Part shown: one piece after another, positions 1 through 37,745 of the stretch
Numbering within the stretch: the stretch's first letter is position 1
Layout of the letters: the number at the start of each line of letters is the position of its first letter
Source of the DNA: Clostridiales bacterium
Lineage (GTDB): Bacteria > Bacillota > Clostridia > Oscillospirales > Oscillospiraceae
DNA: 37,745 bases
Assembly (NCBI GenBank): GCA_029010715.1
Contig: JAQXKZ010000043.1
Coordinates: 1 to 37,745, forward strand
Direction: 5' to 3'
Notes under the pieces: generated by a model
The model's input: the letters and a program-made list of their open reading frames with translations, nothing else
Database searches by the model: none
Told to the model about the DNA's origin: nothing
Position numbers and translations under genes: made by a program

Positions 1-761
1 AAGCCGTGCTCATACGCCGCCCTCATATCCGGCTCTGTGCGGAAGTCCTCGAAAAACTGCCCCTCGAAAATGTCCCAGTTGCCGTGCAGCCATGCCTCTC
101 TCAGCTTCGGCGGCAGGGACTCCAGCTGCTTTACGTACTGCGGGTCCGCCTTCATCAGCGCCTTGTTGTCCGTGACAAGCGACTGTATGAAGCTGTATTC
201 CTCCGCATCCTCGTTATCTCTGAAGCGCCGGTCTATGAACAGTCTCTTGACCCAGCCGTGCCCCTCTCCCCCGGGATTGCAGGTGAAATAGATTCTCTTG
301 GGAAAGTCGTTCACACCTCTGACGCAGGCCCGGAGCTTTTCCATCTTCTCCTCGCTCTGCTGTGTAGCCTCGTCCACGAACAGCACGTCGACCTCGGTGC
401 CCTGAAAACGCAGTGCGTCCTTCTCATTGTCGCAGTAGCGGAAAAGTATACGGCTGCCGTTCGGGAACACCATATGCTTCTTCGCGTCGTTGTAGCTTGC
501 CAGGCGCTCCTCCTCCGGCGCGTAGCAGCGCAGCAGCTGGCACAGCGGTATGATGTGGTTCTCCTGCAGTTCCGGATAGGTCTTTCGGATTATCATCACC
601 TTTATCCCGGCATACCGCAGGCAGAGCAGAACCGCCTTGATGCGCACCGCCCAGCTCTTTCCCCCTCCGCGTGCCCCGCCGTAGCCTATGTATTTGTGCG
701 TATCCGTGAGAAACAGCTTCTGCTTTCCGCTGGGCTCCGGTATCTGAAGCTCCGCCGTCAT
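1..761 (-). CDS. Phage terminase large subunit (N-terminal part, cut by window edge)
   Basis: This is the ATPase/nuclease motor that packages phage DNA into proheads. About 253 N-terminal residues are visible and the frame stays open to the window edge, so the nuclease domain is outside. A P-loop reading GGARGGGKS lies at residues 28-36. A Walker B with its catalytic acid (DVLFVDEA, D130-E131) follows, with the ATQQSEE stretch typical of Terminase_3/6-like large subunits. The ATG at 761 overlaps the stop of the small subunit by four bases (ATGA), which fixes the start and indicates translational coupling. It is read leftwards, away from the repressor at 1779. Family assignment is confident; the phage type cannot be told. 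Confidence 0.9.
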   Translation of the reverse strand, partial: MTAELQIPEPSGKQKLFLTDTHKYIGYGGARGGGKSWAVRIKAVLLCLRYAGIKVMIIRKTYPELQENHIIPLCQLLRCYAPEEERLASYNDAKKHMVFPNGSRILFRYCDNEKDALRFQGTEVDVLFVDEATQQSEEKMEKLRACVRGVNDFPKRIYFTCNPGGEGHGWVKRLFIDRRFRDNEDAEEYSFIQSLVTDNKALMKADPQYVKQLESLPPKLREAWLHGNWDIFEGQFFEDFRTEPDMRAAYEHG

Positions 762-1129
762 TTGCTCATCTCCTCCGCCTCGCCCACGAAGCGTACCGTC
801 AGCTCGCCGCCGTCGCCCGCGCCGGCCGTTTCCGTGCCGTTCAGCTCCCTGAGCTCCCTGAGCGCTCCCGTCATGGCCTTGAAGTCCCTGCTGTCGAGCT
901 CCTTGTCTCCGTCTATGGTCTTTTCTATCCGCCGCAGAAGCTTGGATGTGACCTGCTCCAGCCTTATCCCGAGATCGTCCTCGAGGTATTCCGCTCTCTG
1001 CCCCGGCCAGTTCTCCGCCGTACCCCTGCTCTGTATCGTACTGTACGGCGTGTCAAAGTCTCTGGCAAGCTCCCTGTAGCTTTTTCCTTCTTTGACAAAG
1101 CCCGCCCTGATTTTCTCCCAGTCCGCCAT
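758..1129 (-). CDS. Phage terminase small subunit
   Basis: A 123-residue protein directly upstream of the large terminase. It should recognise the packaging site and recruit the motor. The N-terminus (KIRAGFVKEGKSYRELARDF then STIQSRGTAENWPGQR) is the helix-turn-helix typical of small terminases of Gram-positive phages. The C-terminal half is charged and helical (RRIEKTIDGDKELDSRDFKA), fitting the oligomerisation region. A longer frame begins at 1180. The ATG at 1129 is preferred because it overlaps the upstream stop (TAATG) and the longer version would run into the upstream gene. Confidence 0.85.
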   Translation of the reverse strand: MADWEKIRAGFVKEGKSYRELARDFDTPYSTIQSRGTAENWPGQRAEYLEDDLGIRLEQVTSKLLRRIEKTIDGDKELDSRDFKAMTGALRELRELNGTETAGAGDGGELTVRFVGEAEEMSK

Positions 1130-1371
1130 TAAGCTCCGCCGGCATATTTGCTGTCGTACGTGCAGCGGTATATCGGGCATGTCTCAAACCTGCACACGCA
1201 GTAGCGCCCCATATGCCTGTCCTTCCTTTCCAACGTTCTGAATTTTGTGGTAACGCTGCTGTCATCCATACAGCCCTCGCAGGTAATGCTTCTCCCTTCT
1301 CTTGTGTCCGATACATAGAACGGGCAGCGTACATCTGCGTCCGTCCAAACTTCTTTCCTGTATGCACCCAT
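1129..1371 (-). CDS. Small cysteine-rich phage protein, probable zinc-binding
   Basis: An 80-residue protein immediately upstream of the terminase genes. It contains eight cysteines in pairs or near-pairs: CPFY, CEGC, then YCVCRFETCPIYRC near the C-terminus. Such spacing suggests one or two zinc sites. Small proteins of this pattern are often seen beside terminase genes in clostridial prophages, but I know of no assigned function. An ATG exists at 1377, but the ATG at 1371 has a GGAGG six bases upstream and is preferred. It ends in the TAATG overlap with the small terminase, so the three genes probably form one transcript. Confidence 0.6.
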   Translation of the reverse strand: MGAYRKEVWTDADVRCPFYVSDTREGRSITCEGCMDDSSVTTKFRTLERKDRHMGRYCVCRFETCPIYRCTYDSKYAGGA

Positions 1372-1579
1372 CTTCATCCTCCTGCTCGTCCTCGTCCGTG
1401 TTCCCGCCGCGCTGCATCCACGGCGGATAGCCTGTACGCTCCATGGAGCGTATTACCGGCTCATCCCTTATCAGCGTCACGCATTCCCTCCTCCGCGTCA
1501 GCATGCTCTCCTCCGCCCCCTCGGCTGCCTCTGTCAGCTTATCCGTTCTGCCGCTTCCGCAATGTTCACCCTCTCCCAA
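1262..1579 (-). CDS. Possible short phage protein with disturbed reading frame
   Basis: An open frame of 105 codons from a TTG at 1579. Its middle (residues about 14-60, including LTEAAEGAEESMLTRRRE and MERTGYPPW) looks protein-like. The last 116 bases overlap the Cys-rich gene, which is unusual. A better start, a GTG with GGGAG just upstream (near 1568), opens a different frame reading VNIAEAAERIS before a stop. A single-base indel near 1535 would join that start to the middle of this frame. It may therefore be a broken gene, or the resemblance may be chance. No function is assigned. Confidence 0.2.
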   Translation of the reverse strand: MGEGEHCGSGRTDKLTEAAEGAEESMLTRRRECVTLIRDEPVIRSMERTGYPPWMQRGGNTDEDEQEDEDGCIQERSLDGRRCTLPVLCIGHKRREKHYLRGLYG

Positions 1580-1603
1580 TTCTTAAAAAAATGAGATTAT
1601 ATG

Positions 1604-1632
1604 TTGACAGACCTGCGGTTTTCTATTAAAAT
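1604..1632 (+). promoter_or_regulatory. SigA promoter for the phage repressor
   Basis: TTGACA at 1604-1609, a 17-base spacer and TAAAAT at 1627-1632. It points at the repressor gene, 147 bases downstream. A possible minus-strand -10 (TATAAT on the minus strand, 1596-1601, with a weak TAGAAA -35) sits back to back with it and would serve the terminase side. A second, weaker TTGACA lies at 1650-1655. Confidence 0.6.
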
Positions 1633-1664
1633 ACACTCAGCCGGGGATCTTGACATGGCCTGCG

Positions 1665-1714
1665 ATCTTATTTTTATTTGATACGCTCTGAAGTATATCT
1701 TATTTTTATAAGAT
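1665..1714. promoter_or_regulatory. Repeated operator-like sites in the repressor control region
   Basis: The 13-mer ATCTTATTTTTAT occurs at 1665-1677 and again at 1697-1709, 32 bases apart, which is three helical turns. The second copy is part of a perfect inverted repeat (ATCTTAT, four T, ATAAGAT; 1697-1714). Two identical sites on the same DNA face between the promoter and a repressor gene are what autoregulatory phage operators look like. Binding by the adjacent repressor is inferred. Confidence 0.45.
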
Positions 1715-1778
1715 TTTCTAGTGTCTGCTCCCTCTTTTTTTCAGATTCGTCGTTGTGCACATATATGGGGTGATTGAT

Positions 1779-2138
1779 TTGTTCAATTATGAGAGGTTCG
1801 ACGCTCTTCGCCGTTCGAAGGGCATCACGCAGAAATTTATAGCCCAATCCCTAGGCCGCAGCGCTACGCTCTGTCAGGACTGGAAGCAGCATAAATCGCA
1901 GCCCAATGCGGAGCAGCTGTCCGTGCTTGCCGGCATACTCGGCACGACTGTGCAGTATCTCTGCGGCGAAAGCGATGCTGCCTCGCCCGTGTCTGACGGC
2001 GAGGAGCTGGAGCAGCTGCTCACCGCGCTGCGCGACCGCGAGGATATGCGTATGCTTTTCAAGCTTGCCCGTGACGCTTCGCCTGACGACGTCCGTCAGG
2101 CCGTGAAGATCATTGAGGCTCTGCGCCGTGACAGCTGA
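1779..2138 (+). CDS. Phage XRE-family repressor (cI-like)
   Basis: A 119-residue DNA-binding protein. The N-terminal helix-turn-helix (about residues 4-60) reads FNYERFDALRRSKGITQKF, then a recognition segment (SLGRSATLCQDW) and the end of the XRE fold (LSVLAGILGTTVQYLCGES). The C-terminal half (EELEQLLTALRDREDMRMLF) is acidic and helical and probably mediates dimerisation. The open frame extends to a GTG at 1755. The TTG at 1779 is preferred because GGGGTGA lies five bases upstream and this puts the usual FNYERF opening at the N-terminus. It is followed by a metallopeptidase gene, the standard arrangement for repressors cleared by ImmA-type proteases. It probably maintains lysogeny. Confidence 0.8.
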   Translation: MFNYERFDALRRSKGITQKFIAQSLGRSATLCQDWKQHKSQPNAEQLSVLAGILGTTVQYLCGESDAASPVSDGEELEQLLTALRDREDMRMLFKLARDASPDDVRQAVKIIEALRRDS

Positions 2139-2466
2139 TTATTATGTACGTCTGGTCGACATGCCCAGGGCTGTCGAGGGCGTAACCGTTCCGAACGGCG
2201 ACGGCAGTTTTGACATATATATAAATTCGCGTCTCTCCCCGCTTCAGCAGGAAGAGACGCTTAAACATGAGCTGCTCCATCTGGAGCGTGAGCATTTTTA
2301 TCTGGATATCCCGCTGGAGCGAATGGAGCGTCAGGCCGACGGCGAGCCGGTCAATATTGTCCTGCACCCTCCCGAGGGCATGATCCCCTGCTTCCGTTCC
2401 GAGTCCGCCCTTGCCCGCTGGCTCCGGGCCGTCTGCCTCCAGCAGCATGTGGATCTCGGTTTTTAG
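2128..2466 (+). CDS. ImmA/IrrE-family metallopeptidase
   Basis: A 112-residue protein with the zinc-peptidase motif HELLH at residues 47-51, followed by ERE, as in ImmA of ICEBs1, which cleaves its element's repressor. The GTG at 2128 overlaps the end of the repressor gene by 11 bases and has a GAGG nine bases upstream. A TTG at 2113 is the alternative start. Overlap with the repressor implies translational coupling and that the repressor is its substrate; the substrate is inferred from gene order and family knowledge. It is the last recognisable prophage gene on this side. Confidence 0.75.
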   Translation: MTADYYVRLVDMPRAVEGVTVPNGDGSFDIYINSRLSPLQQEETLKHELLHLEREHFYLDIPLERMERQADGEPVNIVLHPPEGMIPCFRSESALARWLRAVCLQQHVDLGF

Positions 2467-2573
2467 CGCCGCAGCGATCTGTCAGTGCAATACCGTGTCG
2501 CCCCCCCTTCGCCATCCGCGTCTGATGAGTCATCCGGTGCTTCCCTGATTATCACCCGTAGGGGGCTTATATA

Positions 2574-2711
2574 ATGTCCAAACGTTTTAATTCAGTTTCC
2601 CCCAGAACGCTCAGTATCGTTCTGCCGGTTTCCTGTATGCTCCTCTGCGTTTTTTATTCCGTACGCGACAGCTCCGGGACGTGGTCTTATACACCGCGTT
2701 CCTGTCGCTGA
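2574..2711 (+). CDS. Possible small membrane peptide
   Basis: A 45-codon frame starting at an ATG with a GGGGG tract eight bases upstream. Residues about 13-30 (LSIVLPVSCMLLCVFY) are hydrophobic and could be a signal or membrane segment, after a basic start (MSKRF). It lies between the prophage genes and thrC. No family is recognised and it may not be expressed. The rest of 2467-2841 shows nothing I can interpret. Confidence 0.2.
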   Translation: MSKRFNSVSPRTLSIVLPVSCMLLCVFYSVRDSSGTWSYTPRSCR

Positions 2712-2841
2712 TACTTATATCCGTCCGCAGCTCCGATCCCTGCTCTTTGAACGCCGGTGCTCCTCAATACATCGTCATTCGGAAACCTCCCCCCGCCGCA
2801 TGTGGCTGAGGGAGGTATTGTTGTCCGTAGTTTGAATACAC

Positions 2842-2870
2842 TTGACTTTTTATCGCGGACGTTGTATATT
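2842..2870 (+). promoter_or_regulatory. SigA promoter of thrCB
   Basis: TTGACT at 2842-2847, a 17-base spacer and TATATT at 2865-2870. Transcription from about 2877 would give a 160-base leader before thrC. Confidence 0.75.
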
Positions 2871-2937
2871 ACCTGCATGCCGGAATGATACCGTTAAGAG
2901 CCTATAGCGGTTTTGGGCTGCCTCTCACACCGATGCC

Positions 2938-2999
2938 GAAGCGCCCACGGCATTGCAAAAGGCTTTAAAGCCTTTTATGGGCTTCCGCTGTCAGTTTTT
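2938..2999 (+). promoter_or_regulatory. Stem-loop in the thrC leader, possible attenuator
   Basis: GAAG (2938-2941) and CCCA (2944-2947) can pair with TGGGCTTC (2978-2985) around the perfect 20-base palindrome AAAAGGCTTTAAAGCCTTTT (2957-2976). Five T follow at 2995-2999. The structure sits between the promoter and the thrC ribosome site, so it could be a conditional terminator. No T-box signature or threonine-rich leader peptide was found, so the signal is unknown. Confidence 0.4.
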
Positions 3000-3038
3000 A
3001 TATATGTATTCCCCGATCGTTAGTAAGGAGATGCTCCT

Positions 3039-4499
3039 ATGAAATACATCAGCACACGCGGCGCTTCACCCGCCGTCTCATCCGCCCGCGCCGTTGTCGA
3101 CGGTCTCGCCCCCGACGGCGGTCTCTATACCATGTCCCCCTCCGATATGCCGAAGCTAGATTGGCGGCGGCTTATATCCATGGATTATTACTCCATAGCC
3201 GCTGAGATCATATCCGCCCTGCTGCCGGATTTTTCCCGTGACGAGGCCCGTGATCTTACAGGCCGCGCCTATAACGGAAAATTTCCCTCCGCCGATATCG
3301 CTCCCACCGTTCCCGTTGGGGACAAGGCTGTGCTGGAGCTGTTCCACGGCCCCACCTCCGCGTTCAAGGATGTGGCGCTTTGTCTGCTTCCCTACCTGAT
3401 GAAATCCGCCGCCGAAAAATGCGGCGATACCGGTACCATCACTATCCTCACCGCCACGAGCGGAGATACGGGCAAGGCCGCCCTTGAAGGTTTCCGCGAC
3501 GTTCCCGGTATAAAGATCGCCGTTTTCTATCCCCGCGACGGCGTCAGCGCCGTCCAGAAAGCGCAGATGGTCACTCAGGAGGGCCGGAACGTCCACGTGT
3601 GCGCCGTCGACGGCAACTTCGACGATGCCCAGTCCGGCGTCAAGCGGATCTTCGGGTCCATACGCGGACGCGGCCTTTCCTCCGCCAATTCCATCAATAT
3701 CGGCCGTCTTGTCCCGCAGGTGGTCTATTACTTTTCCGCCTACGCCTCTCTTGTAAAATCCGGCCGTCTGCTCCCCGGCGCGCCTCTGGACTTCTGCGTC
3801 CCCACCGGCAACTTCGGTGACATTCTTGCCGGCTATATTGCCGGGGAAATGGGCCTTCCACTCGGCCGCCTCGTCTGCGCCTCCAATGAGAACAATGTCC
3901 TCACGGATTTTCTCCGTACCGGTACCTACGACCGGCGCCGGCACTTCTGCCGCACCCTATCCCCTTCCATGGATATTCTCATTTCCAGCAATCTCGAGCG
4001 CCTGCTCTTCCTTATGAGCGGTGACAGCGCGCTCGTCGCATCGCTCATGCGGCAGCTCGCCGACGAGGGACGTTATACCGTCCCGTCCTCTCTGCTGGAA
4101 AAGATACAGCGGCGCTTCTGGGCCGGCTGCTGTGACGATGAGGGCACAAAAGCCACCGTCGCCCGGGTCTGGCACAGTCTCTCCTATCTCTGCGACACAC
4201 ATACCGCGGTCGCGTGGAATGTTGCGGAGCAGTATGAAAAAGCCGTGCCGGACCATAATCCCATTGTCGTTCTCTCCACCGCCTCGCCCTATAAATTCCC
4301 CGCCGCGGTCCTCTCCGCTGTCGGCGGCGTCTGCGGCGGCGATGAATTTGAAATGATGTCGGCTCTCGAAAAAACCACCGGCGTTCCCATGCCTGCGAAT
4401 CTGCGCGGCCTGCGTGAACGCCCCTGCCTGCATAACGACTGCGTAGAGCCCTCTCAAATGTCAGCCTACGTTCTCGATCTTCTGGAGGATGAATCATGA
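3039..4499 (+). CDS. thrC: Threonine synthase
   Basis: A 486-residue cytosolic PLP enzyme converting O-phosphohomoserine to threonine, the last step of threonine synthesis. The N-terminus (MKYISTRG then LAPDGGLY) is typical of threonine synthases. The PLP lysine lies in HGPTSAFKD (K110). The phosphate-binding and substrate loop (TATSGDTGKAALEGF) and a later GNFGD follow. The length fits the long bacterial type. AAGGAG precedes the ATG. Its stop overlaps the thrB start by four bases (ATGA), so the two are translationally coupled. It is driven by the promoter at 2842. Confidence 0.95.
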   Translation: MKYISTRGASPAVSSARAVVDGLAPDGGLYTMSPSDMPKLDWRRLISMDYYSIAAEIISALLPDFSRDEARDLTGRAYNGKFPSADIAPTVPVGDKAVLELFHGPTSAFKDVALCLLPYLMKSAAEKCGDTGTITILTATSGDTGKAALEGFRDVPGIKIAVFYPRDGVSAVQKAQMVTQEGRNVHVCAVDGNFDDAQSGVKRIFGSIRGRGLSSANSINIGRLVPQVVYYFSAYASLVKSGRLLPGAPLDFCVPTGNFGDILAGYIAGEMGLPLGRLVCASNENNVLTDFLRTGTYDRRRHFCRTLSPSMDILISSNLERLLFLMSGDSALVASLMRQLADEGRYTVPSSLLEKIQRRFWAGCCDDEGTKATVARVWHSLSYLCDTHTAVAWNVAEQYEKAVPDHNPIVVLSTASPYKFPAAVLSAVGGVCGGDEFEMMSALEKTTGVPMPANLRGLRERPCLHNDCVEPSQMSAYVLDLLEDES

Positions 4500-5374
4500 A
4501 CTCCGTAACCGTCCGCGTCCCTGCCACCACTGCAAATCTCGCCTGCGGCTTCGATACCGTCGGCTGTGCGCTGAGCCTGTATAATACGCTGAGCTTCACG
4601 CTTTCGGACAGGCTCTCCTTCACCGGCTGTGACGAGGAGTTCCAAACCCCGGACAATCTGGCTTTCCGTGGCTTTGACGCCGTGTACGCCCATCTCGGCC
4701 GCCCTGCGCCCGCCGTGCGTATCGACATCTCCTCCGACATCCCGGTCTGCCGCGGCCTCGGCTCCTCCGCCGCCATGCTTGCCGCCGGCGCAGCCGCCGC
4801 AAATGCGCTGTCCGGCGCCGGACTCTCAAAAGCCGATCTCCTCTCGATAGTCACTCCTATCGAAGGCCATCCCGACAATCTGGCCCCCGCGTTTTTCGGC
4901 GGCCTCGTCGCTTCTTCCCTGTGTGACGGCAGGGTCTGGTCCGCTTCCTACCCGGTACACGCCTCTCTGCGTTTTGTCGTCCTTTCCCCGGACTATACTC
5001 TGAGCACCCATGCCGCCAGGGCCGCCCTGCCCGCGAGTGTTCCCTTTGCGGATGCCGTCTACGATCTCTCTCGTCTCGCCCTGCTGCCCCGCGCATTTGA
5101 GAGCGGCGATGAGGAGATGCTCGCGCTCTGCCTTTCGGACAGGCTGCATCAGCCTTACCGGCGCTCGCTTATCCCCGGCTTTGATGAAGTACGCTCCCTC
5201 GCCTCGGCCCTCGGCTGCGGCGCCTTCTGCATCAGCGGCGCGGGGCCGAGCCTGCTCTGCGTCAGCCGCGATCCCGAACTTGCGCATGATCTCAGCTCCG
5301 CCGTCTCGGCTCTCCCGAACTCCTGGCATGTACGCGACCTTCGCGTTGACCCGGGCGGAGCCATGCTTCTGTAA
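4496..5374 (+). CDS. thrB: Homoserine kinase
   Basis: A 292-residue GHMP kinase that phosphorylates homoserine to supply the substrate of threonine synthase. Visible motifs are VRVPATTANLACGFD at the N-terminus, the ATP-binding loop PVCRGLGSSAAM at residues 83-94, and the third GHMP motif ISGAGPSLLCV near residue 245. It is coupled to thrC by an ATGA overlap. Homoserine dehydrogenase is not in the window. A tandem repeat and a terminator follow. Confidence 0.95.
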   Translation: MNSVTVRVPATTANLACGFDTVGCALSLYNTLSFTLSDRLSFTGCDEEFQTPDNLAFRGFDAVYAHLGRPAPAVRIDISSDIPVCRGLGSSAAMLAAGAAAANALSGAGLSKADLLSIVTPIEGHPDNLAPAFFGGLVASSLCDGRVWSASYPVHASLRFVVLSPDYTLSTHAARAALPASVPFADAVYDLSRLALLPRAFESGDEEMLALCLSDRLHQPYRRSLIPGFDEVRSLASALGCGAFCISGAGPSLLCVSRDPELAHDLSSAVSALPNSWHVRDLRVDPGGAMLL

Positions 5375-5378
5375 AGCC

Positions 5379-5440
5379 CTCTCCGTGTTTCGCCATCCCG
5401 CTCCGCTCTCCGTGTTCCGCCGTCCCGCTCCGCTCTCCGT
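5379..5440 (+). repeat. 27-bp tandem repeat downstream of thrB
   Basis: Two near-identical 27-base units (5379-5405 and 5406-5432, two differences) and the first eight bases of a third. The unit begins CTCTCCGTGTT and ends CCCGCTCCG. It starts directly after the thrB stop and is non-coding. Slippage could vary the copy number. Confidence 0.7.
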
Positions 5441-5484
5441 ACCCGTTAAGATCTCGCTTTTCCGTGTTAAAAACCCGTTAAGAG

Positions 5485-5533
5485 AAAAACAGCCCCGGTA
5501 AGTGCATCCGTCACTTTTCCGCGGCTGTTTTTT
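5485..5533 (+). terminator. Terminator of thrCB
   Basis: AAAAACAGCC (5485-5494) pairs with GGCTGTTTTTT (5523-5533) across a 28-base loop. The right arm runs into T. The long loop makes it weaker than the other terminators in the window. Confidence 0.6.
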
Positions 5534-5576
5534 GTTGCAATCTCTCGTTTTATTTCACTTTTTCCGGAATAAACAC

Positions 5577-5605
5577 TTGCATTATCCGGTCACACCTGTT
5601 ATACT
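5577..5605 (+). promoter_or_regulatory. SigA promoter of the 43-residue membrane protein
   Basis: TTGCAT at 5577-5582, a 17-base spacer and TATACT at 5600-5605. It leads to a short leader containing two GTTAAGAA repeats before the GTG start at 5671. Confidence 0.65.
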
Positions 5606-5670
5606 TCTTGTTAAGAATACGTTAAGAAATATGTATTGTACGTTAATTTTTCGTAAAGGAGCGAAAGCGA

Positions 5671-5802
5671 GTGGAACCTGCCGGCATCGTAATACTTGCC
5701 ATCTTCGGCTGTATGATTCTTTACCTCATAGTCTCCAGGGTCGTCGAGGCCAGGAAGAAAAAAACCAGTACAGAGGCTGAGAAAGATTCTGCAGACTCAT
5801 AA
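5671..5802 (+). CDS. Small single-pass membrane protein, 43 residues
   Basis: GTG start with AAAGGAG nine bases upstream. The protein opens with EPAGIVILAIFGCMILYLIV, a single hydrophobic helix (residues about 4-22). A basic stop-transfer stretch (RVVEARKKK) and a polar tail (TSTEAEKDSADS) follow, so the C-terminus should be cytoplasmic. It is a complete monocistronic unit: a good promoter lies 66 bases upstream and a perfect terminator begins at the stop codon. No family is recognised. The framing signals make it a likely real gene despite its size. It could regulate a membrane protein or be a type I toxin-like peptide, but the tail is acidic and nothing supports toxicity. Confidence 0.7.
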   Translation: MEPAGIVILAIFGCMILYLIVSRVVEARKKKTSTEAEKDSADS

Positions 5803-5840
5803 AAGAAGCGGGACATCGTCACGGCTGTCCCGCTTCTTTT
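5801..5840. terminator. Strong bidirectional terminator
   Basis: A perfect 15-bp stem (AAAAGAAGCGGGACA with TGTCCCGCTTCTTTT) around a 10-base loop, starting at the stop codon of the small membrane protein. A-rich and T-rich ends allow function from both sides. Nothing is recognised in 5841-6034. Confidence 0.85.
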
Positions 5841-6034
5841 ATACCTGTGCGGCCGCGTCCACTCCGCCTGACTGTATTCTGCCCTGTTTTTCCCGGTTCC
5901 TATTTATTCTTTGCCCGCTCGCGCTGTGAAAAACGGTGCTTCTGTAATCCGGCGCGTGACGGCTTTTTGTTCTTCCCGCGTTTTTCGGCAGCATCAGCCT
6001 CTCTTGCCCACCGCCCCCGTATTCCTGTTCCGGC

Positions 6035-6064
6035 AAAAAAATCAGGCAGCTTACGCTGCCTGAT
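6035..6064 (-). terminator. Terminator of the rubrerythrin-rubredoxin unit
   Basis: A perfect stem ATCAGGCAGC / GCTGCCTGAT (6041-6064) with a four-base loop. On the minus strand it is followed by seven T. It lies 15 bases after the rubredoxin stop. Confidence 0.85.
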
Positions 6065-6078
6065 CTCATTATCTTATT

Positions 6079-6234
6079 TTACTGCTTGGTGAACATATCC
6101 TTGCTCAGACCACAGACCGGGCAGACCCAGTCATCGGGCACATCTTCCCATGCAGTACCCGGAGCGATGCCGTTGTCGGGATCGCCGAGCTCGGGATCGT
6201 ATACATAGCCGCAGGGGCACTCATACTTTGCCAT
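6079..6234 (-). CDS. Rubredoxin
   Basis: A 51-residue one-iron electron carrier. The four iron ligands are in CPCGY (C6, C8 region) and CPVCGL (C38, C41), with the conserved [20 protein letters not shown] core and DDWVCP. The N-terminal pair is spaced C-P-C, one residue shorter than the usual C-x-x-C, which is worth noting. The ATG at 6234 has AAGGAGG nine bases upstream, overlapping the stop of the rubrerythrin gene. It should pass electrons to the reverse rubrerythrin for reduction of peroxide or oxygen. The NADH:rubredoxin reductase partner is not in the window. Confidence 0.9.
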
Positions 6235-6247
6235 TTAAACTGCCTCC

Positions 6248-6817
6248 TTACTTATTGAAGTATCTCTTCAGCAGGCCCTCGAAAGCCTTACCGTGACGGG
6301 CCTCGTCGCGTGCCATCTCATGAATGGTGTCATGGAGTGCGTCGAGATTGTACTTTTTGCAGAGCTTTGCCAGCTCGAACTTCCCTGCGGTCGCGCCGTT
6401 CTCGGCCTCAACGCGCATTTCGAGGTTCTTGGCGCTGCTGTCGGTGACGACCTCGCCCAGAAGCTCTGCAAACTTTGCCGCGTGCTCTGCCTCCTCAAGG
6501 CCGGCCTTTTCCCAGTACATGCCGATCTCGGGATAACCCTCGCGGTGCGCAACGCGCGCCATGGCCAGATACATGCCGACTTCGGTGCACTCGCCCTGGA
6601 AATTGGCTCTCAGTCCCTCGATTATCTCGCTGCGGACCTCCTCGGGGACGTCTGCGCCGAACTGCTTGCCTACGCCGACAACATGCTCGGCGGCCCAGGT
6701 CATGCCTTCCTTCTGCTCAAGGAACTTGGAGCCGGGGACATGGCACTGCGGGCAGAACTCGGGGGGATTCTCGCCTTCATGAACATAACCGCAAACAGGG
6801 CAAACCCATTTCTTCAT
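6248..6817 (-). CDS. Reverse rubrerythrin (NADH peroxidase component)
   Basis: A 189-residue protein with the rubredoxin-like domain at the N-terminus (CPVCGY, C6 and C9; CPQCHV, C22 and C25) and the diiron ferritin-like domain behind it ([27 protein letters not shown]). This is the domain order of clostridial reverse rubrerythrin, which reduces H2O2 and O2 with electrons from rubredoxin. AGGAGG lies upstream of the ATG. Rubredoxin follows with an overlapping ribosome site, so the two are co-expressed. PerR is encoded just upstream on the same strand; in clostridia PerR represses this gene family. Confidence 0.93.
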
Positions 6818-6918
6818 AATAAATACCTCCTGAATTGATTTCTCATCCGTTTAATTTTGTTATATTTTCTTCATTGCATTTTGCTGCAAGGAAAAACTGA
6901 TTTACTGTACGCGGAGCC

Positions 6919-7308
6919 TCATCCCCTGCAACGGTCGCATATGCCCGTGATGGTAAGCGCGTGGCTCTCCGGCAGGCAGCCGAAACGGCTCCTGATATCG
7001 TCGTACATTGAGCCGGTCATATCCGGCATGTCCAAATCCATTACCCGGCGGCAGCCGCGGCATACGAAGTGCAGATGCGGCTCGGTGCGCGCGTCATAGC
7101 GTTCCTGTCCGTCCACATGCGCCACGCTGACCGCGAGGCCCTCCTGTACCAGTACCGACAGATTCCTGTAGATCGTCCCGAGACTCAGCTCCGGGTACTC
7201 CGGTTTAAGCATGTTGTACAGCATTTCCGCTGTAGGGTGCTCCTTTGTTGCCCGCAGCGCTTCCAGCATGGCCTGACGCTTTCTGCTGTTTTTTCTGATA
7301 GTCTCCAT
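6919..7308 (-). CDS. perR: PerR-type peroxide-sensing repressor (Fur family)
   Basis: A 129-residue metalloregulator. The N-terminal winged helix includes HPTAEMLYNMLK and LSLGTIYRNLSVL (the recognition helix). The regulatory metal ligands of PerR are matched: His in KEHPTAEM, Asp in RYDARTEPHLHF with both its histidines, and Asp in MDLDMPD. The structural zinc cysteines are CRGC and CDRC. The presence of Asp in the last site favours PerR over Fur. The frame is open further upstream, but the ATG at 7308 (with GGGAG seven bases upstream) matches family length. It lies downstream of spoIIP and upstream of reverse rubrerythrin, its likely target. Confidence 0.88.
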   Translation of the reverse strand: METIRKNSRKRQAMLEALRATKEHPTAEMLYNMLKPEYPELSLGTIYRNLSVLVQEGLAVSVAHVDGQERYDARTEPHLHFVCRGCRRVMDLDMPDMTGSMYDDIRSRFGCLPESHALTITGICDRCRG

Positions 7309-7336
7309 GAAGTCTCCCAAAGAATCTCCTAAATGA

Positions 7337-7351
7337 TAATAATTCTTATTA
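7337..7351. promoter_or_regulatory. PerR-box-like operator
   Basis: TAATAATTCTTATTA is an inverted repeat (TAATAA, three bases, TTATTA) resembling the Fur/PerR box. It lies between the perR -10 and its start codon, where binding would block transcription. This suggests autoregulation; the binding is inferred. Confidence 0.6.
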
Positions 7352-7359
7352 CTGCTAGG

Positions 7360-7388
7360 AATATACCACATCTTTCCGGTTTTGTAAA
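7360..7388 (-). promoter_or_regulatory. SigA promoter of perR
   Basis: On the minus strand: TTTACA (7388-7383), a 17-base spacer and TATATT (7365-7360). It lies between spoIIP and perR, so perR has its own start. Confidence 0.75.
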
Positions 7389-7406
7389 GGGGGTAAAATA
7401 AATTTT

Positions 7407-8474
7407 TTATTCCCCCACCAGCTCGCACAGCGCGGGGGCGATCGCCGCTCCGAACAGGCGAACCGCCGCCAGCGCCTCCTGCAGCGTGTTTCCGCTGCTC
7501 CCGACCTCCACTATCAGCGACCCGCCGCTCAGGTGCTGGTTATAGCGCTGCGGCACGAGATCCACCGGCCGCATCAGCGTTGGGTTGACCTGGTTCACGG
7601 CGTTCTGCATGTACAGCGCCAGTGCGAGGTTCTGCCTCCAGTATGGGTGCTCCAGCCCGCTCTCATCTGTCCCGACCAGCAGCATCACCTGGCTTGCGCA
7701 TACTCCGTCCTCCTCCGCCATAGTCTTGTAAACCACCCCGTCCGCGCCGAGCGCGTCGCGGTGTATATCCAGCACTATCCGTATTCTCGGATAGTTCGCC
7801 AGATATTGCTCGACCGCCTCCCCCGAACGGCTGTAGGAGCCCGTGTAGCTCGGGTAGTCGTATATACCCCTGTCGTGTATAACGTTCAGGCCCGCGTCGG
7901 TGAGTATCTCCGTCAGCTCGTCGCCTATCCTTACTATATTATATTGTGTGTCCTCGGTCCGGTTTGAGTCGCTCGCCTCGTAGTGATCCAGTCCCGCCTG
8001 AGTATACGCCTCGCTGGAATGGGTGTGTATAATCAGTATCTGTGCCTCGCCGGACGGCAGACTTAATCCCGGCCCGTCTGCGAGCATCTCTCCCGCGTCC
8101 ACCCAGTACTGTGTCTCGTTTTTTATGCTCATGCCTCCCTTTATCGTCGTCTCGAGCACGCTGTCCGCCTCTCCGGTCACCGCCTCCTCCGTTTCCGCGC
8201 TGAGCTCCTCCGGATCCGGTTCTTCGGAAGGCTCCGTCTGCGCCTGCGTACCGTCATTTGTCCCGCCCGGAACGAAGCCCGCCAGCGGGGCTGCCGCCGG
8301 CATGCTGAACTGCCCGCGCGACGTGCTCGCCGCCACCGTCACATTCTTCATTCTCTGCATCCCCGAGCCCGCCGTCAGCCGCCGCTCCAGCGTGTCATAG
8401 GCGCCGCTGGCTGACAGCAGATACAGGCCCAGCGTTGTCAGCACGCTTATGATAAGCTTGTTCACCTTCTGCAA
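7407..8474 (-). CDS. spoIIP: Stage II sporulation protein P (SpoIIP)
   Basis: A peptidoglycan amidase/endopeptidase that, with SpoIID and SpoIIM, degrades septal wall during engulfment. An N-terminal membrane anchor (LIISVLTTLGLYLLSASG) precedes a low-complexity linker rich in Glu and Pro. The SpoIIP/amidase domain follows with ILIIHTHSSEAY, the IVLDIHRDA motif and LIVEVGSSGNTLQEA, including the zinc-ligand histidines. The start is uncertain: the frame is open to 8564. The TTG at 8474 has AAGGGTGG eight bases upstream and places the membrane segment near the N-terminus; a GTG at 8486 is the alternative. SigE control is expected from the family, but no clear SigE promoter could be called. The gene ends 19 bases before the perR -35. 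Confidence 0.9.
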   Translation of the reverse strand: MQKVNKLIISVLTTLGLYLLSASGAYDTLERRLTAGSGMQRMKNVTVAASTSRGQFSMPAAAPLAGFVPGGTNDGTQAQTEPSEEPDPEELSAETEEAVTGEADSVLETTIKGGMSIKNETQYWVDAGEMLADGPGLSLPSGEAQILIIHTHSSEAYTQAGLDHYEASDSNRTEDTQYNIVRIGDELTEILTDAGLNVIHDRGIYDYPSYTGSYSRSGEAVEQYLANYPRIRIVLDIHRDALGADGVVYKTMAEEDGVCASQVMLLVGTDESGLEHPYWRQNLALALYMQNAVNQVNPTLMRPVDLVPQRYNQHLSGGSLIVEVGSSGNTLQEALAAVRLFGAAIAPALCELVGE

Positions 8475-8573
8475 TTTCTCACCCACCCTTATCCGTATAT
8501 GCTTACTTACATATATGGATATGCGCTGCTGCCTCGTTATATTTCTTCCCCGCGCATATATCACGCCGTACTA

Positions 8574-8602
8574 TTGAAAAGTTCATATTTACGTGTTATA
8601 TT
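8574..8602 (+). promoter_or_regulatory. SigA promoter of the TSCPD gene cluster
   Basis: TTGAAA at 8574-8579, a 17-base spacer and TATATT at 8597-8602, 60 bases before the TSCPD gene and divergent from spoIIP. Confidence 0.7.
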
Positions 8603-8661
8603 CAACAATGCATTTTCAGTGCAGTTTATAAGCCGTCGTGTGCGGCAGATCGGAGAAACAG

Positions 8662-8910
8662 ATGAAGATTTCATACAGACCCAGAGGTGTTTGTTCAAGG
8701 CTCATGGAAATCGAGGTCGAGGACGGCAAGATCGTCTCGGTCAGGGTCACTGGCGGCTGCTCTGGCAATCTTCAGGGCATATCCCGCCTTATCGAGGGCA
8801 TGGATGTCGACGAGGCCATAAGGCGCATGGACGGCATACGCTGCGGCGTCAAGCCCACCTCCTGCCCCGACCAGATGGCCCAGGCCCTCAAACAGTTCAA
8901 AAATGCATGA
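8662..8910 (+). CDS. TSCPD-domain protein (TIGR03905-like), function unknown
   Basis: An 82-residue protein. It contains PRGVCSR near the start, VTGGCSGN at residues 34-41, and the signature CGVKPTSCPDQMAQAL near the C-terminus. The conserved cysteines suggest metal or nucleotide binding. In this family a similar domain occurs at the end of class II ribonucleotide reductases, but the stand-alone protein has no established role. The ATG at 8662 is chosen over an upstream ATG at 8638 because CGGAG lies seven bases before it. Its last eight bases overlap the next gene. Confidence 0.8.
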   Translation: MKISYRPRGVCSRLMEIEVEDGKIVSVRVTGGCSGNLQGISRLIEGMDVDEAIRRMDGIRCGVKPTSCPDQMAQALKQFKNA

Positions 8911-9802
8911 ACGCGGGAGACGTATCCGTCTCTGTCTGAGCCTGCTGCTGTGTCTGCTTCTCTGCGGCTGCGGCGGCCCGGCGTACCCTGTCAGTACTGC
9001 GGTCGCCGATGCGCCGCCGGTCTCCCTCCCCCTCCGGGAGGAACCTCCGTGGCCCTCCGTGCCCGTGTATATTGACTCGCTCCTCTCCGCCCGTGCGCTG
9101 GAGAGGGACGGCTGCGTCTATGTTCCCGTCTCCGCCCTCTGTTTTGTTTTCGGCCTTGATTCCGACTGGCACGTGGACGGCGGCAGCCTGTCTCTGTCCG
9201 TCTCCGGCATTCAGGTCACGGGTACTTCCGGCGACGGCTATCTTAAGGCCGACGGGCGTTATCTGTACGCCCCCGACGGCTGGGTGAGCCATAACGGAGA
9301 GCTGTATCTGCCTCTTGACGCTGCTGCGCATCTGTTTGGCTTCTCCGGCGAACTCACCGGGGACCCGCAGCGGCTGGATATCTCCTCCGCCGGCGTTTCC
9401 GTAATAAGCGGCGGTGATATGTATTACGAGCTGAACTTCCCCGCGGACGATATATACTGGCTCTCTCATATTATCAATTCAGAGGCAAAGTTCGAACCCC
9501 TCGCCGGCCAGATCGGAGTCGGGAATGTTGTCCTGAACCGTCTGGCCTCCCCGGAATTTCCCGACACCGTCTTTGAGGTCGTCTATGATACCGAGCACAC
9601 CGTACAGTTCGAGCCCATTTCCACCGGCGGCATATATCAGGACCCCAGCGAGCAGTCCACCATCGCCGCGTACCTCTGTCTGGAGGGCTTCAACACCGTC
9701 GGGGACAGTATTTATTTTGTAAATCCGGACTATGGCAGCGCGTGGTTTGACTCGGCCCTTGAGCCCACCGTCAGCATCGGCCACCATAATTTCTACCGTT
9801 GA
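8903..9802 (+). CDS. Cell wall hydrolase lipoprotein (SleB/Hydrolase_2 domain)
   Basis: A 299-residue exported protein. The N-terminus is a lipoprotein signal ending in LCGC (C23). Residues about 55-160 contain two repeats resembling copper amine oxidase N-like domains (VYVPVSALCFVFG; LYLPLDAAAHLFGF), which usually bind cell wall. The C-terminal domain (about 185-299) has the cortex-hydrolase signature: IINSEAKFEPLAGQIGVGNVVLNR, with the catalytic Glu in NSEA, then VQFEP and HHNFYR. It probably cleaves spore cortex or vegetative peptidoglycan as a lytic transglycosylase. The start overlaps the TSCPD gene by eight bases, so the two are coupled. Confidence 0.85.
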   Translation: MHERGRRIRLCLSLLLCLLLCGCGGPAYPVSTAVADAPPVSLPLREEPPWPSVPVYIDSLLSARALERDGCVYVPVSALCFVFGLDSDWHVDGGSLSLSVSGIQVTGTSGDGYLKADGRYLYAPDGWVSHNGELYLPLDAAAHLFGFSGELTGDPQRLDISSAGVSVISGGDMYYELNFPADDIYWLSHIINSEAKFEPLAGQIGVGNVVLNRLASPEFPDTVFEVVYDTEHTVQFEPISTGGIYQDPSEQSTIAAYLCLEGFNTVGDSIYFVNPDYGSAWFDSALEPTVSIGHHNFYR

Positions 9803-9818
9803 TTTCAGGAGAGCGCAT

Positions 9819-10523
9819 ATGCTTGAAGAACTTCTCCGCAGCGGCTTTGCCGAACTCGGCATCGCCCCCGACCCCGACGCGTACAGGCGCTACAGCCTGT
9901 ATTACGAAGCTCTCGAAGAAAATAACAGGGTAATGAACCTTACCGCCATATCCGGTGAGGCGGATGTCGCGCGCCTGCATTTTCTTGACTGCGCCGCGCT
10001 CCTGAAGTTCGCCGACCTGTCCTCCCGGCGCGTTATTGACGTCGGCACCGGGGCCGGCTTCCCGGGTCTTGCCCTTAAAATAGCCTGTCCGGACATGTCT
10101 CTGACCCTTCTGGACAGTCTCCACAAGCGCGTCGGCTTTCTTCGCGAGACCTGCGCCGCGCTCGGCTTTGACGGTGTGGAGTGCATCCACGCACGCGCCG
10201 AGGAGATTCCCAGTGGCCTGCGGCAGAGCTATGACTTTGCCGTGTCCCGTGCCGTTGCCCGTCTCAATCTGCTGTGCGAGCTCTGCCTGCCGTACGTCAG
10301 AAGGGGCGGCGCGTTCATAGCCATGAAAGGTCCGGAGCCCGGCGAAGAGCTCAGCGAGGCCTCACGCGCGATAGCTCTGCTCGGCGGTACGGTCGAGCGC
10401 CGTGAGAATTACCGGATACCCGGCACGGATATCGTCCACAGTGCCGTCGTCATCCGCAAGACCTCCGATACGCCCGCCGGATATCCCCGCCGCTGGGCGC
10501 AGATAAAAAAATCTCCGCTGTAA
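9819..10523 (+). CDS. rsmG: 16S rRNA (guanine-527-N7)-methyltransferase RsmG
   Basis: A 234-residue SAM-dependent methyltransferase (GidB) acting on G527 of 16S rRNA. The SAM-binding loop is VIDVGTGAGFPG at residues 72-83. LDSLHKRVGFLRE, then DFAVSRAVARLN and GGAFIAMKG are further family motifs. The frame is open upstream, but the ATG at 9819 follows AGGAGAG by five bases and matches family length. It lies 16 bases after the hydrolase lipoprotein. Loss of function typically gives low-level streptomycin resistance. Confidence 0.95.
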   Translation: MLEELLRSGFAELGIAPDPDAYRRYSLYYEALEENNRVMNLTAISGEADVARLHFLDCAALLKFADLSSRRVIDVGTGAGFPGLALKIACPDMSLTLLDSLHKRVGFLRETCAALGFDGVECIHARAEEIPSGLRQSYDFAVSRAVARLNLLCELCLPYVRRGGAFIAMKGPEPGEELSEASRAIALLGGTVERRENYRIPGTDIVHSAVVIRKTSDTPAGYPRRWAQIKKSPL

Positions 10524-10526
10524 ACA

Positions 10527-10555
10527 GAAGAGGCAGTCATTAAAGCTGCCTCTTC
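10527..10555 (+). terminator. Hairpin after rsmG, possible terminator
   Basis: A perfect 10-bp stem GAAGAGGCAG / CTGCCTCTTC with a nine-base loop begins four bases after the stop. There is no T run behind it, so termination is uncertain. Confidence 0.45.
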
Positions 10556-10856
10556 ACTGCTGTATTCATAATTCCGGTGTCTCTCATACCGTAGCCTTTA
10601 GTACAAAAGTCCAATAAAAACAGGACAATCTTATCGTTCATGCCCGCGCCATGCTTCGCTGTCATTCCTGACCGTATATCCCCGTTATGTTCTGGGCCTT
10701 CCGCCTCGCCTGACGCGATTCTGCCTCGTAAATCTTTGCCTGGTTTCTATTGCGCTTCAGTATAAGCTCTTTACGGGGCCGGAGGCGCGTCGGCTTCCGC
10801 ACGGCGTCTCTGCGTTTGGCGTCCAGAACGCTCAGCGCCTATTCCCGGCTTCGGCT
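10556..10856. other. Intergenic region between rsmG and the HAD phosphatase
   Basis: About 300 bases between two convergent genes. I see no credible frame, RNA gene or repeat. The half next to the phosphatase is GC-rich with no clear terminator. Confidence 0.5.
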
Positions 10857-11510
10857 TCACTCTGCGAGCAGGTATCTGCCCAGCTCCTCCGGGGTCTCGA
10901 ATATGCGCTCCGCGCCGGCCTGTCTGAGCTGTTCCACGCTTCTGAAGCCCCAGCCGACGGATGCGCATTCCATCCCCGCGTTGACCGCCGTCTGTATATC
11001 GACCTCCGTGTCGCCCACATATATGGCCTCCGTTCTGTCGACCTTCATGTATTCCAGCGCCGATGTCACCGCGTCCGGATTCGGCTTGCGCCGCACCGTT
11101 GCGCTCTCGCCGACGGCTGTCTCCAGCAGGCCCGGGAAATGCTTCTCCGCCAGCGGCTTTACGGCCGTATCCTGTTTGTTGGATATGACCGCCTGTTTTA
11201 CCCCGCGTGCCTTCAGCTCCTCCATCAGCGGTACTATGCCCTCATACGGTGCCGTCAGTATGTCGCAGTGGCTGTCGTAATAGGGCGCGTATTTTTCCAG
11301 CACCTTCGCCGTCAGCTCCGGGCTCGTCCCCTCCGGCACCGAGCAGCCGATAAGGCGGGCCGCTCCGTTTCCCAGAAATCCCGCTACCTCCGCCTGAGTC
11401 CTCTCCGGCATTAAAAACTCTCTGAGCGTGTGGTTTACCGCCTCCGTCAGATCTCCCAGCGTATTAAGGACCGTTCCGTCCATGTCGAACAATACCGCTT
11501 TGTATCTCAT
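10857..11510 (-). CDS. HAD-family phosphatase, phosphoglycolate phosphatase-like
   Basis: A 217-residue HAD hydrolase. Motif I is FDMDGTVLNT (nucleophile D9), motif II AVISNKQ, motif III lysine in RRKPNPD, and motif IV GDTEVDIQTA. The cap is the small helical C1 type seen in Gph and PpaX. It could clear phosphoglycolate formed in DNA repair, or pyrophosphate, but the substrate cannot be read from sequence. It has its own promoter and diverges from the gene at 11660. Confidence 0.85.
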   Translation of the reverse strand: MRYKAVLFDMDGTVLNTLGDLTEAVNHTLREFLMPERTQAEVAGFLGNGAARLIGCSVPEGTSPELTAKVLEKYAPYYDSHCDILTAPYEGIVPLMEELKARGVKQAVISNKQDTAVKPLAEKHFPGLLETAVGESATVRRKPNPDAVTSALEYMKVDRTEAIYVGDTEVDIQTAVNAGMECASVGWGFRSVEQLRQAGAERIFETPEELGRYLLAE

Positions 11511-11551
11511 ACAGACCCCTCCGAATAATGCCCTCTGGATTTACGCCCTGA

Positions 11552-11580
11552 ATATTATCACAACCTCTCCCAAAAGGCAA
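11552..11580 (-). promoter_or_regulatory. SigA promoter of the HAD phosphatase
   Basis: On the minus strand: TTGCCT (11580-11575), a 17-base spacer and TAATAT (11557-11552), 42 bases before the start codon. Confidence 0.6.
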
Positions 11581-11659
11581 ATCCTCCTGCGCGGCCGTCA
11601 GGTATCCCTGCGGTCTCCGCGCCTGCTTTTGTCCGCAGAATCACCGATTGGAGTCAAAG

Positions 11660-12763
11660 ATGAAAAAAAAGCTTTCCGCGGCGTTCATTATTCTCCCCGC
11701 CGCTCTCTGCATAGCTCTTGTCCTGTTCTTTCTCCCCCGGGGCAGCAGCGCCCCCGCGGATACCGTCAGTCTCTGGTATATATCCGGCAGCTGTTCCGAC
11801 TCCGCTCTTAACAGGCTTGTGTCTGACTATAACGCCCGTGCCGGCAAGGGCGCTGCTCATGTGTCCCTGCGTGCTTTCGAGGACGAGGCCGCCCTCGGCT
11901 CCGCCTTCGGTTCCGGGCTCCCCGACCTTTTGCTGTGCAGCCATGTCAAAGCCGCCCAGCTCAGCTCCCGCTCGGTCCTCGGCTCCGTCTCGGGTGTGGA
12001 CGCCGCCTGGACCGCGCCCGTCCGCGCCGTATCCGGTACCGGCGATTATTTCTTCCCGATAGGCGCCGCCGTGCCTGTCCTTCTCTCGGACGCGTCTGTC
12101 TGTGAGAACGCCGCGTTTTCCTCTCTTGAAGCGCTCACCGGTACCGCGCAGGCATATACCGCCGCCTCCGGCAAGCCCTTCTTCGCCGTCGATTCGTATT
12201 ATGACCTTTTCTGCTGCGCTCTCTCTTCCCTCGGCGCCGAGTCCCCCGGCAGCCCGGATCCCGGCTCGCCCGAGTATATCCGCGTTTATAACGCGCTTGC
12301 TCTCTGTGCCTATGACGGCTCCCTTGCAAACACCGCGGACTGTGCCGGCCTCTGCGTCGCTCAGGGGCTTCTCCCCTGTGCCGTCGTCGGCTCGTCGGAG
12401 CTCCCGCTGCTCTTCAAAAGCGGTCTGTCCGTCTCTGCCCTCCCGCTCCCCGAGTCCGGGCGCGGCTCATATTATGCGCTCCTTACCGGCCTTGCCGTGA
12501 TTGACGGCGGGAGAGCCTCCGCCGCCTCAGACTTTCTGCGCTGGCTCTTTGCCGGCGGCCGCGCGCTCGCCCTCTCTCTCGACTCCGGTCTGGTCCCGGC
12601 CTGCGGCGGTGAAGCCGATTCCGCCCTCCCCGGCTGGTCCGGGCTGCTGCTGTCCCTTCGCGACGGAGGTCTGCTCCTTTATCCCACCGCTGACACATGT
12701 CCCGCAAACAGCGCCGCCGGTTTTGAGACACATTTACGCAGGGTCCTTGATTTAATCTCTTAA
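11660..12763 (+). CDS. Exported protein resembling an extracellular solute-binding protein
   Basis: A 367-residue protein with an N-terminal hydrophobic segment (AAFIILPAALCIALVLFF, about residues 5-24) and no lipobox after it, so it is probably anchored or cleaved by signal peptidase I. The mature part begins VSLWYISGSCSDSALNRLVSDYN, the opening typical of family 1 ABC binding proteins. LPDLLLCSHVKAAQL and FPIGAAVPVLL also fit, as does a late segment (DFLRWLFAGGRALALSLDSGLVPA). No permease or ATPase gene is nearby. The ATG at 11660 has GGAG six bases upstream; a TTG at 11648 is less likely. The protein is rich in Ala, Ser and Leu. Function is uncertain; it could be a sensor rather than a transporter part. 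Confidence 0.6.
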   Translation: MKKKLSAAFIILPAALCIALVLFFLPRGSSAPADTVSLWYISGSCSDSALNRLVSDYNARAGKGAAHVSLRAFEDEAALGSAFGSGLPDLLLCSHVKAAQLSSRSVLGSVSGVDAAWTAPVRAVSGTGDYFFPIGAAVPVLLSDASVCENAAFSSLEALTGTAQAYTAASGKPFFAVDSYYDLFCCALSSLGAESPGSPDPGSPEYIRVYNALALCAYDGSLANTADCAGLCVAQGLLPCAVVGSSELPLLFKSGLSVSALPLPESGRGSYYALLTGLAVIDGGRASAASDFLRWLFAGGRALALSLDSGLVPACGGEADSALPGWSGLLLSLRDGGLLLYPTADTCPANSAAGFETHLRRVLDLIS

Positions 12764-12776
12764 ACTGTGTTATACT
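12747..12776 (+). promoter_or_regulatory. Promoter of hypB
   Basis: TTGATT at 12747-12752, an 18-base spacer and TATACT at 12771-12776. It overlaps the end of the upstream coding region and lies 42 bases before hypB. Confidence 0.6.
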
Positions 12777-12818
12777 GTCCCCATCTGAGATCATAAGGAT
12801 TTTTTACTGAGGTGTGTT

Positions 12819-13487
12819 ATGGAAGGCTACAGAATTCTTGAAATAAAACAGAGCGTTTTTGAAAACAACGACCGTGAGGCCGATCTGCTCAGACAGCAGC
12901 TGAAGAAGGACCGCACATTCCTGCTCAATCTGATGTCCTCCCCCGGCTCCGGCAAAACCACCACTCTCAAAGCCACTATCGCCGCGCTGAAGGACGAGTT
13001 CCGTATCGGCGTCATGGAGGCCGACATTGACTCCGATGTAGACGCTGCCGCTATTGAAAAGACCGGTGCAAAAGTCATCCAGCTGCATACCGGCGGCATG
13101 TGCCATCTCGATGCCGGCATGACCAGACAGGGTCTCGAGGGCCTCGGCGTTGACGATGTCGACTTTGCTATCCTCGAAAACATCGGCAACCTCGTCTGTC
13201 CCGCCGAGTTCGACACCGGCGCCGTCAAAAACGCAATGATCCTCTCCGTCCCCGAGGGTGACGACAAGCCCCTCAAGTATCCGCTCATGTTCTCCATCTG
13301 CGACGTGCTTCTTATAAATAAGATTGACGTGCTCCCCTACTTTGATTTTGATATTGAAGCCTGCAAAAAGTACGTCCGCAAGCTCAATCCCGATATGAAA
13401 ATCATACCCATCTCCGCCAGAAACGGCGAGGGGATAGACGAGTGGGCGCAGTGGCTGCGTGAGCAGATTCATGCCTGGAACGCCTGA
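12819..13487 (+). CDS. hypB: HypB-type nickel-insertion GTPase
   Basis: A 222-residue SIMIBI-class GTPase that, with HypA, loads nickel into [NiFe]-hydrogenase. Visible are the P-loop SPGSGKTT (41-48), the switch region EADIDSDVDA, the metal-site segment GGMCHLDAGM, NIGNLVCPAEFDTG with its cysteine, and the NKID guanine-specificity motif. There is no His-rich or CxxCGC N-terminal nickel store. The gene has its own promoter and terminator and no hyp, hydrogenase or urease gene next to it, so its client is unknown. The close relatives UreG and MeaB are excluded by the HypB-specific CHLDA and LVCPAEFD motifs. Confidence 0.93.
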   Translation: MEGYRILEIKQSVFENNDREADLLRQQLKKDRTFLLNLMSSPGSGKTTTLKATIAALKDEFRIGVMEADIDSDVDAAAIEKTGAKVIQLHTGGMCHLDAGMTRQGLEGLGVDDVDFAILENIGNLVCPAEFDTGAVKNAMILSVPEGDDKPLKYPLMFSICDVLLINKIDVLPYFDFDIEACKKYVRKLNPDMKIIPISARNGEGIDEWAQWLREQIHAWNA

Positions 13488-13520
13488 TCGCTTTACAGCC
13501 ATGATTCACGGCATAAATCC

Positions 13521-13555
13521 GAAAACGCCGGACTGCGGTGCAGTCCGGCGTTTTC
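13521..13555. terminator. Bidirectional terminator between hypB and the YtoI-like gene
   Basis: A perfect 15-bp stem (GAAAACGCCGGACTG / CAGTCCGGCGTTTTC) with a five-base loop, between convergent genes. A and T tracts flank it on both sides. Confidence 0.85.
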
Positions 13556-13574
13556 GCCGTCTCTTGTCCGTGCT

Positions 13575-14927
13575 TCAGTCCTCCTGCGGTCCGGCGTCCG
13601 GCCCGCAGTCCGCGTCGCTTTTCTTCAGCGCAAACGTCATCATGCATTTGACATAAGAGGCGTAGTCGTTGAACATTTCCAGCTCCATCACGGTTCCCGT
13701 CTCCGTCCTCTTCGCCAGCTCGCTGGATATCATGTATTCGCCGTCCTCCTGCAGCGGCGACGGTGTGTAGAACGTACCGCTCTCGCAATCCACCGGTCCG
13801 CCCAGCAGCAGCTCCGCGTGCATTGCGCCTGCCTGGAATATAAGGCCCGCCCGTTTTCCGCTGATGAAGTCTCCGGTCGTGTGCCGTACAAAGGTGGTAT
13901 ACACTCTTCGCTGCAGGTCTGAGTTTTCCGGTATCAGCTCTATGTGCGCTCCGTCGTATTTAACGCTCTCTCCGGATTTTGCATCCTGACGGCTGTACTT
14001 GTAGTACCTCATCACGTCGTCGGCGCTGATAAATCCGGTCATGCCCTCCTTATCCGTCACGAAGGCGAACAGCTTTCCTCCGTTTATCATCTGATCCGCC
14101 AGCTCGGTCATAGTCGTGCTTTCGTTGACCACGCACAGATTCTGCGCGCTGTCCATCAGCTCCGACAGCTGTCTGTCCGGCGCTGCGCCCATGGCCGTTA
14201 TTCCGTCGATGGAGCCGCATATCTTCAGCCTGTCGTTTACCACCGCGCATACCGTCCCGTCCGCAAACAGCTTCTTGTACAGCCGGTTCCACTCCGTCAT
14301 CATATCGTCGTAGTACAGATATCTCGGCAGCTGCATCCAGTCGCGCACTTCAGACATCTCCCTTTGCGGAAGTCCCCGCTCCAGCTTTCTGTTCAGCCTC
14401 GAAATTATCGCCGAGCTTTCCTGCTCCGACACAAAGATGCATCTGTCCATGCTCTCCGCCGTTATCAGCAGCTTGTGCGACGGATACGTTCTGCCGGTGA
14501 GCATCAGGTCCGCACCCATGTCCATCGCCATCTGCTGCAGCTCCGGCCGGTCTCCTATAAAGCACAGCGCATTTCCTTCGTTTCTCTCCAGCGCCGACCT
14601 GAGCTGTTCCACGCTTCCGTCCGCCAGCACCACCGGAGGCAGCGGAAGACTGTCCGCTCTCGCCGCGCCGCACACGCAGACCGCTCCGAGCTGTCGTGCC
14701 GCCAGACCGAGCGACATCTCTCCCGTTTCGTCGTTCCCGTTTATTCTTACCGTTCCGACCTTCGGCTTGGTCCTGACCAGTCCCTGGGTCTCAGCAAGCT
14801 TTATACATTTATATGCCGTACCCTCGCTCACACCGAGTCCGCTTGCCAGCCCTCTGACGGATACTTTATCTCCGACCTTCATGCCGGCAATGAAGTCCAT
14901 TACCGCGCTTGTTTTAACATTTCCCAC
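13575..14927 (-). CDS. YtoI-like regulator: HTH, DRTGG, CBS pair and hotdog domain
   Basis: A 450-residue protein with the layout of Bacillus YtoI. Residues about 1-65 form a GntR/DeoR-like helix-turn-helix (VSVRGLASGLGVSEGTAYKC). A DRTGG domain (about 75-185, with LPPVVLADGSVEQL and DLMLTGRTY) and two CBS modules (about 195-310) follow. The C-terminal thioesterase-like hotdog (about 330-430, with TFVRHTTGDFISGKRAG and AGAMHAELLLGGPVD) ends it. CBS modules usually bind adenine nucleotides and hotdog folds bind acyl-CoA, so it may sense energy or acyl-CoA state; that is inference. GTG start with AGGAG upstream. It diverges from the bcd operon and is the natural candidate to regulate it. Confidence 0.8.
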   Translation of the reverse strand: MGNVKTSAVMDFIAGMKVGDKVSVRGLASGLGVSEGTAYKCIKLAETQGLVRTKPKVGTVRINGNDETGEMSLGLAARQLGAVCVCGAARADSLPLPPVVLADGSVEQLRSALERNEGNALCFIGDRPELQQMAMDMGADLMLTGRTYPSHKLLITAESMDRCIFVSEQESSAIISRLNRKLERGLPQREMSEVRDWMQLPRYLYYDDMMTEWNRLYKKLFADGTVCAVVNDRLKICGSIDGITAMGAAPDRQLSELMDSAQNLCVVNESTTMTELADQMINGGKLFAFVTDKEGMTGFISADDVMRYYKYSRQDAKSGESVKYDGAHIELIPENSDLQRRVYTTFVRHTTGDFISGKRAGLIFQAGAMHAELLLGGPVDCESGTFYTPSPLQEDGEYMISSELAKRTETGTVMELEMFNDYASYVKCMMTFALKKSDADCGPDAGPQED

Positions 14928-14971
14928 GGTATCTTTCTCCTTCCGAAACAGTTATGGCATCTATCACACAT

Positions 14972-15000
14972 ATATTACTTCATTTCATCACATTTATCAA
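14972..15000 (-). promoter_or_regulatory. SigA promoter of the YtoI-like gene
   Basis: On the minus strand: TTGATA (15000-14995), a 17-base spacer and TAATAT (14977-14972), 45 bases before the GTG start. Confidence 0.7.
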
Positions 15001-15156
15001 TAGACGTTATAGCATTTTTATATAACAGTTTGCTTGTTTTTTTGTTATGTTCACCTCATTGTGTCATGAGATTGTCAAATCTGTTATATAATATTGAATT
15101 TTTTTATTGTTAAAAGCGTAATTATAGAGAAAATTGAACAGTTGCCGCTTCTCCGA

Positions 15157-15186
15157 TTGACGTTCTTTGCACAAATGTGCTATTAT
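15157..15186 (+). promoter_or_regulatory. Promoter of the bcd operon with an embedded inverted repeat
   Basis: TTGACG at 15157-15162, an 18-base spacer and TATTAT at 15181-15186. The spacer contains the inverted repeat GCACAAATGTGC (15169-15180), a good position for an operator. It does not match the Rex or CRP consensus. The stretch 15001-15156 is AT-rich and otherwise empty. Confidence 0.6.
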
Positions 15187-15203
15187 TATGTAGCTGGAAG
15201 GAC

Positions 15204-15263
15204 ATGCGTATGAATACAATTCAGGGCGCGTGTAGATACAGAAATATAAAGGCTGTAATATAA
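15204..15263 (+). CDS. Possible 19-codon leader peptide upstream of bcd
   Basis: ATG with GGAAGGA just upstream, then 18 more codons and a TAA, lying in the bcd operon leader. The peptide (MRMNTIQGACRYRNIKAVI) has no obvious codon bias for one amino acid. Its stop overlaps the leader stem-loop at 15260. Translation is unproven. Confidence 0.2.
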   Translation: MRMNTIQGACRYRNIKAVI

Positions 15264-15285
15264 CGGTGATAGCTGATACCGTTAT
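15260..15285 (+). promoter_or_regulatory. Stem-loop in the bcd leader
   Basis: ATAACGGT (15260-15267) pairs with ACCGTTAT (15278-15285), with a 10-base loop. It ends 18 bases before the bcd ribosome site. There is no strong T run, so an mRNA-stability or translation role is more likely than termination. Confidence 0.4.
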
Positions 15286-15316
15286 ACGGCAATAAAAATT
15301 TTTGGAGGTAAACAGT

Positions 15317-16459
15317 ATGGATTTCCAGTTTACAGAACAGCAGAGCATGATTCGTGACATGGTGCGTGAGTTTGCAGAAGCAGAAGTCAAGCCCCTTGCC
15401 AAGGAAATTGATGAGACCGAGCGCTTCCCCATTGAGAACGTTAAGAAGATGGGCGAGATGGGTCTCAACGGTCTGGCTTACCCCGAAGAGTACGGCGGAA
15501 GCGGCGCCGGTCAGGTCGCATACGTCCTGGCGGTTGAAGAGCTCGCAAAGGTCTGCGCCACCACCGCTATCATTCTTTCCGCAAGTGCATCTCTGGGCAG
15601 CTGGCCCATATACAAGTTCGGTACCGAAGAGCAGAAGCAGAAGTATCTTGCTCCTATCTGCCGCGGCGAGAAGCTGAGCGCTTTCGCTCTGACCGAGCCC
15701 AGTGCCGGTACCGACGCTTCCATGCAGAAGTCCACTGCAGTTCTCGAGGGTGACCACTATGTTCTCAACGGCGGCAAGATTTTCATCACCAACGCCACCC
15801 ACGCCGACGTTTTCATCACCTTCGCCATGACCGACAAGTCCCAGGGCACCAAGGGCATCACCGCTTTCATCATTGAGCGCGGCTACGAAGGCCTGACCAT
15901 CAGCGAGCCCGAGAACAAGATGGGCCTGCGCGCTTCCGCTACCTGCGAGCTGACCTTCGACAACATGAAGGTTCCCGTGGAGAACCGCCTCGGCGCAGAG
16001 GGCAGGGGCTTCAACATCGCAATGGCTACTCTCGACGGCGGCCGTATCGGCGTCGCTGCTCAGGCAGTCGGTATTGCTCAGGGTGCTATTGATGAGACCA
16101 TCAAGTACACCACTCAGCGTATCCAGTTCGGTAAGAAGATCTCCCAGTTCCAGAACACCCAGTTCACTCTGGCTGACATGCAGACCCGCACCGATGCAGC
16201 TCGCCTGCTGATGCTCAAGGCTGCAGACGCAGAAGAGAAGGGCCTGCCCTACACCGTTCTGGCTGCAGAGGCAAAGCTGTTCGCTGCCGAGACCGCTTCC
16301 TACGTCACCAACCGCGCTGTTCAGCTCTTCGGCGGCTATGGCTACACCAAGGACTTCCCGGTCGAGCGTATGATGCGCGATGCAAAGGTCACCGAGATTT
16401 ACGAAGGCACCAGCGAAGTTCAGAGAATGGTCATCTCTGGCAACATGCTCAGAAAGTAA
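15317..16459 (+). CDS. bcd: Butyryl-CoA dehydrogenase
   Basis: A 380-residue FAD acyl-CoA dehydrogenase, reducing crotonyl-CoA to butyryl-CoA with EtfAB. Visible are AFALTEPSAGTDAS and INGGKIFITN-like (LNGGKIFITNATHADVFI) in the flavin region, then RIQFGKKISQFQNTQF. The C-terminal IYEGTSEVQR carries the catalytic base (E363). The frame opens at 15302, but GGAGG lies nine bases before the ATG at 15317 and MDFQFTEQQ is the standard start. First gene of the C4 operon. Codon use is strongly biased (AAG, CTC, GAG, ATC), consistent with high expression. Confidence 0.93.
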   Translation: MDFQFTEQQSMIRDMVREFAEAEVKPLAKEIDETERFPIENVKKMGEMGLNGLAYPEEYGGSGAGQVAYVLAVEELAKVCATTAIILSASASLGSWPIYKFGTEEQKQKYLAPICRGEKLSAFALTEPSAGTDASMQKSTAVLEGDHYVLNGGKIFITNATHADVFITFAMTDKSQGTKGITAFIIERGYEGLTISEPENKMGLRASATCELTFDNMKVPVENRLGAEGRGFNIAMATLDGGRIGVAAQAVGIAQGAIDETIKYTTQRIQFGKKISQFQNTQFTLADMQTRTDAARLLMLKAADAEEKGLPYTVLAAEAKLFAAETASYVTNRAVQLFGGYGYTKDFPVERMMRDAKVTEIYEGTSEVQRMVISGNMLRK

Positions 16460-16482
16460 GTCCGGTTTCCCGTACACATTAA

Positions 16483-16515
16483 CTATGGCGCGGGGGGCTT
16501 CTCCCTGCGCCATAG
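16483..16515 (+). other. Intercistronic stem-loop between bcd and etfB
   Basis: CTATGGCGC (16483-16491) pairs perfectly with GCGCCATAG (16507-16515); the loop has G and C runs that can extend the stem. No T run follows, so it is more likely an mRNA processing or stability element than a terminator. Confidence 0.5.
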
Positions 16516-16554
16516 AGAAAAAGTAATCTTTATACCTGAATTAGGAAGTATATA

Positions 16555-17340
16555 ATGAAGATAGTTGTTTTTGTAAAACAGGTCCCCAACACCGACGATG
16601 TTAAGCTCGACCCCAAGACCGGCAACATCCGCCGCGAGGGTGTTGAGAGCATCCTGAACCCGATGGACGCAAACGCAGTTGAGGCCGCTCTGCAGCTCAA
16701 GGAGCAGTTCGGCGGTACTGTTGTCGCCGTCAGCATGGGTCCCCCTCAGGCATCCTACGCTCTGAAGAAGGTTCTGGGTATGGGCTGCGATGAGGCCTAT
16801 CTCCTGAGCGACCGTGCCTTTGGCGGTGCCGATACTCTGGCCACCTCCTACACTCTCGCTAAGGCCGCCGAGAAGATCGGCGATTATGATCTGCTTCTGT
16901 TCGGCCGCCTCGCTACCGACGGCGACACCGCTCAGACCGGTCCTGCCGTTGCCGCATGGCTCGGCGTTCCTCAGATCACTCTCGCTTCCACCCTTACCGT
17001 CGAGGACGGCTGGGTTGTATGCGACAGAAAGCTTGGCGGCATGCGCCAGCGCGTCAGGGCAAAGCTCCCCGCCGCTGTCACTGTTACCGGCGATCTGAAC
17101 AAGCCCCGTTATCCGACTCCCATCAACATCATGAAGGCATCCAAGAAGCCGTTCACCACTTGGGGCGCGGCCGATATGGAGTGCGATCCTGCCAAGATCG
17201 GTATGCCCGGTTCCCCCTCCTCCACCAAGGAAGTTCTCGAGCCCGAGAAGCGCAGCACCGATACGAAGTTCTTCACCGGTGAGATGGCCGACATCGCCCA
17301 CGAGCTCGTCAAGACGCTCGAGGCAGAACATCTTATTTAA
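16555..17340 (+). CDS. etfB: Electron transfer flavoprotein, beta subunit
   Basis: A 261-residue subunit of the flavoprotein that partners Bcd. The N-terminus MKIVVFVKQVPNTDDVKLD is typical. The segment DGDTAQTGP (122-130) is the form found in electron-bifurcating Etf, where the beta-subunit FAD splits NADH electrons between crotonyl-CoA and ferredoxin; mammalian-type Etf differ here. It lies 95 bases after bcd and 14 before etfA. A bifurcating Bcd-Etf would conserve energy as reduced ferredoxin; that activity is inferred from family and context. Confidence 0.93.
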   Translation: MKIVVFVKQVPNTDDVKLDPKTGNIRREGVESILNPMDANAVEAALQLKEQFGGTVVAVSMGPPQASYALKKVLGMGCDEAYLLSDRAFGGADTLATSYTLAKAAEKIGDYDLLLFGRLATDGDTAQTGPAVAAWLGVPQITLASTLTVEDGWVVCDRKLGGMRQRVRAKLPAAVTVTGDLNKPRYPTPINIMKASKKPFTTWGAADMECDPAKIGMPGSPSSTKEVLEPEKRSTDTKFFTGEMADIAHELVKTLEAEHLI

Positions 17341-17354
17341 GGAGGCGAGCATTC

Positions 17355-18353
17355 ATGGCAAAGGAAGATTACAAAGGCATATGGGTGTTTGCCGAACAGG
17401 AAAACGGTGTTATAGAGCACACTGTTTTCGAGCTGCTTGCAAAAGCACATGAGCTCCAGGAGCACAACAAGGAAGAGATAGTCGCCGTTCTGCTCGGCAA
17501 TAACGTGGATGCGCTTGCACCCGAGCTTATCGCCCGCGGCGCCGACAAGGTCATCATGGTCAACGATCCGGCTCTTGCCAGCTACAGCGCAAGACCCTAT
17601 CAGGCCGCTCTGACCCAGCTTGTCGAGAAGTACAAGCCCTCCATTCTCCTCTACGGTGCAACTCCTCTTGGCCGCGACCTCGCCCCCAGGCTCATGATCA
17701 CTCTTGACACCGGTCTTACCGCCGACGCTATTGACCTCGGCTATGACAAGGACGGCGTCTTTTACCAGACCACTCCCGCTTACGGCGGAAAGATTCTTGC
17801 GCACATTGTCATTCTGGAGAAGCGTCCCCAGATGGCCACCGTGCATCCCAAGATGTTCACCCCCTTCGATCCCAATCCGGATGCAAAGGGCGAGATCGTC
17901 AAGGAAACCGTCAAGGTCGAAGCCGATTCTGACTATGAGGTCATCGAGTTTGTTCCCGATGAGAATGTCGACGTCAATATCGCTGACAGCGATGTAGTCG
18001 TCGCCGGCGGCCGTGGCATCAAGTCCACGGACGATCTGAAGATGCTTGAGGAGCTTGCAACCCTCCTCGACGGTCAGATCGCTTCCTCCCGTCCTCTCGT
18101 CGACAACGGCTGGCTGCCCCACAGCCGCCAGATCGGTCAGTCCGGTGCTACCGTTACTCCGCGTCTCATGTTCAACGTTGCCGTTTCCGGTTCCGTGCAG
18201 TATGTGCTCGGTATGCAAAAGGCAGGCTGCATCGTTGTCGTGAACCAGAGCAAGGATGCCCCCATTTATGACTATGCTCATTACGGCATTGTCGCGGATT
18301 ACCGCAAGTTCATCCCGGCATTGATCGAAGAGCTGAAAAACAGAGAAGCTTAA
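17355..18353 (+). CDS. etfA: Electron transfer flavoprotein, alpha subunit
   Basis: A 332-residue FAD-binding subunit. The N-terminal domain is GIWVFAEQENGVIEHTVFEL. The C-terminal FAD domain has VVAGGRGIKS, ASSRPLVDNGWLPHSRQIGQSG, the VAVSGSVQYVLGM loop and NQSKDAPIYDYAHYGIVAD, all family signatures. There is no N-terminal ferredoxin domain. GGAGG precedes the ATG. It forms the Etf heterodimer with the preceding gene. Confidence 0.95.
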   Translation: MAKEDYKGIWVFAEQENGVIEHTVFELLAKAHELQEHNKEEIVAVLLGNNVDALAPELIARGADKVIMVNDPALASYSARPYQAALTQLVEKYKPSILLYGATPLGRDLAPRLMITLDTGLTADAIDLGYDKDGVFYQTTPAYGGKILAHIVILEKRPQMATVHPKMFTPFDPNPDAKGEIVKETVKVEADSDYEVIEFVPDENVDVNIADSDVVVAGGRGIKSTDDLKMLEELATLLDGQIASSRPLVDNGWLPHSRQIGQSGATVTPRLMFNVAVSGSVQYVLGMQKAGCIVVVNQSKDAPIYDYAHYGIVADYRKFIPALIEELKNREA

Positions 18354-18522
18354 GTTCTTTCTGGAAACGCCCGACGGGGCGGTGTATGAGTATTCGGCAT
18401 TTATACGGCGAATCCCCTGTAATCCACCTCGTTGGGTAGTTTCAGAAGAGCTTAGTTTTTGCGCGCAATTGACACATAATTAACTATTTAATTCATTGAA
18501 ATGAATAGAAAGGCAGACAATC
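18354..18522 (+). promoter_or_regulatory. Intergenic region before crt with a weak promoter candidate
   Basis: A 169-base gap, the second-longest inside the operon. It contains a small CGCCC/GGGCG hairpin (18368-18381) and TTGACA at 18469-18474. The -10 position 17 bases on reads TTCATT, a poor match. An internal promoter for crt onward is possible but not well supported. Confidence 0.3.
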
Positions 18523-19326
18523 ATGAAAGAGTACAAGTATTTCCTTATTGACATTGCTGACTATGTTGCAACCGTTACCATTAACAACCCCAAGGCTCTT
18601 AACGCTCTGAGCTCCCCCGTTGTTGAAGAGATGATCTCCGTCATCGAAGAGCTGTCCGCCATGACCGACGAGGTTCGCTGCGTCGTCATCACCGGTGCAG
18701 GCGAGAAATCCTTTGTCGCCGGCGCTGACATCAAGGAGATGTACGAGATGGATCCCGCACAGGGCAAGGCCTACGGCATCCTCGGCAGCAAGGCGTTCCA
18801 GATGATCGAAAACATGCCTCAGCCCGTTATCGCTGCTGTCAACGGCTTCGCTCTCGGCGGCGGCTGCGAGCTGGCTATGGCCTGCGACATCCGTATTGCT
18901 GCTGATACCGCCTCCTTCGCACAGCCCGAGTGCGGCCTGGGCATCATCCCCGGCTTCGCCGGCACCCAGCGTATGGCTCGCCTCTGCGGCAAGGGCTTCG
19001 CAAAGATGATGATCTACACCTGCAACCGCATCAAGGCTGATGAGGCTCTCGCTGTCGGTCTGGTCCAGAAGGTCGTTCCTCTCGAGGAGCTGCTCCCCAC
19101 CGCCAAGAAGATGGCTTCCAAGATCGCTTCCAACAGCCCCAACGCTGTTAAGCTCGCAAAGAGCGCTATCAACCAGGGCTACGAGATGGACTTCGTCTCC
19201 GGCAACCTGTACGAGTCCAACCTCTTCGGTCTCTGCTTTGCAAACTCCGACCAGGTCGAAGGCATGGGCGCATTTGTCAACAAGGGCAAGGCAACCTTCA
19301 CCGGCAAGCCCCTTCCCAAAAAGTAA
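18523..19326 (+). CDS. crt: Enoyl-CoA hydratase (crotonase)
   Basis: A 267-residue crotonase interconverting (S)-3-hydroxybutyryl-CoA and crotonyl-CoA. The oxyanion-hole loop is VAGADIKEM. The two catalytic glutamates lie in LGGGCELAMACD (E116) and QPECGLGIIPGFAGTQR (E136). The length is normal. AGAAAGG precedes the ATG. Usually Crt works with Hbd and thiolase in butyrate synthesis, but neither is encoded here. Confidence 0.92.
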   Translation: MKEYKYFLIDIADYVATVTINNPKALNALSSPVVEEMISVIEELSAMTDEVRCVVITGAGEKSFVAGADIKEMYEMDPAQGKAYGILGSKAFQMIENMPQPVIAAVNGFALGGGCELAMACDIRIAADTASFAQPECGLGIIPGFAGTQRMARLCGKGFAKMMIYTCNRIKADEALAVGLVQKVVPLEELLPTAKKMASKIASNSPNAVKLAKSAINQGYEMDFVSGNLYESNLFGLCFANSDQVEGMGAFVNKGKATFTGKPLPKK

Positions 19327-19381
19327 TTTAATCTGGTTCAGAGCTTTCAGGCTCCCAAAAATTTAACGGAGGTTTAAATTA

Positions 19382-20935
19382 ATGGCTAAAATTATGACTG
19401 CTGCGGAAGCAGTTGCTCTTATTAAAGACGGCGATACCCTCGGCACCTCTGGTTTCGTTGGCAGCGTATTTCCTGAAGAAGTCGCACAGGCCATTCAGAA
19501 GTCTTTCCTCGAGACAGGTCATCCCGCAGGCCTGACTGTTGTTCATGCAGCCGGCCAGGGCGATAGCAAAGAGCGCGGCATCAACCACCTCGGTGAAGAA
19601 GGCCTGCTCTCCAGAATCATTGCCGGTCACTACGGCCTCGAGCCCAGGATCCAGAAGCTCGCTCTTGAGAACAAGATCGCTGCTTACAACCTGCCTCAGG
19701 GTGTTATCTCTCACCTGTTCCGTGACATCGCTGCCGGTAAGCCCGGTGTCATCACCCATGTCGGTCTGAAGACCTTCGTCGATCCTCGTCTTGAAGGCGG
19801 CAAGCTGAATGACAAGGCCCGCGAAGCCGGCGACATCGTTCAGCTCATCGAGATCAACGGCGAAGAGAAGCTGCTCTACAAAGCGCTTCCCATCAATGTC
19901 GGTATCATCCGCGCCACCTACGCTGACACCAAGGGCAACCTGACCTTCGAGCATGAGGCTCTCTACGCAGAGGCCGTCTCCATCGCTCAGGCCGCGAAGT
20001 CCTCCGGCGGTATCGTTATCGCTCAGGTCAAGGAGATCGTTGAGTACGGTAACCTCAAGACCCGTCTCGTCAAGATCCCCGGCGTGTATGTTGACTGCAT
20101 CGTAAAGGCTGCTCCCGAGAATCACATGATGACCAACGGCAGCTACTATGTTCCCTCCTACTCCGGCGAGGTCCGCGTTCCTGTCGACGCTCTGGCTCCC
20201 ATGCCTCTCAATGAGCGCAAGATCATGGCCCGTCGTGCAGCTATGGAACTCGTTCCCGATTCCGTTGTCAACCTCGGTATCGGCGTTCCCGAAGGTGTTG
20301 CCTCTGTTGCTGCAGAGGAAGGCCTCGGCGATCAGCTCTCCCTCACCGCTGAGGGCGGCACTGTCGGCGGTATCCCCATGGGCGGCGGCGACTTCGGCGC
20401 TTCCGTGAATGCTGACTGCATTCTGGACCAGCCCTACCAGTTCGACTACTACGATGGCGGCAACCTTGACCTCGCCTGCCTCGGTCTCGCCGAAATGGAT
20501 GCCAGCGGTAACATCAACGTCTCCAAGTTCGGTCCCAAGATTGCCGGCTGCGGCGGCTTCATCAATATCACTCAGAACTCCAAGAAGGTCGTTTACTGCG
20601 GCACCTTCACTGCCGGCGGCCTGAAGGTCGCTGTTCAGGACGGCAAGCTCGTCATCCTGCAGGAAGGCAAGAAGGATAAGCTCGTCGAAAAGGTCGAGCA
20701 GGTCACCTTCTCCGGCGATTACGCCAAGCAGATCGGCCAGCCCGTTCTGTATGTCACTGAGCGTGCTGTCTTCAGACTCACTCCTGATGGCATTGAGCTG
20801 ACTGAGGTTGCACCCGGTATCGACATTGAGAAGGACATCCTTGCTCACATGGGATTCAAGCCCATCATCAAGGACGTCAAGCTCATGGATTCCCGCATCT
20901 TCAACGAAGGCAAGATGGGTCTCACTCTCGAGTAA
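19382..20935 (+). CDS. Acyl-CoA:carboxylate CoA-transferase (family I, YdiF/Pct-like)
   Basis: A 517-residue fused alpha-beta family I CoA-transferase, as in propionate CoA-transferase and YdiF. The alpha half has GDTLGTSGFVGSVFPEE and HAAGQGDS. The beta half (from about residue 280) has NLGIGVPEG and the catalytic glutamate in LTAEGGTVGGIPMGG (E324). GFINITQ and VYCGTFT follow. It exchanges CoA between short-chain acyl-CoA and a free acid such as acetate. It can release butyrate from butyryl-CoA or activate an imported acid; the substrate cannot be read from sequence. It lies 55 bases after crt, with CGGAGG upstream. Confidence 0.88.
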   Translation: MAKIMTAAEAVALIKDGDTLGTSGFVGSVFPEEVAQAIQKSFLETGHPAGLTVVHAAGQGDSKERGINHLGEEGLLSRIIAGHYGLEPRIQKLALENKIAAYNLPQGVISHLFRDIAAGKPGVITHVGLKTFVDPRLEGGKLNDKAREAGDIVQLIEINGEEKLLYKALPINVGIIRATYADTKGNLTFEHEALYAEAVSIAQAAKSSGGIVIAQVKEIVEYGNLKTRLVKIPGVYVDCIVKAAPENHMMTNGSYYVPSYSGEVRVPVDALAPMPLNERKIMARRAAMELVPDSVVNLGIGVPEGVASVAAEEGLGDQLSLTAEGGTVGGIPMGGGDFGASVNADCILDQPYQFDYYDGGNLDLACLGLAEMDASGNINVSKFGPKIAGCGGFINITQNSKKVVYCGTFTAGGLKVAVQDGKLVILQEGKKDKLVEKVEQVTFSGDYAKQIGQPVLYVTERAVFRLTPDGIELTEVAPGIDIEKDILAHMGFKPIIKDVKLMDSRIFNEGKMGLTLE

Positions 20936-20953
20936 TATCCGGCTTGTAAAACA

Positions 20954-21106
20954 ACACTGCAGAGCGCTGTAAACAGTGCTCTGCGGTGTACGGACCGCCG
21001 CCGCTTCGGCGGATGCGATCATAAATCTGACGTGCCACGCCGAAGCGGTTCAAGCAGGCTCCGTATCAAATCAGGGAAGTACTCCTGCAGTATGTACTGC
21101 TGCAGG
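20954..21106 (+). other. Three consecutive stem-loops between the CoA-transferase and maoC genes
   Basis: First, 20954-20989: a 17-bp stem with two G-U pairs and a two-base apex. Second, 20998-21012: CCGCCG, CTT, CGGCGG. Third, 21084-21106: CCTGCAG and CTGCAGG, or alternatively GCAGTA, TG, TACTGC. None is followed by a T run. The 200-base gap is the longest in the operon and is filled by these structures, which suggests differential mRNA stability of the two halves. Confidence 0.55.
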
Positions 21107-21135
21107 GTATAGAGATATTTTTAGGAGGAAAACGT

Positions 21136-21546
21136 ATGACCATCAATGAAATGAGTGTTGGCCAGCAGGCCTCATTCACCAAGACTGTCAGCGAAACTGA
21201 TGTATATCTGTTCGCAGGCATCACCGGCGACCTGAACCCGGCGCATACCAATCAGGTTGCTTCCGAGAAGACCATGTTCAAGGGTCGTATCGCCCACGGC
21301 ATGCTGAGTGCCGGCTTCATTTCTGCAGTTCTCGGTATGTACATGCCCGGCCCCGGCACCATCTACATGGGTCAGGAGCTGAAGTTCACCGCCCCCGTAC
21401 ACATTGGCGATACTATTACCGCCACCGGCACTGTCACCGAGCTGCTGCTCGACAAGAACATTGCAAAGATCGAGACCGTCTGCACCAATCAGGATGGTAA
21501 GGTCGTTGTCAAGGGTATGGCTACCGTAATGCCTCCCAAAGCATAA
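21136..21546 (+). CDS. MaoC-family (R)-specific enoyl-CoA hydratase
   Basis: A 136-residue single hotdog domain. The hydratase-2 signature is intact: LFAGITGDLNPAHTN gives the catalytic Asp (D32) and His (H37), followed by FKGRIAHGMLSAGFISAVLG. This is the PhaJ type, which interconverts crotonyl-CoA and (R)-3-hydroxybutyryl-CoA, the opposite stereochemistry to Crt. The C-terminus (KFTAPVHIGDTITATGTV) completes the fold. AGGAGG lies before the ATG. Its presence beside Crt is unusual for a butyrate operon and points to a D-3-hydroxybutyrate branch. Confidence 0.88.
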   Translation: MTINEMSVGQQASFTKTVSETDVYLFAGITGDLNPAHTNQVASEKTMFKGRIAHGMLSAGFISAVLGMYMPGPGTIYMGQELKFTAPVHIGDTITATGTVTELLLDKNIAKIETVCTNQDGKVVVKGMATVMPPKA

Positions 21547-21610
21547 GCGATATCCAGCGAATCCCCCCCAAAAAACAAAAAATAAATAAATTATTTGAGG
21601 AGACTAATCA

Positions 21611-22900
21611 ATGGACGTAGTAACCATATTCCTTGGCCTTGCCCTTCTTATGTTCCTTGCATTCAGAGGCCATTCCATCATCTGGGTTGCACCTCTCTGT
21701 GCTGCATTCGTTGCCCTCTGCGGCGGCCTGAATCTTCTTGACGCTTACAAGACCACCTACATGGAAGGTGCTGCAAACTACTTCAAGCAGTGGTTCCCCG
21801 CCTTCTTCCTCGGCGCTGTCTATGGCAAGATCATGGACAAGACCGGTTCTGCCCGTAGCCTCGGCCAGAAGCTGGTTTCCTGGATCGGTGCCAAGAACGC
21901 AATGCTCGCTGTCGTTCTCCCCTGCATGCTGATGACCTACGGCGGCATCTCCCTCTTCGTCGTCGTTTTCGTTATCTACCCCATGGGCTACGCTATCTAC
22001 CGCGCTGCTGACATCCCCCGTACCAAGCTGCCCGGCGCTATCGCCTGCGGTGCTTTCGGTATCACCATGACCGCTGTCCCCGGCTCCCCCCAGATCCAGA
22101 ACCTGATTCCGATGCAGTTCTACGGCACCACCCCGACTGCCGCTCCTCTGCTCTCCATCGTCGCCTGCGTTGTTATCGGTCTGCCTGCTCTTATCTGGCT
22201 CCAGCTCGACATCAACAAGGGCCGCAAGGCTGGTCTGCACTTCGAGGAAGACCCGAAGTTCGTTGAGGCTTCGCATGGTGAGATGCCCTCCTGGCACTGG
22301 CTCTCCGGTCTGCTCCCCGTCATCGCCGTTGTTGTCGTTCTGAACGTCTTCAAGCAGGACATCGTTGTTGCTCTGCTTGCCGGTATCATTCTCTGCTGCG
22401 TCATGAACTGGAAGCAGTACAAGATCCTTCTCCCCTCCATATCTGAAGGTGCTGACGGTTCTCTGACTGCTATCATGAATACCTCCTGCGCTGTCGGTTT
22501 CGGCTCCGTTGTTAAGGCTGTCCCCGGCTTCACCAAGCTCTGCGACGCCATGCTCAACATGCCCGGCTCCATCCTCTTCTCTGAGGCTGTTGCAGTTAAC
22601 GTTCTGGCCGGTGCTACCGGTTCCGCTTCCGGCGGTATGTCCATCGCTCTGACCGCCCTCGCTCCCAAGTACCTGGAGATCGCAAACCAGATCGGTCTTG
22701 ACCCCGGTGTCCTGCACCGTATCGCTTCCATCTCCTCCGGCGGTCTCGATTCTCTGCCGCACAACGGCGCTGTTCTCACCCTGCTTGCATTCTCTCACTG
22801 CACTCACAAAGAGTCCTACTGGGGCATCTGCGTTACCACCGTTATTATCCCGGTCATCGCTTCCCTGGTCCTGGCTCTCGTTTGGGGTCTGTTCATCTGA
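21611..22900 (+). CDS. GntP-family permease, probable hydroxy-acid or short-chain acid transporter
   Basis: A 429-residue polytopic membrane protein with about 11-12 hydrophobic segments. It begins VVTIFLGLALLMFLAF. GntP-type features include VLPCMLMTYGGISLFVVVFVIYPMG, AVPGSPQIQNLIP and, near the end, SGGLDSLPHNGAVLTLL. GntP relatives carry gluconate, D-serine and D-3-hydroxybutyrate. The last gene of the C4 operon, 64 bases after maoC and followed by a strong terminator. Its position beside a CoA-transferase and an (R)-hydratase favours 3-hydroxybutyrate or butyrate/crotonate as cargo; this is inference. Confidence 0.85.
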   Translation: MDVVTIFLGLALLMFLAFRGHSIIWVAPLCAAFVALCGGLNLLDAYKTTYMEGAANYFKQWFPAFFLGAVYGKIMDKTGSARSLGQKLVSWIGAKNAMLAVVLPCMLMTYGGISLFVVVFVIYPMGYAIYRAADIPRTKLPGAIACGAFGITMTAVPGSPQIQNLIPMQFYGTTPTAAPLLSIVACVVIGLPALIWLQLDINKGRKAGLHFEEDPKFVEASHGEMPSWHWLSGLLPVIAVVVVLNVFKQDIVVALLAGIILCCVMNWKQYKILLPSISEGADGSLTAIMNTSCAVGFGSVVKAVPGFTKLCDAMLNMPGSILFSEAVAVNVLAGATGSASGGMSIALTALAPKYLEIANQIGLDPGVLHRIASISSGGLDSLPHNGAVLTLLAFSHCTHKESYWGICVTTVIIPVIASLVLALVWGLFI

Positions 22901-22944
22901 TAGTAAGGGATGTACAAAGCGCTTTAAAAAACAAATACATAAAA

Positions 22945-22974
22945 ACAGACGTGGGTTTTCCCACGTCTGTTTTT
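22945..22974 (+). terminator. Terminator of the C4 operon
   Basis: A perfect 11-bp stem ACAGACGTGGG / CCCACGTCTGT with a four-T loop, A-rich on the left and TTTT on the right. Confidence 0.9.
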
Positions 22975-23047
22975 CTATGCAAAAGCATTGCAAAAAACAT
23001 GATGCGCCATTTTCCCGCCCCTTTGCGGCAAGCGAGAATGATGCGCA

Positions 23048-23109
23048 AAAACTTCATGCGCTCCGGCTTTTACCATGATCGTGGTGCGAAATCCTGCGCA
23101 TGAAGTTTT
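23048..23109. repeat. Long inverted repeat upstream of the ammonium transporter
   Basis: AAAACTTCATGCGC (23048-23061) and its exact complement GCGCATGAAGTTTT (23096-23109) flank 34 bases, which themselves contain ACCA/TGGT. The 9-mer ATGATGCGC also appears just before, at two places about 40 bases apart. The rest of 22975-23201 has no gene. It could be a small mobile-element remnant or a regulatory RNA structure. Confidence 0.6.
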
Positions 23110-23201
23110 ATGCTCCTTTATAACTCATCCATCCGTCCGGCGTGCCGCAAATAGCCGTTGCGTCTCCTTCTCTCTGCTCGGATAAAAAATTAAAAAAGAT
23201 A

Positions 23202-23230
23202 TTGACAAAACTCTCTCATACGTGTATATT
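23202..23230 (+). promoter_or_regulatory. Strong SigA promoter of the ammonium transporter
   Basis: TTGACA at 23202-23207, a 17-base spacer and TATATT at 23225-23230. Transcription should begin near 23237, a few bases before the leader hairpin. Confidence 0.8.
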
Positions 23231-23241
23231 ACCGTCCATAA

Positions 23242-23290
23242 AGGCAAAGGTGCCCGGATTTTCCAGGTGCCTTTGCCTCATTTTATTTTT
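23242..23290 (+). promoter_or_regulatory. Terminator-like hairpin in the ammonium transporter leader
   Basis: From 23242 to 23278 the RNA folds into one long stem: 17 positions with one mismatch and two G-U pairs, three-base apex, arms AGGCAAAGG and CCTTTGCCT outermost. It is followed by TCATTTTATTTTT. It lies between the promoter and the start codon, so full-length mRNA needs read-through. Nitrogen-dependent attenuation is the likely meaning. Confidence 0.65.
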
Positions 23291-23308
23291 GTTGGGAGAT
23301 GTGTTCGC

Positions 23309-25048
23309 GTGACAGTAGAATTTTGGTATCTCATAGGCGCAGTTCTGGTGTTCTGGATGCAGGCAGGATTCGCCATGGTCGAGACAGGCTTTACCCGCGC
23401 AAAGAATGCCGGTAATATAATCATGAAAAACCTGATGGATTTCTGCATCGGAACGATAGTGTTCTCTCTGCTTGGCTATTCTCTTATGATGGGTCAGGAT
23501 GCCCTGCGCGGTCTTGTCGGACTTCCCAACCTTCAGCTTTGGACCAACTTCAGGGAAATAATCGCCTCCCCCTCTGACGGAAGCTTTACCGCTGCCTCTA
23601 CCTTCGTCTTCAACCTGGTTTTCTGCGCAACCACCGCCACTATTGTGTCAGGCGCCATGGCTGAGCGTACAAAATTCTCCGCCTACTGTATATACTCCGC
23701 CGTCATATCGCTCTTTATCTACCCCATTGAAGCGCATTGGATCTGGGGCGGCGGCTGGCTCTCCCGACTCGGCTTTCATGACTACGCCGGCTCGTGTGCC
23801 ATTCATATGGTCGGTGGGATTGCCGCTCTCGTCGGCGCAATAATACTCGGACCCCGCCTCGGAAAGTATGTTAAGGACGAAAAAGGCAAGGTCTTAAAGG
23901 TCAACGCAATTCCCGGACACTCGATCACCCTTGGTGCGCTCGGTGTGTTCATTCTCTGGCTTGGCTGGTACGGATTCAACGGCGCTGCCGCAACCAACGT
24001 ATCCGAGCTCGCCTCGATCTTTCTCACTACCACAATCGCGCCCTCGGTGGCAACCGTGACCACTATGCTTTACACGTGGTTTAAGAACGGTAAACCTGAT
24101 GTCTCCATGTGTCTCAACGCTTCTCTCGCCGGGCTTGTCGGGATCACCGCCGGCTGCGATGCACTGGACACTATCGGTTCCTGCGTCGTCGGCATAGTCT
24201 CCGGCATACTCGTCGTCGTCGTTGTCGAAGCTCTTGACCTGAAGCTGCATATTGACGATCCCGTCGGTGCTGTCGGCGTGCACTGTGCCAACGGTATCTG
24301 GGGCACTTTGGCCGTAGGTCTGCTCGCAAACCCGTCCGCTCCCGCCGGTCTGAGCGGACTGCTCTACACAGGCTCCGCCTCCCTGCTCGGCATCCAGTGC
24401 CTCGGTGTTCTGACCGTCGCCGCTTATGCCACCGTCATGATGTTCGCAGTATTCGTGCTTATCAGGAAATTCAACGGACTCCGCGTCGCGCCGGAGGATG
24501 AGGTCGCGGGTCTTGACAGTACCGAGCATGGTCTGCCCAGTGCCTACCCTGACTTCGCCCCTGCCGTTAACAAGTACTCTGCCTATGCTCCGGAGGAGGG
24601 TATTACAGCCGTTACAGGTGATGTGCCCGAGGCCGAAGCCGTACCCGTAAAGGTAGCCGCCGGCTATGCGTCCCCCGCCGTGCAGGATGGCCACAAGTTC
24701 ACCAAAGTCGAGATCATATGCAAGGACTCCCGCTTCGACGCGCTCAAGACCGCCATGGCAAAGCTCGGCATAACCGGTATGACCGTGTCGCATGTCCTCG
24801 GCTGCGGCATACAGGGCGGCCAGCCTGAATATTATCGCGGCGTCCGCCTTGAATCGAACCTGCTCCCCAAGGTACAGGTCGACATTGTCGTCAGCAAGAT
24901 TCCCGTACGCAGCGTAATAGAGACTGCAAAGCGCGTCCTCTATACCGGCCACTACGGTGACGGCAAGATATTTGTGTATGACGTTGAGAACGTCGTTAAG
25001 ATCCGTACCGGTGAAGAAGGTTACGACGCTCTGCAGGACGTCGAGTAG
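23309..25048 (+). CDS. Ammonium transporter fused to a P-II regulatory domain (AmtB-GlnB)
   Basis: A 579-residue protein. Residues about 1-400 are an 11-segment Amt channel: FWMQAGFAMVETGFTRAKN at the N-terminus, the signature GFHDYAGSCAIHMVGG with the first pore histidine, and VGVHCANGIWGTLAVG with the second. After a linker of about 60 residues, the last 115 form a P-II protein (KFTKVEIICKDSRFDALKTA). Its T-loop GCGIQGGQPEYYRGV keeps the Tyr of the YRG motif, and GKIFVYDVENVVKIRTGE is the C-terminal signature. P-II normally plugs the channel when 2-oxoglutarate is low, so the fusion is a self-gated transporter. The GTG at 23309 has GGGAG ten bases upstream; the frame is open to 23222, but that lies in the promoter. 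Confidence 0.93.
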   Translation: MTVEFWYLIGAVLVFWMQAGFAMVETGFTRAKNAGNIIMKNLMDFCIGTIVFSLLGYSLMMGQDALRGLVGLPNLQLWTNFREIIASPSDGSFTAASTFVFNLVFCATTATIVSGAMAERTKFSAYCIYSAVISLFIYPIEAHWIWGGGWLSRLGFHDYAGSCAIHMVGGIAALVGAIILGPRLGKYVKDEKGKVLKVNAIPGHSITLGALGVFILWLGWYGFNGAAATNVSELASIFLTTTIAPSVATVTTMLYTWFKNGKPDVSMCLNASLAGLVGITAGCDALDTIGSCVVGIVSGILVVVVVEALDLKLHIDDPVGAVGVHCANGIWGTLAVGLLANPSAPAGLSGLLYTGSASLLGIQCLGVLTVAAYATVMMFAVFVLIRKFNGLRVAPEDEVAGLDSTEHGLPSAYPDFAPAVNKYSAYAPEEGITAVTGDVPEAEAVPVKVAAGYASPAVQDGHKFTKVEIICKDSRFDALKTAMAKLGITGMTVSHVLGCGIQGGQPEYYRGVRLESNLLPKVQVDIVVSKIPVRSVIETAKRVLYTGHYGDGKIFVYDVENVVKIRTGEEGYDALQDVE

Positions 25049-25128
25049 AGCATTCCTTAAGCCCATATATCAGTGATCCGGTCGGGGATTAATTATCAAC
25101 GCACGCCGCATACCTGAAATTGTGGCAG

Positions 25129-25206
25129 TCTGCCGTGATATGACCGGTACAGGCCTCTGCCGTGATATACCTGCACAGGCCTCTGCCGTGATATGACCGG
25201 TACAGT
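25129..25206 (+). repeat. Triplicated 26-27-bp direct repeat
   Basis: Three head-to-tail units at 25129-25155, 25156-25181 and 25182-25206. Each starts TCTGCCGTGATAT; units 1 and 3 continue GACCGGTACAG and unit 2 differs (ACCTGCACAG). There are no spacers, so it is not CRISPR. It lies 80 bases after the transporter gene. Confidence 0.75.
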
Positions 25207-25549
25207 TCTCTTACATTATTGCCAACGCTGGTCCTCTCTGTTTTCCCCGTCCCGTTAAAGCAGATATTTGGCTTTTATAAACATACCGGAGATACTCCGA
25301 TAAAACACATCTGGCGCTCCGGCTGCAGCACGCTGTATGAGGCTCTTACAGAACCTGCGCCGAGCAATTTGCCAAGCTGGGCAGCGGGTGAGCCGGGGTA
25401 CCATTGGACGCCTCAAACCAGATAAGCTCTGCAGAAATGCTTGATTTATCAGCTACTTCCAGGCGGGGCAGCATTTTTAATACATTCAAAATACCCGGCA
25501 GATGAAGCGCATTAATAAAAATCTGCCGCGCCCTTTCCTGGCAAGCTGA
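25207..25549. other. Non-coding stretch ending in an orphan terminator, candidate RNA gene
   Basis: No frame in this stretch has a good start and ribosome site; the longest (68 codons from 25219) resembles nothing. A possible promoter is TTGGCT (25268-25273), 17 bases, GATACT (25291-25296). A transcript from there to the terminator at 25577 would be about 275 bases and could form several hairpins, for example TGCC/GGCA near 25371. No known RNA family was recognised. It may instead be a long 3' end of the transporter mRNA. Confidence 0.3.
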
Positions 25550-25577
25550 CAGCGGGCGGTCCTTAGACCGCCCGCTG
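25550..25577 (+). terminator. Strong plus-strand terminator with no gene directly before it
   Basis: A perfect 12-bp stem CAGCGGGCGGTC / GACCGCCCGCTG with a four-base loop, then TATTTGTTTGTCTTT. The T-rich side is on the plus strand, so it serves something transcribed rightwards. Confidence 0.75.
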
Positions 25578-25605
25578 TATTTGTTTGTCTTTATGGTTCA
25601 GATTC

Positions 25606-26232
25606 TTAAAGCTTTGCCTGCGGCAGATTCCACTTGAATACCGTTGCAGCAATACGCAGCGCCATCACAAGCAGCGTCATAAGCGCAGCACTCAGATTTG
25701 CGTTCACGCCCTGACGGATCAGCGCATAATAGCCGAGCGCCCCAATAAGAGACGCTACCGCGTACACCCTCTTGCGCAGGACCTTCGGCATCACACCGGC
25801 CAGAACATCTCGCATCATGCCGCCGCCGACGCCTGTTGTCATACCCATGGACACCAGCAGCACCGGGTTTACGAGGCCGCACTGGTCAATGGCCACCTGC
25901 ACTCCGCTCACCGAAAACACGCCCAGGCCCAGCGCGTCAAACACGTTTACAATGCTGTCGAGCTTCTCTCGGTTCTGCCTGTAGTGCTCCCTGCGCGTAT
26001 ACGCGTCGAGGAACACGATCAGCCCGCTCGTTATCGCCACAATTATGTAAGTATAGCTGGTGAACATCCTCGGCGGCAGATGACCGAGCATCATATCCCT
26101 GACAACGCCTCCGCCGAGAGCGGTTATTACCGCGAGAAACAGTACGCCGAATATATCCGCGCTTTTTTCAAGCGCCGCCATGGCGCCGCAGACCGAAAAA
26201 GCGGCAACGCCTATTACTTCCAACCAAAACAT
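25606..26232 (-). CDS. TRIC-family (UPF0126) cation channel protein
   Basis: A 208-residue inner-membrane protein made of two three-helix repeats, each with the family motif: ITALGGGVVRDMMLG in the first and MTTGVGGGMMRDVLAG in the second. Six or seven hydrophobic segments are visible. Prokaryotic TRIC homologues form potassium-permeable trimeric channels; YicG and YadS are relatives. The substrate here is not known. It stands alone on the minus strand after ychF, with a 58-base gap. Confidence 0.85.
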   Translation of the reverse strand: MFWLEVIGVAAFSVCGAMAALEKSADIFGVLFLAVITALGGGVVRDMMLGHLPPRMFTSYTYIIVAITSGLIVFLDAYTRREHYRQNREKLDSIVNVFDALGLGVFSVSGVQVAIDQCGLVNPVLLVSMGMTTGVGGGMMRDVLAGVMPKVLRKRVYAVASLIGALGYYALIRQGVNANLSAALMTLLVMALRIAATVFKWNLPQAKL

Positions 26233-26290
26233 CCCAATATTCTATCCGTTCAGTTCGTTGTAAATTCTGTTATTTTATTCCTGTTTTCGC

Positions 26291-27367
26291 TTAGATATTG
26301 AATCTGAAGTTCGTGATATCGCCGTCCTGCATGACATAGTCCTTGCCCTCAAGCCTGAGCAGACCCTTCTCCTTTGCCGCGGCTATGCTGCCGCAGCGTT
26401 TGAGATCCTCAAAGGCAACTATCTCAGCCCTGATGAAGCCGCGCTCGATATCACTGTGAACCTTGCCGGCAGCCTTGGGCGCCTTTGTTCCCTTCACGAT
26501 AGTCCATGCATGTACATCGTCCTCGCCCGCGGTCAGGAAGGATATGTAGCCGAGAAGGTCATATGAGGTGCGAATCAGGCGGTCAAGTCCGGTCTCGGTC
26601 AGACCCAGATCGGCCATAAACAGTTCAGCCTCCTCGGGGTCCATACCGGCGATATCCTCTTCGAACCTTGCCGCGACCGGCAGCACTGCCGCTCCCTGCT
26701 CCCCGGCGATTTTTTTGAGCGCCGCGAAGTTGGCGTTGGTGTCCAGATGCGTCATTCCGTCCTCGTCGAGGTTTGCAGCATAAATAACGGGCTTTACCGT
26801 GAGCAGGCCGCCGTCGGTGAGGATATCGCTGTCCTCCTCAGCAAAGGGGAAGCTCCTCGCGGGCTTCTCGTCGGTGAGGTGGGCGATCAGTGCTTCGCAC
26901 ATCTCGCACTCACGCTTGTATTTCTTATCGCCGCTCTTGGCGTTCTTTTTGGCGCGCTCCAGGCGGCGCTCGACGATCTCAATATCCGCAAGTATAAGCT
27001 CCAGATCAAAGGCCTCGGCATCGCGTTTGGCGTCCGCCCTCTCGAGGAATACCTCGTCATTGTCAAAGCAGCGCACGACATGTACCAGCGCGTCCGTCTG
27101 ACGGATGGCCTGAAATACCTCATTGCTCTTACCCGTGCCCTGGCTTACACCGGCCACGTCTACAAACTCTATGGTAGCCGGGGTGTACTTTTTCGGGTGA
27201 TAGTACTCTGCCAGCCAGTCAAGTCTCTCGTCCGGGACCTTCGCGGTGCCAATATTGGGCTTTGCCCCGGCCATGGCATAGGCGCTTGTCTCAGCCCTGG
27301 AACCTGTGAGTGCATTGAAAAGTGTGGTCTTGCCTACGTTAGGCAGACCCGCGATACCTAATTTCAT
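26291..27367 (-). CDS. ychF: Ribosome-binding ATPase YchF
   Basis: A 358-residue Obg-family protein. The P-loop is GLPNVGKTT (7-15), and FVDVAGVSQGTGKSNEVF is the G3/switch II region. In place of the guanine motif NKxD it has NLDE, which explains the family's preference for ATP. A coiled-coil insert (residues about 125-170) and a C-terminal TGS domain (LLGYISFLTAGEDDVHAWTI to the end) follow. It binds the ribosome and is linked to oxidative stress responses. Normal length. Confidence 0.96.
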   Translation of the reverse strand: MKLGIAGLPNVGKTTLFNALTGSRAETSAYAMAGAKPNIGTAKVPDERLDWLAEYYHPKKYTPATIEFVDVAGVSQGTGKSNEVFQAIRQTDALVHVVRCFDNDEVFLERADAKRDAEAFDLELILADIEIVERRLERAKKNAKSGDKKYKRECEMCEALIAHLTDEKPARSFPFAEEDSDILTDGGLLTVKPVIYAANLDEDGMTHLDTNANFAALKKIAGEQGAAVLPVAARFEEDIAGMDPEEAELFMADLGLTETGLDRLIRTSYDLLGYISFLTAGEDDVHAWTIVKGTKAPKAAGKVHSDIERGFIRAEIVAFEDLKRCGSIAAAKEKGLLRLEGKDYVMQDGDITNFRFNI

Positions 27368-27404
27368 ATTCCGGTTTCTCCTATCAATACAGATACGCGG
27401 TAGA

Positions 27405-27444
27405 GCGGACTGAGATAAGAAAGCTTATTTCTGTCTCAGTCCGC
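27405..27444 (-). terminator. Hairpin between ftsH and ychF
   Basis: GCGGACTGAGA (27405-27415) pairs perfectly with TCTCAGTCCGC (27434-27444); the loop can also pair. It begins 11 bases after the ftsH stop. No T run follows on the minus strand, so it may be a partial terminator or an mRNA end stabiliser. Confidence 0.5.
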
Positions 27445-27454
27445 CGCAATCGTT

Positions 27455-29491
27455 TTATTCCCTGTTTTTGTCGCCGTTATCGCCGCCGGACGCAGTCTCA
27501 TCGGACACATCCCCGGTGTTTTCAGGCTTTTCCTCCGCCTGCTTTTTCTCCTCGGCGTAACCGTCGATCATGGAGATCTTGCGGGCAGGGCGCTCAATAG
27601 TTGTGTCCTCCCGGACCTTGCGTGCCTCCTGCGGAGACAGGGGCATGAACTCGCCGTGCTCGAAGTAGTAATTGAACTCTTCAGCCTCCATGGTCTCATG
27701 GACGAGCAGGTACTCGGCAATGGCGCGCAGCTGGTCGGCGTGCTCAGTGAGTATCTTCTCGCACTCTTCGGCAGCACGGTCAAAGATGGCCTTGACCTCT
27801 TCGTCAATAATACCGGCAGTCTCCTCGGAATAGCTCTTGGTCTGGCCGAAGTCGCGGCCGATAAAGATCGAGTGGCCCGAGCTGTCAAAGGAGATAGGTC
27901 CGAGACGCTCGCTCATACCGTAGCGGGTGACCATGTCGCGGGCAATAGACGTCGCCTGCTGGATATCGCCGGAGGCGCCGGTGGAGATATCGTCGAGGAA
28001 GATCTTCTCGGCCATTCTGCCGCCGAGCGCCATGACGATATTCTCAAACATTTCGGAGCGTGACTTGAAGTTCTCCAGGTCCTCCTGCGGGCGCATCAGC
28101 GTAAAGCCGCCGGCCATACCTCTGGGAATGATCGTGATATAGTGCACGGGGTCGACATGGGGCAGATAGTGGGCCGCGACCGCGTGACCGGACTCGTGGT
28201 AAGCGGTGAGCCTGCGCGCCTTTTCGCTCATCTTGCGGCTCTTCTTCTCGGGGCCCATCTGGACCTTGAGTATAGCCTCATCCACATCTTCCATGTTGAT
28301 GAAGCGGTGTCTGCGGCGGACGGCAAGCAGCGCCGCCTCGTTCATCAGATTCTCAAGATCCGCGCCCGCGAAGCCCGGGGTACCCTTGGCGATAGAGTTC
28401 AGGTCGACGTCGTCGGCCAGCTGTTTGTCTCTGGCGTGTATCTTCAGGATGGCCTCACGGCCTCTGATGTCCGGCAGGCCGACATAGACCTGACGGTCAA
28501 AGCGGCCTGGACGCAGCAGCGCGTTATCAAGGATGTCCGCGCGGTTCGTCGCCGCCATGACGATAACGCCCTCATTGCTGCCGAAGCCGTCCATCTCAAC
28601 GAGCAGCTGGTTCAGAGTCTGCTCACGCTCATCGTGGCCGCCGCCGAGGCCGCTGCCTCTCTGACGGCCGACCGCGTCGATCTCATCTATGAATATGATC
28701 GCCGGAGCCGCTTTCTTGGCCTGCTCGAACAGGTCGCGGACACGGCCCGCGCCGACGCCGACATAGAGCTCGACAAAATCGGAACCCGATATGGACAAGA
28801 ACTGCACGCCCGCCTCGCCGGCGACAGCCTTGGCCAGCAGTGTCTTACCGGTTCCCGGAGGGCCGACAAGCAGCACGCCCTTGGGTATGCGCGCGCCCAT
28901 ATTGGTATATGCCTTGGGATTTTTCAGAAAATCGACAATCTCGGACAGTTCTTCCTTCTCCTCGTCGCAGCCGGCAACGTCGTCGAAAGTCTTTTTGTTT
29001 TTCTCGTCGCTGCCGAGACGCGTCCGCGCCTTGGAGAACTTAGCGATGCCGCCGGCTCCGCCGGCCTTGTTCATCATAACATACCACAGGGCCATAGCGC
29101 CGACCATAACGAGCACATAGGGCAGCATACTTGCCCACCACGGGACGACAAAGCCCTCGTTATAGTCATATTTTTCAAGCACGCCGGACTTGTACTGGGC
29201 CTTTATTATGTCCTTGAAGTCCTCATAAAAGACGCTGAAGCTGTACAGGTCATACTGCATCTCCTCGGTCGGGGCGCCGGCATCGCCGGTCCTGACTTCA
29301 AGAATGATGGAGTTGCCTTCGGTCCTGAATGACTGTACTTTCTCCTGAGAGAAAAGGTCAACAAGGTCGGAGTAATTCTTCACCTTGCCTGCTTCCTTGT
29401 CTCCGGTCATTGTGAAGATGACAGCTATCATTATCACTATGAGCAGCACATAGAATCCAAGATCACGGGTCCGGTTTCGGTTAGGTTTCAA
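27455..29491 (-). CDS. ftsH: ATP-dependent zinc metalloprotease FtsH
   Basis: A 678-residue membrane-anchored AAA protease for quality control of membrane and regulatory proteins. Two transmembrane helices (about 11-29 and 121-140) flank an extracytoplasmic domain. The AAA domain has Walker A GPPGTGKT (210-217), Walker B IIFIDEID (265-272) and the second region of homology ending LRPGRFDRQ. The zinc site is HESGH (432-436). The tail beyond about 620 is charged and low-complexity. The start is a TTG at 29491, with AAAGGAT 12 bases upstream; no better start exists in frame. It follows tilS-hpt, the usual order in Firmicutes. Confidence 0.96.
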
Positions 29492-29794
29492 GTATATGTC
29501 ACATCCTTTTTAAGCGATGGGAAAGCCAGTTTTTGCGCAGCTGATATTTATTCTACACCAAGAAGCAGGCGCTTTTCAGCGCAGACGCGCCGCCTGACGC
29601 GGCACCGCGGCAGCGGGGTCTGCCAGAAGTCCCGGTAAATCAAGCCTTTCTGCAGCTGTTTATGCGGCTTGAAGCGGCTCAAGGTCCGCTGAAGTTCCCG
29701 CGGTTCGGCCGCAGCTCCGCTCTGCGCCGGTTTTTTGCCGGTCTGAGCTGATTTTGTCCGCTTCTTAAATGAAGTCCGGTATTAAGAAAAAGCC
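29492..29794. other. Intergenic region upstream of ftsH
   Basis: About 300 bases between hpt and ftsH. A weak minus-strand promoter for ftsH may be CTGAAA (about 29579-29574) with TAGAAT (29555-29550), spacer 18. No terminator for hpt, small gene or RNA was recognised. Confidence 0.35.
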
Positions 29795-30328
29795 TCAGGA
29801 GTATATTTCCGGCTTAAGCACGCCGATATACGGCAGATTGCGGTATTTCTCGTTATAGTCGAGCCCGTAGCCGACGACAAACGCATCCGGCACCTCGAAA
29901 CAGGAATAGTCCGCATAGACATCGGCCTTTCTTCTGGAGGGTTTATCCATGAGCGTAACGATGGACATGGAGGCAGGTTTTCTGACCTCCAGATATTTTT
30001 TAAGATAGCTGAGCGTAACGCCGGAGTCAAGTATATCCTCGACTATTATGACATGCCTGCCCTCGATATCCTCGCTCAGGTCCTTGTTGATCTTGACCGC
30101 ACCTGTCGAACTGGTGCCGCTGTAAGAGGAAACCGCCATGAAATCCATGGAACAGTGTATGTCCACACGGCGCATGAGATCCGCCATAAAAATGAAGCAG
30201 CCCTTCAGCACACCCACAAATATCGGGTCTTTGCCGGCAAAATCTTCGGATATCTTCCTGCCGACCTCGGCTACATGGCGCTCTATCTCGTCCTGACTTA
30301 TGAGAACCTTCTCTATATCCCCTTGCAT
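29795..30328 (-). CDS. hpt: Hypoxanthine phosphoribosyltransferase
   Basis: A 177-residue type I phosphoribosyltransferase salvaging hypoxanthine (and guanine) to IMP/GMP. The PRPP loop is VIIVEDILDSGVTL (93-106). VGVLKGCFIFMADL carries the pyrophosphate loop and DAFVVGYGLDYNEKYRNLPYIG the base-binding end. It lies 15 bases after tilS, so they are co-transcribed. Normal length for bacterial HPRT. Confidence 0.95.
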   Translation of the reverse strand: MQGDIEKVLISQDEIERHVAEVGRKISEDFAGKDPIFVGVLKGCFIFMADLMRRVDIHCSMDFMAVSSYSGTSSTGAVKINKDLSEDIEGRHVIIVEDILDSGVTLSYLKKYLEVRKPASMSIVTLMDKPSRRKADVYADYSCFEVPDAFVVGYGLDYNEKYRNLPYIGVLKPEIYS

Positions 30329-30343
30329 TATAAAATACTCTCC

Positions 30344-31651
30344 CTATTTCTCTGTCATATTTACAAAGCTCAATTTCAGAACTTTGTCTCCCTTTTCGGG
30401 TCTGACACGCTCGTCGACTGCCAGACCGTATACCGCCAGAACTCCGGCGGCGTCCCGGATAACCGGGCAAGCATTCCTCTGACGCTGTGTGTAGCCGGCC
30501 TCCATAAACAGGCTCCTGAGTGTTTTCGTACAGCCGCGCCCCTGCGGTCTCACGCGGTCTCCCGGCCGCCTGCCCCCGCAGATAAGTGCAGAACCAATAT
30601 TCTCATATTTGAGATAATAAGTCTTGAACAAGCCGTTAATTTCTTCTCCGTATACCGCGATTTCCGCGCGCAGCGTGAGCCCGGCCTCCGGCAGCTCAAG
30701 TTCCGTGCCGGGTACTATCCCGCGGTCCGGCAGAAACTCCGTTTCCGAAACTTCGATATACAGCCGTCCCTGCTCGCAGACAAGCCTGCGTCCGGGCAGC
30801 TCCAGCTGTTTGTATCCGCTCTCTCCGCACAGCCTCAGCACCGCGTCCGTATGCTCCATGCTCAGGCCGCCGCCGAGCAGGCGCCGGATGACTCTCGTGG
30901 ACACGGCCGGGTGCAGCGCACCCAGTTCCCTGAGCGGGAGACTGCCGCCGCGGTAATGCCCGGCAACAAACTCGGCGGCCATCCCGTCCAGACAGTCCTC
31001 GTCACGCGTGAGCAGCTCCGAGGTCCTGGCGGCGGCGGCCGACAGCCCAGGGTTTATTTCCCGCAGCACCGGCATGACCCGGTGTCTGATAAGATTTCTG
31101 CTGTAATCGTCGCCGGCGTTCGTGCTGTCCTCGACATGCTCCACGGCGTTTTCGCTGAGATAAGCTTCTATCTCGCGGCGGCTGAAGCTCAGCAAAGGGC
31201 GGATTATATTACCGCGCCTGTACGGTATGCCGCGCAGACCGCTTATACCGCTCCCGCGCGTAAGATTGAACAGCACGGTCTCGGCGTTGTCGTCGGCATT
31301 ATGAGCCGTGGCAATAAGCCCGCAGCCGAGCTCAGCCGCGGTTTTACGCAGGAACGCATAGCGCAGCCGCCTCGCCGCCTCCTCCGTGCCCATGCCCTTT
31401 TCCCGGGCATAGCCGGGCACGTCGCCGTGCTCCGTGACGCAGGGAATATTCCTCTCCGCGCACCAGTTCTCGACAAAGCGGCAGTCACGCAGAGACTCCC
31501 CGCCTCTGATGCCGTGCTCATAATGTGCGGCGGTAACAGCCGCGCCGCTCTTCCAGAGCGCGTGCAGCAGACACATGGAGTCCGCCCCGCCGGATACCGC
31601 GCAAAGTACCCTTTCTCCGGCGAAACGGCTCATATCAATGACCTTATTCAT
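30344..31651 (-). CDS. tilS: tRNA(Ile)-lysidine synthase
   Basis: A 435-residue enzyme that converts C34 of the AUA-reading tRNA(Ile) to lysidine. The PP-loop is SGGADS (20-25), followed by AHYEHGIRGGES. ATAHNADDNAETVLFNLTRGSGISGLRGI and the RPLLSFSRREIEAYL segment are TilS-specific. The C-terminal substrate-binding domain (about 350-435) is present. The frame is open to 31711, but the ATG at 31651 overlaps the dnaB stop by eight bases and matches family length. Confidence 0.94.
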   Translation of the reverse strand: MNKVIDMSRFAGERVLCAVSGGADSMCLLHALWKSGAAVTAAHYEHGIRGGESLRDCRFVENWCAERNIPCVTEHGDVPGYAREKGMGTEEAARRLRYAFLRKTAAELGCGLIATAHNADDNAETVLFNLTRGSGISGLRGIPYRRGNIIRPLLSFSRREIEAYLSENAVEHVEDSTNAGDDYSRNLIRHRVMPVLREINPGLSAAAARTSELLTRDEDCLDGMAAEFVAGHYRGGSLPLRELGALHPAVSTRVIRRLLGGGLSMEHTDAVLRLCGESGYKQLELPGRRLVCEQGRLYIEVSETEFLPDRGIVPGTELELPEAGLTLRAEIAVYGEEINGLFKTYYLKYENIGSALICGGRRPGDRVRPQGRGCTKTLRSLFMEAGYTQRQRNACPVIRDAAGVLAVYGLAVDERVRPEKGDKVLKLSFVNMTEK

Positions 31652-32987
31652 CGTCGCGGCGCTTCTCCACGGAGCTGAAGCTCGTATACTCGGGCAGCCA
31701 TGCAAGATCAACGATGCCGGTCTGACCCTTGCGGTTTTTCAGAACTATCGCCTCGGCGGCGTTCGGGTTCTCGCATTCCTTGTTGTATAAGCCGTCGCGG
31801 TAAAGGCCGATAACGACGTCGGCGTCCTGCTCGATCGCGCCGGATTCACGCAGGTCGGAGAGCATGGGCCGCTTATCCTGGCGCGACTCGCTCGCACGCG
31901 AGAGCTGTGACAGGCAGATAACGGGGACGCCGAGCTCCTTGGCCATTATCTTCAGCATACGGCTGATATCGCTGACCGCCTGGGTGCGGCTCTCGTTCGA
32001 CCAGCTGTGGCCGCTGCCAGCGGACTGCATCAGCTGCAGGTAGTCTATGACGACGAGGTCGAGATTCGCTACCCTGCGGCACTGCGCGTTCATTTCGGAT
32101 ACGGTGAGCACGGGATTGTCGTCAATGAGTATCGCGGTCTGGCTGATCGTCTGGGCCGCGTCGGAGATGTCGCGCCACTGCTGCTCGGTGAGCTGACCGG
32201 TCAGCATATTCTGCGACGGGATCAGCGCGGCGCGCGACAGAAGCCTCATGACCAGCTGCTCTCTCGACATTTCAAGAGAAAATATTGCGACGGTCTTGTG
32301 CTCGTACATCGCCGCGTGCAGCGCCATATTCAGAGCTATACTGGTCTTGCCGACACCGGGACGTGCGGCTACGATTATAAGCTCAGAATCATTCAGGCCG
32401 AGTATGAGCCTGTCCAGATCCGGCAGGCCCGTCGGGATGCCCGGGATCCTGCTGCCTGACTCAGCGGCGGCAGACAGATCGTCGAACACGTTCTGCATGA
32501 TGGAGGATACCGGCGTGAGTCCGCCGACACTGCGCCCCTGACGCAGGGCATATATGCGGCGCTCGGCGGCTTCGAGCATGGTCTCCGCTTCGCCGGAGCC
32601 CTCGTATATCATGTTGTTTATCTCATCGGCGGCCTCACCCAGATGGCGCAGCAGCGCCCTGTCGCGCACTATCGCGGCGTACTCCATGACGTTCGCCGCC
32701 GTGGGTGTGACGCGCATGACCTCGGCGAGGTATGCGTCGTTGCTCTCCTGATACACGCCTCTGCTGCGCATCCGGTCGAGAACCGTCACGGGGTCGATGG
32801 TCTGCCCGTACGAGAACATGGAAAACATGGTCTCGAAAATATCCCGGTTGAGCTTTACATAGAACTCATCCGGCTTCAGCTTCTCCAGCACCGCCGGGAT
32901 GCACCGGGGGTCGATGAGCATGGAGCCTATGACCGCCTGCTCCGCGGGGGCGGAGTACGGTATTTTTCTGCCCAGCAGTTCATCCAT
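31644..32987 (-). CDS. dnaB: Replicative DNA helicase
   Basis: A 447-residue hexameric 5'-3' helicase (DnaC in Bacillus). The N-terminal domain begins with PYSAPAEQAVIGSMLID. The RecA-like ATPase has Walker A ARPGVGKT (208-215), then FSLEMSREQLVMRLLS and a Walker B VVIDYLQLM. DnaB-specific ends LRESGAIEQDADVV and NRKGQTG are visible. No intein is present. It lies 52 bases after rplI and overlaps tilS. The gdpP-rplI-dnaB order is conserved in Firmicutes. Confidence 0.96.
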   Translation of the reverse strand: MDELLGRKIPYSAPAEQAVIGSMLIDPRCIPAVLEKLKPDEFYVKLNRDIFETMFSMFSYGQTIDPVTVLDRMRSRGVYQESNDAYLAEVMRVTPTAANVMEYAAIVRDRALLRHLGEAADEINNMIYEGSGEAETMLEAAERRIYALRQGRSVGGLTPVSSIMQNVFDDLSAAAESGSRIPGIPTGLPDLDRLILGLNDSELIIVAARPGVGKTSIALNMALHAAMYEHKTVAIFSLEMSREQLVMRLLSRAALIPSQNMLTGQLTEQQWRDISDAAQTISQTAILIDDNPVLTVSEMNAQCRRVANLDLVVIDYLQLMQSAGSGHSWSNESRTQAVSDISRMLKIMAKELGVPVICLSQLSRASESRQDKRPMLSDLRESGAIEQDADVVIGLYRDGLYNKECENPNAAEAIVLKNRKGQTGIVDLAWLPEYTSFSSVEKRRDDE

Positions 32988-33039
32988 TGGCTTGTGTCCT
33001 CTGACTAAGCGTTATTTTTTGCCCCTGCGGGCACGGGCC

Positions 33040-33486
33040 TTATCCCTCTACGACCAGAACGTTTATCGTTCCGCTGACCTCGTAGCCGAGCTTCGCCTTG
33101 ACGCTGAAGCTGCCGAAGGTCTTGATGGGCTCGGCCTGAACGATCTTGTTCTTCTCAATATCTATGTCAAACTGCTCCTTGAGCGCGTCGCTGATCTCCT
33201 GAGAGGTGACCGCGCCGAAGAGCTTGCCGGCGCCGCCGGACTTGGCCTTGACAATTACCTGTATGCCGCCGAGCTTCTTCGCGTTCTCCTCGGCTGTGGC
33301 CTTATCCTTCGCCATCTGGGCAAGTCTCGCCTTCTCCTTGAGTTTGAGCGCGTTTATGTTATCGGCCGTGGCCTCGGCGGCGAGCCCGCGGGGGATCAGG
33401 AAGTTTCTGGCATAGCCGCCGGAGACCTCCTTGAGTTCGCCCTTCTTGCCCTGACCCTTGACGTCAACGTTAAAAATGACCTTCAT
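33040..33486 (-). CDS. rplI: 50S ribosomal protein L9
   Basis: A 148-residue ribosomal protein. The N-terminal rRNA-binding domain has [28 protein letters not shown], the L9 signature. The central long helix ([17 protein letters not shown]) and C-terminal domain follow. AAGGAG lies upstream of the ATG, 15 bases after the gdpP stop. Confidence 0.97.
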
Positions 33487-33501
33487 TTGTAGTATCTCCT
33501 T

Positions 33502-35517
33502 TCAACCAAGATAATCATCTATCGCGGCATATATTTTCTTAACCGCACCCGGGAGATCTTCTCCCTGGAACTGGACAGCCGCCGCACTTCTGTTGCCGCC
33601 GCCGCCCAATTTTTCCATAATAAGCTGTACGTTCAGATCGCCGATGGAACGGGCGGAGGCAAACACTCCTCCCTTACCGTCCGGAGCCACGACTATGGAC
33701 GCGTCCACCCCGGAGATGTTCAGCAGCTCGTCCGCCGCCTGAGCCGCGACGATGCGGTCCTGCGGTTCCTCGGGGGCAGCAATGGCGACCTTGCGGTAGA
33801 GCCTGGAGCTCTGCAGGATCCTGTACTTTGCGACTGTGTCCTCCATATCCGACTGGAACAGGCGCTTGACAGCGCTCGTATCCGCGCCGTGGCGGCGCAG
33901 CACCGCGGCGGCATCAAAGGTACGCTCGCCGGTCCTGAGCGTAAAGCTCTTGGTGTCGAGCACTATGCCCGCCATCATCGCCTCCGCCTCGCAGCGGAGC
34001 ATCTCTGTTGTATCCGGCAGCTCCTGTATGAGTTCCGTCATAAGCTCGCTGGCTGACGAAGCGTACGGCTCAATAAAGCCCAGCGCCGCGTCGTGTATAT
34101 ATGTCGCGGCGACACGGTGGTGGTCGATCACCGCAACACGGCTGCATTCACGCAGCAGTTCCGGACTCTCGACCTGCTCCGGACGGTTGGTATCCACGAC
34201 CGTAAGCAGAGTATGCGCGTCCAGCCGGGCAAGACCCTCCGCGGGAGTAATGAACACATCCCTGTATTCAGGCTCCTTGCGCATCATGTCTATGAGAGGC
34301 TTTGCCGCGCAGTGGTTCGCGTCCACAACGATGTTGACCTTCGTGCCGAGCTGACGCGCCATACAGCAGACACCGACGGCGGCGCCTATGCTGTCCAGAT
34401 CACCGAAGCGGTGGCCCATGACCAGGACCCTCGACGAGTCGCGTATCAGTTCGGCAAAGGCATTGGCCATGACGCGGGACTTGACCTTCGTGCGCTTCTC
34501 AACCTCGAGGCCGCGGCCGCCGTAGAACTCAAAGCCCATCTTGTTCTTGATGACCGTCTGGTCGCCGCCCCTGGAGAGGGCAAGCTCACCGGCCGCATCC
34601 GCAAACTGCAGCGCCTCGCTGAAGTTCGCGGCGTCGACACCGAGGCCGATGCTTATCGTCGCGGCAATGCCGGCCGGGCTCTCGACCTGATGTATCTCAG
34701 TGGTTATCCTGAATTTTTCGCTCTTGAGCGCCTCCAGGTCATGCCGCTCCATAAGGATCAGATATCTGTCGCGGTCAAAGCGGCGGATAATGCCGTTAAA
34801 GCCTGAGCACCACTGGCTGAGCTTTTCCTCGACAGCATCGCGTATGTCGTTCTTTATGCGCTCCGGCTGGTTCCTGGTCAGCTCCTCGAGGTTGTCGATA
34901 ATCACCACGCCGGCGACAGGGCGGCTGTTCTCGTACTCGATACGGATGTTGTCATAGTCCGTAACATCCACCCAATAGGTTATACCCATAAACGGGCTCT
35001 TTTCCTTATCCTTGTCCGAACGTATCATGTTGCCGTGCAGCTGGTACTTGCGCTGGCCGATCTCCAGCAGAGTCGGGTAGCGGGTCTTGCCCTCGAGCAG
35101 CCATTTGCCCGAAAACTGAGGCACCAGTTCGGTAAGATTGGCATCGAGTCTCGCGCCGCTCTCGCCGCACATCCGGAAAAACATCTCGTTGCCCCAGATT
35201 ATGCGCGAATCCTCCAGTCCGAAAACCGCGATCGGCAGTGGGAAATTTGTCAGAGTACTGCTCTTGGCGTTCTCCGTCTCATAGGTAAGCGATTCAATGA
35301 AGGCCTTGAGCTGCTTTTCCTTTCTGCGCTTGGAAACAAGGAAAAACACTATCAGCAGCAGAATCGCAGCGCCCTCTATAGCCGCAAGCATATACATGCC
35401 GTACAGAAGCGTGGCAACGGCAAAAGCCACAAGAAAAATAAGCGGCAGCTTTCCCGGTTCTGCAAGCCGGCGCAGGGTCTTGTTCAAGCGGCGCACCTCC
35501 TCTTCCGGATCCACCAT
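33502..35517 (-). CDS. gdpP: Cyclic-di-AMP phosphodiesterase GdpP
   Basis: A 671-residue membrane protein (YybT). Two N-terminal transmembrane helices (about 24-61) are followed by a PAS domain (about 85-190, the heme-binding region in relatives), a degenerate GGDEF domain (about 200-325) and the DHH/DHHA1 phosphodiesterase. The catalytic motifs are GHRFGDLDSIGAA (368-380), VVDTNRPEQ and DHH at 465-467, and the C-terminal GGGGNRSAAAVQF is DHHA1. It hydrolyses c-di-AMP and so controls potassium, osmotic and cell wall homeostasis. First gene of the gdpP-rplI-dnaB-tilS-hpt run. Confidence 0.95.
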   Translation of the reverse strand: MVDPEEEVRRLNKTLRRLAEPGKLPLIFLVAFAVATLLYGMYMLAAIEGAAILLLIVFFLVSKRRKEKQLKAFIESLTYETENAKSSTLTNFPLPIAVFGLEDSRIIWGNEMFFRMCGESGARLDANLTELVPQFSGKWLLEGKTRYPTLLEIGQRKYQLHGNMIRSDKDKEKSPFMGITYWVDVTDYDNIRIEYENSRPVAGVVIIDNLEELTRNQPERIKNDIRDAVEEKLSQWCSGFNGIIRRFDRDRYLILMERHDLEALKSEKFRITTEIHQVESPAGIAATISIGLGVDAANFSEALQFADAAGELALSRGGDQTVIKNKMGFEFYGGRGLEVEKRTKVKSRVMANAFAELIRDSSRVLVMGHRFGDLDSIGAAVGVCCMARQLGTKVNIVVDANHCAAKPLIDMMRKEPEYRDVFITPAEGLARLDAHTLLTVVDTNRPEQVESPELLRECSRVAVIDHHRVAATYIHDAALGFIEPYASSASELMTELIQELPDTTEMLRCEAEAMMAGIVLDTKSFTLRTGERTFDAAAVLRRHGADTSAVKRLFQSDMEDTVAKYRILQSSRLYRKVAIAAPEEPQDRIVAAQAADELLNISGVDASIVVAPDGKGGVFASARSIGDLNVQLIMEKLGGGGNRSAAAVQFQGEDLPGAVKKIYAAIDDYLG

Positions 35518-35552
35518 GGAATATTGTCCCTTTATACAACTGCGATTATTTG

Positions 35553-35581
35553 ATTATAACAAATCTGCTCCCTGTTTACAA
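35553..35581 (-). promoter_or_regulatory. SigA promoter of gdpP
   Basis: On the minus strand: TTGTAA (35581-35576), a 17-base spacer and the consensus TATAAT (35558-35553), 36 bases before the ATG. Confidence 0.8.
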
Positions 35582-35642
35582 CAAATAATTTGAAGCATGC
35601 CAGAGATAATAATATACAAAATTACCTGCGGGGAGGAGTTTT

Positions 35643-36668
35643 ATGAAAGCTGTGATAATGGCGGGAGGTATGGGCACGCGCCTGAAGAGCATAAGCGGCG
35701 AGACGCCAAAGCCCATGGTGCCTCTGCTCGGCCGGCCCATGATGGAGCACATAGTCCTGCTGCTGCGCGCTCAGGGCTTCACGGATATCTGCGCCACGGT
35801 CAGATACCGGGCCGGCGACATCATGGGCTACTTCGGAGACGGCAGCCGTTTCGGCGTGAATATACAGTACCGTGTCGAGCAAGAGCCGCTCGGCACGGCC
35901 GGAGGAGTTAAAAACTGCCGCGATTTTTACGGCGATGACGATTTCCTCGTAATCAGCGGCGACGCAGCCTGTGATTTTGACCTGCGCAGACTCATGGAGG
36001 AGCACCGGAAGCGCGAAGCCGCCGCCACCATCGCCCTCTACAGGAGCGCCGACCCGCTGCGCTACGGTCTCGCGGTCACGGACAGCGAGGGCAGAATACG
36101 CTCCTTCATTGAGAAGCCGGACTGGAGCCGGGTCGTGACCGATATGATAAACACCGGTATTTATGTGCTATCGCCGCGCGCAATGGACGCAGTCCCGGAC
36201 GGTCAGTCCTTCGACTTCGGGCACGAGCTGTTCCCGCTCCTGCTGCAGCGCGGCGAGAGGCTGGTCGGAATGCCGATGGACGGCTACTGGTGCGACGTCG
36301 GCACGCCGGCGGCATACTACCGCTGCTGCGCCGATGCTCTGGAGGGCAGACTGCGGCTCGACCTGCCGGAGCAGTTCAGGAGCGACGAAGCGCCGGCGGC
36401 GGCAGATGAAACTGACGAAGGAGCTTATACGGAGGACTGCCCATGCGCGAACCGGGCAGGACTCATGGGCGCGCTGTCAGAGCTGATGCTCGATATGGGC
36501 GCGGACTATTCCGACGGCATACGGATGCGGACGGAGCGCTACGCGCTGCACATCCGTCCGTGCGCCGACCGCTCCGCCGTGCGGATAGGCGTGCAGTCGG
36601 AGGATGCGGAGTTTGCGAAGGAACTCGCACTATCGGCAAAGGAGCTCGCAAAGGCTCTGGAGCTGTGA
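35643..36668 (+). CDS. Sugar-1-phosphate nucleotidyltransferase with a mutase-like C-terminal remnant
   Basis: A 341-residue protein. Residues 1-235 are a complete NTP_transferase domain: MAGGMGTRLKSISGETPKPM (6-25) with the nucleotide loop and catalytic Lys, EQEPLGTAGGVKN, ISGDAACDFD, and DGYWCDVGTPAAYYR at its end. The N-terminus resembles mannose-1-phosphate guanylyltransferases that are fused to phosphomannomutase. After a low-complexity linker (about 240-275), the last 65 residues (DGIRMRTERYALHIRPCADRSAV) resemble the final domain of a phosphohexomutase, where RPSGTEP is expected. The middle of such a fusion is missing. It probably makes GDP- or UDP-sugars for surface polymers. GGGAGG-like GGGGAGG lies before the ATG. 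Confidence 0.8.
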   Translation: MKAVIMAGGMGTRLKSISGETPKPMVPLLGRPMMEHIVLLLRAQGFTDICATVRYRAGDIMGYFGDGSRFGVNIQYRVEQEPLGTAGGVKNCRDFYGDDDFLVISGDAACDFDLRRLMEEHRKREAAATIALYRSADPLRYGLAVTDSEGRIRSFIEKPDWSRVVTDMINTGIYVLSPRAMDAVPDGQSFDFGHELFPLLLQRGERLVGMPMDGYWCDVGTPAAYYRCCADALEGRLRLDLPEQFRSDEAPAAADETDEGAYTEDCPCANRAGLMGALSELMLDMGADYSDGIRMRTERYALHIRPCADRSAVRIGVQSEDAEFAKELALSAKELAKALEL

Positions 36669-36731
36669 TCTCCGGCTCATAATAAAACGCATTCAGGCTT
36701 TTTATGTACGGCCGGCATAAGAAGCGCAAAG

Positions 36732-36770
36732 GGGCTGCGTCCGATACGATTTTCGCATCGGACGCAGCCC
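36732..36770. terminator. Bidirectional terminator
   Basis: A perfect 14-bp stem GGGCTGCGTCCGAT / ATCGGACGCAGCCC, extended inside by CGA/TCG. AAAG on the left and TTAAAT on the right let it serve the convergent genes on both sides. Confidence 0.85.
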
Positions 36771-36795
36771 TTAAATATATTGCGGCCGCTCCGGA

Positions 36796-37745
36796 TCATC
36801 TTCTGCGCCTGCGGCGGCGACGGCGTCTGCTGTTTTTCACGGCGGAGTCGACGATGAGCACGATTATCGTCAGCGCGGCAAAGGCTCCGATGCCGAGCAC
36901 GATGTACTTCACGGCATTGCTGCCCTCGTACTGCAGCTCCCTGACCGTCTCATAGCCGCACACGGTGCAGACGCCCCTTGCCGTGCCGGCGAGTTTCTTT
37001 GTCGCCTCGCGCTCCACGGTCCACTCCATGGAGTGCTGCTCTTCGCCGCTCCTCTGTCCGCAGGAGCATTCCTGCCAGTGCAGCATGTCATTGAATTTCC
37101 ACGCGCCGGAGAAGTCATGCTCATGCTGCCCGTTCTGTGTACCGGGCCCGGGTGAGACGCCGGGCTGCGGAGACCGGACCGGCGACGGCAAGGGTCCGGG
37201 CGTCGCCGCAGGCTCCGGAGTCTCGAAACGGACCTTTATCTTCGCGGAAGCGGACTTTGTCTCTCCGCCCTCGCCCACGAACACGCAATACACCTCCCAG
37301 CCGTCCATTTCGGCGGGCACATTGTATATGTTCATCTTACTGGCCCCGTCGCCGCTGGTGGCAACACCCTCAACACAGCCCGGGAGTTCGTCGGGAGAGC
37401 AGGTGCGGCCTGACGAGGGGTCGTGTATATACCATTTGTAATCCCTGGTATAGGTCGCCGTAGCGACGAAGGAGGCGCAGCCGCCCTCATCAACGGTTTC
37501 GCTGCCCGGGTTCTTTATTACCGACGGAGCCCAGAGCTCCGGAGCATAGGTCCGGTACAGCGTAAGCACGGCATTGCCGTCTTCGAGCCGGTAATCGGCC
37601 TGTGAGTTATTCAGATACACGGCCACATCATCGGAAAAGTAATAGCCGTCTGACGCGGTCAGCTGTATCTGTACCTCATAATTGTCGGTGCCGAACTGTC
37701 CGGCGGCTACGTTTCCGGAGGAATCATACCAGTTATAGGCAGTTA
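36796..37745 (-). CDS. Membrane-anchored surface protein, C-terminal part (5' end outside window)
   Basis: About 316 residues of a larger protein; the frame is open to the window edge, so the N-terminus and signal peptide are missing. Visible in order: a beta-rich extracellular stretch (VYLNNSQADYRLEDGNAVLTLYRTY), an Ig-like region (SETVDEGGCASFVATA, then WEVYCVFVGEGG) and a Pro/Ser linker with TPEP and PSPVRSPQPG. A Cys/His module (HWQECSCGQRSGEEQHS and CTVCGYE) common in Oscillospiraceae surface proteins follows. A transmembrane helix (YIVLGIGAFAALTIIVLIV) and a cytoplasmic tail ending in ten arginines complete it. It is not an LPxTG protein. Function unknown; adhesion or carbohydrate binding would be a guess. 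Confidence 0.75.
   Translation of the reverse strand, partial: TAYNWYDSSGNVAAGQFGTDNYEVQIQLTASDGYYFSDDVAVYLNNSQADYRLEDGNAVLTLYRTYAPELWAPSVIKNPGSETVDEGGCASFVATATYTRDYKWYIHDPSSGRTCSPDELPGCVEGVATSGDGASKMNIYNVPAEMDGWEVYCVFVGEGGETKSASAKIKVRFETPEPAATPGPLPSPVRSPQPGVSPGPGTQNGQHEHDFSGAWKFNDMLHWQECSCGQRSGEEQHSMEWTVEREATKKLAGTARGVCTVCGYETVRELQYEGSNAVKYIVLGIGAFAALTIIVLIVDSAVKNSRRRRRRRRRR

Follow-up and report, generated by a model that had tools for sequence, protein, structure and literature searches.

A seven-gene clostridial operon predicted to reduce imported 3-hydroxybutyrate to butyrate

Operon organisation and conservation

The window is the whole 37,745-nucleotide stretch of DNA analysed here; its source is a bacterium related to gut Ruminococcaceae. 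Profile searches of the window identify seven genes on the + strand in the order bcd, etfB, etfA, crt, CoA-transferase (cat), maoC and gntP; the gaps between them are 95, 14, 169, 55, 200 and 64 bases, and they are probably read as one transcript. The original prediction of a same-strand run with a strong terminator holds: all seven genes are on the + strand, and a strong terminator follows gntP. This intrinsic terminator (22941..22974, +) is a hairpin plus T-run 3' of gntP. The fold at 22925-22990 has an energy of -26.4 kcal/mol (z -7.6), equalled by none of 200 shuffles. The hairpin is symmetric and would serve the opposite strand too.

Strong hairpins are also present in the 200-base cat-maoC gap (z -6.8) and the 169-base etfA-crt gap (z -3.0); a terminator scan found no + strand site in either gap. 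The cat-maoC hairpin (20998..21051, +) has a conserved core, TGCGATC / GACGTGCCAC, and lies at the same place in all three known copies of the operon. The fold is alike in the three; outer-stem pairs vary yet still pair. Nine of 169 loci match the hairpin pattern, all of them copies of these three operons. The gap was considered as a known RNA family; this was rejected as there is no Rfam match.

A survey of gene order in related genomes, proposed with the original prediction, showed that the order recurs. Relative G063 (L041/L106) has the identical seven-gene order, and G011 (L042) keeps the order from crt to gntP, which is the assembled part of its contig. The three operon carriers compared are metagenome-assembled genomes: the window's own genome (G000; 94.7% complete), G063 (84%) and G011 (86%).

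Regulatory region

A divergent regulator (13575..14927, -) combines a GntR-like HTH with DRTGG and CBS domains. DRTGG scores above its Pfam cut-off (29 bits); CBS (23.9) and GntR (20.3) are under theirs. The protein appears to be distant kin of SpxR (CBS-HotDog), scoring 89 bits, far under the model cut-off of 600. In G063, a regulator 49-50% identical likewise points away from the corresponding operon.

The candidate operator (15013..15096, no strand assigned) has two arms of the TATATAACAG / CTGTTATATA type, 46 nt apart, in an inverted repeat that is 84% complementary. Both arms are kept 5' of the G063 operon, and one of them there forms a perfect palindrome, TGTTATATAACA. The arm pattern (at most two mismatches) has four matches in the window against 0.31 expected; three are in the regulator-bcd intergenic region and one is inside etfA. 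A promoter-like site (15157..15186, +) reads TTGACG-18-TATTAT, the second hexamer being preceded by TG, a match to consensus only; TTGAC and TGTGCTATTAT are both kept in G063.

Dehydrogenase and electron transfer flavoprotein

The first gene, bcd (15317-16459, +), encodes a short-chain acyl-CoA dehydrogenase of the butyryl-CoA dehydrogenase type. Its best solved relative is C. difficile 5ol2_C (E 1.6e-158); the motif YEGTSE is present, and identity to Bcd of the operon in the class relative G177 is 63%. Curated acryloyl-CoA reductase models are not reached (AcrC 521.9 of 640, AcrA 272.6 of 600, AcrB 187.1 of 475); an acrylate (lactate to propionate) operon was rejected for this reason.

Electron transfer flavoprotein beta is encoded by etfB (16555-17340, +; Pfam ETF 152 bits). 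Its motif DGDTAQ is common to EtfB of G177, G353, G347 and G443. The alpha subunit, encoded by etfA (17355-18353, +), has electron-bifurcating proteins as its best solved relatives (6fah CarE, 4kpu, 5ol2). However, it reads SGSVQY where SGxxQH stands elsewhere, placing Tyr for His at a residue which we take to be near the flavin. The position is His in 4/4 aligned solved bifurcating EtfA and in 4/4 class relatives; among nine genus rows it is Tyr in six and His in three, the more distant ones. This substitution weakens the case for bifurcation; ferredoxin reduction by Bcd-Etf, feeding Rnf, is possible but less certain.

Hydratases and CoA-transferase

Crotonase is encoded by crt (18523-19326, +; Pfam ECH_1 237.7 bits). 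Its best solved relative is the short-chain-enoyl-CoA hydratase 5z7r, and from its family it is presumably of the (S) type. With it, the crt, bcd, etfB and etfA of the acetyl-CoA (thiolase) butyrate pathway are all present.

The CoA-transferase (19382-20935, +) has a Pfam CoA_trans match and is a fused alpha-beta chain of family I, YdiF/FadX type. It matches YdiF 2ahu (E 3.6e-136), with which its EGG/ETG glutamate, presumably catalytic, is aligned; against the FadX model it scores 419.5 of 750, under the cut-off. A search for the transferase gave 23 named genome loci, two of which are the operon itself. MaoC, GntP, thiolase or SDR is near the transferase in nine of the 21 others (L027, L028, L030, L031, L035, L038, L040, L043, L047) and in none of the remaining 12; BLAST against our reference set was the sole means of naming these neighbours, and several of the loci span no more than 3-5 kb.

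The product of maoC (21136-21546, +) is of the PhaJ type, an (R)-specific enoyl-CoA hydratase by its best solved relative, 5cpg (E 1.9e-33). The D-x-N-P-x-H motif is intact as originally read (D-L-N-P-A-H). Gene context and closest solved relatives support the predicted activation by the transferase, (R)-dehydration by MaoC and reduction by Bcd-Etf.

Permease

The last gene, gntP (21611-22900, +), encodes a GntP permease (Pfam GntP_permease 37.6 bits, cut-off 22.5) which falls far short of the gluconate-symporter subfamily model (35.6 of 292.75). The predicted 3-hydroxybutyrate type is supported by gene context. Strong relatives (E<=1e-60) occur in 13 other class genomes among 391 searched, and in 12 of these the permease adjoins C4 acyl-CoA genes. 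The neighbours are a 3-hydroxybutyrate dehydrogenase in five genomes, a CoA-transferase of the same type in six and a class III transferase cluster with crt-bcd-etfBA in one; one has nothing. Three of the five dehydrogenases were scanned and all exceed the curated TIGR01963 cut-off; the other two were assigned by BLAST only. Permease and C4 genes also occur together in Salsuginibacillus kocurii (thiolase, activator, cat, gntP, SDR), in Selenomonadales (gntP, cat and thiolase; L028) and on a Rossellomorea plasmid (gntP with an annotated 3-hydroxybutyrate dehydrogenase). Due to these neighbours, 3-hydroxybutyrate is a well supported, most likely substrate.

In the GntP tree, the window permease falls in one clade with 13 of 15 C4-context rows (support 93/96, not starred). 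Counting against the assignment, no gene of the reference set adjoins the nearest relatives (66-70% identical; G074, G083, G317).

The same clade takes in a Vibrio plasmid permease of another context, which also counts against this substrate. Plasmid relatives are numerous (102 records) and neighbours are mixed in the six chosen places that were inspected: an annotated 3-hydroxybutyrate dehydrogenase in one, a CoA-transferase in one, a patatin-like protein in two, a 3-keto-5-aminohexanoate cleavage protein in one and unrelated sugar-type genes in one.

Genome context

Thiolase and Hbd were originally noted as absent from the operon, and the genome search suggested there did not find them elsewhere, within the limits of the assemblies. 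Thiolase (PF00108) has no match in the window's own genome, and none in G063 or G011 among the 102 genus genomes searched. Full-length Hbd (PF02737) is absent from all three carriers, which have only partial matches, none above 22.5 bits or longer than 64 of 180 positions; four full-length Hbd proteins score 208-221 bits. The 22-bit cut-off is formally reached in the own genome (22.4, with neighbours) and by two of three matches in G063 (22.5 and 22.2); the G011 match is under it. The sole match in the own genome was rejected as Hbd, as its translation reads as a TrmFO-like protein. No curated D-3-hydroxybutyrate dehydrogenase is over cut-off in any of the three carriers.

The own genome has a second, parallel module, gntP-acd-etfB-etfA-cat-maoC, without crt. 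It also contains an rnfC-D-G-E-A-B gene run, in which RnfG scores 95.9 of 102, RnfE is over the RsxE cut-off and just under that of rnfE, and the others are over cut-off; an RnfD-family subunit is found in all three carriers. Beyond a ScpC-type protein, no butyryl-CoA:acetate transferase was found in the own genome, which fits the use of one transferase for both steps there. G063 and G011 contain proteins 41-48% identical to butyryl-CoA:acetate transferase; consequently, a one-transferase cycle does not apply generally.

A ScoAB, SDR and MFS cluster is also present in the own genome. It may act on acetoacetate or provide a way of oxidising the acid, which counts against an electron sink; the SDR scores 173 of 307 against the D-3-hydroxybutyrate dehydrogenase model.

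Predicted function

The operon is probably the reducing branch of 3-hydroxybutyrate fermentation, in which the acid serves as an external electron sink. The gene content, its order and conservation and, within the limits of the assemblies, the missing genes are observed; each reaction, its direction, the substrate and the CoA cycle are inferred. GntP would import 3-hydroxybutyrate, and the family I transferase would activate it with CoA probably taken from butyryl-CoA. Dehydration by MaoC for the (R)-form, or by Crt for the (S)-form, would yield crotonyl-CoA, which Bcd-EtfAB would reduce to butyryl-CoA with NADH; the transferase would then release butyrate. Since no full-length Hbd, thiolase or curated D-3-hydroxybutyrate dehydrogenase was found, the C4 acid would escape oxidation and, as an external acceptor, take up electrons from other fermentation. 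Without hbd and thl, the window operon could only consume electrons. The original description of the pathway as self-contained is therefore not upheld; there is no oxidising branch in the operon, so electrons must come from other metabolism. A broader reading is tentative: a gut bacterium may respire the host ketone body 3-hydroxybutyrate to butyrate, using it purely as an electron acceptor, gain energy through ferredoxin and Rnf, and have duplicated the module for another 3-hydroxy acid. Butyrate so formed would not depend on any acetyl-CoA-derived pathway.

Alternatively, the operon may mainly complete an endogenous 4-hydroxybutyrate (succinate/GABA) route, in which 4-hydroxybutyryl-CoA dehydratase gives crotonyl-CoA for reduction by Bcd-Etf and the permease and hydratases are secondary. 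The own genome encodes an AbfD-like protein (G000:C1; E 3.5e-100 to 1u8v), whose C-x3-C and H-x6-C residues, presumably iron-sulfur ligands, align with 1u8v; it also has the ScpC-type transferase, and a partial contig in G011 carries a partial dehydratase paralogue. Crotonyl-CoA could thus arise inside the cell, which counts against a sink. However, this route leaves three of the seven genes (MaoC, Crt and GntP) unneeded. The dehydratase is on a different contig, next to an activator of sigma-54 type (read from its translation), and none was found in G063 (84% complete) despite the same operon there. This explanation is unlikely.

The same CoA loop and reduction could serve another 3-hydroxy acid or enoate, such as crotonate, 3-hydroxypropionate or 3-hydroxyvalerate. 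The best NCBIfam model of Bcd is AcrC, although under its cut-off, and the second module suggests reuse for some other acid. An Anaerostipes transferase-hydratase-dehydrogenase set serves a C3 substrate in inositol-to-propionate conversion, according to the available text (PMC8355322). However, GntP and the transferase have C4-specific neighbours in other genomes, and the C. difficile enzyme is the nearest solved structure to Bcd, which shares the identity noted above with G177 Bcd; we consider a different acid similarly improbable. Ordinary dismutation, with thiolase and hbd in unassembled parts of the genome, is least likely: complete sets exist in other Clostridia and the carrier genomes are incomplete, but neither a thiolase match nor a full-length Hbd match was found in any of the three carriers, and joint loss from three assemblies would be improbable.

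Significance

3-Hydroxybutyrate in the gut is presumably of host origin. If 3-hydroxybutyrate reduction is correct, butyrate could derive from a compound released by animals themselves. The acid would be a further organic electron acceptor in the gut, where it would compete for reducing power.

In a 2026 survey, 1,897 genomes of gut Clostridia were screened for four ways of reaching crotonyl-CoA. According to its available text, 687 species have a complete but or buk branch; at least one of the four routes is complete in 519 of them, or in 569 when a single missing block is tolerated (PMC13106387). The difference, 168 (or 118) species, has no such route. The four routes given in that text do not include 3-hydroxybutyrate uptake and reduction (PMC13106387). 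If the prediction is true, a cat-maoC-gntP search could directly test part of this gap.

Comparison with known systems

The classical butyrate operon is thl-hbd-crt-bcd-etfBA. The window operon shares crt, bcd, etfB and etfA with it, lacks thl and hbd, and has in addition a permease, MaoC and a family I transferase.

The class relative G177 (L141) has a complete dismutation operon, cat-gntP-maoC-crt-hbd-thl-bcd-etfB-etfA-but, in which Hbd and the butyryl-CoA:acetate CoA-transferase are confirmed by profile. Both operons have cat, gntP and maoC beside bcd-etfBA. Identities are 61% for cat, 56% for gntP, 66-67% for maoC (66% in the MaoC comparison), 55% for crt and 63% for bcd. In contrast to G177, the window operon has no hbd, thl or but and a different gene order; its regulator is CBS-type, while G177 has a sigma-54-type activator. 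It lacks the oxidative branch (hbd/SDR/BDH plus thiolase) of G177-type operons.

Caffeate reduction in Acetobacterium woodii uses a transferase loop and, to our knowledge, no hydratases. As in the window reading, an external enoate is reduced by a dehydrogenase-Etf complex, CarCDE; unlike the window, the substrate is aromatic and CarE has extra iron-sulfur clusters, as described in the accessible part of the source (PMC5861303).

The available text on the Emergencia timonensis bbu cluster describes conversion of gamma-butyrobetaine to crotonyl-CoA (PMC8364193). Here too an imported C4 compound is CoA-activated, crotonyl-CoA is an electron acceptor and butyrate is formed. In contrast to the window, the cluster has class III transferases and a betaine transporter, with no enzyme of crotonyl-CoA metabolism described in it, and crotonyl-CoA also goes to acetyl-CoA (PMC8364193).

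In Anaerostipes, the inositol-to-propionate enzymes are OxcT-EcdH-AcaD plus AcaD-Etf, and one CoA-transferase is likewise proposed for activation and release, with a hydratase and a dehydrogenase-Etf (PMC8355322). The differences are that the C3 substrate is made inside the cell, that the Etf genes (1050-1052) are apart from oxcT-ecdH-acaD (1115-1117), and that neither GntP nor MaoC is mentioned in the available text (PMC8355322).

The gene set had been proposed as not yet described as a unit. No description was found in the open-licence literature (abstract openings, with queries near to but not exactly for the set). In other Clostridia, related sets combine these genes with hbd/thl or an SDR. 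Due to these related sets, the window operon is, by gene content, a cut-down member of a broader family. The underlying chemistry is already known; the stripped reductive operon appears to be a new version of it.

Operon structure and conservation

The original prediction of a same-strand run of bcd, etfB, etfA, crt, a fused family I CoA-transferase gene (cat), maoC and gntP is confirmed at 15317-22900, as is the strong terminator that ends it; the terminator is symmetric. A divergent regulator gene lies upstream of the seven genes. The best matches among solved structures are C. difficile Bcd for the window Bcd, bifurcating EtfA proteins for EtfA, YdiF for the CoA-transferase, an (R)-specific enoyl-CoA hydratase for MaoC and a short-chain enoyl-CoA hydratase for Crt. 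No solved relative of GntP was found by sequence search at E up to 1.

Gene order was surveyed in related genomes; the operon's nearest relatives are in G063 and G011. G063 carries the whole operon with its gene order preserved (bcd 78%, etfB 81%, etfA 84%, crt 92%, cat 84%, maoC 91%, gntP 87%), with a divergent regulator 50% identical to that of the window. In G011 the run is cut by the contig end and comprises crt to gntP.

Upstream of the operon, the window and G063 share two TATATAACAG-type arms and a promoter-like site, TTGAC...TGTGCTATTAT. A hairpin between cat and maoC (20998-21051) keeps its core, TGCGATC/GACGTGCCAC, in all three operons; the outer stem differs among them while pairing is retained. 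This hairpin has no match in Rfam and is possibly a processing or regulatory RNA element. Directly 5' is a second hairpin (20954-20989; 17-nt arms, 88% complementary, 2-nt spacer), where the alignment is gapped in both relatives. Just downstream of the operon, an ammonium transporter and a P-II domain are fused in one frame (23222-25048), with a promoter-like site at 23202-23230.

Permease substrate

GntP relatives (E<=1e-60) are found in 14 of 391 class genomes, own genome included; the loci of the 13 others were opened. GntP adjoins a 3-hydroxybutyrate dehydrogenase in five of the 13, and four of these also have thiolase and ScoAB there; the three dehydrogenases scanned, out of five, all pass the TIGR01963 cut-off. 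A family I transferase directly adjoins GntP in six genomes, accompanied by Hbd, SDR, thiolase, MaoC, Crt or Bcd-Etf in varying combinations. In one genome the neighbours of GntP are a class III transferase, crt, bcd and etfBA; one (G317) has no dehydrogenase, transferase or C4 genes nearby.

The class relative G177 carries a complete 3-hydroxybutyrate dismutation operon (L141 on contig G177:C6, 3977-17793): activator, cat, gntP, maoC, crt, hbd, thl, bcd, etfB, etfA and a butyryl-CoA:acetate CoA-transferase that scores over its curated cut-off. MaoC and Crt are both present, as if the pair served for passage of (R)- to (S)-3-hydroxybutyryl-CoA via crotonyl-CoA; the (S)-form would then be oxidised by Hbd. 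Three further loci fit a 3-hydroxybutyrate context: thiolase, activator, cat, gntP and SDR occur together in Salsuginibacillus kocurii, gntP with cat and thiolase in a Selenomonadales MAG, and gntP with an annotated 3-hydroxybutyrate dehydrogenase on a Rossellomorea plasmid.

A tree built from 39 GntP rows places the window permease with 13 of the 15 rows that adjoin C4 acyl-CoA or 3-hydroxybutyrate genes, in a clade that has support 93/96 and is not starred. This clade also includes a Vibrio permease from a different context. Outside the operon, the rows nearest to the window permease (G074, G083 and G317) lack an adjoining C4 gene.

Proposed pathway and genome inventory

GntP would import 3-hydroxybutyrate, to which the CoA-transferase would transfer CoA. 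MaoC and Crt would dehydrate either stereoisomer; reduction by Bcd-Etf and release of butyrate would follow. As the operon does not contain the second half seen in G177, Crt would serve the (S)-substrate or be a remnant.

Thiolase and full-length Hbd, absent from the operon, were not found in genome searches either. The own genome (1.99 Mb, 94.7% complete) gave no thiolase match. Of 102 genomes in the genus, 30 do match, 25 of them over the cut-off; all three operon carriers fall outside this group of 30. For Hbd, the carriers give only partial matches (<=22.5 bits over <=64 of 180 positions). Formally, some of these reach the Pfam cut-off of 22 bits; four full-length Hbd proteins in other genomes score 208-221 bits. 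None of the three carriers has a D-3-hydroxybutyrate dehydrogenase over the curated cut-off. Without hbd and thiolase, the pathway would only consume electrons.

Apart from an ScpC-type protein, nothing in the own genome matched butyryl-CoA:acetate transferase. G063 and G011 hold 41-48% relatives of this transferase; consequently, a single transferase for both activation and release is plausible in the own genome only. The own genome also has an MFS transporter, ScoA, ScoB and SDR in a row (L104 on G000:C17, 7858-11490); this cluster possibly serves uptake of acetoacetate or another 3-oxoacid.

Besides its proposed formation from imported 3-hydroxybutyrate, crotonyl-CoA may arise from a source inside the cell, as the own genome encodes a 4-hydroxybutyryl-CoA dehydratase-like protein (L156 on G000:C1, 10257-11801) behind a sigma-54-type activator. 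It matches 4-hydroxybutyryl-CoA dehydratase 1u8v at E 3.5e-100, and the cluster-site cysteines and histidine, which we take to be cluster ligands, are aligned. G011 has a partial paralogue; none was found in G063.

Electron flow

Several butyrate formers are known to have Bcd-EtfAB complexes that bifurcate (PMC5861303). The window EtfB retains DGDTAQ. EtfA (17355-18353) reads SGSVQY at a site where SGxxQH occurs both in the four solved relatives aligned and in four class relatives; among genus EtfA rows, Tyr is found in six of nine and His in three more distant rows (two from G047, one from G059). Ferredoxin reduction by Bcd-EtfAB is therefore possible but uncertain. If formed, reduced ferredoxin would have an outlet in the rnfC-D-G-E-A-B run found in the own genome by profile scan. 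An RnfD-family subunit is found in all three carriers; [FeFe]-hydrogenase was found in G011, gave a weak match in G063 and was not found in the own genome.

Related modules

A second module is present in the own genome (L048 on G000:C5, 9009-17041) and in G063 (L049); none was seen in G011. It comprises a LysR regulator, gntP (36%), acyl-CoA dehydrogenase (46%), etfB (67%), etfA (55%), cat (53%) and maoC (42%), without crt. The MaoC motif is intact; the dehydrogenase has IGEGTNE where the window Bcd has IYEGTSE. Since its GntP lies outside the window permease's clade, the module probably acts on a different 3-hydroxy acid. In two more loci of the genus, L097 (G063:C5, 7845-18346) and L056 (G002:C106, 4731-12600), acyl-CoA dehydrogenase and Etf genes are clustered with class III CoA-transferases; L056 includes a GntP permease as well. 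Modules that reduce enoyl-CoA seem to be plentiful in the genus.

Comparison with known systems

Searches of an open-licence library listed no paper on a cat-maoC-gntP-bcd-etf unit; the original prediction likewise named no earlier description of this set as a unit. The operon, read as reductive only, is a new form built on chemistry that is already known. In Emergencia timonensis, crotonyl-CoA fed by an imported compound is reported as an electron acceptor (PMC8364193). Ilyobacter polytropus has long been known to ferment 3-hydroxybutyrate to acetate and butyrate (PMC3035301).
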